40,602 bases of DNA from Porticoccaceae bacterium (GTDB taxonomy: Bacteria; Pseudomonadota; Gammaproteobacteria; Pseudomonadales; Porticoccaceae). Position 1 is the stretch's first letter; each line of letters starts with the position of its first letter. Location of the stretch: NCBI GenBank assembly GCA_017858135.1, contig JAFMBY010000012.1, positions 1-40,602 of the forward strand, read 5' to 3'. A program made the translations under genes and the position numbers. This document shows positions 1-40,602 of this stretch, piece after piece. The notes beneath the pieces are model-generated. The model made no database searches. It was not told the origin of the DNA and was given only the letters and a program-made list of their open reading frames with translations.

Positions 1-1
1 C

Positions 2-55
2 CGTGAGGGTGGCCGAACAGTAGGCGCTGGTGTGGTTGCTAAGATTATTGAGTAA
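2..55 (+). CDS. tuf: Elongation factor Tu, C-terminal end (partial)
   Basis: The first 17 codons read REGGRTVGAGVVAKIIE followed by TAA, the invariant C-terminus of bacterial EF-Tu (end of beta-barrel domain 3). EF-Tu delivers aminoacyl-tRNA to the ribosome. Only the tail is in the window; the rest lies to the left. Its position just before rpsJ matches the usual str operon (rpsL-rpsG-fusA-tuf) followed by the S10 operon. Confidence 0.95.
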   Translation, partial: REGGRTVGAGVVAKIIE

Positions 56-70
56 TCTGCTACATCCGTT

Positions 71-97
71 AAAAAGGGGCCTCAGGGCCCCTTTTTT
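71..97 (+). terminator. Rho-independent terminator after tuf
   Basis: An A-run is followed by GGGGCC (76-81), a TCAG loop, GGCCCC (86-91) and six T. The A and T tracts extend the stem. It lies 15 nt after the tuf stop and separates the str operon from the S10 operon. Confidence 0.93.
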
Positions 98-169
98 GAC
101 CTCTAGCCAAAGTGTACATGAGCTCTAGCTAAGAGGTTTTAATTAATTTAGTTTCCAGTGCAAATTAGC

Positions 170-198
170 TTGACAGTCCTAGGGTGCGGCACTAGAAT
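170..198 (+). promoter_or_regulatory. Sigma70 promoter of the S10 operon
   Basis: A perfect -35 TTGACA (170-175) is followed after exactly 17 nt by -10 TAGAAT (193-198). The bases just after the -10 are GC-rich (TCGCGCTCC). This is the discriminator type known in stringently controlled, growth-rate-regulated promoters; that regulation is inferred. Transcription should start near 205, giving a leader of about 65 nt before rpsJ. Confidence 0.85.
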
Positions 199-269
199 TC
201 GCGCTCCTTTTTCGGGGCTGGCAACTGCTAACCCTGGAGTTTTAGTAGAGATAGCGGAGTTTCGATTCC

Positions 270-581
270 ATGCAAAACCAAAGCATCAGGATTCGCCTCA
301 AGGCGTTTGATCACAAGTTGATCGACACGTCTACACAGGAAATTGTTGAAACGGCACGGCGCACAGGTGCGCAGATCAGAGGACCGATCCCACTGCCGAC
401 TCGGAAAGAAAAGTACACAGTACTGATCTCTCCACACGTAAATAAGGATGCGCGCGACCAGTACGAAATTCGCACGCACAAGCGTTTAATCGACATTGTC
501 GAGCCAACAGAAAAAACTGTTGATGCGCTTATGAAATTGAATCTTGCAGCAGGCGTGGAAGTTCAGATTAGCTTGAGCTAA
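270..581 (+). CDS. rpsJ: 30S ribosomal protein S10
   Basis: 103 aa, the normal S10 length. The N-terminus [15 protein letters not shown] and the segment [15 protein letters not shown] are typical. S10 sits in the 30S head and, as NusE, also takes part in transcription antitermination. A GGAG lies about 10 nt before the ATG. It is the first gene of the operon, preceded by a strong promoter and a short leader, and followed by an unusually long 109 nt gap before rplC. Confidence 0.98.
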
Positions 582-690
582 CGACGGCTGTAGCGGTTCG
601 GCAGAAATGCCGGGCAAACACTAAAGTGTAATGTCTTGGAATAGGCAGCCGTAGCGGGTAACAGCCCCGTACGCTTAAGAGGTTAAAAAA
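582..690 (+). promoter_or_regulatory. Structured leader candidate between rpsJ and rplC
   Basis: No gene fits in this gap. The sequence can fold into a three-way junction. The closing stem is ACGGCTG (584-590) with CAGCCGT (646-652). Hairpin 2 is CGGCA-GAAA-TGCCG (599-612), with a GNRA-type tetraloop. Hairpin 3 is ACAC-TAAA-GTGT (618-629). A further GC-rich hairpin (about 654-674) lies just before the GAGG ribosome-binding site of rplC. The pairing is read from sequence; a regulatory role, for example binding of an operon-encoded protein such as L4, is inference. Confidence 0.5.
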
Positions 691-1326
691 ATGAGTATAG
701 GTATAGTTGGTCGCAAATGCGGCATGACTCGCGTATTCACTGAAGACGGTGTGTCGATTCCGGTGACAGTTGTCGAAGCGACCCCTAATCATGTTACCCA
801 GATTAAGTCAGTAGAGACGGATGGTTATTCAGCTATTCAGATCACTACTGGTTCACGTAAAGCATCCCGAGTAAGCAAGCCTCAAGCAGGTCACTTCGCC
901 AAAGCTGGCGTTGAGGCTGGCCGTGGGCTCTGGGAATTTCGTTCCGAAGGCAGCAGCGAATCGTTTGAGGTAGGTGGATCACTTACTGTTGAGCGTTTTG
1001 AAGCTGGTCAAATGGTCGATGTTACTGGTACTTCCAAAGGTAAGGGCTTCCAGGGCGGTGTTAAGCGTTGGAATTTTGCCATGCAAGATGCTACTCACGG
1101 TAACTCGCTATCCCACCGTGCGCCCGGTTCGATTGGTCAAAACCAATCGCCAGGTAAGGTCTTCAAAGGAAAGAAGATGGCCGGACAAATGGGTAACGCG
1201 CAAGTTACTACACAAAATCTTGAAATTGTACGTGTCGATGCTGAGCGCAATTTGCTGTTAATCAAGGGTGCCGTTCCTGGCGCGCCTGGTGGCAATGTTG
1301 TTGTTCGTCCGGCAGTCAAGGCGTAA
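691..1326 (+). CDS. rplC: 50S ribosomal protein L3
   Basis: 211 aa (E. coli 209). L3 starts 23S rRNA assembly and reaches toward the peptidyl transferase centre. The loop [20 protein letters not shown] is present, and Gln150 matches the residue that PrmB methylates in E. coli. An AGAGG lies 9 nt before the ATG. It follows the structured gap, and rplD starts 12 nt later. Confidence 0.98.
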
Positions 1327-1338
1327 AGGGGAGTGTCC

Positions 1339-1953
1339 ATGGAATTAGCAATTGCGACACCCAAAGGTAATAAAGGAACTGTTGAAGTTTCTGAGTTAGC
1401 GTTTGGAACAGAGTTTAATCAGGATCTGGTTCACCAGACAGTTGTGGCCTTCCTTGCAGGCGCCCGTCAGGGTACTCGCGGGCAGAAGAATCGCTCAGCT
1501 GTTTCGGGCGGTGGCCGCAAGCCATTCCGTCAAAAGGGAACGGGTCGCGCTCGAGCTGGTACTATCCGCAGCCCAATCTGGCGCGGGGGCGGCGTTACAT
1601 TTGCTGCACAGCCTCAGGATCACGGTCAAAAGCTAAACCGAAAAATGTATCGCTCGGCGATGCGTTCTATTGTCTCTGAGCTGGCTCGTCAGGAGCGTCT
1701 GATCGTCGTTGAAGAGTTTGATCTCGATGCGCCTAAGACCAAGCACCTGATCGCCAAGCTGCAAGAGTTCGGTTTGACCGAAGTGATGATCGTCACTGAA
1801 GAGGTTAGTGAGAATCTGTACCTCTCTTCGCGCAATCTGCACAAGGTTGATGTTCGTGACGCAGCGGCGGTAGATCCGGTTAGTTTAATTAATTTTGAAA
1901 AGGTGTTGGTCACTGTTCCAGCGCTGAAGAAACTTGAGGAGCTTCTGGCATGA
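1339..1953 (+). CDS. rplD: 50S ribosomal protein L4
   Basis: 204 aa. The start chosen is the ATG at 1339 ([10 protein letters not shown]) rather than the in-frame GTG six bases earlier, because the AGGGGAG at 1327-1333 is then correctly spaced and the N-terminus matches E. coli MELVLKD. The basic loop [20 protein letters not shown] lines the exit tunnel. In E. coli L4 represses the whole S10 operon by binding its leader; whether it does so here is open. It overlaps rplW by 4 bases. Confidence 0.97.
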
Positions 1954-2246
1954 ACCAAGAAAGAGTCTTCAAGGTGTTGTTAGGGCCACACGTTACTGAG
2001 AAATCAGCAATGTCATCGGGTGCGGCAACTCAGGTCGTTTTTAAGGTTGCTACTGACGCCAGCAAATTGGAAGTCAAGCGTGCTGTAGAGCAGCTGTTTG
2101 ATGTCCAGGTTGATGATGTTCGAGTAGTCAACGTCAAGGGTAAGACGCGCCGAACGCGCACTGGCATAGGCCGCCGCAGCGATTGGCGCAAGGCTTATGT
2201 TCGTCTTGCTGAAGGTCAAGACATTGACTTTGCAGTAGCGGAGTAA
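1950..2246 (+). CDS. rplW: 50S ribosomal protein L23
   Basis: 98 aa, the usual length. It starts inside the last codons of rplD (ATGA overlap). The N-terminal [11 protein letters not shown] and the later [10 protein letters not shown] are family hallmarks. L23 lies at the tunnel exit and is the docking site for trigger factor and SRP. Confidence 0.97.
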
Positions 2247-2256
2247 GGGTTTAGTC

Positions 2257-3078
2257 ATGGCAGTTATTAAAAGAAAACCAACATCTCCGGGTCGTCGCTT
2301 TGTTGTTAGCGTCGTTACGCCGGATTTGCACAAGGGCGCGCCATACGGTCCTTTGTTGGCGCCGAAGAAAAGAAGCGGTGGACGTAACAGCAGTGGTCGC
2401 ATTACCGTGCGTCACATTGGTGGTGGTCACAAGCAGCACTACCGCATTATTGACTTCAAGCGTAACAAAGACGGCATTCCGGCGACAGTCGAGCGTTTAG
2501 AGTACGATCCAAACCGCAGCGCACACATTGCACTGTTATGTTATGCCGACGGTGAGCGTCGTTACATTATTGCTCCCAAAGGTGTGTCGGCTGGCGATAC
2601 TGTTCAGTCAGGTGATGACTCTCCGATTAAGGTTGGTAACACTCTTCCGCTGTTGAAGATTCCAGTCGGCTCCACAGTGCACTGTGTTGAAATGAAGCCA
2701 GGTAAAGGTGCGCAGATTGCGCGTAGTGCTGCGGCTTCAGTTCAGTTGGTTGCTCGTGATGCCAGTTATGCCACAGTGCGTTTGCGCAGTGGTGAGATGC
2801 GCAAATTGCCAGTCGGCTGCCGCGCAACTCTTGGTGAAGTTTGTAACAGTGAGCACAGCCTGCGTTCATTGGGCAAGGCTGGCGCATCGCGCTGGCGTGG
2901 TATTCGTCCAACCGTACGCGGTGTGGCGATGAACCCAGTCGATCACCCGCATGGTGGTGGTGAGGGACGTACTTCGGGCGGCCGTCATCCAGTATCTCCA
3001 TGGGGCATGCCGACCAAAGGTTATAAGACGCGCAAGAACAAGCGCACTGACAAATACATTATTCGTCGCCGCAAATAA
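2257..3078 (+). CDS. rplB: 50S ribosomal protein L2
   Basis: 273 aa, identical in length to E. coli L2. Seen are the N-terminal [11 protein letters not shown], the RNA-binding [14 protein letters not shown] and the C-terminal [13 protein letters not shown], which carries the conserved histidine near the peptidyl transferase centre. L2 is needed for subunit joining and for peptidyl transfer activity. The ATG is 10 nt after rplW. Confidence 0.98.
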
Positions 3079-3114
3079 GCGCTGACTAAAACAGAATAGA
3101 AGAGGAAAGCAAAC

Positions 3115-3390
3115 GTGCCACGCTCTCTAAAGAAAGGACCATTCATCGACCTTCATCTCGCGAAGAAGGTTGAGGTAGCGGCAGCAGCAAACGACCGTCG
3201 CCCAATTAAAACTTGGTCGCGTCGTTCGATGATCTTACCGGATATGGTTGGTCTAACGATCGCCGTCCACAACGGTCGTCAACATATTCCTGTTTTAGTC
3301 AACGAAGAAATGGTTGGCCATAAGCTGGGTGAATTTTCTCCAACGCGTACCTATAAGGGTCACGTGGCGGATAAAAAAGCCAAGCGATAA
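3115..3390 (+). CDS. rpsS: 30S ribosomal protein S19
   Basis: 91 aa. It begins at GTG (3115), preceded by AGAGGA; no in-frame ATG would keep the conserved [14 protein letters not shown] start. S19 lies in the 30S head close to S13 and contacts the A-site tRNA side. The basic tail AKR ends the protein. Confidence 0.97.
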
Positions 3391-3408
3391 GCAAAGAGGT
3401 AGCGGATT

Positions 3409-3741
3409 GTGGAAGTACAAGCAAAATTAAGAGGGGCCAGACTGTCAGCGCAAAAAGCGCGTCTGGTTGCTGATCAAATTCGTGGCAAGGCTGTTGAAGA
3501 TGCATTAGATATTTTGCAGTTCAGCGGTAAGAAGGGCGCGGATATTATTAAAAAGGTGCTCGAGTCGGCAATTGCTAACGCCGAGCATAACGATGGTGCG
3601 GATGTGGATGAGCTGAAAGTGTCGACTATTTTTGTCGACGAAGGCATGACCATGAAGCGCATTAAGCCGCGAGCAAAAGGTCGCGCTGATCGAATTTTTA
3701 AGCGCAGTTGTCACATCACTGTAAAAGTCGCTGAAAAGTAG
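3409..3741 (+). CDS. rplV: 50S ribosomal protein L22
   Basis: 110 aa, as in E. coli. It starts with GTG at 3409 after AGAGGT. The N-terminal segment [21 protein letters not shown] and the tunnel-lining hairpin containing [15 protein letters not shown] are visible. The hairpin tip is the place where macrolide-resistance mutations occur in this family. Confidence 0.97.
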
Positions 3742-3764
3742 AATTAGGTTCGGGAGACCATTCC

Positions 3765-4448
3765 ATGGGTCAAAAAGTACATCCAACTGGCATCCGTCTA
3801 GGTATTGTTAAAAAGCATACCTCAACTTGGTATGCGGGTAACAAGGACTATGCGGACAAGCTCTATCAGGACTTGACTGTTCGGGATTTTATTAGAAAGA
3901 AGCTCGCTCACGCATCCGTTAGTCGCATTGATATTGAGCGTCCATCTGACAGCGCACGAATTACTATTCACACGGCGCGCCCGGGCATCGTTATTGGCAA
4001 GAAGGGCGAAGACGTTGAGAAGTTACGCAACGAAATAGCGGCTAAGATGGGCTGTGCGGTCAATATCAATATTGAAGAGATTCGCAAGCCTGATCTGGAT
4101 GCGAACCTTGTCGCGCAGAACGTAGCTCAGCAGTTAGAGCGCCGTGTTATGTTCCGTCGCGCTATGAAGCGAGCGGTTCAGAATGCAATGCGCGGTGGCG
4201 CGTTGGGTGTCAAGATTCAGGTTGGTGGTCGTTTGGGAGGTGCTGAAATTGCGCGCTCTGAATGGTATCGCGAAGGACGTGTTCCATTGCACACGCTGCG
4301 AGCTGATATTGATTATGCAACTGCTGAGGGCAATACCACATACGGCATTATTGGTGTCAAGGTATGGATCTTCAAAGGTGAAGTTCTGGGTGGTGAGGAA
4401 GCTGAGCAAGCGCCTGCCAAGAAACAAGACACAAGAAACAAGCGATAA
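3765..4448 (+). CDS. rpsC: 30S ribosomal protein S3
   Basis: 227 aa (E. coli 233). Begins [19 protein letters not shown] domain is marked by [15 protein letters not shown]3 lies at the mRNA entry channel, where its basic residues contribute to helicase activity. The C-terminus is lysine- and glutamine-rich and variable, as usual. Confidence 0.98.
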
Positions 4449-4460
4449 GGGTAAAGCGAA

Positions 4461-4874
4461 ATGCTGCAACCAAAACGTACAAAATTCCGCAAGATGCACA
4501 AGGGCCGCAACCGTGGCTTGGCGCAGCGCGGCAGCAAAGTCAGCTTTGGTGAGTTTGGTCTCAAAGCGTCTGGTCGCGGTCGTCTGACTGCGCGTCAGAT
4601 CGAGGCGGCTCGTCGCGCTATGACCCGTCACATCAAGCGTGGTGGTAAAATCTGGATTCGAGTATTCCCAGATAAGCCGATAACCAACAAGCCGCTTGAA
4701 GTGCGAATGGGTAAAGGTAAGGGTAATGTCGAGTACTGGGTTGCATTGATCCAGCCAGGCAAGGTTCTTTATGAAATGGAAGGTGTAAGTGAAGAGATTG
4801 CGCGCGAAGCATTTACTCTCGCTGCGGCTAAACTGCCGATTGCAACCACCTTTGTTAAACGCACGGTGATGTAA
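4461..4874 (+). CDS. rplP: 50S ribosomal protein L16
   Basis: 137 aa, one more than E. coli, with the extra residue after LAQRG. The loop [15 protein letters not shown] carries the arginine (Arg82 here, Arg81 in E. coli) that RoxA hydroxylates. L16 organises the tRNA acceptor arm in the A site. It ends 2 nt before rpmC. Confidence 0.97.
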
Positions 4875-4876
4875 AG

Positions 4877-5068
4877 ATGAAAGCTAACGAATTGCGTGAA
4901 AAGACAAGTGAAGAGCTAGAGGCCGCATTGATTGGCGAGCTCAAGCAGCAGTTTAATCTGCGTATGCAGTTGTCCACTGGTCAGTTAAACGAGAGCCACA
5001 AGGTGAAGCAGACGCGCAGAAATATTGCGCGATTGAAAACATTGCTCAACCAAAAGGCAGGGGAATAA
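4877..5068 (+). CDS. rpmC: 50S ribosomal protein L29
   Basis: 63 aa, as in E. coli. Two predicted helices form a coiled hairpin, with the hallmark [12 protein letters not shown] in the middle and [11 protein letters not shown] near the end. L29 sits beside L23 at the tunnel exit. It is separated by 2 nt from both neighbours, which implies tight translational coupling. Confidence 0.97.
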
Positions 5069-5070
5069 CA

Positions 5071-5337
5071 ATGTCTGAATTACAAACGAGCTCGCGGACG
5101 CTGACTGGTCGTATTGTCAGTGACAAAATGAACAAGACAGTGACTGTCTTGGTCGAGCGGCGTGTTAAGCACCCGGTGTACGGGAAGATCTTAACCAAGT
5201 CGACAAAGATTAAAGCGCACGATGAAGATAATGGTGCGCGTGAAGGCGATTTGGTAACGATCGCAGAGTGCCGTCCTGTCTCTAAAGACAAGGCGTGGAA
5301 ACTGGTCAATATTGACGAGCGTGCTGTAACAGAATAA
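5071..5337 (+). CDS. rpsQ: 30S ribosomal protein S17
   Basis: 88 aa. An OB-fold early-assembly protein. The signature [22 protein letters not shown] and the later [14 protein letters not shown] are present. It ends the S10 operon proper; the spc genes continue with no terminator after 33 nt. Confidence 0.97.
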
Positions 5338-5370
5338 GTCTGTCGACGGTAAAGGGTTCGGAGTAAGAAA

Positions 5371-5739
5371 ATGATTCAAACAGAAAGTTATCTTGATGTT
5401 GCAGACAACAGCGGTGCGCGTCGTGTGATGTGTATCAAAGTACTCGGTGGTTCACACCGCCGTTATGCCCGTGTTGGTGATGTTATTAAAGTCACTGTCA
5501 AGGAAGCGATTCCACGTGGCAAGGTAAAGAAAGGTCAGGTAATGAGCGCCGTAGTGGTGCGTACCAAGAAAGGGTTGCGTCGACAGGATGGTAGTTTGAT
5601 CAAGTTTGACGACAACGCTGCGGTACTGCTGAATGCTAACCTGGCACCGATTGGTACACGTATTTTTGGGCCGGTAACTCGTGAGCTTCGGACTGAGAAG
5701 TTTATGCGAATTATTTCCCTAGCACCTGAAGTGCTGTAA
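5371..5739 (+). CDS. rplN: 50S ribosomal protein L14
   Basis: 122 aa. Begins [21 protein letters not shown], the conserved L14 start, and ends in the usual basic and hydrophobic tail. L14 helps form intersubunit bridges B5 and B8. It is the first gene of the spc operon by E. coli convention. No separate promoter is evident in the 33 nt upstream gap. Confidence 0.97.
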
Positions 5740-5753
5740 GCGAGGATTTAGAA

Positions 5754-6077
5754 ATGGCAATGCTCAAAATTAAACGCGACGACGAAGTGATCGTTGTTGC
5801 CGGTAAAGATAAAGGTAAGCGCGGTAAGGTCCTGAAGGTTTTGGATGATAACCGTCTACTGGTGTCTGGTATTCAGATGATTAAAAAGCATCAGAAGCCC
5901 AATCCGCAAGCGGGTGTTCCCGGTGGAATTATTGAGAAAGAAGCTCCAATTCAGGTTTCTAATGTAGCTATCTTTAATGGTGGGACAAACAAAGCGGATC
6001 GAGTTGGCTTTAAGATTCTGGAAGATAACAAGAAGATTCGTATCTTCAAGTCTAACGGCGAAGCCGTAGACGCTTAG
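5754..6077 (+). CDS. rplX: 50S ribosomal protein L24
   Basis: 107 aa (E. coli 104). A KOW motif is seen in [18 protein letters not shown], followed by [21 protein letters not shown]. The ATG at 5754 is chosen over the one at 5760 because the AGGA at 5743-5746 is 7 nt upstream. L24 is an assembly initiator near the tunnel exit. Confidence 0.96.
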
Positions 6078-6093
6078 GAAACAGGTAATCGAA

Positions 6094-6633
6094 ATGGCAA
6101 GGCTTAAAGAATTATACAAAAATGAGTTGGCACCGAAGCTTAAAGAAGAGCTCGGGCTGGCTAATGTGATGGAGATTCCGCGCATCACCAAAATCACGCT
6201 CAATATGGGTGTTGGTGAAGCAATCGGTGACAAAAAGTCATTGGAGAATGCGGTGGCTGACCTAACGTTGATTGCTGCCCAAAAGCCAGTCATCAATAAT
6301 GCGCGCAAGTCGATTGCAGGCTTTAAAGTGCGTCAGGGCTGGCCGATTGGCACCAAGGTAACACTGCGTAGTGATCGTATGTATGAATTCCTTGAGCGTC
6401 TGGTTGGCATTGCCATTCCGCGTATTCGTGATTTTCGTGGCATTAGCCCTAAGCAGTTTGATGGGCGCGGTAATTTTTCCATGGGTGTGAGTGAGCAAAT
6501 CATTTTCCCTGAGATCGATTACGAAAAGATTGATAAGTTGCGTGGTCTTGATATTACTATCACCACCACTGCTCGAAACGACGATGAAGGTCGTGCTCTG
6601 TTGCGCGCCTTTAACTTCCCGCTGAAAAGTTGA
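6094..6633 (+). CDS. rplE: 50S ribosomal protein L5
   Basis: 179 aa, normal length. Hallmarks are [33 protein letters not shown] and [18 protein letters not shown]5 binds 5S rRNA and forms bridge B1b with S13. Confidence 0.98.
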
Positions 6634-6645
6634 GGTTGTAGGTAA

Positions 6646-6951
6646 ATGGCTAAAGTATCCATGGTTCAGCGCGAGCACAAGCGCACCAAAACTGTTGCTA
6701 AGTTCGCTGAGAAGCGTGCTGCTATTAAAGCGGTAATTAGTGATGTGAATGCGTCTGACGAAGACCGTTGGAACGCGCAAGTTAGTTTGCAAAAGTTGCC
6801 GCGTGATGCGAGCCCAGTTCGTCAGCGTAATCGCTGTAGAATTACAGGCCGTCCACACGGTGTATACCGAAAGTTTGGCCTGTGCCGAAACAAACTGCGC
6901 GAGTCAGCAATGCGCGGTGAGATTCCTGGCCTGGTTAAATCCAGCTGGTAA
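6646..6951 (+). CDS. rpsN: 30S ribosomal protein S14 (long, zinc-free type)
   Basis: 101 aa, the long form. The CXXC pairs of the short zinc form are absent; the region [21 protein letters not shown] keeps the rRNA-binding residues. It lies in the 30S head next to S3 and S10. A weak AGGTTGTAGG-like site precedes the ATG. Confidence 0.97.
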
Positions 6952-6970
6952 GTTTGAGGAGCCAAACGAT

Positions 6971-7363
6971 ATGAGTATGCAAGATCCTTTATCCGATATG
7001 TTGACTCGCATTCGCAATGCGCATCATCGCAGCAAGCCCGAAGTATCCATGCCAGCTTCAAAGCTCAAGGCGTCTGTCGCCAAGGTTTTGCAAGATGAAG
7101 GCTATATTTCCGGTTTCTCTGTGACTGATGAGGTTAAGCCGACAATGACTGTCGCGCTTAAGTATTTCGAAGGCAAGCCAGTTATTGAAGAAATTACACG
7201 TATTAGCAAGCCTGGTCTGCGCCAGTACAAGGGTAGCTCAGCTATTCCTAAAGTCCGCAGCGGTTTAGGCATTGCTATTGTCTCCACCAGTAATGGTGTG
7301 ATGACTGATCGTGCTGCCCGCGCTGCCGGTATCGGCGGTGAAGTGCTTTGCACCGTATTCTGA
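6971..7363 (+). CDS. rpsH: 30S ribosomal protein S8
   Basis: 130 aa when started at the ATG at 6971 ([17 protein letters not shown]), the same length and N-terminus as E. coli S8. Longer in-frame upstream reading runs into rpsN and is not real. The C-terminal [22 protein letters not shown] is the RNA-binding signature. In E. coli S8 represses the spc operon by binding near the L5 start; whether such a site exists here was not established. Confidence 0.97.
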
Positions 7364-7375
7364 TAGGAAAACGAG

Positions 7376-7909
7376 ATGTCTAGAGTTGCAAATAATCCAG
7401 TCGAACTGCCCAGTGGTGTACAAGTCACCATCGGCGGCTCCGAGATAACAGTCAAAGGTAAGATCGGCTCGCTAGCGATGCCAATCAATCCTGATGTTGA
7501 GATTGTGCAGAATGATAACGTGCTGACGTTTTCTGCTCGCTCTAGTGCCAAATTTGCTCGCGCAATGTCTGGTACTACTAGAGCGCTGGTCAACAACATG
7601 GTTACCGGTGTATCTCAAGGCTTTGAGAAAAAACTTGATCTGGTCGGTGTTGGTTACAGAGCTCAGGTTCAGGGTAATAAGATTAATCTGACCTTAGGTT
7701 TTTCCCATCCCGTGGTATATGAGTTGCCACAGGGTGTCACTGCTGAAACGCCAAGTCAGACTGAAATTTTACTGAAATCCTCGGATAAGCAGGTGTTGGG
7801 TCAAGCCGCAGCTGAAATCCGCGCCTTCCGTCCACCGGAGCCTTACAAAGGTAAGGGAGTTAGAATCTCTGGTGAGCACGTAAGACGCAAAGAGGCCAAG
7901 AAGAAGTAA
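7376..7909 (+). CDS. rplF: 50S ribosomal protein L6
   Basis: 177 aa. Two repeated L6 domains, with the C-terminal signature [25 protein letters not shown] split across residues about 152-177. L6 binds near the sarcin-ricin loop and is needed for late 50S maturation. Confidence 0.98.
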
Positions 7910-7922
7910 TTAGGGTAATACG

Positions 7923-8273
7923 ATGAGCGATAAGAAAATTTCACGCCAGCGTCGCGCTAAGCGTGTACGCATGAAAATCCGCGAACTGGGTTCCACGCGT
8001 CTGTGTGTAAACCGTACTCCGCGTCATATTTATGCGCAGATTATTGCTGCCGATGGTGATCGTGTTTTAGCGAGCGCCTCGACGGTAGAAAAAGATTTGC
8101 GTGGTAGCAGCACCGGCAATACAGATGCCGCCTCTGCTGTCGGCAAGTTGGTTGCCGAGCGCGCAGTTGCTGCGGGTGTCACTAAAGTGGCCTTTGACCG
8201 CAGTGGCTTTAAGTACCATGGCCGTGTAAAAGCACTGGCTGACGCCGCGCGTGAAGCCGGCCTCGAATTTTAA
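7923..8273 (+). CDS. rplR: 50S ribosomal protein L18
   Basis: 116 aa. A basic N-terminus is followed by [16 protein letters not shown] and the C-terminal [21 protein letters not shown]18 binds 5S rRNA together with L5. GGGTAATACG precedes the ATG with a weak ribosome-binding site. Confidence 0.97.
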
Positions 8274-8285
8274 TAGGTAGACGAT

Positions 8286-8795
8286 ATGGCTTTTACAGAT
8301 CAGAAAGATTCTGCAGCTGAAGGAATGATGGAGAAGCTGGTTCAGGTTAACCGTGTTGCAAAGACGGTTAAAGGCGGTCGCATTTTTGCTTTCACTGCAT
8401 TGACTGTTGTCGGTGATGGTAATGGCAAAGTTGGCTTCGGTCGCGGTAAGGCTCGTGAAGTGCCCCAGGCGATTCAGAAGGCTATGGAAGCTGCTCGTCG
8501 CAACATGATTGATGTCGCGCTTGATGGCAGCACTATCCAGTATCCGACTAAAGGCATTCACGCTGCGTCGAAGATCTATATGCAGCCCGCCTCTGACGGT
8601 ACTGGTGTAATTGCCGGCGGCGCGATGCGCTCGGTGCTGGAGCTCGCCGGTGTGCAAAACGTACTGGCAAAGTGCTACGGCTCAACCAATCCGGTCAATG
8701 TCGTTCGTGCAACGTTTAAAGCACTGCGAGATATGAAATCACCGGATGACGTTGCAGCGAAGCGCGGCAAATCAGTGGAAGAAATCCTCAACTAA
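8286..8795 (+). CDS. rpsE: 30S ribosomal protein S5
   Basis: 169 aa (E. coli 167). The double-stranded-RNA-binding fold is marked by [18 protein letters not shown] and [16 protein letters not shown]. The C-terminal domain has [15 protein letters not shown]5 guards decoding fidelity and lines the mRNA entry site with S3 and S4. Confidence 0.98.
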
Positions 8796-8832
8796 GTGAC
8801 GGCTTCACAGCGTCAGTTATTGGAAGTAGATC

Positions 8833-9027
8833 ATGGCAAAAGCTAAATTGAAAAAAATTAAGGTTACTCAGACTAAAAGCACTATCGGTCGCTTACAGAA
8901 TCACAAAGCCTGTGTTTCTGGTTTGGGTTTGCGTCGTATCGGCCACACTGTTGAAGTTGAAGACACTCCATCAGTTCGTGGCATGATCAATAAAGTTAAT
9001 TATATGTTGCAGGTTGAGGAAGCTTAA
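8833..9027 (+). CDS. rpmD: 50S ribosomal protein L30
   Basis: 64 aa (E. coli 59). [26 protein letters not shown] is the family core at residues about 9-34. The TAA stop is one base before the rplO ATG. Confidence 0.97.
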
Positions 9028-9028
9028 G

Positions 9029-9463
9029 ATGCACCTAAATACCCTTAGCCCGGCTCCGGGTCGAATTAAAGAAGGCAAGCGCTGCGGTCGTGGTATCGGC
9101 AGTGGTATTGGTAAGACTGGTGGCCGCGGCCACAAAGGTCAAAAGGCGCGTTCTGGCGGTTCCGTTCGTCCAGGCTTCGAAGGCGGTCAGATGCCTTTGC
9201 AGAAGCGTCTGCCCAAATACGGCTTTACCTCGCGACTGGCGGCTGTGACAGCCGAGATTAGATTGTCTGAGCTAGACAAGGTTGAGGGTGGCGTCGTCAC
9301 GATCGACTCGCTGCGTGAAGCTGGCATTATTAATAACAGCATCACTCGAGCAAAAGTATTTGCCTCAGGTGAAGTGACCAAGGCGGTTACTCTGAAAGGC
9401 GTAGGCGCAACAAAAGGTGCACTGGCTGCTATTCAAGCCGCTGGCGGAAAGGTAGAAGACTAA
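9029..9463 (+). CDS. rplO: 50S ribosomal protein L15
   Basis: 144 aa from the ATG at 9029, the E. coli length. The upstream in-frame TTG at 9014 lies inside rpmD and is rejected; GAGGA at 9016-9020 is the matching ribosome-binding site. The glycine- and arginine-rich N-terminal arm ([20 protein letters not shown]) threads into 23S rRNA. Confidence 0.97.
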
Positions 9464-9466
9464 CCG

Positions 9467-10786
9467 ATGGCCAAGCCGGGTACTATGCCGACAGGCAATG
9501 GGAAGGGACTGGGCGAGCTGTGGGCTCGCCTTCGCTTTTTGTTCATTGCGATTATTATCTATCGCATAGGTACGCACATTCCGGTTCCAGGATTTGATCC
9601 CGATCGTTTAGCGGAACTGTTTACGCAGAACCAGGGCACCTATCTTGGTCTGTTTAATATGTTTTCTGGTGGTGCGCTTGAGAGAATGAGCATTTTGGCT
9701 CTGGGTGTTATGCCCTACATCTCGGCGTCGATCATTATGCAGCTGCTGTCTGCGACAGTTCCTGCATTAGAGCAATTAAAGAAGGAAGGTGACAGCGGTC
9801 GCCGCAAGATTAACCAGTACACGAGATACGGCACTGTGTTGTTGGCTCTGATTCAGGGCACAGCGATGGCCGTCGGCTTCGCTTCGCAGGGCTTGGCTTA
9901 CGAAGTTAACACCATGTTTTATATGGTTGCTATTTCGTCTCTAGTGGCCGGCGCAGTATTTCTTATGTGGTTGGGTGAGCAGATCACTGAGCGCGGTATT
10001 GGTAACGGGATTTCGATGTTGATCTTTGCCGGTATTGTTGCGGGTATACCCGGTGCCATAGGTCAGGCGTTAGAGTCGGCCAGGCAAGGTGATTTGAATT
10101 CGTTGGTCTTGGTGTTTGTGCTATTGATCGCTGTCGCGGTGGTCTACTTTGTAGTATTTATAGAGCGTGGCCAGCGTCGTTTGACGGTTAACTATGCTCA
10201 GCGTCAGGGTCGTCAGGCCTATAATGCTCAGAGCTCGCATCTGCCACTTAAGGTGAATATGGCGGGTGTTATACCGGCTATTTTTGCCAGTAGTTTATTG
10301 TTATTCCCAGCCTCGATAAGCCAGTGGTTTGGGTCTGCAACCAATGCGCCAGATTGGTTACAGGATATTTCGTTATTGATAGGTCCAGGGCAACCACTCT
10401 ATGTGTTGATGTTCTCGGGCTTGATTATTTTCTTCAGCTTCTTTTACACGGCGTTGATGTACAACCCGAGAGAAGTGGCTGACAATTTGAAAAAAGGTGG
10501 TGCTTATCTACCCGGGATACGTCCTGGAGAGCACACTGCAAAATATATCGATAGTGTGACTACACGTTTAACATTGATTGGCGGTATTTATATCACCCTG
10601 ATTTGTTTGATGCCTCAGTTCTTGAATGTGTACTTTAATGTGCCCTTCTACTTAGGTGGTACATCACTATTGATTGCGGTTGTTGTGTCAATGGATTTTA
10701 TGGCTCAAGTGCAGTCACATCTAATGTCGCAGCAGTATGATTCGCTGATGAAAAAGGCCAACCTTAAAAATGTTGGCCGTAAATAA
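9467..10786 (+). CDS. secY: Sec translocon channel subunit SecY
   Basis: 439 aa, inner membrane. Ten transmembrane segments are expected. Visible hallmarks are [26 protein letters not shown], the plug-region [28 protein letters not shown] and the cytosolic loop [23 protein letters not shown] that binds SecA and the ribosome. It forms the export channel with SecE and SecG, which are not in this window. It starts 3 nt after rplO. Confidence 0.98.
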
Positions 10787-10798
10787 AGAGGTGATGTC

Positions 10799-10915
10799 GT
10801 GAAAGTACGTGCATCGGTTAAAAAGATTTGTCGAAATTGTAAAGTTGTCCGCCGCAAAGGTGTGGTTCGTGTTATCTGTAATGTTGAACCGCGTCATAAG
10901 CAGCGTCAGGGATAA
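10799..10915 (+). CDS. rpmJ: 50S ribosomal protein L36 (zinc-ribbon type)
   Basis: A 38-codon gene starting with GTG at 10799 after AAAGAGGTGA. The translation begins [17 protein letters not shown] and ends EPRHKQRQG, colinear with E. coli L36. The C-X2-C, later C and H ligands of the zinc ribbon are all kept. It lies between secY and rpsM as in E. coli, closing the spc operon. Confidence 0.97.
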
Positions 10916-11024
10916 TCTGGTTGATTTTTGATGGATCTATCGGTATCCTACCGCGCCTTTTCGCAGTGTTACTGCGTGGCTCGTGGGTATTGGTTAAACC
11001 CTTAGTATAAGTGGAGTAATGTGA
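10916..11024 (+). promoter_or_regulatory. Putative S4-binding alpha-operon leader
   Basis: A 109 nt gap upstream of rpsM. It holds hairpins CGGTA-TCC-TACCG (10941-10953), CGCAGT-GTT-ACTGCG (10962-10976) and a weaker GGGT/ACCC pairing (10985-11001), then GGAG (11013-11016) and the rpsM ATG. In E. coli this position holds the alpha-operon pseudoknot (Alpha_RBS) through which S4 represses translation. The position and the stems fit; the pseudoknot itself was not demonstrated. Confidence 0.55.
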
Positions 11025-11381
11025 ATGGCCCGTATTGCCGGTGTCAACATTCCTGATAACAAACATGCAGTGATTTCGCTGACTTACGTGTTTGGTATTG
11101 GTCGCCCTACCGCAAAGAAGATCTGCGCGGATGTGGGTATTGCAGAAGACACAAAGATCGCTGCATTGGACGAGGCGCAACTTGATTTGTTGCGTGCTGC
11201 TGTAGGAACCAACGAAGTTGAGGGTGACCTGCGCAGAGAGAACAGTATGAACATTAAACGTCTGATGGATTTGGGTTGCTATCGCGGCCTGCGCCATCGA
11301 CGGAATTTGCCAGTACGTGGACAGCGTACTAAGACGAATGCACGGACCCGTAAAGGGCCACGTCGTCCCATCAAAAGATAA
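11025..11381 (+). CDS. rpsM: 30S ribosomal protein S13
   Basis: 118 aa, as in E. coli. Begins [21 protein letters not shown]; a helix-two-turn-helix precedes the basic C-terminal tail [21 protein letters not shown] that reaches the P-site tRNA. First gene of the alpha operon and the expected target of S4 translational repression. Confidence 0.98.
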
Positions 11382-11393
11382 TTAGGATTCCTA

Positions 11394-11786
11394 ATGGCAA
11401 AAGCAGCAGCTAAAACGGCCCGTAAAAAGGTTAAGAAGACAGTAATAGATGGTGTTGCCCACATCTATGCTTCTTTCAACAATACCATTGTTACGATCAC
11501 TGATCGCCAGGGAAATACGCTTTCCTGGGCTACGTCAGGTGGGTCTGGCTTCCGTGGCTCTCGTAAGAGCACGCCCTTTGCTGCGCAGGTTGCAGCTGAG
11601 CGCGCCGGCGAGGCAGCAAAGGATTACGGTTTGAAAAACCTCGATGTTCAAGTGAAGGGTCCTGGCCCCGGTCGCGAGTCTGCGGTTCGTGCACTGAACA
11701 ATGCCGGTTATAAAATCACCAATATTACGGATGTGACGCCTGTGCCACACAATGGCTGTCGTCCACCCAAAAAGCGTCGCGTGTAA
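11394..11786 (+). CDS. rpsK: 30S ribosomal protein S11
   Basis: 130 aa. [20 protein letters not shown]-like core and the C-terminal [18 protein letters not shown] are diagnostic. S11 lies on the 30S platform near the E-site mRNA. The gap to rpsM is 12 nt. Confidence 0.98.
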
Positions 11787-11798
11787 GAGAGACAGAGA

Positions 11799-12419
11799 AT
11801 GGCTAGATATCTTGGACCAACTTGTAAATTATCACGCCGTGAGGGAACTGACTTGTTCCTCAAGAGTGGCGTACGCCCGCTGGAATCAAAGTGTCGAGCA
11901 GATAGCGCACCAGGCCAGCATGGTCAGCGTCGCGGTCGTCTGTCTGATTACGGTGTTCAGCTGCGTGAGAAACAAAAAGTACGCCGTATTTACGGCGTAC
12001 TAGAAAAGCAGTTCCGCAACTATTACAAAGATGCTGCGCGTCAAAAGGGCAATACAGGCGAAAATCTGTTGACCCTGTTAGAGCGCCGTCTCGACAATGT
12101 TGTCTACCGTATGGGCTTTGGCGCAACTCGCGCTGAATCTCGTCAACTGGTTGCCCACAATTCGATTTTGGTTAACGGCCAGAAGGTCAATATCCCTTCA
12201 TTCAAGGTTCAGGAAGGTGATGTTGTTGGTCTGCGTGAGAAATCTAAGAAGCAGTTGCGCGTTCAGACTGCCATGCAGCTAGCGGCACAACGTGGTGAAG
12301 TTGAATGGATGCAGGTCGATAATAACAAGATGGAAGGCACGTTTACGCGCAATCCGGATCGTTCTGATTTACCGGCCGAGATCAACGAAAACTTGATCGT
12401 CGAACTATACTCGAAGTAA
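11799..12419 (+). CDS. rpsD: 30S ribosomal protein S4
   Basis: 206 aa, as in E. coli. [24 protein letters not shown] starts the helical domain; an S4 RNA-binding domain follows at residues about 95-155 ([27 protein letters not shown] split). S4 is a primary 16S binder and, in E. coli, the autogenous repressor of this operon. Confidence 0.98.
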
Positions 12420-12444
12420 TTTTTGAGACCACACGGGTAAAAAT

Positions 12445-13440
12445 ATGCAAAATTCTGCCAACGAATTTCTTACACCACGCAATATTGATGTAACGTCTTA
12501 CAGTGCCACACATGCCAAGGTTGTGCTGGAGCCGCTAGAGCGCGGATTCGGGCACACGCTGGGTAACGCTCTGCGTCGTATCCTGCTCTCTTCGATGTCT
12601 GGCTGCGCCATTGTCGAAGTTGAGATTGAGGGTGTAGAGCACGATTACAGTGCGATTGAGGGGGTCCATGAAGATGTCATGGAAATCCTGCTCAACCTCA
12701 AGGGCGTTGCAATGGTCATGGAAGGTCGTGATGAGACCACCCTGTCACTCAGCGTTAAAGGTCCTGGTGTTGTTACCGCCGGCGATATTGAAGTTGATAG
12801 CCACGTAGAAATTATCAATCCTGAGCATGTGATTGCGACGATCTCTGGCAAAGCAAACTTGAATATGCAGCTTAGAGTTGAGCGCGGCCGCGGCTATCAG
12901 CCATCGGACTCTCGCATTAGCGATGAAGAGAACCGAACGATTGGGCGCCTGCAAATTGACGCCTCATTCAGCCCGATTCACAAAGTGTCTTACAGCGTTG
13001 AGAATGCCCGAGTTGAGAACCGTACGGATCTCGATAAGTTGATTCTCGAGCTTGAGACCAATGGTACGATCGACCCTGAAGAGTCGATTCGTCGCGCAGC
13101 GACTATTCTGCAGCAGCAGATGGCCGTATTTGTGAATCTCGAAGGTGAAACGGCTGCCGAGCCAGAAGAAAAAGAAGAAGAGATTGATCCAATCCTTCTG
13201 CGTCCGGTCGACGATCTTGAGTTGACTGTACGTTCTGCGAACTGTCTCAAGGCAGAGAGCATTTATTATATTGGCGATCTGATTCAGCGCACAGAAGTTG
13301 AGCTGTTGAAGACACCAAACCTGGGCAAGAAGTCGCTGACTGAAATTAAAGATGTCTTGGCTTCACGTGGTCTTTCTCTTGGCATGCGTCTTGAGAACTG
13401 GCCGCCAGCTAGTTTAAAAAGTGAACGCGAACTCGTTTAA
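12445..13440 (+). CDS. rpoA: RNA polymerase alpha subunit
   Basis: 331 aa (E. coli 329). The N-terminal dimerisation domain includes [23 protein letters not shown]. An acidic linker (EEKEEEIDP, near residue 240) joins it to the C-terminal domain, which carries the RSANCLK stretch that contacts UP-element DNA and activators, and [14 protein letters not shown]. It lies between rpsD and rplQ as in most proteobacteria. Confidence 0.98.
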
Positions 13441-13520
13441 TCATTGCCTTTTTGATCTGGCTGTTAAATAAGTTTGAGAGATATCATTGCTGAGAAAGCA
13501 ACGAACTAAGGAATAAGACC

Positions 13521-13919
13521 ATGCGTCATCGCTACAGTGGCCGCAAACTGAACAAAACCGGCTCTCACAAAAGAGCTATGTTCCGCAATATGACAGCCTC
13601 TCTGGTTGAGCACGAGCTGATTAAAACCACTCTGCCCAAGGCCAAAGAGCTACGCCGTTTTGCCGAGCCTTTTATCACTCTGGCTAAAGAAGATAGCGTA
13701 GCTAATCGTCGTCTGGCTTTTGACCGTCTGCGTAACAAAGCGACTGTCGGCAAGCTGTTCTCCGACCTCGGTCCGCGCTTCCTTGAGCGTCCCGGTGGTT
13801 ATGTGCGTATCCTAAAGTGCGGCAACCGTTCCGGTGACAACGCACCTATGGCCTACGTTGAGTTGGTAGACCGTGCAGCGAACGATATGGCTGACGTTGC
13901 AGAGACAACTGGCGAGTAA
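13521..13919 (+). CDS. rplQ: 50S ribosomal protein L17
   Basis: 132 aa. Starts [20 protein letters not shown], followed by the conserved [23 protein letters not shown] core (residues about 29-51). L17 sits near the tunnel exit. Last gene of the operon; a terminator follows 18 nt after the stop. Confidence 0.98.
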
Positions 13920-13937
13920 GTTGTTTTTGGAACAATT

Positions 13938-13966
13938 AAAAAACCGGACAGTGTCCGGTTTTTTTT
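13938..13966 (+). terminator. Rho-independent terminator of the alpha operon
   Basis: CCGGAC (13944-13949), an AGT loop and GTCCGG (13953-13958), flanked by an A-run on the left and eight T on the right. Because both flanks are homopolymeric it could also serve the convergent peptidase gene on the minus strand. Confidence 0.93.
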
Positions 13967-14085
13967 CGTCCCGAATAAGTTCGAGAAGAGGCTTTTGTTT
14001 TTGGTCTTAATGTTTGGCAATGTTCCCTGGGCATGAGCTTCAGTGGCTAGCGCCGCCAGCCACCTCAATCAGTCATTGACCACAG

Positions 14086-16137
14086 CTACCAAATTTTGAC
14101 TCGCTGATCCTCTGGAAGGAATAAGCCATCGCCTGCCTGCACATCGTAGGTTCTATAGAAGTCAGGCATATTGGGGAAGACGCCATTGATGCGATAGACA
14201 TCTGGAGAGTGTGGGTCGGTCTTAACAATGATCTCGAGAATTTGATCGCGCCACTTGATGCGGCTTGATTGGGCGTTGCCGAGGAAAAAGCGCTGTTCCC
14301 CAGTGAAGCCGTCGATGACCGGTGACGTCTTACCGTTAAGGGACATACGGTAAGCCTGCAGGGCAATGGCGGTGCCGCCGAGATCACCGATATTTTCACC
14401 CAATGTCAGCTCGCCATTGACGAACAAGCCAGGTAGCGCCTCGAACTTGCTGAACTGCTCGACTAGCCCCTTGGTGCGTTTCTCAAACTGTTCGCGGTCT
14501 TGATCAGTCCACCAGCTCTTGAGGTTCCCATCGCCATCGTACTTGCTGCCCTGATCATCAAAGCCGTGACCAATCTCATGCCCAATCGTGGTGCCAATGG
14601 TGCCGTAGTTATAGGCATCCTCGGCTTCGGGGATAAAGTTCGGTGGTTGTAGGTAAGCGGCAGGGAAAACGATCTCGTTCATCCCGGGGTTGTAGTATGC
14701 ATTGACCTCCTGAGGTGCCATAAACCACTCACCGCGATCGATCGGTGCACCCAGTTTGGCCATATTCTCATTGTGTCCAAAGATTCGCGAGCGTTTGATG
14801 TTACCAACCAGGTCATCAGCTTTGATAGTCAACGCTGAATAGTCCCTCCAGGTATCGGGATAGCCAATTTTTGGGGTGAACTTGGAGAGCTTAATCAGTG
14901 ATTGCTGCTTAGTTTCGTCACTCATCCAGTCGAGGTTTTTGATTGATTCAGCGTAAGCGGCGATCAAATTATCCACCATGGTAACCATGCGGGCTTTCGA
15001 TTCGGCTGAAAAGTGCTTGGCGACGTACAGCTGTCCGAGAAGCTCACCAAGGTTGCCATTGATCGAACTAACCGCCTTACGCCATCTGGCTTGTTGTTCC
15101 TGACGGCCATAGAGGAACTTAGAATAGAAGCCAAAGCCGGTATCGACAAACTCCTTGGGTAGGTAACTGGCATAGCTAGCGAGCACGTTGGCGCGCAGAT
15201 AATCTTTCCACGCCTCCAGCTCAATTTCTCGGAAAAGAGTATTCAGCGCTTTAAAATAACTTGGTTGCCCAACGAGCACAAAGTCGGGGGTCTCTATACC
15301 AATACCTACCATATAATCTGTTATATTCAGGTTCGATAGCAATGCATGAAACTCCTCGCCTGAGAGCTTGTTATAGCGTTTATCGGCATCGCGATTGTCA
15401 ACCTTGTCCCATTGATTAGCCGCCAGTTTCGACTCAAGATCAAAGATACGCTGTGCTCCCGCGCTGGGCTCAGCATGTCCTGCCAGACCTAGAATGTCAC
15501 CAAGGTACTGCTGGTACCGAGCAATTATTTCTTGCCCGCGCTCAGAACTGTCGGTGTAGTAATCTCGGTCGGGCAGACCCAGCCCTGACTCGAAAAAGTG
15601 CAATATATAGTTGGTTGCCTGTTTGTCATCTTGACCGACATAGAGATTAAACGGGCCATCGATACCATCAGGATTGACCTTGCCGAAAAAGCTAGCCACC
15701 TCATCATGACTGCTCAGTTGGTCAATCGCTTGAAGATAGTCAGCAATCGGTGTGATACCTAGAGCTTCAACTTTTTGCTCGTCCAAAAAGGCCTTGTAGT
15801 AATCACCAATTTTAGTTTTAGCAGGATCGTTGCCGGCATTGGTGGATGCGTCCTCAACAATCACGCGAGATTGTTCCAGGCTCTCTTTACGCAATGTCAT
15901 ATAGCTGCCCCAGCCCACTTCATCAGCTGGAATTTCAGTACTATCCAACCATTTTCCGTTGGCATAGCGATAGTAATCATCCTGCGGGCGCACGGAGGTA
16001 TCCATCCCTAGAGTGTCTATACCGGACAGCATAGGTTCTGCTGGCACTGGTTTTTCAGCGCAGCCGCTGAGTAAAATAAGTCCGATAAAGGAGAGCGTCA
16101 TTGTTTTCATAGAGAGTCGTGTCATCTGTGGCCTCAT
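14086..16137 (-). CDS. M13-family zinc metallopeptidase, lipoprotein
   Basis: 683 aa. A neprilysin/PepO-type oligopeptidase. The zinc motif HEIGH is at residues 520-524 and the third ligand Glu581 is in GENIGDLGG. The preceding NAYYNPGMNEIVFPAAYLQPP is the substrate-binding region. The N-terminus has a short hydrophobic helix and a lipobox (LLSGC), so the enzyme is probably membrane-anchored in the envelope. The start may be the later MTRLSMKTM or MKTM; all keep the signal. It probably cleaves short peptides in the periplasm. It is convergent with rplQ and downstream of apaH, from which it is separated by 141 nt. Confidence 0.93.
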   Translation of the reverse strand: MRPQMTRLSMKTMTLSFIGLILLSGCAEKPVPAEPMLSGIDTLGMDTSVRPQDDYYRYANGKWLDSTEIPADEVGWGSYMTLRKESLEQSRVIVEDASTNAGNDPAKTKIGDYYKAFLDEQKVEALGITPIADYLQAIDQLSSHDEVASFFGKVNPDGIDGPFNLYVGQDDKQATNYILHFFESGLGLPDRDYYTDSSERGQEIIARYQQYLGDILGLAGHAEPSAGAQRIFDLESKLAANQWDKVDNRDADKRYNKLSGEEFHALLSNLNITDYMVGIGIETPDFVLVGQPSYFKALNTLFREIELEAWKDYLRANVLASYASYLPKEFVDTGFGFYSKFLYGRQEQQARWRKAVSSINGNLGELLGQLYVAKHFSAESKARMVTMVDNLIAAYAESIKNLDWMSDETKQQSLIKLSKFTPKIGYPDTWRDYSALTIKADDLVGNIKRSRIFGHNENMAKLGAPIDRGEWFMAPQEVNAYYNPGMNEIVFPAAYLQPPNFIPEAEDAYNYGTIGTTIGHEIGHGFDDQGSKYDGDGNLKSWWTDQDREQFEKRTKGLVEQFSKFEALPGLFVNGELTLGENIGDLGGTAIALQAYRMSLNGKTSPVIDGFTGEQRFFLGNAQSSRIKWRDQILEIIVKTDPHSPDVYRINGVFPNMPDFYRTYDVQAGDGLFLPEDQRVKIW

Positions 16138-16278
16138 CGATTAATCAGGGTTCAGTTGCCTCTGCAGGCTAAGCTGCAATGGTATCTAATTTACTTCCTA
16201 ATACCTAACGTTTAGGAATGCGGATACCGCAAGGTATGTAGCGAATGACACTCTCAGGCAAGCGTCATAGTGTTTTAA
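16138..16278 (-). other. Gap between apaH and the M13 peptidase gene
   Basis: No ORF is supported. It contains a hairpin ATACC-GCAA-GGTAT (16224-16237) and a near-palindrome CCTAA-N3-TTAGG (16204-16216). Either could be part of an operator or an apaH 3' end. There is no T-run, so it is not called a terminator. A promoter for the peptidase gene is expected here but no convincing -35/-10 pair was found. Confidence 0.3.
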
Positions 16279-17094
16279 TTAGAGAGCAGTTTGATCAATA
16301 TAGTCGGCGCTGCTTAGATTCATCAAACGCAGTGCGCCGCCCCACACGCAACCGGTATCGAGCGGGAAAAGATTGGCGCCAATGTTTTTTCCTTCAAGGG
16401 CGGCCCAGTGACCAAAGATTATCTTGTTGTCTTTCGTCTGTCTTGAGCGATGGCTAAACCAGGCCGCGTACTCGGCTGGCAACTCTGGTGGGCGATGCTG
16501 CGGCGCAGTTTTTGCAGCCAAGTCCAACTGACCTGATGCCGTACAATAGCGCATGCGGGTCAGATAATTAGTGATTAGGCGCCAGCGGTCGGTGCCTGCA
16601 AGAGCGTTGTTCCAGCTATCGGGTTGATTGCCATACATGGCGTTAAAATAACTCTCAGCCAGGTCCGACTTGAGCACGTTCTCGACCTCCGCCGCCATGG
16701 TTTGCGCGGTGGCAATAGTCCAGTTGGGCGGTATGCCGGCATGGACGATCGTATAGTCATCAATGCTGAGCAGTAATGGTTGTCGCTGCAGCCAAGAAAG
16801 CAGTTCGTCGCGATCATCAGCCTGCAGAATGTCATTCAGCGTATCTTTATTTGTTGGCTTTCTAACCCCATGAGCGACCGCCAAAAGATGTAGGTCGTGA
16901 TTGCCGAGAACAGTGAGAAATGACTCGCCTAGACCTTTGCAAAAGCGCAGCGTCTCGAGAGACTGAGGGCCTCGGTTGACCAGATCGCCAGTGGCAATCA
17001 GGCGATCTGTCGTGGCATCAAAGTCAACCTTTTCCAAAAGCTTGAGCAGTGGATCTAGGCAGCCCTGAATATCGCCAACCACATAATCAGTCAT
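16279..17094 (-). CDS. apaH: Bis(5'-nucleosyl)-tetraphosphatase, symmetrical
   Basis: 271 aa. A calcineurin-like phosphoesterase that splits Ap4A into two ADP. The three metal motifs are GDIQG (residues 7-11), GDLVNRGP and GNHDLHLL. Gln replaces the more common His in the first motif; from memory this variant also occurs in Pseudomonas ApaH. The ATG directly abuts the apaG stop. Last gene of the lptD operon. Confidence 0.96.
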   Translation of the reverse strand: MTDYVVGDIQGCLDPLLKLLEKVDFDATTDRLIATGDLVNRGPQSLETLRFCKGLGESFLTVLGNHDLHLLAVAHGVRKPTNKDTLNDILQADDRDELLSWLQRQPLLLSIDDYTIVHAGIPPNWTIATAQTMAAEVENVLKSDLAESYFNAMYGNQPDSWNNALAGTDRWRLITNYLTRMRYCTASGQLDLAAKTAPQHRPPELPAEYAAWFSHRSRQTKDNKIIFGHWAALEGKNIGANLFPLDTGCVWGGALRLMNLSSADYIDQTAL

Positions 17095-17469
17095 CTAGTT
17101 AACTGCGTGAGGCGTGGAGAGCAGGAAGGGTTTAATTGGCGCCTCAAACTCCAGGCCTTGCTCATTCAGCATTTTGTAGCAGCCATGCATGGTGCCAATG
17201 GGTGTCTCCAGTACTATGCCGCTGCTGTATTGGTAGGACTCGCCAGCGGAAATAACCGGTTGTTCACCGACCACACCGATACCGCGTACTTCCTGTTTGG
17301 ATTCGTTGGCATCAGTGATAACCCAGTGACGTCCAAGCAGTTTTGTCGGCGCGTTGCTCTGATTATGGATGGTTATATGATAGGCAAAGGCAAATCGATC
17401 CTGATCAGGTTTTGACTGTTGGCTCAGATACTCAGTTTTAACACTCACTGTGATGTGCTCGGCGGTCAT
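17095..17469 (-). CDS. apaG: ApaG domain protein
   Basis: 124 aa (E. coli 125). The family signature is HWVITDANESKQEVRGIGVVGEQPV with GESYQYSSG and a following MHGCYKM. It has an FnIII-like beta fold; the biochemical role is not settled (it is linked to Co/Mg resistance in Salmonella). It overlaps rsmA by 4 bases. Confidence 0.96.
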   Translation of the reverse strand: MTAEHITVSVKTEYLSQQSKPDQDRFAFAYHITIHNQSNAPTKLLGRHWVITDANESKQEVRGIGVVGEQPVISAGESYQYSSGIVLETPIGTMHGCYKMLNEQGLEFEAPIKPFLLSTPHAVN

Positions 17470-18266
17470 GTTTTGCTCTTTATACTCTGACTAATATGAT
17501 TGGATAGCGCGACAAACTCACTCACCGAGAGCTGCTCAGCGCGGCGCGATAAGTCTATTTCCGGCTCTGCATCGACAAGGTGTTCAGCATAAGGGCGCAG
17601 ACAGTTACGCAGTGTCTTGCGGCGTTGCTGAAAGCTGTGGCTGACGAGTTGGCTTAGCAGTTCTTCATTGTCTGCGGTGCTCGGCTTGCTGCGGTGGGGT
17701 TTTAATCTGACTATCGCAGATTGCACTTTGGGAGCAGGTCGAAACGCCGATGGCGGCACAGGAATTAGCGGCATCACGCGGCAGTGATACTGCACCATGA
17801 CCGACAGGCGGCCGTAGGTTTTGTTGCCAGGCACAGCACCGAGACGATCGACCACCTCGCGCTGCAGCATAAAGTGCATATCTTTAATCAGCGTACGATT
17901 CTTTAATAGATGAAAGAGTATTGGAGTCGAGATATTGTAGGGTAAATTACCCACAAGTCGCATCTGCCGCCCGTCATAAAACTGGGCGAAGTCAGTTTTG
18001 AGAGCGTCGCCACTAAATATACTAAAGTCGGGATAATCGGCAAATTTCTCAGTGAGAAAGCTCACCAAGTCGCGATCCAGCTCAACCACTTTCATCGACG
18101 GGCAGCGCTCAATTAAATGTTCGGTGAGAGCGGCGGTGCCAGGGCCGATTTCGATCAGATTGTCATCCGCCTTGGGCCCAATCGCGGCAATAATCTGGCT
18201 AATAATATGCTGATCGACGAGAAAGTTTTGACCGAAACGTTTTCTAGCCTGATGTTGAATAGTCAT
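17466..18266 (-). CDS. rsmA: 16S rRNA dimethyladenosine transferase
   Basis: 266 aa. Dimethylates the two adjacent adenines in 16S helix 45 (A1518/A1519 in E. coli). Visible motifs are RKRFGQNFLVD, the SAM loop IEIGPGTAALTEHL and the catalytic NLPYNIST. Formerly ksgA; its loss gives kasugamycin resistance. It is 3 nt after pdxA and translationally coupled to apaG. Confidence 0.97.
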   Translation of the reverse strand: MTIQHQARKRFGQNFLVDQHIISQIIAAIGPKADDNLIEIGPGTAALTEHLIERCPSMKVVELDRDLVSFLTEKFADYPDFSIFSGDALKTDFAQFYDGRQMRLVGNLPYNISTPILFHLLKNRTLIKDMHFMLQREVVDRLGAVPGNKTYGRLSVMVQYHCRVMPLIPVPPSAFRPAPKVQSAIVRLKPHRSKPSTADNEELLSQLVSHSFQQRRKTLRNCLRPYAEHLVDAEPEIDLSRRAEQLSVSEFVALSNHISQSIKSKT

Positions 18267-18269
18267 TAT

Positions 18270-19256
18270 TTAACCGCGTAGGGTTTGATGGGTCGCCATA
18301 TCGACGGCGACTTGAATAGCTGTGTGGAGACTGCCCTGATCAGCGCTACCACTTCCGGCAAGATCCAGTGCTGTGCCATGATCCACCGAGGTGCGAATAA
18401 TCGGCAGGCCCAGTGTGATATTGGCGGCACGCCCAAAGCCTTGATATTTGAGTACGGGTAAGCCCTGATCATGATACATAGCCAACACTGCATCGGCATT
18501 ATCCAGATACTTGGGAGTAAACAGTGTATCCGCGGGCAGTGGCCCAATCAGGTTGATATCTTGCTGGCGAAACTGTTCCAGCACTGGCTCGATCACATCT
18601 ATTTCTTCACGCCCCAAATGGCCATTTTCGCCAGCATGAGGGTTTAGGCCACAGACCAAAATCGCCGGGTCGATGATGCCAAATTTGTTTTTAAGGTCGC
18701 CGATTAAAATCTCAATGACTTGGCGCAGAGATGACTGGGTAATGCTCTCGGCTACATCTCGCAGCGGCAGGTGGGTGGTCGCCAGAGCAACCCGCAACTC
18801 ATTGGTTGCCAGCATCATTACCACTATGGGCGTAGAGGTCTTGTCTGCGAGATATTCGGTGTGGCCGGAAAAGGCGAAGCCGGCATCATTGATAATCGAC
18901 TTCTGCACTGGGCCGGTAACCATCGCCTGACAGTAGTTTGTTTTACAGGCGTCTATAGCTGCATCCAGGCAAGCCAGTACATAGGGGGCGTTGGCTTTAT
19001 TGAGCTGGCCGGGAATGGTTGGCTGTGCCAGGGCGACGGGAACAATTGCCAGTTCACCTGGAGCCAGTGGCAGTGCTGTTGCACCGGGCTCGCGCAGCGT
19101 CAGATTTAATCCAAGCTGTGCTGCGCGCTGTTGCATTAGCTGTGGATCAGCATAGGCAATCAGCTCATGGTCACAGCCTTTCTGCACTAGGCTGATTAAT
19201 ATATCGGGGCCAACGCCGGAGGGTTCTCCCGGCGTCAGCGCCAAACGCAGGGTCAT
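18270..19256 (-). CDS. pdxA: 4-hydroxythreonine-4-phosphate dehydrogenase
   Basis: 328 aa. NAD-dependent oxidation step of the DXP-dependent pyridoxal 5'-phosphate pathway. [11 protein letters not shown] at the N-terminus, [26 protein letters not shown] and the ADTLF segment are the family signatures; the histidines bind the metal. It overlaps surA by 4 bases, as in the E. coli surA-pdxA-ksgA operon. Confidence 0.97.
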
Positions 19257-20572
19257 GATTCGGCAGACTCTTTTACTTCAACAAATGCCTCGTCACGTAT
19301 CTCTTGCAGCCAGACCTGAAGCTCTTCTTCATATTTGCGTTGGCGGAGCAGATTTTGCGCACGATTACGGGTGATATTTTCACTGAAATCCTGTTTGCGG
19401 CGTTCGGTAACCTGAAGGATATGCCAGCCAAATTGCGAGAGGAACGGCGCGCTGACCTCATTCAGTTCAATGCTGCCCATGGTCTGCTCAAACTCGGGTA
19501 CAAACATTCCCGGTGTCGACCAGCCCAATTCGCCGCCATTGAGCGCGGAGCCGGGATCTTCAGAAAATTCTTTGGCCAATAGAGCAAAATCCTCCCCATC
19601 TTTAATGCGCTCACGCAGTTCATTGAGTTGGCTGACTGCTGTTGCCTCGTCGCGTATCTCGTTGGGCTTGATCAAAATATGTCGCGCAAAGTGCTGTTCA
19701 ATCAGTTGCTCACCGCCGCCACGACGCTCATAGAGTTTGATCAGGTGATAACCCGCATCACTTCTAATCGGATCAGAGATCTGGCCGATATCGAGTTTTT
19801 CTACGGCCTCAATAAACACGCCCGGCAGCTGAGCCATTTTGCGCCAGCCGAGGTCGCCTCCCTGCAGAGCGGTCTGGTCGGCGGAGTTGGCAATCGCCAG
19901 CTGGCGGAAGTCGGTGCCATTTTGCGCTTCACTCAGCAGCGACTGTGCACGCTGCAGAATCGCATTGACCTCGTCAGAGCTTTTACCACTGGGTACTGGC
20001 AGTAGAATATGGCCAACGTTCACGTCGGGAGAGGTCATAAAACGACCCTCTTCGGAATTGAGAAAGTTATCCAGTTCCTGGTTGCTGATGCGAATGCGAC
20101 GCATCACCTGACCCTGTTGCACGCGCATCAGAATCATTTCATCGCGAATTTCATCGCGCACATTGGCGAGGGTCGAGCCAGAGGCATGAATCTGCTCAAT
20201 GTACTGTTCCATGGTCAATTGATTGCCAGTGGCGATACGCGCCATCGCATCATTTAATTCTGTATCAGTGATGCGTATGCCCGCGTTGTAGCCCATATTC
20301 AGTTGCAGGCGCTCTGATATAAGGCGTTCTAACACTTGCTGAACAAGGATATCCTGAGGTGGCGGTTGAGTGCCAGACTGCTTAATCTGATTGTAAATGG
20401 TAGCCAGTCGGCGCTGCACCTCACTCTCTAACACGACATCTTCGTCGACCACCGCAACCACCTTGTCGAGAATTTCAAGCTGGGCGCTGGCAGTGATTGA
20501 GAAGGCGGTGAGTAGAACAGCGGCCAGTACTGTATTACAAGTTTTCTTGAGATCCATAACCGTAGATACCAT
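19253..20572 (-). CDS. surA: Periplasmic chaperone and peptidyl-prolyl isomerase SurA
   Basis: 439 aa. A signal peptide ends at ASA-QLE (near residue 30). A SurA N-terminal domain is followed by two parvulin (PpiC) domains at about 175-280 and 288-390. SurA escorts outer membrane proteins, including LptD, to the BAM complex. The start lies inside the end of lptD. Two ATGs are possible (20572 or 20557, MDLKKTC); neither has a strong ribosome-binding site, so translation is probably coupled to lptD. Confidence 0.95.
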
Positions 20573-23165
20573 TTTTTAGCATTGAATCAACCCGACCGTT
20601 TGAACCAGCCAGACCTTTAAATTGTATTTGGAAAAAGATGCCATTGACGAGTTTTAAATCCTCTTCCGGCAGCAGTATTTCATCTTTTCTGTTTAATGAG
20701 CGACGCGCAACCAAACTCGCTCGCCAGCAGCAACTGTTGTATTCGAACCCGGTAAAGGCCTCCTGCAGGCGACTATTGGTAAAGTCGTGATTCCAGCGGC
20801 CCACCAGATTAAAATTACCGCGCAGAGGCACAAACGCCGAGATGTCGGCCTGTTTTATGTCCTGCCGCACAGGCACTCCTTCAAACAGCCTTGGCGCGCG
20901 GCGTGTCGAGTTATATGCCACATTCAACAGTCGATTCTGACGGTCATTATAGCGCAAAGCAACGCTGCTTTTTGCCAGCTCATTGTCATGAGAGTCGTAA
21001 ACAATATCACTGGAAAAGCGCCAGCTCTTATTCATTCGTCCGGAGAATTTCATTGCCAGCGGCGACTGCCTGCGAGACAGGTCGCCAAGCTCAGCCAGCG
21101 ACGGATTAGACGACAGTGTAACCCGCCGGTCGATATAGTTAATCGCCTGAGCGATGCTGGCACTAAATCGCTCCTGCCCAGTCTTGCTATCGATATAGCG
21201 AGTGGTGAGGGCAATCGTTAGACGCTCCTCATCAGAGATACGATCACCGCCATTAAAGCGTTCGTCACGAAATAGCAGATCATAAGAGGGCGTAAATTCA
21301 CGGGTATCAAAATCTGGCAGCCCAGATTGATCTCTGAAGGCTGATTTCAGATAGTAAAGACGCGGTTCCAGAGTTTGGTTATAACCGTTAAAAAAGCTCG
21401 CAGGACGTTCAAAAAATAAGCTGGTATCAAGAGATGATACAGGGACGGTCAATGACGAACTGGCGTCATTCGACTGACTGTCGAGATCATAACCTAAATG
21501 CTTGATGCGCAACTGGGGGCGAAAGTAACCCCAGCTCCAGCGTTTATCCCAACTTATTCCGTAATTAATACGATGTCTGTAGCCGGTAACGAAATCCACA
21601 TTGTCATGATCAAAGCGGGCGATCTGATTATTTAAATCGACTACAAGATCATTATCAAAGCGGTAGTAGCCATTGGCGCTGATCTTGGGTAGCACTGAGT
21701 ACTGTTCTTCCAGCCCATCGACAATAATTTGATGATCCTGGGCTTCAATCAGATAATCCCAGTTTTCGGTTTTGTAGCTGACACCGGCGACCTGACGCAG
21801 ATTAATAATACTGCTCGACTCCTGGCTCAAATTACCCAGGTCATTAAAGTAGTCGTTGTCAGAAACCTTGTTGAGGTCGACAAAGGCAGACCAGGCTTTG
21901 CCGATGCCGCCAAGATGGGTCAGACTCGCCAGATAACGGTCCTGATCGCGATATTTCGGTAGCCCCGACAGCGGATCTATATCGTCATCGTCTCGCCCAC
22001 CTTTATCACTGCCCAAAAATGCGCCGGTCACAGTGGTCTCCGAATGGCTGGACATATGGCGAAGTTCTGCCTCGACACCTATGCCGCGTTCTTGTACCAG
22101 TCTTGGGGTAATGGTTGCATCGTAGTTAGCGGCCAGATTCCAGTAGATCGGTTGCGCGTAATCGAGACCATTGCCGCTGCTTGAGTGAAGGGTCGGAAAC
22201 AGTAGCCCCGAAGAGCGACGATCATTGATCGGAAATTTAATCCACGGAAAATAGAAAACTGGCACATCTTTGATGCGCAATTGCGCATTTTTAACTGTGG
22301 CAAATCCGGCTTCCTGATCAATGGCGATTTCTCGTGTCGCCATCTGCCAAGTTGAGTCACCTGGTTCGCAGGTTGAATAGGTCGCGTCATTAATTGTGAT
22401 CACTCCATCTTTAGTTCTCAGTAGAGTGTTGGCACTGCCGCGCACTGCTGCCTCGTGCAAGACATAGGTGGCATCGGTAATCTTGACTTCTTGACTATCG
22501 ATATCAATCTCTGCACTGCTGCCGAGTAGCAACATGCCGGGCTCACGAAACTGTACATTGCCCTGCAGTTCGACATTGCGAGTGGCCTGATCAATGCGCG
22601 CGGTATTACTGCGGATCTGGCGATAGCCCTGAGATATTTGCACATCGCCGTCCAATAAGGCGACATTATTAGCCAGCGCTTCGGTAGTATTGGCATTAAC
22701 CCGCAGAGAAGCTGTTTCTGGATCGAGGTTTGCGTCGGGGTAGGTGCGCGGGGGCTCAATATAGGCGCCGCAGCAGTTGCCCTCTATTTTTCGACGCTGC
22801 TCTTCGGTCATCTGCTCCTCTTCCAGCCAGTCAAGATTGCGCACGGCGGCAACCCTGGGCTCGTCGGGGATGGCGGGCCGCGCCTGGTTTGCTCTCGCGG
22901 GACGGTTTCTATTGGAGGTGACAATCTGCTGTTCAGTACACAGCCATTGAGCGTTGGGGCCCGCGCTACAATTCCAGGTCACATGGACTTCATCAGCAGA
23001 GGAATTGAGCGATAAAAATAGCGTTACGCATGGCAACAGTGCAGCCGCGGCCAGATGCTGCCAGCAGTGCCTGTGCCGCCGCACAGGGACAAGTTCACCG
23101 CTCTGTTGGGTGAAGAAAACAGGGCCTGGAATATGGTTGCGAATATGGCTGAGAAGATGGCTCAA
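20535..23165 (-). CDS. lptD: LPS assembly outer membrane protein LptD
   Basis: 876 aa. It places LPS in the outer leaflet together with LptE, which is encoded at 35066. Order: export signal, an N-terminal OstA/LptA-like beta-jellyroll (about 135-270; ITDATYVLHEAAVRG, DATYSTCEPGDSTWQM), then a large C-terminal barrel. The paired cysteines near residue 812 (NSCCW) match the CC pair that forms disulfides with N-terminal cysteines in E. coli. The listed start is a TTG; a GTG 26 codons later (VRRHRHCW) would give a shorter, more standard signal peptide. First gene of the six-gene operon. Confidence 0.95.
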   Translation of the reverse strand: MSHLLSHIRNHIPGPVFFTQQSGELVPVRRHRHCWQHLAAAALLPCVTLFLSLNSSADEVHVTWNCSAGPNAQWLCTEQQIVTSNRNRPARANQARPAIPDEPRVAAVRNLDWLEEEQMTEEQRRKIEGNCCGAYIEPPRTYPDANLDPETASLRVNANTTEALANNVALLDGDVQISQGYRQIRSNTARIDQATRNVELQGNVQFREPGMLLLGSSAEIDIDSQEVKITDATYVLHEAAVRGSANTLLRTKDGVITINDATYSTCEPGDSTWQMATREIAIDQEAGFATVKNAQLRIKDVPVFYFPWIKFPINDRRSSGLLFPTLHSSSGNGLDYAQPIYWNLAANYDATITPRLVQERGIGVEAELRHMSSHSETTVTGAFLGSDKGGRDDDDIDPLSGLPKYRDQDRYLASLTHLGGIGKAWSAFVDLNKVSDNDYFNDLGNLSQESSSIINLRQVAGVSYKTENWDYLIEAQDHQIIVDGLEEQYSVLPKISANGYYRFDNDLVVDLNNQIARFDHDNVDFVTGYRHRINYGISWDKRWSWGYFRPQLRIKHLGYDLDSQSNDASSSLTVPVSSLDTSLFFERPASFFNGYNQTLEPRLYYLKSAFRDQSGLPDFDTREFTPSYDLLFRDERFNGGDRISDEERLTIALTTRYIDSKTGQERFSASIAQAINYIDRRVTLSSNPSLAELGDLSRRQSPLAMKFSGRMNKSWRFSSDIVYDSHDNELAKSSVALRYNDRQNRLLNVAYNSTRRAPRLFEGVPVRQDIKQADISAFVPLRGNFNLVGRWNHDFTNSRLQEAFTGFEYNSCCWRASLVARRSLNRKDEILLPEEDLKLVNGIFFQIQFKGLAGSNGRVDSMLKNGIYGYGSQENL

Positions 23166-23215
23166 AGGTGCGCCTGATACCCGAATACTAATGTGCTGGC
23201 ATTTTACCTGATATC

Positions 23216-23244
23216 TTGCCAGAGTAGAGGCCTCAATTTATCTA
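23216..23244 (+). promoter_or_regulatory. Candidate promoter for the amgK operon
   Basis: TTGCCA (23216-23221), 17 nt, TATCTA (23239-23244) in the 141 nt gap between the divergent lptD and amgK genes. The match is moderate and was found by eye. No clear lptD promoter of sigma70 or sigmaE type was recognised on the other strand. Confidence 0.35.
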
Positions 23245-23306
23245 AATATGCTGGAATAAGGTTTTTCAGGCTGAGCTTTTTACTGTGAGCCAAATGTCTG
23301 TGACCA

Positions 23307-24452
23307 ATGGATAAGGAAAAGACTGTTATCAAGCCGCTCAACAATCAGCGCCGTCGCGATTTTGTCGACTGGATAGATGCCTGTTTGCCGTCGTCACACC
23401 TGCGTGAGCAACAATCTACGCAACTACAGCCACTGACCGGTGATGCAGGGTTTAGGCGCTATTTCAGGCTCACGGGTCAACCCTCATTAATCGCCGTTGA
23501 CTCACCTCCAGACAAAGAGAACAACCCCGCCTATATTGCGGTAGCCATGGCATTCCAGCGGCATGGTATCACCACACCAAAAATACTCGCGGTGGATTTT
23601 AGCCGCGGCTTCCTGCTACTGGAGGATTTTGGTTATCAGCTATTGCATGCAGAATTGTTAGCCGGTGCCCTCGCCGCTGGGGACTCGTCAGAGCGTCTGT
23701 CGGCAGCCAATTATTATCATCAGGCCGAATCAGTGTTGTTGGCTATTCAGTCTGTGGCAGCCGATCCCAGGGTTTTTTTAGCCTACGATCAGCAGCGCCT
23801 GCAGGCTGAGATGGATCTGTTTGCTGACTGGTTTATTGGTCGGCTACTGGGTATCAGCCTAGTTGACCATGAACGAGAAATTCTTAGCCAGCTGTTTGCT
23901 GTTTTGATCGACAGTGCTGTCAGTCAGCCTCAGGTAGTGGTGCATCGAGATTACCACTCGCGCAACCTGATGCTCTTGGAGGATGGCGCGCTCGGCGTAA
24001 TCGACTTTCAGGACGCGGTGATCGGGCCGATCACCTACGATCTGGTCTCACTGCTTAAAGATTGCTATCTGCGTCTGCCTGGAGAGCAGGTGATTGCTCG
24101 TGTATTGGCTTATAAAAAGCGCCTCGAGGCAGAGTTGCCGATAGGCTCGATTGCAGACGACGAATTCTTGCGCTGGTTTGACCTGATCGGTTTGCAGCGT
24201 CACATCAAGGTGCTGGGTATTTTTACGCGGCTGTCACTGCGTGACAGCAAGCAGGGTTATCTTAAAGATTTGCCGCTGGTTATCCGCTATACCCTCGAAG
24301 CGGCTCAACGCTACCCTGAGGGCCAACCATTCTACCGGTGGTTTATCGAGCGCATCGAACCCTTATTGCCAGCACAGGATTGGTACAGTGACTGGCGGAG
24401 TGCTGGAGAGTTTTCAGCTCAGCAGCGGGGCGAGGGAGATAAGTTGCAATGA
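23307..24452 (+). CDS. amgK: N-acetylmuramate/N-acetylglucosamine kinase
   Basis: 381 aa. An aminoglycoside-phosphotransferase-fold kinase that phosphorylates the anomeric position of recycled MurNAc and GlcNAc. The catalytic loop HRDYHSRNLMLL and the metal motif VIDFQDAVIGP are intact. The N-terminus has LTGDAGFRRYFR, the nucleotide-binding strand. Assignment to AmgK rather than a generic kinase rests on the ATGA overlap with murU and on the lptD-surA side, the same neighbourhood as in Pseudomonas. No strong ribosome-binding site precedes the ATG. Confidence 0.9.
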   Translation: MDKEKTVIKPLNNQRRRDFVDWIDACLPSSHLREQQSTQLQPLTGDAGFRRYFRLTGQPSLIAVDSPPDKENNPAYIAVAMAFQRHGITTPKILAVDFSRGFLLLEDFGYQLLHAELLAGALAAGDSSERLSAANYYHQAESVLLAIQSVAADPRVFLAYDQQRLQAEMDLFADWFIGRLLGISLVDHEREILSQLFAVLIDSAVSQPQVVVHRDYHSRNLMLLEDGALGVIDFQDAVIGPITYDLVSLLKDCYLRLPGEQVIARVLAYKKRLEAELPIGSIADDEFLRWFDLIGLQRHIKVLGIFTRLSLRDSKQGYLKDLPLVIRYTLEAAQRYPEGQPFYRWFIERIEPLLPAQDWYSDWRSAGEFSAQQRGEGDKLQ

Positions 24453-25144
24453 AAGCCATGATCCTTGCCGCAGGCCGGGGCGAAAGACTGCGGCCACTCA
24501 CGGACAGCGTGCCTAAACCGATGCTGCCAGTCGCGGGCAAACCTTTGATTGAACATCATATTGTACGTCTTGCTGACGCTGGAATTACGGATATTGTTAT
24601 TAACACCTGCTGGCTGGCAGAGCAGATTGAAGAGTATTTTAGTGATCGTGGTCGGCGTCTCGGGGTGACCATTCATTGGTCGAAAGAAGCTACCGCGCTG
24701 GAAACGGGGGGAGGTATTGCCAAGGCGCTACCGCTGTTGGGTAACAACCCTTTTATGCTCATTAATGGTGACGTGTGGAGCGATTATCCTCTCGCCGAGC
24801 TAGGTGATAGCACGCTCTCTGACAATCTCGATGCCTGGTTGCTGCTGGTCAACAATCCCGAGCACAATCGGCGCGGAGATTTCGCTCTGCGAGATAACAT
24901 CGTCCACTATGCTGAACAGCAGACAGCGACCTTTAGTGGTATTAGTCTGATCCGTCCATCACTGTTTGCTGATCACCGTGACAGTGACGATAAAGCCTTC
25001 CCGCTGCGAGATGCTTTGCGGCCAGCAATTCTTGCTGGTAGGGTCGGTGGTGCCGTCTATACTGGTCGCTGGTGTGACGTCGGAACTGTCGCGCGGTACC
25101 AGCAGTTAGAAAGTATTTTTAAACAGGAAAACAACTCTCCATGA
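24449..25144 (+). CDS. murU: N-acetylmuramate alpha-1-phosphate uridylyltransferase
   Basis: 231 aa. Makes UDP-MurNAc from MurNAc-1-phosphate, so recycled sugar re-enters peptidoglycan synthesis below the fosfomycin-sensitive MurA step. The nucleotidyltransferase signature MILAAGRGERLRPLTDSVPKP is at the N-terminus, followed by ETGGGIAKALPLLG and the metal-binding LINGDVWSD. It starts inside amgK and its stop overlaps the next start. Confidence 0.92.
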   Translation: MKAMILAAGRGERLRPLTDSVPKPMLPVAGKPLIEHHIVRLADAGITDIVINTCWLAEQIEEYFSDRGRRLGVTIHWSKEATALETGGGIAKALPLLGNNPFMLINGDVWSDYPLAELGDSTLSDNLDAWLLLVNNPEHNRRGDFALRDNIVHYAEQQTATFSGISLIRPSLFADHRDSDDKAFPLRDALRPAILAGRVGGAVYTGRWCDVGTVARYQQLESIFKQENNSP

Positions 25145-25488
25145 TCTCAGTAGCCAAGTACCAAATTCTTTTTTGGCTGTGCCTGATCGGCACGGTCTTT
25201 TTGTCGCTTGCACCGACGGTAGGCGGCGAACAGCTGTTTGAACTGCAGGATAAAGTCGGTCATAGCGGTGTCTATGCCGGGCTGTTCTTTCTCTGCGCCA
25301 GTGCTTATGGGCGCCGCTATTCTCTCGCGCTGCTGGCATTAGTGCTAGCGGGTTTTGGTTTGAGTATGGAAGTTGCACAGTCAATGACCTCCTACCGTCA
25401 TGGCGATCACTGGGACATGCTGGCCAACATAAGCGGTATTTTGGCTGTCTGGGTTCTAATGGCCTGGCGACGCAAAGCCCATGATTGA
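25141..25488 (+). CDS. VanZ-like membrane protein
   Basis: 115 aa. Three to four hydrophobic helices. Conserved polar residues of VanZ-like proteins are present: DKVGHSGVYAGLFF, then EVAQSMTSYRHGDHWDMLANISG. VanZ itself gives low-level teicoplanin resistance, but most family members have no known function. Its stop-start overlaps with murU and the DUF2007 gene suggest an envelope role in the same operon. Inner membrane location is inferred. Confidence 0.8.
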   Translation: MISVAKYQILFWLCLIGTVFLSLAPTVGGEQLFELQDKVGHSGVYAGLFFLCASAYGRRYSLALLALVLAGFGLSMEVAQSMTSYRHGDHWDMLANISGILAVWVLMAWRRKAHD

Positions 25489-25714
25489 GGTCTATCGCGG
25501 CAGCGACTATTTTGAAGCTCAACTGCTCAAGGGGCTGATGGAGCAGGATGGATTGCAAGTATTTTTGCATGGCGCCGCGCTACAGGGTGGGCTCGGAGAG
25601 GTGCCAGCACTTGGACATCTGTCGATTACGGTTAATGATGCCAATGCTGAGATAGCCCGCGATATTATTCTCGCCTATGAACGCGGCGACTACTCTCTGG
25701 AGGACGATCTGTGA
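25481..25714 (+). CDS. DUF2007 family protein
   Basis: 77 aa. Matches the pattern of small DUF2007 (putative signal-transducing) proteins: an N-terminal strand IEVYRGSDYFEAQLLKGLMEQ, a central glycine-rich loop and the acidic VNDANAEIARDIILAYE. It overlaps the VanZ-like gene by 8 bases and the transporter gene by 4, so it is clearly part of the operon. Its function is unknown. Confidence 0.75.
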   Translation: MIEVYRGSDYFEAQLLKGLMEQDGLQVFLHGAALQGGLGEVPALGHLSITVNDANAEIARDIILAYERGDYSLEDDL

Positions 25715-27099
25715 CGCCCAGGATAAAAAGCCTATCCCTGTGGTTGGCACCCATTGTTGCTGCTCTGGTGACCTTGCTAATGCTTAACTCTGGCTGGCCC
25801 CGTGAGGGTGCGCTGACTGCAGGCCTCACCACACTTTGTGCGCTGTGGTGGATTTTTGAGCCGATCCCCATTCCGGCGACCTCTCTGATTCCATTGGGCG
25901 TCTTTCCATTGCTGGGGATACTCGATGGTAAACAGGTGGCGCAGGCCTATGGCGATCCATTGATTATTCTACTGATGGGCGGTGCCATGTTATCCAAGGC
26001 CATGGAGAAGAGCGGTGCTCACCGACGTCTAGCTCTGTATATGGTCAATCTGTTTGGTGGCGACAACCAGCGCCGCTTGGTGTTGGGTTTTATGGTTGCC
26101 TCGGCGATGCTCAGTATGTGGGTTTCCAACACGGCCACAACCTTAATGTTGTTGCCGATTGCCTATGCTGTGCTCGACAGTGCGGACGAGGACGGGGCCC
26201 GTAAACTCGCTGTACCCCTATTTCTCGGCATTGCCTATGCCGCCAGCATTGGTGGTCTGGGCACCCCTATCGGCTCACCGCCGAATATCATCTTTCTGAA
26301 AATTTATGGCGAAGCCACAGGGTCGATTCCCAGCTTTAGTCAGTGGATGCTTTGGGGGCTGCCCGTTGTGGTGCTGCTGCTACCGTTGGCGGGGCTGTGG
26401 ATTACTCGTCATCTCGGTCAGACTGCGCGGTTAAATATCCCTCAGTCTGGTGCTTGGCGTAGCGAAGAAGCGCGCGTGATGATTGTATTTATACTCACCG
26501 CCTTGGCCTGGATCACCTTGCGAGAACCCTTCGGTGGCTGGACAACATGGCTGGGGGTGCCCACGGCTAACTATGCCGCAGTGGCGCTGACGTCTGTGGT
26601 GGCGATGTTTGTTCTGCCCAACGGTCGCGGCGGCAGACTGCTGGATTGGGAGTCTGCCTCAACCATTCACTGGGGTGTCCTGCTGTTATTTGCCGGAGGT
26701 ATTGCCATTGCTAAAGCCTTTACCGTGACCGGTATTAGCCAGGCGATAGGAGAATCACTCTCTGGCGTAACCCGGCTGTCAATTATCCTGCTGATTGCCG
26801 TGGTGGCTTTGGCGGTCACCTTCCTAACCGAGATTACAAGCAATACCGCGACCACTACATTATTGATGCCGATTCTTGCCGCTGCGTCACTGGGGGCCGG
26901 TTTTGATCCTGCGTTGTTGATGCTGCCTGCGGCTCTGTCTGCAAGTTGCGCCTTTATGTTGCCGGTGGCGACAGCACCCAATGCGATAGTGTTTGGCACT
27001 GGGCAAGTCACCGTGCAGCAAATGGTGCGTGAGGGTTTCGCTTTAAATCTCATGGCCGCAGTGACGATCACCGCAGTGGTCTATTTCTGGTTGGGTTAG
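25711..27099 (+). CDS. DASS/SLC13-family anion transporter
   Basis: 462 aa, GTG start overlapping the preceding TGA. About 11-12 hydrophobic segments. Two inverted-repeat substrate sites are visible: VSNTATTLMLLPIA with GTPIGSPPNIIF in the first half, and ITSNTATTTLLMPIL with TAPNAIVFGTGQV in the second. The SNT motifs bind carboxylate and sodium in this family (VcINDY, CitT). Dicarboxylate or sulfate uptake with Na+ is likely; the exact substrate cannot be read. It ends 3 bases before the convergent barrel gene. Confidence 0.9.
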   Translation: MTPRIKSLSLWLAPIVAALVTLLMLNSGWPREGALTAGLTTLCALWWIFEPIPIPATSLIPLGVFPLLGILDGKQVAQAYGDPLIILLMGGAMLSKAMEKSGAHRRLALYMVNLFGGDNQRRLVLGFMVASAMLSMWVSNTATTLMLLPIAYAVLDSADEDGARKLAVPLFLGIAYAASIGGLGTPIGSPPNIIFLKIYGEATGSIPSFSQWMLWGLPVVVLLLPLAGLWITRHLGQTARLNIPQSGAWRSEEARVMIVFILTALAWITLREPFGGWTTWLGVPTANYAAVALTSVVAMFVLPNGRGGRLLDWESASTIHWGVLLLFAGGIAIAKAFTVTGISQAIGESLSGVTRLSIILLIAVVALAVTFLTEITSNTATTTLLMPILAAASLGAGFDPALLMLPAALSASCAFMLPVATAPNAIVFGTGQVTVQQMVREGFALNLMAAVTITAVVYFWLG

Positions 27100-27102
27100 T
27101 GG

Positions 27103-28146
27103 TCAAAACCGGTAGGGGAATTTGACGCCGAAAGTATAGTCTGATGTATCGCTGGTCAGCCCCAATCCGAGACTGGTCACCATGGCCAGATTTTCCGTCA
27201 GCGCATAGGTAACGCCGAGATTAAAGGTGCCAGTCATGGCATCAGTAGTGACCTGCTTAATGCCATTGATCTTGGCTTTTTCGAAGAACTGTTGCGCGTA
27301 GGAAAAGCTGTAACTCAAACGTTCATTCATGGCGAAGGCCACGCCCAGCGAGAGTTGATAGGTATCCCCAAGCTGTATTTCTCCCGGCATCAGCAAATCA
27401 GGCGTGCTGCCAATATCATCAAAATCTTCAGCAAAGTAGTGCGTGTAACTAAGGCTGGCAAACAAAATTGCTGGATCAGAGGTTTTTACCAGTGACAGCC
27501 CTGTCGCGGCTGACCACAGTCCGGTACCAGTCGGCAGCGCTATCGGCACATTGAGGTTGGTATTGCTGCTGTCGACTTCAATAATATCGATACCATAAGG
27601 CTCGTCACCGGTGGGCGCGGTTACTCTGCTGTTCCAGACAATATCTGGGCGATTGAGGGTTTCAGGAAATAGTCGATAACTGATTCCGATGCTGGCGTCG
27701 CCCAGATCATTGATATCTATATCCGCCTCTGAAGTCGACAGTGAGGAGAGATCTTGGCCTCGAGAGCGGTATTTGGTTACCCTGTAGAGATACGGTACCT
27801 GCAGGTCAAGCTGCAGTCGCGGGGTTGCAGTCCAGCGTGTGGTCAAGGTCGTGGTGATAATATCTCCTTCGATTTCATCGACACTCAGTTCGCCGAGAAA
27901 AATCGCATCGAGAGCCAGAAACCCGCGCAAAATCAGTTCGCTGCGATCGAAGTGGGCATAGCTGTAACCCAGTTCTATAGAAAGAACTTGATCAAAAAGT
28001 GCGTGCTCTTCGAGCAATACATTTTCCACACTTTGACTGCGGTCCGGTGCTTTCTTGCGCCCCACCTCGGTGCTACTAATGCTGTTAGCTGTAGCGGCGG
28101 ACACAGTCAATGCCACGATAGTCGTTAGTATTATTTTTCCCCACAT
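27103..28146 (-). CDS. Outer membrane beta-barrel protein of the Fap-like locus
   Basis: 347 aa. A signal peptide ends near residue 20 (SAATA-NS). A short hydrophilic and helical segment (SVENVLLEEHALFDQ, about 39-53) leads into alternating amphipathic strands through to the terminal aromatic YRF, as in outer membrane barrels. The barrel style resembles the transporter or MetA-pathway-of-phenol-degradation group. It is the last gene of the cluster, the place taken by the FapF secretion pore in Pseudomonas. FapF has a longer N-terminal coiled coil that is not evident here. The proposed role is a pore for the repeat proteins (inference). GAGGAAGG precedes the ATG. Confidence 0.7.
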   Translation of the reverse strand: MWGKIILTTIVALTVSAATANSISSTEVGRKKAPDRSQSVENVLLEEHALFDQVLSIELGYSYAHFDRSELILRGFLALDAIFLGELSVDEIEGDIITTTLTTRWTATPRLQLDLQVPYLYRVTKYRSRGQDLSSLSTSEADIDINDLGDASIGISYRLFPETLNRPDIVWNSRVTAPTGDEPYGIDIIEVDSSNTNLNVPIALPTGTGLWSAATGLSLVKTSDPAILFASLSYTHYFAEDFDDIGSTPDLLMPGEIQLGDTYQLSLGVAFAMNERLSYSFSYAQQFFEKAKINGIKQVTTDAMTGTFNLGVTYALTENLAMVTSLGLGLTSDTSDYTFGVKFPYRF

Positions 28147-28192
28147 GGTTTGCCTTCCTCAGTGTGTAAGTTAAATGTTTGTCATTGCAAAT

Positions 28193-29047
28193 TTAGCGCA
28201 AGCCGATTAGCGACTGGCTGGCAATAGCCAGCGCAGAGGTGCGGGTTGCCTGTAAACTACCAAAGGCAACCTGTACTCGCACATTGTTAACGATGTGCTG
28301 AAAGTTGTTCGAAATCGCCACTGACTGCACCAGTTGACCGGCATCGAGTGCCACATTACGTGAGAGCTTTTGCACTACCACGTCGTTAGCTGCGGTCTCA
28401 ATGGCATAGCCAAGATTGTTGTCGCCAAGGTTGAACTGAGTGGTAATGTCATCGGCGTTTTTATAGGTTTGCGGCGAGTCGACGACTAAATTGGCTGCAG
28501 TTGTCTGATTGGCTGCGGCGCTTTGATTGGCTGCGGCGCTTTGATCGGCCGCGGCGCTTTGATCGGATGGCAATTCCAGTGCATCAATCGCGATACTGTT
28601 AACAATTTGATTGCCGCTGCCCTCCACCTGAATCGTCTGGGCAACACCATGAATATTGTCACTCGCGGGAATGGGGTTTTCGATGGCCGCGCTGTTATCG
28701 TCTCGGTCTCCAAGAGTGCCGTCAATTGTCACTGACGCCCTCGGTCTGTCTCGGTCTCTAATATCCACAGTCACGCTTAATCCAGCGCGGTGGTCGAATG
28801 TTTTGTGATCAGTCCAGTGTGTTGTCATCTCCAGTTTGAAGTAGCGAACATGATCGCGGGCGATAAATTTGCCGCGAATTTCTGACAGCTGCTGCTCAGA
28901 GACTTCGGTAAATTTTGCCCCCGCTGAGGCCGTTGATGAGAGCACGACAGCCAGCATGGCAAGCATCGAAATTGCCAGAGATGTCCTAGGCGGTTTTTTA
29001 GTTGCGGCCAGTTTTCTGTTCATTGCGTCGTAGTTTGATCGGTCCAT
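28193..29047 (-). CDS. Exported Fap-motif protein with GG-leader-like segment (FapE-like)
   Basis: 284 aa from the ATG at 29047, chosen because AAGAGG lies 8 nt upstream; a GTG at 29080 is the alternative. A signal peptide ends near SASA-GAK (residue 43). Right after it, VSEQQLSEIRGK (49-60) resembles the double-glycine leader consensus LSxxELxxIxGG read by C39 peptidases, with GK in place of GG. The segment GVAQTIQVEGSGNQIVNSIA (134-153) repeats the glycine/asparagine motif of the first cluster protein. A QSAAA(D/N) hexapeptide tract (163-186) follows. Function is unknown; it is likely a minor surface or fibre component or a processing partner. Confidence 0.65.
   Translation of the reverse strand: MDRSNYDAMNRKLAATKKPPRTSLAISMLAMLAVVLSSTASAGAKFTEVSEQQLSEIRGKFIARDHVRYFKLEMTTHWTDHKTFDHRAGLSVTVDIRDRDRPRASVTIDGTLGDRDDNSAAIENPIPASDNIHGVAQTIQVEGSGNQIVNSIAIDALELPSDQSAAADQSAAANQSAAANQTTAANLVVDSPQTYKNADDITTQFNLGDNNLGYAIETAANDVVVQKLSRNVALDAGQLVQSVAISNNFQHIVNNVRVQVAFGSLQATRTSALAIASQSLIGLR
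28491..28562 (-). repeat. Four 18-bp tandem repeats inside the FapE-like gene
   Basis: Units at 28491-28508, 28509-28526, 28527-28544 and 28545-28562. Units 2 and 3 are identical (TTGGCTGCGGCGCTTTGA on the plus strand), unit 4 differs by two bases and unit 1 by several. Each encodes a QSAAA(D/N)-type hexapeptide, giving a low-complexity linker that can change length by slippage without a frameshift. Confidence 0.95.
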
Positions 29048-29070
29048 GGTGGTGGCCTCTTGAGTTTGGT

Positions 29071-29113
29071 CATCTATCACGCCGATGTTAATCAGCTCAT
29101 AGTGATAGCGATG
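29071..29113 (-). promoter_or_regulatory. Intercistronic stem-loop between peptidase and FapE-like genes
   Basis: CATC-TATCAC (29071-29080) pairs with GTGATA (29102-29107) and, past a 2-nt bulge, GATG (29110-29113). It begins right at the peptidase stop codon. There is no T-run, so it is not a terminator. It could be an mRNA processing or stabilising element, or it could hide the alternative GTG start at 29080. Confidence 0.4.
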
Positions 29114-29116
29114 ACG

Positions 29117-29839
29117 TTAAAATAAATCAGCATGGGAAAAGCCGAAGTCGAGTAATTCACTGTTGCTGATGGGGCTAAAGCTCTCTAACAGCGCACGTGC
29201 CGTCAGCGGCGGTTGCGAGTGGCTGAGCACAGTCTGCTTATCAAAGCCTTTGCCTATAATTGCAAAAACAACACCGTTCCAGCTTTGCAGAAATTGGTTT
29301 CGTGGAATCACCCGATTGCCGAGAGCGGGGTCGGCGACATAGACGTTGTCACCAATGGTGCGCTTGAGCACAACAAAGTGTTGGTAGCCTTTAATATTGA
29401 GCAGAGTGATGGTTGGAATACGGATGCTATCCAGCGCTTCCGGCTCTACGTTGTAACCGCGGCCACGCAGATCGTGCAGCTGCACGTACTTGCGGATATC
29501 GAGCAATGAAAAGCCCTTTTCGGCGACAACCTCAGGATCGCTAACCTGGAGCATTCCCTGGATCACATCTAGCTCAGAAATGTCCATGTTATAAGCGTAT
29601 TTTAATAGCGTTGTGACGGCGGCTGCGCCGCAACTAAAGTCGTATTTTTGCTCGACCAGATTTTTAAAGCGCGCTTCTCTGACGCTGATAACTGGTTTGC
29701 TAAACTGGCCGAGGCCGGCGAGATGATAGAACTGCAGCTCGGCAGATAATACAGGGCTCGGCTGCACTAGCTGCAATACTAGAAGCAACGCAGAGGCCGC
29801 CCAAGGGGGACTATTAATGATATGGCTAAATTTCAGCAT
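29117..29839 (-). CDS. Periplasmic C39-family cysteine peptidase (FapD-like)
   Basis: 240 aa from the ATG at 29839; a longer TTG-started reading runs into the terminator and is rejected. A signal peptide ends near residue 33 (VLSA-ELQF). The papain-like C39 site is complete: Gln64 (oxyanion hole) and Cys70 in EQKYDFSCGAA, His154 in GYQHFVVLKR and Asp170 in VYVADPALG. Unlike bacteriocin exporters, it has no ABC transporter domains. A signal peptide plus a lone C39 domain is the layout of FapD in Pseudomonas fap operons. Its substrate is probably one of the neighbouring exported proteins. Confidence 0.82.
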   Translation of the reverse strand: MLKFSHIINSPPWAASALLLVLQLVQPSPVLSAELQFYHLAGLGQFSKPVISVREARFKNLVEQKYDFSCGAAAVTTLLKYAYNMDISELDVIQGMLQVSDPEVVAEKGFSLLDIRKYVQLHDLRGRGYNVEPEALDSIRIPTITLLNIKGYQHFVVLKRTIGDNVYVADPALGNRVIPRNQFLQSWNGVVFAIIGKGFDKQTVLSHSQPPLTARALLESFSPISNSELLDFGFSHADLF

Positions 29840-29866
29840 GGCTATTATGTCCGTTAAACTGATGTC

Positions 29867-29900
29867 AAAAAGGCGCTGCTTACTCCAGTAAACAGCGCCT
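29867..29900 (-). terminator. Internal terminator or attenuator between the fibre-like gene and the peptidase gene
   Basis: On the minus strand AGGCGCTG (29900-29893) pairs with CAGCGCCT (29878-29871). One mismatch and five more pairs (TTACT/AGTAA region, 29880-29891) close on a tiny loop, and five T follow. It lies 59 nt past the stop of the large repeat protein and 28 nt before the peptidase ATG, in an otherwise co-directional cluster. Partial readthrough would make the upstream genes more abundant than the downstream ones. Confidence 0.85.
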
Positions 29901-29910
29901 ATCTCGAAGT

Positions 29911-29946
29911 ACAACTAGAACTACAAATCGAAGTACAACTGGAAGT
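29911..29946 (-). repeat. Three degenerate 12-bp tandem repeats before the terminator
   Basis: On the plus strand the units are ACAACTAGAACT, ACAAATCGAAGT and ACAACTGGAAGT, with a partial fourth at 29903-29910. They lie between the fibre-like gene stop and the terminator and would form the loop of the alternative antiterminator pairing. They are non-coding in any supported frame. Confidence 0.8.
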
Positions 29947-29948
29947 GC

Positions 29949-29955
29949 AGGCGCT
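29949..29955 (-). promoter_or_regulatory. Possible antiterminator arm
   Basis: The transcript reads AGCGCCT three bases after the TAA of the large repeat protein. It is perfectly complementary to AGGCGCT (29900-29894), the 5' arm of the terminator hairpin, so the two pairings exclude each other. A ribosome finishing the upstream gene would cover this arm. Function is inferred from complementarity only. Confidence 0.4.
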
Positions 29956-29958
29956 TAT

Positions 29959-31650
29959 TTAGAGCTCGCCGCCACCACCACCAGGAGGTGTTACCGGAAC
30001 ACTCACCTGCGCGATTGCAAGCGCATTGCCCTGCAAGTTGTTAGTGCCTGCTGCTACATTGAGACCAATATTGCCAGAGGCGCCCGCCAATACATTATTA
30101 CCGACAGAAGCGCTGTTGCTGTGCGCTTTGTAGATCGTCTGTGTATAGGTGATCTGCCCGCCCAAGCTGATATTGTCGAGTGCCACATCGCCGGCTTCGG
30201 AGAACAGGAACGCACCGCCGTCACCATTGGGGTCCTGCGCACCCTGCACCTGAGAATCGACATCGATATGGCCGGTGTTGCTGCCGCCAGGGTGAGTAGG
30301 TGATGAATCCCAGGTGTCCAGATAGACATCGCCAACCTGATCGGATGTGCCGCTGTAGGTTCCTGAGGCCTGGCCGCTAAGGCTAACGTCAATCGTATTT
30401 TCAATTGTGTCGCGGACAGGCTGATTGCTGGTCGAGTTACCATAGGCAGCCTGGTTCGAAGACGCCGTGGCAGTCGCCAGTGCGCCGCTAGCAGAGGCCA
30501 ACGCTAACTGATTCGCCTGAACATTGCTGTCACCGGCTGCGATATTAACGCCAATATTACCGGCTGCATCGAGACCCGCATTGCCCCCTAGACTGGCGTC
30601 ATTAGTCGTTCCATAGCTATAGGTGCTATTGTGAATTGCAGCCTGATTAGAGAATGTCTCAGCATCCGCAGCGCCACCAAATACCAGCGTGGCATCGACA
30701 CTGGCTGTCATGCTGTAAGAACGATCGTAAGCGTCATCGTGATGGCTGCTGGTGGATGAGTCGTGGCTGTAACTTGCAGACTTGGAGTAGTCTTTGCTGG
30801 ACTCTTTGCTGCTCGACCAGGTGGCATTTTTCACCAATTGACCATTGCTGTTTTTAGTGCCTGCGGCGCTACCTTTTTTGTAGTAGCCTGATGCATTGGC
30901 ATCGACATTAATGTCTCCAGCAATCTGTGTCGCAGTTATCGTGGTGTCAGAGGTGTTGCCAGCACCATCATCTGTTTGACTGTTTTGCTCGCTCTGTAAA
31001 ATGCTCAGCTCGCCACCGCCATTAACATCAATATGCTTTTCAAATGCACCGCCTTCAACCGCCCAACTCTTTGTGCTGTCGCTGGTCTTAGTGTAATCAG
31101 CAGAGCCACTCTTGGTGTGATTGCTGCTGTGGCTGGCAGAACTTGAATGGCTATGTGCTGCGTTCTCGCTAGATGTGTGATCAAGCACATTGCTGTTGCT
31201 CACGCTCTCGCCAGTACTGAAGTCAAAATCAAAATTGATTTCAGTGCCTTGGGATTGTGAGACCGCCAGTGCCGCAGAGTTTTGCTGAACATTGTTATCA
31301 CCTGCCGCGACATTAAGGCCAATATTACCCGTGGCACCGTTTAGCACATCGTCGCCGGCACTGGCAGTATTGGTGGTTTCACTGCCGTTGTGAACCTGAT
31401 TGCCAGCACTCTTCTGGTTCACTTCAGAGACCGCTGTCGACTTTGAGTCAATCAGGATTAGACCCAATGCCTGGATGTCGCTGGTCAAATAATGGTCCTC
31501 ATAAACATTGATCTCTTTGTTGATCTCAACATTGGAATCCGGACCATGTCTTTTGCCTTCGGCGCTAGACTCTTCATTTGCATAGGCTGCCATGGACAGC
31601 CCAAAAAAAGAGCTTATCGCTAGGGTCAGTGGTAATAATTTCGTCTTCAT
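29959..31650 (-). CDS. Large secreted repeat protein, putative major fibre subunit (FapC-like)
   Basis: 563 aa from the ATG at 31650 (MKTKLLPLTLAISSFFG), with AGGAGA 9 nt upstream; a longer in-frame reading is rejected. A signal peptide ends near AYA-NEE (24). Three near-identical motifs GNIGxNxAAGxxNxQxNxxAxA lie at about 108-130, 364-386 and 526-548, separated by long Ser/Thr/Asn/Gly linkers. The first linker is Ser/His-rich (HSHSSSASHSSNHTKSG, 166-182; SYSHDSSTSSHHDDAYD, 293-309). The mature protein has no cysteine. The tail is PPGGGGGEL. Spaced Gly/Asn/Gln repeats in a low-complexity background are the layout of functional amyloid subunits of the Fap type. No enzymatic domain is seen. Confidence 0.7.
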   Translation of the reverse strand: MKTKLLPLTLAISSFFGLSMAAYANEESSAEGKRHGPDSNVEINKEINVYEDHYLTSDIQALGLILIDSKSTAVSEVNQKSAGNQVHNGSETTNTASAGDDVLNGATGNIGLNVAAGDNNVQQNSAALAVSQSQGTEINFDFDFSTGESVSNSNVLDHTSSENAAHSHSSSASHSSNHTKSGSADYTKTSDSTKSWAVEGGAFEKHIDVNGGGELSILQSEQNSQTDDGAGNTSDTTITATQIAGDINVDANASGYYKKGSAAGTKNSNGQLVKNATWSSSKESSKDYSKSASYSHDSSTSSHHDDAYDRSYSMTASVDATLVFGGAADAETFSNQAAIHNSTYSYGTTNDASLGGNAGLDAAGNIGVNIAAGDSNVQANQLALASASGALATATASSNQAAYGNSTSNQPVRDTIENTIDVSLSGQASGTYSGTSDQVGDVYLDTWDSSPTHPGGSNTGHIDVDSQVQGAQDPNGDGGAFLFSEAGDVALDNISLGGQITYTQTIYKAHSNSASVGNNVLAGASGNIGLNVAAGTNNLQGNALAIAQVSVPVTPPGGGGGEL

Positions 31651-31687
31651 AAGATATATCTCCTGATAAGGTTGTGTTGCTACTGAT

Positions 31688-31704
31688 GTGCAGAGAGACT
31701 GCAC
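31688..31704 (-). promoter_or_regulatory. Intercistronic hairpin between the two repeat-protein genes
   Basis: GTGCAG (31688-31693), an AGAGA loop and CTGCAC (31699-31704) in the 75 nt gap. No T-run follows. It may protect or separate the two parts of the message; that is speculative. Confidence 0.4.
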
Positions 31705-31725
31705 CTCCATTTCGGTCACAGTGAA

Positions 31726-32430
31726 TTACTGCGACTGAACCTGTAAGGTCATTGACAAGGCATTAATGGTGCGATTGCCATTGCCAACAACCTGATTAAT
31801 TTGCACGATACCGCGGGCATCATGGAAAGAATCCTCGGCGAGGTAGGCTTCCATACTCAGCGATTCGCCGCTGCCCTCTAACCGCTCCGCCAAATTGTTG
31901 CCAGCCATTGAAGCCTGAGCGGCCAGTTGTCTGTCGTCGAGCTCCACTGCGGCAACTGAGCCTGGCGCGCCGATTGCTATAGCGACACCATTGAGTTGGC
32001 TGTTACCACTGCCGCTGGACTGATTCACCATCATCATGCCCAACCCCGCTGCGAATGCGTCGGACAAAATCTCCGCCGTCAAGTCATGGCTTGTGACAAA
32101 CTCCTGTGCGTGGCTCTGATATGCATTGTTGAGCTGATTATTTTGTGAGGGGTTGATCGTGGCCGCGCTGAGCCCACCATTCTCTGCGACAGCAATAGCC
32201 GCCGAGTTTTGCTGAATATTGCCATCTCCGGCGCTAATATTAATGGTGCTAACGCCGGACAGCCCCGAGAGTGCGCTCGTGGCTATAGTGCTCTGAGAAA
32301 CCGTTTCCAAATGACCAAGATCATCTTCGGCGGCAGCGCTATTGGCTAGACATGCCAGTGCTGTGCCGGCAAGTAATGCAATGATCAGATTTAAGTCGTG
32401 AAATTTGTTACTCTTCGATTTATTAGTCAT
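31726..32430 (-). CDS. Secreted repeat protein, putative minor fibre subunit or nucleator (FapB-like)
   Basis: 234 aa. Signal peptide with cleavage near SAAA-EDD (34). Three imperfect motifs lie at about 58-82 (STINISAGDGNIQQNSAAIAVA), 128-152 (MMMVNQSSGSGNSQLNGVAIA) and 206-228 (IVQINQVVGNGNRTINALSM). All share an N/Q-x-G-x-GN-x(2)-x-N-x(2)-AIA core that is also found in the next gene and in the FapE-like gene. First gene after the sigma54 promoter. The smaller size and position suggest a nucleator-like subunit; this is by analogy with FapB and CsgB only. Confidence 0.65.
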   Translation of the reverse strand: MTNKSKSNKFHDLNLIIALLAGTALACLANSAAAEDDLGHLETVSQSTIATSALSGLSGVSTINISAGDGNIQQNSAAIAVAENGGLSAATINPSQNNQLNNAYQSHAQEFVTSHDLTAEILSDAFAAGLGMMMVNQSSGSGNSQLNGVAIAIGAPGSVAAVELDDRQLAAQASMAGNNLAERLEGSGESLSMEAYLAEDSFHDARGIVQINQVVGNGNRTINALSMTLQVQSQ

Positions 32431-32513
32431 TTAATACTTTCCCTGTCGACTTGAAATCACTCGGAACATTAGCGTAATAATATTCCGTTCGGCGGCTACA
32501 CTGCTCCTTGCAT

Positions 32514-32529
32514 AGCAAATGCCATGCCA
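32514..32529 (-). promoter_or_regulatory. Sigma54 (-24/-12) promoter
   Basis: The minus strand reads TGGCATGGCATTTGCT. The consensus is TGGCACGNNNNTTGCW, so only one base of the conserved positions differs. The invariant GG and GC are 10 nt apart. The start should be near 32504, leaving a leader of about 74 nt before the first repeat-protein gene. The gene just upstream encodes a sigma54 activator. Confidence 0.82.
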
Positions 32530-32603
32530 TATCTATTAAGCTATTGATATTTAAAAACTAAAATAATAAATCAGAAAATTGGCGAAAAGATATCGGGGGA
32601 GTG

Positions 32604-32668
32604 GTGTCTCTTTTGCGATACAGTTTGTCGAGTTAAGCCGTTCAATAGGCGTAACAAAATGGAGACAC
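32604..32668 (-). promoter_or_regulatory. Candidate upstream activator sites
   Basis: GTGTCTC (32604-32610) and its inverse GAGACAC (32662-32668). The second is part of a small palindrome GACA-C-TGTC (32664-32672). A further TGTCTC lies at 33931-33936, upstream of the activator gene. Spacing suits an enhancer-binding protein; binding itself is unproven. Confidence 0.35.
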
Positions 32669-32766
32669 TGTCTTCTATGAATGCAATATTTTTAGCTAGA
32701 AATTAAAATTAAAATAATAAATTATTTTTTACAAAGTCTTTGGAATAAAATTGATAATAATCAAAA

Positions 32767-33735
32767 TTATATTCTGAGTTTATGTTTGTCCAATAGCCTA
32801 TAGAGTGTCATTCGCGAAACAGAGAGCGCTCGCGCTGCTTGGGAAATGTTATTGCCAGCATGCTCGAGAGCGCTCTTAAGCGCTTTTTTCTCTGCCGCTT
32901 GGCGCGCAGACTCGAGGTCAATTACCTCGGCGTTGGCGTATCGGTCGGGTATGCATAAACCTAAATCGTCAGGCTCTAATAGTTTCCCCTCGCACATGAC
33001 CAGTGCTTTCTGTATTCGGTTCATCAGCTCTCTGACATTGCCAGGCCAGCTGTGACAGCTTAATGCGATAAGTGCATCGTTTGAAAAGTTCCGAGCGGGG
33101 GTGACTGTGGTGGAGAGGAACGCGTTGAGATAGTGATAGGCGAGCGTCTCGATATCTCCTTGCCGCTCTGCTAATCGGGGTGAGTGCAGGTTTAAAACAT
33201 TGAGACGAAAAAATAAATCCTCGCGGAATTCATTGTTACTCACGGCGGTCTCAAGCTTGACATGAGATGCTGCAATGACTCGCACATTAACTTTTTTTAC
33301 TTTCGACGCGCCGACCGGATCGATGCTGCCCTCTTGTAAAAAGCGTAGCAACTTCCCCTGTTGACTCATCGGTAAGTCGGCAATTTCATCGAGAAAAAGG
33401 GTGCCACCATCTGCAGCAGCGATACGGCCAATAGCGCATTTTTCGGCGCCAGTAAAAGCCCCCTTCACGTGTCCAAACAGTTCGGATTCGAGCAGCTCGG
33501 ATGGAATTGCACCGCAGTTGAGAACGACGAAAGGGTGGTTGGCGCGGCGCGGGTTGTTTTCATGGATAGCTTTGGCGATCAGCTCTTTTCCCGTACCGCT
33601 CTCGCCAGAGATAAGAACTGGCGCCTCAGCCCGAGCAATTTTTGTGATATCTTTGAGCAGCTTTATAATTACATCGCTGTTGCCGATAATTTCAGTTTTT
33701 AATTTTATGTCGCAGCGCTCATCGCGATTTTTCAT
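32767..33735 (-). CDS. Sigma54-dependent transcription activator without sensor domain
   Basis: 322 aa from the ATG at 33735, with AAGGA 7 nt upstream. An AAA+ domain fills residues 15-240: Walker A GESGTGKE (44-51), sigma54-contacting GAFTGA (92-97), Walker B GGTLFLDE (110-117) and the WPGNVREL segment (230-237). A Fis-type helix-turn-helix ends the protein (294-318, NISQAARALSVSRMTLYRLL). No receiver, GAF or PAS domain precedes the AAA+ part, as in PspF, so control must come from a partner protein or from its own level. Likely activator of the operon downstream. Confidence 0.92.
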   Translation of the reverse strand: MKNRDERCDIKLKTEIIGNSDVIIKLLKDITKIARAEAPVLISGESGTGKELIAKAIHENNPRRANHPFVVLNCGAIPSELLESELFGHVKGAFTGAEKCAIGRIAAADGGTLFLDEIADLPMSQQGKLLRFLQEGSIDPVGASKVKKVNVRVIAASHVKLETAVSNNEFREDLFFRLNVLNLHSPRLAERQGDIETLAYHYLNAFLSTTVTPARNFSNDALIALSCHSWPGNVRELMNRIQKALVMCEGKLLEPDDLGLCIPDRYANAEVIDLESARQAAEKKALKSALEHAGNNISQAARALSVSRMTLYRLLDKHKLRI

Positions 33736-34015
33736 CAAACAGTCCTTGTTCAATTTAGTCCTTAGATTAGCCTATAGCGTCCTTCAAAAATATCGAAATA
33801 CATTACAGAAATATTTAATTGATTTTCTACTTAATGGCCACAGCTGGGTTTTGATTATAGCGATTGATTTATCTCACACCATTTTAACTGCACAATAACT
33901 TGATCAAAAAAATATAAACGTAAAATATTATGTCTCTAGATAAAAATAGAAAATAGTTTTAGCGTTACCCTTTACGAGGAAAAAATCGGCGGAAGTGGGG
34001 GGTGGAGCGAGAGTG
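33736..34015 (-). other. AT-rich gap between holA and the activator gene
   Basis: No gene is supported. On the minus strand, right after the holA stop, is a C-rich, G-poor stretch (about 33970-34015) such as Rho uses, then AT-rich DNA with a possible -10 TATAAT (plus-strand ATTATA at 33854-33859) but no good -35. No hairpin terminator was seen. A TGTCTC copy lies at 33931-33936. Confidence 0.35.
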
Positions 34016-35062
34016 TTAATGACGTAATAAAAGTTTAATGTTGCCAGGTTGCAATGTCAGACTGCCAGCAAACGAAAGTACCAGTGTCGCCATCTCGTCC
34101 CACACGTCAGCGCTGCGCATGCCCTTAATGCCGCGATCAATGGCGCCTGCCTGGCGCAGGAGCATACGCAGGTGAGCCGGCCGTAAACGCTGCAGCGCGC
34201 CGCGAAACAGCGGTATGCGCTTTTCCCAGACGCCTGAGTTTTTTAGTGCCCAGTCACTGTGTTCGCCGCCAGCAACCAGCTCACTGGCTTTGACCAAAAT
34301 GCGCAGCTCTCGGGTAATCGCCCAGAGCAATGGGACTGCATCGGTGCCCTCATTTTGCAGGCCGCGCAGAGATCGCGCCGCAGACTGTGCATCGCCAATC
34401 AAAATCTTGTCGACAAACTCAAACAAATTGTAGCGTGCACTGTCGGCCACCACCGATGACATGGTGTTGCCATCGACTGTGCCGTCGGTCGCCAGCAGTT
34501 TAAGTTTCTCGATCTCTTGAACAGCAGCTAGCAGGTTGCCCTCAACTCGGTCGGCAAGAATTTGAACCGCTTCTTGATTGGCATTGATATTGGCACTGCG
34601 CAGACGTTGCTGAATCCAGCGCGGCATCTGCTTGGCATCCACTGGCCACACTTGAATATGTGCTCCTGCACTTTCAAGCGTTTTCATCCATTTGCTGTTT
34701 TGTGCACCGCGATCAAGTTTCGGTAGAATGATCAGCACTAGGTTATCTGGATTGGGGTTGGCGCAGAGCTCGCTGAGTGCCGCTGAACCCTTGTCGCCGG
34801 GCTTGCCGTTAGGGATTCGAATCTCGAGAATTTTTTTGTCAGAGAACAGTGACAGTGCGTTGGATTCGTTGAGTATCTGATTCCAATCGAAGTTACCTTC
34901 AGCGTGAAATACTTCGCGCTCCAAAAATGCCTGAGCACGGGCAGCGCCGCGGATGGTATCTGCCGCTTCCTGAGACAGCAGCGGTTCATCACCACTGATG
35001 ACATAACATGGCAACAGTTGTTTCTTAACCTGATCCGCTAGCTGTTCGGCGCGTATTTTCAT
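34016..35062 (-). CDS. holA: DNA polymerase III delta subunit
   Basis: 348 aa (E. coli 343). The clamp-loader subunit that opens the beta clamp. The N-terminus MKIRAEQLADQVKKQLLPCYVISGDEPLL and the phrase LVLIILPKLDRGAQNSKWMK are family typical; the Walker A site is degenerate, as expected for delta. Position after leuS-lptE is the conserved gammaproteobacterial order. Confidence 0.95.
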   Translation of the reverse strand: MKIRAEQLADQVKKQLLPCYVISGDEPLLSQEAADTIRGAARAQAFLEREVFHAEGNFDWNQILNESNALSLFSDKKILEIRIPNGKPGDKGSAALSELCANPNPDNLVLIILPKLDRGAQNSKWMKTLESAGAHIQVWPVDAKQMPRWIQQRLRSANINANQEAVQILADRVEGNLLAAVQEIEKLKLLATDGTVDGNTMSSVVADSARYNLFEFVDKILIGDAQSAARSLRGLQNEGTDAVPLLWAITRELRILVKASELVAGGEHSDWALKNSGVWEKRIPLFRGALQRLRPAHLRMLLRQAGAIDRGIKGMRSADVWDEMATLVLSFAGSLTLQPGNIKLLLRH

Positions 35063-35065
35063 CGC

Positions 35066-35593
35066 TTATTGCTGGTCTGCCGGGAGCGTCATTACGGAGG
35101 CGGACTGTGATGGCAGCACTTTGAGGCGGTTGAGTATTTGGCGCACGATCTCTTCGCGCATCTCTCGCTTGACAAGCTGCTCTTCGTTTTCTGAGGAGAG
35201 TATATCGCGTTCCTCGATCTCGTAGCTGCGTTCCACTGAGGCCGTCAGCAGGGCCGTCAGCGGTCTGCCGCTGGCGTTGGTAATTAAAAAGTCGACATCT
35301 TCATTGAGTTGATATTCGGCGACCCGAGCGCTGGCATTTAACGTTCCGATGCGTCGGTTTTGACGGAAATCGACAATCACCACGGCGTAATCGGCCGCCG
35401 CCGCTGAGGCGACAATCTCGACACCATAGACATCCAGTGCACGACTTAACTCACTGAGAAGGTCTCGGTCAGATAATTGTGTGGCAATATGCAGGCTGCC
35501 AATACTTTGCGGTACCACCTGAGCATCACGCAGCTGCCAGCCGCAGCCGCAGAGCATGGTAATCATTGTCGCTAACAGAATATTTCGCATCAT
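35066..35593 (-). CDS. lptE: LPS assembly lipoprotein LptE
   Basis: 175 aa when started at the ATG at 35593; a GTG six bases earlier is possible. The lipoprotein signal ends at LCG-CGWQLRD, with the acylated cysteine matching that of E. coli LptE (AGCGWHLRD). It plugs the LptD barrel, whose gene is at 20535. It lies 3 nt before holA and 35 nt after leuS in one transcript. Confidence 0.93.
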   Translation of the reverse strand: MMRNILLATMITMLCGCGWQLRDAQVVPQSIGSLHIATQLSDRDLLSELSRALDVYGVEIVASAAAADYAVVIVDFRQNRRIGTLNASARVAEYQLNEDVDFLITNASGRPLTALLTASVERSYEIEERDILSSENEEQLVKREMREEIVRQILNRLKVLPSQSASVMTLPADQQ

Positions 35594-35628
35594 AGTCACC
35601 GTTCGTGCCGCACTCTATTAGTTACCCG

Positions 35629-38226
35629 TTAATTGGCTACTATATTAACCAGTCTTCCCGGAACAACAATCATTTTTCGGATTGTCACGCCCTCAATAAA
35701 GCGCTGTACATTGCTATCCGCCAGCGCCAGCTGCTCAATAGTTTGCTTGGAGGCATCTGCCGCCACTTCAATCTTGCCGCGTACCTTACCATTCACCTGC
35801 ACGACCAGCTCAATAGAACTGCGCACCAGCGCCGACTCGTCAAGCTTCGGCCAGGCAGCATCGGCCACCGCCTGAGTATTACCCAGTGCCTGCCAGAGAG
35901 CATGACAGATGTGCGGCGCGATGGGCGCCAGCAATAACACCGCACTGCTCAGCGCTTCATCACGCACGGCAATGCTTTGCGCTTCATTATCACTCAGTTT
36001 AGCGACCTCATTTAACAGCTCCATCACCGCGGCAATCGCGGTGTTAAAGGTATTGCGGCGACCATAGTCGTCGTTGACCTTATTGATGGTTTCATGGGTC
36101 TTGCGGCGCAGGTCTTTTTGTCCATCAGTGAGAGACTGTGGGTTTAGAGGCGCAACGGGCCCCTGTTCTAAATGATTGTGCACCATAGTCCAGAGTTTGC
36201 GTAAAAAGCGGTGGGCACCGGACACGCCATCGTCGCTCCACTCCAGGGTCTGTTCTGGGGGTGCGGCAAACATGGTAAACAGGCGCACCGTATCAGCGCC
36301 GTGCTTGTCGATAGCGGTTTGCGGATCAACCCCATTGTTCTTTGATTTCGACATCTTGGTGATGCCGCCGCTGAGCACTTCCACGCCAGTCGCGATCTCG
36401 ATCGCCTTGATGGTCCGGCCCTTGGCATCGCGCTCAACGCTCACTTGGTTGGGCGATAGCCATTGCTTGCGGCCGCTGTTGTCTTTGTAAAACGATTCTG
36501 CCAACACCATGCCCTGACAGAGCAAACTCTTAAACGGTTCATTACTGCTGACCAAGCCTTCATCACGCAACAGCTTGTGGTAGAAGCGCGCATAGAGCAG
36601 GTGCAAGATGGCGTGCTCTATGCCACCAACATATTGATCCACTGGCAGCCAGTAATCGGCTCGCGCAGGGTCGAGCATGGCACTGTCGAGGTCGGCACAG
36701 GTAAACCTTGCGTAGTACCAAGACGACTCCATAAACGTATCGAAGGTATCCGTCTCGCGTTCGACTGCTTGGCCATGGAGAGTATCTTTTTTCCATTCCA
36801 GATCAGCTTTAATGGGCGATTGAATACCATCCATCTCCACCTCAGTGGGCAGCAACATCGGCAATCTATCGAGAGGCACGGGAATCTCGCCGCCATCGGC
36901 CAGATTAAACATTGGGATCGGTGCACCCCAATAACGCTGACGGCTAACGCCCCAATCCCGCAGGCGATAGTTAGTGGTTATGGTGCCGTGATCGCAGGCT
37001 TCAAGCGCAGCGGCGATAGCATCAAAGGCGGCATTAAAGTCGAGACCGTCATAGACCCCAGAATTAACCAAGGTGCCTTTGACCGTAAAGGCTTCACTGT
37101 CGATATCGCAAGGCTCATCGCCGGTGGCGGCAATCACCTGTTGGATTGGCAGCTGGTATTTTTTGGCGAACTCGAAATCGCGCTGATCGTGGGCCGGCAC
37201 CGCCATCACTGCGCCGGAACCGTAATCCATCAACACATAGTTGCCGACCCACACCGGCACAGATTCGCCAGTTAACGGGTGGATAGCCGTGATACCCGTA
37301 TCCATCCCACGCTTTTCCATGGTCGCCATTTCCGCTTCCGAGACCTGCTGGGTTTTGCACTGATCAATAAAGGCCGCTAGTTCAGGGTTGTTTTCGGCAA
37401 TCGCCAGCGCAATCGGATGTTGCGTCGCCAGCGTCAGATAGGTCACACCCATCAGGGTGTCGGGTCGCGTGGTGTAAACGTCGAAGCTAGGGTGACCGGC
37501 AATGGCGGCAGACAGATCAAAGGTCATGGTGACACCGCGACTCTTGCCGATCCAATTGCGCTGCATGGTCTTAACCTGCTCGGGCCAATGTTCTAGCTCA
37601 TCAAGATCATTGAGCAGCTGTTCAGCATAGTCAGTAATCCGAATAAACCATTGCGGAATCTCCTTGCGCTCGACGGGGCTGTCACAGCGCCAGCAGCAAC
37701 CATCGACAACCTGCTCATTAGCCAGCACTGTGGCATCATTGGGGCACCAGTTCACCGCGCTGGTCTTTTTGTAGACCATGCCTTTTTCATACAGCTTGGT
37801 AAAAAACCACTGCTCCCATTTGTAGTAGTCCGGGTCGCAGGTGGCCAGCTCTCGCGACCAGTCAATACCAAAGCCCAACGACTGCAGCTGAGCCTTCATA
37901 TAGGCGATATTCTCATGGGTCCACTTCGCTGGCGCGGTTTTATTTTGAATCGCCGCATTTTCAGCAGGTAAACCAAAGGCATCCCAACCCATCGGGTGCA
38001 GCACATTTTTGCCCTGCATACGCTGGTAGCGCGCGATCACATCGGTAATCGTGTAATTGCGCACGTGGCCCATATGCAGCTTACCGCTGGGGTAGGGGAA
38101 CATAGCAAGGCAGTAAAACTTCTCGCGCTCAGGATCTTCAGTGACCTCAAAGGTCTTGTTTTCGGTCCAGTACTGCTGCGCGTCACGCTCTAATTCAGCG
38201 GGGAGATAGGGATGTTCCATGGTCAT
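35629..38226 (-). CDS. leuS: Leucyl-tRNA synthetase
   Basis: 865 aa, class I. HMGH (residues 51-54) in [16 protein letters not shown] is the HIGH motif and KMSKSKN (about 622-628) the second catalytic motif. The CP1 editing domain is present, with TTRPDTLMG and [22 protein letters not shown] cluster (about 175-180) probably belongs to a zinc-binding insertion. The start may be the second Met ([11 protein letters not shown]). First gene of leuS-lptE-holA. Confidence 0.97.
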
Positions 38227-38263
38227 GAAGAGTCACTGCTTATTGATTTGAAAAGAGCCGCGA

Positions 38264-38269
38264 ATTATA
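38264..38269 (-). promoter_or_regulatory. Candidate -10 box of the leuS operon
   Basis: TATAAT on the minus strand, about 38 nt before the leuS start, followed by the GC-rich TCGCGGC discriminator. No good -35 hexamer at the right distance, so only the -10 is claimed. Confidence 0.4.
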
Positions 38270-38413
38270 AGGTAACAGGGGCCTATATAGATAGGTTTGG
38301 GTCTTTCTAGCAGCAGGTAGTTTTGAGCAGTCAGAACCATTACTTTTTCTCGTCTAGGATTCATCTTAATCTGTAGTGGCAACTTTGAGTGATAAACCGA
38401 TGAGACATAAATT

Positions 38414-38950
38414 ATGTATAAAGAAATCATCAAGTTTTGGTTTGAAGAAATTAGCCAAGCCCAGTGGTGGAAAAAAGATGTTCAGTTTGATGAGCTTATC
38501 GCTAGCCGATTTTCAGAAGTCCATGGGCAGGCATCTCGCTGTGAACTCTATCAGTGGCGGGATACAGCGGAAGGCCGCTTGGCTGAGATCATAGTGCTGG
38601 ATCAATTCTCGCGGAATATTTACCGCGATTCGCCTCTCTCATTTGTAACCGATTCACTGGCCTTGGCGCTGGCCCAAGAAGCTATTCGTTCAGGTGCGGA
38701 TAAAGCCGTGCCTGAGGCCATGAGAAGCTTTTTCTATATGCCGTTTATGCACAGCGAGTCGGCGGCAATACATGAAGAGGCGGTTTTACTCTATGAGGCT
38801 TATGGCAATGAGGGGAATCTAAAATTTGAATTGCGCCACAAGGCGATTATTGATCGATTTGGCCGCTACCCTCATCGAAACGAGATCCTAGGGCGAGATT
38901 CAACAGCAGCAGAGATTGAATTTTTGTCCCAGCCGGGATCAAGTTTTTAG
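38414..38950 (+). CDS. DUF924 family protein
   Basis: 178 aa. The family pattern is clear: an N-terminal IIKFWFEE, QWWKKDVQFDELIASRF, then VLDQFSRNIYRDSP, FFYMPFMHSES and a final RFGRYPHRNEILGRDST. All-helical, TPR-like fold; cytoplasmic; no known activity. Stands alone, divergent from leuS. The start is weakly supported by a ribosome-binding site. Confidence 0.88.
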   Translation: MYKEIIKFWFEEISQAQWWKKDVQFDELIASRFSEVHGQASRCELYQWRDTAEGRLAEIIVLDQFSRNIYRDSPLSFVTDSLALALAQEAIRSGADKAVPEAMRSFFYMPFMHSESAAIHEEAVLLYEAYGNEGNLKFELRHKAIIDRFGRYPHRNEILGRDSTAAEIEFLSQPGSSF

Positions 38951-38980
38951 TATAAAGACTCGGGGGACAAATCGGACGTC

Positions 38981-39009
38981 TTGACGTTATAGTGTTGTAG
39001 CGCTATTGT
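38981..39009 (+). promoter_or_regulatory. Promoter and operator of the toxin-antitoxin pair
   Basis: TTGACG (38981-38986), exactly 17 nt, TATTGT (39004-39009). An 8-bp palindrome TAGCGCTA (38998-39005) overlaps the -10, a fitting site for the ribbon-helix-helix antitoxin to repress its own gene. AAGGAG follows before the ATG. Confidence 0.65.
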
Positions 39010-39033
39010 GCTCTGTAATTAAGGAGAAGTAAT

Positions 39034-39267
39034 ATGAGCACTTTATCTAAAAGATCCACAGTCTATTTCGACCCTGCGATCCATCAGGCGGTCCGCATAA
39101 AGGCGGCATCTTCACATTTGTCGGTATCTGAAATCGTTGATGAAGCGTTGCGTATGCAGTTGGCGGAGGACCAGGAAGATTTGTCAGCCTTTGACGCGCG
39201 CGTTAGGGAGCCTGAAATGTCTTATGAATCTCTGCTAAAAGATTTGAAGAAGCATGGCAAAATATAA
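39034..39267 (+). CDS. Ribbon-helix-helix antitoxin
   Basis: 77 aa. The N-terminus RSTVYFDPAIHQAVRIKAA forms the DNA-binding strand and first helix, and LSVSEIVDEALRMQLAED the second helix. The acidic, flexible C-terminus (EDLSAFDARVREPEMSYESLL split) would wrap the toxin. Ends 14 bases inside the toxin gene, so the two are translated together. CopG/RelB-like antitoxin paired with a RelE-fold toxin. Confidence 0.88.
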   Translation: MSTLSKRSTVYFDPAIHQAVRIKAASSHLSVSEIVDEALRMQLAEDQEDLSAFDARVREPEMSYESLLKDLKKHGKI

Positions 39268-39517
39268 GGTAACGTTTAAGAAATCTGTTGCCAAAGATTT
39301 ACGTAAAATCGCCAATCCTGATGTGACGCGGATTTTACACAGAGTTGATGAACTCGCTGATGATCCGAGAGGGCCTGGGTGCACCAAACTCTCTGCTCAG
39401 GAGAGGTATAGGGTCAGGGTTGGGCTATACCGAATAATCTACGCAATCCAAGACGCAGAACTTGTTGTTCAGGTAGTCAAAGTTGGCCATAGGTCAAATG
39501 TTTATAGAGCTACGTAA
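39254..39517 (+). CDS. RelE/ParE-superfamily toxin
   Basis: 87 aa. YKVTFKKSVAKDLRKI, then LADDPRGPGCTKLSAQERYRVRVGLYRIIYAI and a C-terminal VVKVGHRSNVYR. This is the RelE pattern, with basic residues and the final histidine/arginine/tyrosine cluster seen in ribosome-dependent mRNA interferases. ParE (gyrase) toxins share the fold, so the target is not certain. Overlaps its antitoxin gene. Confidence 0.88.
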   Translation: MAKYKVTFKKSVAKDLRKIANPDVTRILHRVDELADDPRGPGCTKLSAQERYRVRVGLYRIIYAIQDAELVVQVVKVGHRSNVYRAT

Positions 39518-39582
39518 CTAGTCCGATCCCCTTCAGCAGCTATAGTCCTATTGTAATAGTTTAGGGTTTTAAAGGAGTTAAT

Positions 39583-40014
39583 ATGAGGATCCATGGAGGC
39601 TGCGACTGCAACAATATTGAGATTTTCTGGTATATCTCTGGTCAGACCTTGGTGCCCAGGGCTTGCCAATGTGAGTATTGCAGTAGTAGGTCAGCGGCCT
39701 ATGTATCGCGACCTGATACTGGCTTTGAGGCAACAATTCACAGCAGTGAATCGCATAGGCAAATACAGCATGGCTCTAATTCCGCTATTTTCCACGAGTG
39801 CTCTACTTGCGAGCAGGTGGTCTTTGTTGCAGCAGAGGTAGATGGCGAACTTTACGGCGCACTAAACGCCAACCAGTTTAACGATCAATCAGTCGTAACA
39901 GCACCAGTGAAATTGAATTTCAGTTCACAGTCTGGCGAAGAGAAGCGGCAGCGCTGGCGACAAAACTGGTGCCGCCCAGTGCTTATAAAACGCTCTTTAA
40001 GCGGCAGACGTTAA
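39583..40014 (+). CDS. GFA (glutathione-dependent formaldehyde-activating)-like zinc protein
   Basis: 143 aa. The Mss4-like zinc fold is marked by CDC (Cys7, Cys9), CQCEYC (Cys28, Cys30, Cys33) and CSTC (Cys73, Cys76). Family members include formaldehyde-activating enzyme (Gfa) and CENP-V-like proteins, but most are of unknown activity. AAAGGAG lies before the ATG. Its 3' end overlaps the convergent peroxiredoxin gene by 4 bases. Confidence 0.82.
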   Translation: MRIHGGCDCNNIEIFWYISGQTLVPRACQCEYCSSRSAAYVSRPDTGFEATIHSSESHRQIQHGSNSAIFHECSTCEQVVFVAAEVDGELYGALNANQFNDQSVVTAPVKLNFSSQSGEEKRQRWRQNWCRPVLIKRSLSGRR

Positions 40015-40532
40015 GCTCTCTCTGGAACACCTAATTCTTTCAACTTCGCTGCCATATCTTCAGCCGATGTAGCAGGGCGAATATTCTTATCAATAAATAG
40101 AATCTTGCCGTCTGTGCCTATATAAAAAGTATGACGCTTAGGCAGACCATAGACCGCGAGCACGTCGTAGGCTTTGGCCGCTTTCTTGCTTGGATCGCTC
40201 AACAGCGGGAAGTCCGCTTTTGTAGATTCGGCAAACTCGATATTCTTTTCGATGGGATCGACGCTGGCCATAAAGTAGGCGACTTCTAGATTTTTCAGCA
40301 GGTGGCCATTGTCTGCCAGAGATTTACACTCAATAGTGCAGCCGCCGGTAAAGGCTTTGGGATACCAGGCAATCACTACGGCTTCTTTACCCTTAAATTG
40401 GCTGACGCTGTACGACTGGCCATCGGTGGCTTCGAGTAAAAAGTCTGGTGCCTGATCGCCAACATCCAATGCTGCGGCAGCGCTGGCAGCTAAGCTGAAT
40501 GTGATAGCTGTGATGAGTGCTTTAAAGTTCAT
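40011..40532 (-). CDS. Exported peroxiredoxin
   Basis: 173 aa. A signal peptide (cleavage near SAAAA-LDV, residue 21) precedes an AhpC/TSA-type thioredoxin fold. The peroxidatic site PKAFTGGCTIEC has Cys65 (PxxxTxxC), with Cys69 four residues on as the possible resolving cysteine, a BCP/PrxQ-like layout. Reduces peroxides, probably in the periplasm. GGGGA lies 7 nt before the ATG, inside the end of the upstream gene. Confidence 0.88.
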   Translation of the reverse strand: MNFKALITAITFSLAASAAAALDVGDQAPDFLLEATDGQSYSVSQFKGKEAVVIAWYPKAFTGGCTIECKSLADNGHLLKNLEVAYFMASVDPIEKNIEFAESTKADFPLLSDPSKKAAKAYDVLAVYGLPKRHTFYIGTDGKILFIDKNIRPATSAEDMAAKLKELGVPERA

Positions 40533-40602
40533 GTTCGGTTCCCCAATGTCTTGTTATTATTAAACCGCCACAAATTAGCAGCGCCATGATCACCACTGGC
40601 CA
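40522..40602 (-). CDS. C-terminal end of a putative membrane protein (partial)
   Basis: Open from the window edge to a TAA at 40524-40522. The 26 visible residues hold a hydrophobic helix (WPVVIMALLICGGLIIT) and a short polar tail. It overlaps the peroxiredoxin start by 11 bases, as coupled genes do. Too little is visible to name it, and it could be chance. Confidence 0.4.
   Translation of the reverse strand, partial: WPVVIMALLICGGLIITRHWGTEHEL

Follow-up and report, generated by a model that had tools for sequence, protein, structure and literature searches.

In the 40,602-nucleotide stretch of DNA analyzed here, from an uncultured gammaproteobacterium of the Porticoccaceae (hereafter the window), six intact open reading frames (ORFs) lie co-directionally on the minus strand at 27103-33753, as the initial annotation had described. 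A sigma-54 activator gene comes first, followed by fapB, fapC, fapD, fapE and fapF.

32767..33753, minus strand: sigma-54 activator (bEBP) of a fap-linked clade, with an AAA+ domain carrying GAFTGA, a Fis-type HTH and no N-terminal sensory domain (Pfam)
31726..32430, minus strand: fapB, minor amyloid subunit, 234 aa (NF058557, 71.5 bits, 6.7e-20)
29959..31719, minus strand: fapC, major amyloid subunit, 586 aa as listed (NF058558, 158.7 bits; alignment)
31279..31416, minus strand: FapC repeat 1, residues 102-147 (invariant alignment columns)
30511..30645, minus strand: FapC repeat 2, residues 359-403 (invariant alignment columns)
30025..30132, minus strand: FapC repeat 3, residues 530-565 (invariant alignment columns)
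29117..29914, minus strand: fapD, exported C39 peptidase (NF058616, 254.4 bits)
28193..29080, minus strand: fapE, exported minor component (NF058559, 38.6 bits, 6.5e-10)
27103..28146, minus strand: fapF, outer-membrane pore without a coiled coil, 347 aa (NF058560, 349.6 bits, profile positions 93-420; 5o65; fold)
28006..28035, minus strand: FapF plug helix, residues 38-47 (predicted structure)

The fapBCDEF gene set

Each of the five products matches its NCBIfam Fap model, and the models are matched in gene order. None of the five reaches the curated (equivalog) cut-off, and these low scores, FapE's being weak, count against the assignment to Fap. We regard the cut-off as a naming threshold and not as a defining trait of Fap; that of FapD is reached in none of the 369 genomes of the class and in 8 of the 390 of the order. 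FapD matches above 190 bits occur in 28 other numbered genomes, and the 26 loci fetched (the Pseudomonas-family G233 and G326 were left out) all carry the same fap gene set as the window, with FapF cut by the contig end in one, and, except for a few, the same gene order. The fap genes are conserved together.

Models of the Fil-type pilus system also match two window proteins, the barrel (FilC, 62.5 bits) and the C39 peptidase (FilB, 101.3 bits), which belong to the same larger families, and a Fil system or another peptidase-plus-barrel relative could be considered in place of Fap. However, the Fap models give these two proteins much better scores (349.6 and 254.4 bits), the remaining three genes match the FapB, FapC and FapE models with no Fil model listed for them, and the fold matches are to FapF and FapC. 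We rejected the Fil identity, which is extremely improbable, because its models are the weaker ones.

FapC matches the chains of solved FapC at 5e-9, and the first fold match of its predicted structure, which is poor outside the repeats, is the solved FapC fibre 9u4u (E 0.25), with no non-fibrous fold ahead of it. Its start is probably at 31650, where most relatives begin. The Gly/Asn motif noticed earlier is real, since FapC contains three Fap repeats whose G/N/Q positions are invariant across 24 aligned FapC sequences; an insert of ~200 residues separates repeats 1 and 2 in the alignment. The large subunit indeed has no cysteine, but this is not distinctive, as the C-terminal CXXC is absent in 17 of the 24 aligned FapC (counted by eye on the alignment), and we rejected cysteine loss as a special trait. 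The catalytic residues reported for the C39 peptidase are intact, and Gln89, Cys95, His179 and Asp195 are invariant in all 19 aligned FapD. A search of the window's genome (96.5% complete) with the fapA model NF058556 gave nothing at E <= 0.001, in agreement with the earlier statement that a FapA-like gene is missing. Such absence is common: the model was matched in 7 of the 27 fap genomes searched, and fapA is known to be variable, being absent from 6 of 16 genera (PMC3792158).

The window shares with Pseudomonas fapABCDEF the fapB-C-D-E-F order, a three-repeat FapC, a C39 FapD with its active-site residues and a plugged FapF barrel, but differs from it in that fapA was not found, FapF has no coiled coil and FapC carries the insert. 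Taken together, the family models, the sequence and fold matches to solved structures and the common gene order argue for a Fap functional-amyloid operon, fapBCDEF, with its own sigma-54 activator, in a stripped-down variant; we put the probability of this reading at roughly 0.87. The identity of the operon and of the activator gene rests on homology and gene order. As first proposed, the system is a divergent Fap; it is not a new kind, and by analogy it would secrete amyloid.

The FapF pore and its coiled coil

The periplasmic coiled coil of the export pore FapF has been described as essential, and it is present in all homologues according to a previous report (PMC6173795). The window FapF matches crystal FapF 5o65 at 7.5e-80, and 5o65, 5o67 and 5o68 occupy Foldseek ranks 1-18 for its predicted structure. 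The residue equivalent to the critical F102 is Leu. At most 37 residues precede the plug motif. Read to its greatest open length, the ORF gives 347 aa, and with the fapE stop just 46 nt before it there is no space for a long coiled coil, as the initial annotation had suspected. This is a more interesting difference than the absence of FapA or of the cysteine.

The coiled coil is absent in 26 of the 98 FapF examined, the window's included, in a sample biased to close FapD relatives (the best 80 among the matches listed), so that the counts are not natural frequencies; the heptad test was home-made, and 9 of the 72 long N-termini do not pass. This result contradicts the published "all homologues", and the coil is not a defining trait of Fap. 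A Halomonadaceae clade supplies 21 more coil-less FapF proteins, most with complete fap neighbourhoods; as in the window, their short N-terminus (e.g., L100 and L122) lies directly ahead of the plug motif, while the Halomonadaceae activators found retain the N-terminal region that the window's has lost. In a quick-search tree with long branches flagged, FapF of the window and of its sister species G022 groups with four coil-bearing FapF (SH-aLRT 100). On this tree, the loss in window/G022 is separate from that in Halomonadaceae. The coil was lost in at least two lineages; the starred branches force three changes, maybe one gain and two losses. FapF-beta, whose N-terminal domain is missing as in the window protein, failed to sustain FapC secretion in E. 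coli (PMC5557850), so the window pore may not secrete.

The sigma-54 activator and the region before fapB

The initial annotation listed the activator and could not reveal that such a gene is common at fap loci, that its N-terminal domain is missing and that the absence of FapA and of the cysteine is common. The protein has 328 aa from TTG 33753 or 322 aa from ATG 33735. Its counterpart in G022 has 329 aa, and the remaining 84 fap-linked activators have at least 441 aa. Using local HMMs trained on the same fap loci, window included, we found related activators near fap in 86 of 103 loci and in 78 of the 86 with full flanks, leaving 8 fully flanked loci with none nearby. The 103 loci come from 106 after one of each pair of identical contigs was dropped (L067/L113, L069/L089 and L083/L098). 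Further duplicates may remain where a numbered and a named locus come from one genome. The 86 fap-linked activators form one clade against 13 other activators (SH-aLRT 97) in a quick-search tree with long branches flagged, whose set contained no non-fap VpsR-domain protein. Pfam places a VpsR domain in 65 of the 86 and finds no match to it in the activators of the window and G022; our literature search found no paper linking VpsR with FapC.

The activator goes with fap, being nearby in most loci examined and forming one clade, and it accompanies fap in Gamma- and some Betaproteobacteria. Could it nevertheless be an unrelated neighbour that does not control fap? Its class is common, as PF00158 is matched over its full length six times within 2.44 Mb of genome, but we estimate that this density predicts an activator in roughly 5% of 20-kb stretches, far below the proportion at fully flanked fap loci. 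The single clade also speaks against a chance neighbour, as does the restriction of the activator, at E <= 1e-75, to those two of the 50 genus genomes whose fap is intact; activator and full-length FapF co-occur in 2 of the 50. A mere neighbour is therefore very improbable.

Two features lie between the activator gene and fapB, and rpoN is present in the window's genome.

32514..32529, minus strand: sigma-54 (-24/-12) promoter TGGCATG-N4-TTGCT, which begins 99 nt ahead of fapB and agrees at 11 of 12 key positions
32604..32669, minus strand: probable upstream activating sequence, a dyad of GTGTCTC (32662-32668) and GAGACAC (32604-32610) flanking TGTTACG and CTGTATCG

The promoter score is attained by 0.3% of dinucleotide shuffles, and the two closest relatives, G022 and UBA10333, have like sites 100 and 102 nt ahead of fapB; the score is below 10 in 42 of 100 fap loci. 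The dyad region holds conserved blocks in three activator-fapB spacers, and TGTCNC..GNGACA occurs in 6 of 58 loci against a mean of 0.2 in mononucleotide shuffles, suggesting that the dyad is probably an upstream activating sequence.

In P. fluorescens PF07, RpoN and the adjacent BrfA are reported to drive fapA-E (PMC9207406), and this control resembles the window in its adjacent sigma-54 activator and its -24/-12 promoter before the first fap gene (PMC9207406, PMC13101488). In PF07 brfA lies downstream and reversed, whereas the window gene is upstream and co-directional. The clade holding the window activator includes the Pseudomonas fap-linked activators, which we infer from place, direction and 441-aa length to be BrfA, the BrfA sequence itself being outside the comparison. 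Unlike these BrfA-type, VpsR-domain proteins, the window activator has no N-terminal VpsR domain. The UBA10333 activator, considered as a receiver-domain version, instead reads as an NtrC-like front fused with a fap-type back, and its gene lies next to one for an ntrB-like kinase. This fusion is probably from a misassembled bin, and we therefore excluded it as evidence on sensory domains.

Gain, loss and possible working of the locus

The fap cluster is a unit between two genes that are also paired in relatives without fap.

34016..35062, minus strand: upstream flank of the inserted unit, which we take from its translation to be holA
25711..27099, plus strand: downstream flank of the inserted unit, presumably a DASS-type transporter gene

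Among 50 congeneric genomes, two keep the cluster and two, from sister species, carry deletion relics. Sister species deleted the operon, and their relics capture the loss of a biofilm amyloid unit inside a single genus. One gain implies four losses in the six-species clade, and two gains at the same junction imply two losses and fewer steps overall. Step counting alone does not favour a single gain; what leads us to prefer it is that the same odd domain losses occur in both survivors. Base composition gave no foreign signal (GC 0.49 in the island, 0.506 in the rest of the window), and our literature search found nothing on point for Halomonas Fap or for Fap loss in marine bacteria.

The relics, the secretion defect of FapF-beta and deviations of the window activator at AAA+ positions that are the same in most relatives would suit a decaying remnant, in which the coil-less pore is unable to secrete and the activator is a truncation product. 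Against decay, none of the six ORFs is disrupted, conservation extends to the promoter and the dyad, G022 shares both losses yet has a FapF core 90% identical to the window's, and the Halomonadaceae clade carries coil-less FapF in fap neighbourhoods that are complete in most cases. Decay is unlikely.

In a functional Fap operon, the activator would bind the dyad and open the sigma-54 promoter, a step suggested by the sequence and by the way BrfA and RpoN control fap in P. fluorescens. As in Pseudomonas Fap, FapD would license export, the subunits would exit via the plugged FapF barrel, and FapC, aided by FapB, would build cross-beta fibres at the cell surface. Without the periplasmic coil, plug gating would have to operate coil-free. 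We tentatively suggest, as a possibility less likely than not, a minimal Fap machine that combines such gating with a sensory-domain-free activator, so that expression would track activator level rather than c-di-GMP. If this is true, the cost of unconditional expression would explain the repeated fap deletion in sister species, which would likewise suit a system that brings little benefit.

The Fap gene set and its products

Six intact genes lie on the minus strand at 27103-33753, all in the same direction as the initial annotation described. A sigma-54 activator gene (32767-33753) is followed by five genes whose products match the NCBIfam Fap models, all of them below the curated cut-offs.

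Fap genes of the window and their NCBIfam scores
FapB: minus strand, second gene, after the activator that starts the unit; 71.5 bits
FapC: minus strand, after FapB; 158.7 bits
FapD: minus strand, after FapC; 254.4 bits
FapE: minus strand, after FapD; 38.6 bits
FapF: minus strand, after FapE; 349.6 bits, profile positions 93-420 of 420

Since the FapD cut-off was attained in only 8 of the 390 order genomes and in none of the 369 genomes of the class draw, it chiefly separates close Pseudomonas kin. FapB, FapC, and FapE had no Pfam match above the cut-offs. The Gln/Cys/His/Asp set claimed for the C39 peptidase is indeed intact, and the residues (Q89, C95, H179, and D195) are present in all 19 aligned FapD sequences. 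A search of the genome found no fapA, in agreement with the earlier reading; fapA was matched in 7 of the 27 fap genomes searched and, in the available text of Dueholm et al. 2013 (PMC3792158), is missing in 6 of 16 genera.

Residues 29-347 of FapF align with the crystal FapF 5o65 (E = 7.5e-80), FapC matches two solved FapC sequences (5e-9 and 7e-9), and FapB matches solved sequences weakly (0.034). The predicted FapF structure (pLDDT 78.2) is a barrel with a plug helix at residues 38-47, and FapF chains occupy Foldseek ranks 1-18, bearing out the proposed outer membrane barrel. The FapC model (pLDDT 55.8) is confident around its three repeats only; its top fold match is FapC 9u4u, with probability 1.00 and a TM of 0.80 by target length, at E 0.25 and a TM of 0.22 by query, and no match reached E ≤ 0.001.

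We consider it close to certain that this locus is a true Fap system. It is a variant in which the activator has no sensory domain, the pore has no coil, and no fapA was found. By homology, the system would make amyloid; its working as a secreting machine is less certain than its identity.

Two fap loci (L131 and L152) lie on contigs binned as Alphaproteobacteria (Pelagibius and Rhodospirillales), where binning errors are possible; the available text of PMC3792158 reports fap in Beta-, Gamma-, and Deltaproteobacteria only. In Halomonas sp. NO4 (L067:2736-14439, the contig of L113), fapBCDE is tandemly duplicated with one fapF and one activator. In three Halomonadaceae loci (L105, L112, and L127), an additional, diverged group of genes resembling those of FapD, FapF, and the activator adjoins the fap cluster upstream of fapB.

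The fap-linked activator and its putative site

The activator goes with fap. Among 103 loci (the window, 26 from numbered genomes, and 79 named ones chosen as best FapD relatives, minus three duplicates), 86 contain it at > 390 bits with a locally built model: 78 of 86 loci with at least 7 kb on either side of fapD, and 8 of 17 with less flank. Its placement is upstream co-directional in 36, downstream reversed in 44, downstream co-directional in 4, and upstream reversed in 2. In a tree of the AAA+ and HTH columns, these 86 activators form one side of a branch (SH-aLRT 97) against 13 others, which come from three genomes and include no non-fap VpsR-domain protein. Only two of 50 genus genomes match the activator at E ≤ 1e-75, the two with intact fap.

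A VpsR domain was detected in 65 of the 86. The activators of the window and of its sister species G022 have 328 and 329 residues, and the remaining 84 have at least 441. In P. fluorescens PF07, fapA-E is driven by RpoN and the adjacent regulator BrfA, according to the available text of PMC9207406; that of PMC13101488 attributes c-di-GMP sensing to BrfA and describes BrfA-type factors as widespread in Pseudomonas. No survey of such factors outside Pseudomonas was among the open-access papers listed. From the domain loss in its activator, we would guess that the window system is uncoupled from c-di-GMP.

The activators of the window and G022 also deviate at AAA+ residues 67, 96, 112, 125, 146, 166, 195, and 249, positions at which at least 77 of 83 other fap-linked activators share one residue. 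The single receiver domain among the 86 belongs to a suspect chimera in UBA10333 (L069:11527-12867, the contig of L089), which joins an NtrC-like front half to a fap-type back half. Its early AAA+ part is 80-84% identical to an NtrC-like activator of the window's genome, and its gene adjoins an ntrB-like kinase gene; it is either an assembly error or a real fusion.

In the window, the predicted sigma-54 promoter TGGCATG-N4-TTGCT begins 99 nt before fapB, with similar sites at 100 nt in G022 and 102 nt in UBA10333, and the genome contains rpoN. The best site in ~1 kb reaches at least 10 of 12 key positions in 58 of 100 loci versus 5.2% of shuffles; the window site scores 11, a value reached by 0.3% of shuffles. 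The other 42 loci stay below 10, and site positions are scattered, partly because some loci start with fapA. A dyad at 32604-32669 is conserved across the three closest spacers. A similar dyad was seen in 6 of 58 loci, where shuffled sequences gave a mean of 0.2 and a maximum of 2; TGTWAC was seen in 31 of 58, where shuffles averaged 5.05 and reached at most 12. The activator may bind the dyad at 32604-32669.

FapF without a coiled coil

As first noted, the barrel lacks an evident long coiled coil: no more than 37 residues, counting the signal peptide, precede the plug motif, and it fails a simple heptad test. Pre-plug lengths in 98 FapF, which are upper bounds taken from the first possible start, are bimodal (26 with ≤ 89 and 72 with ≥ 97 residues). 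None of the 26 short FapF passes the heptad test; of the long ones, 63 pass and 9 fail. The short group comprises the window, G022, 21 members of a Halomonadaceae clade (two of them from numbered genomes and assigned to it by their tree position), L076, L084, and L085. The coil-bearing FapF of L071 falls inside that clade, and the window and G022 cluster with four coil-bearing FapF (support 100). The tree requires four changes of coil state, of which starred branches force three, indicating at least two separate coil losses.

In the available text of PMC5557850, FapF-beta failed to support secretion in E. coli. This result counts against a working pore in the window, unless pores that naturally lack the coil are adjusted in another way. 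E98, E111, R157, K401, and F103 are kept, and F102 is replaced by Leu (our numbering, set from the paper's FF102/103 on the 5o65 alignment).

Repeated loss of fap at the holA/transporter junction

The fap unit lies between holA and a DASS-type transporter gene. These two genes are found facing each other on a single contig in 39 of the 50 genus genomes. Their gap is < 100 nt in 34 genomes and ~6.9-7.0 kb, filled by fap, in the window and G022. Fap relics occupy the gap in G336 (L199, 278 nt) and G001 (L200, 463 nt). The former matches the ends of G022 fapB, fapC, and fapF (best 90% identity, 4.9e-45), and the latter matches the region where the activator begins and the end of fapF (2.5e-32); none of 400 shuffles gave a hit. 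A protein-level search with FapF picked up the relic of G001 (2.2e-10) and missed that of G336. The deletion ends differ between the two relics. In a tree built from LeuS and HolA, the window branches off before G785 and G224 (neither with fap), G001 and G336 (relics), and G022 (fap). Fap was lost at least twice in this clade, after either one gain or two.

In G781, the same junction holds 4.3 kb of genes other than fap (L206:3670-7825), which we take to encode a 724-aa exported protein, a sensor-kinase-like protein, and a LytTR-like response regulator.
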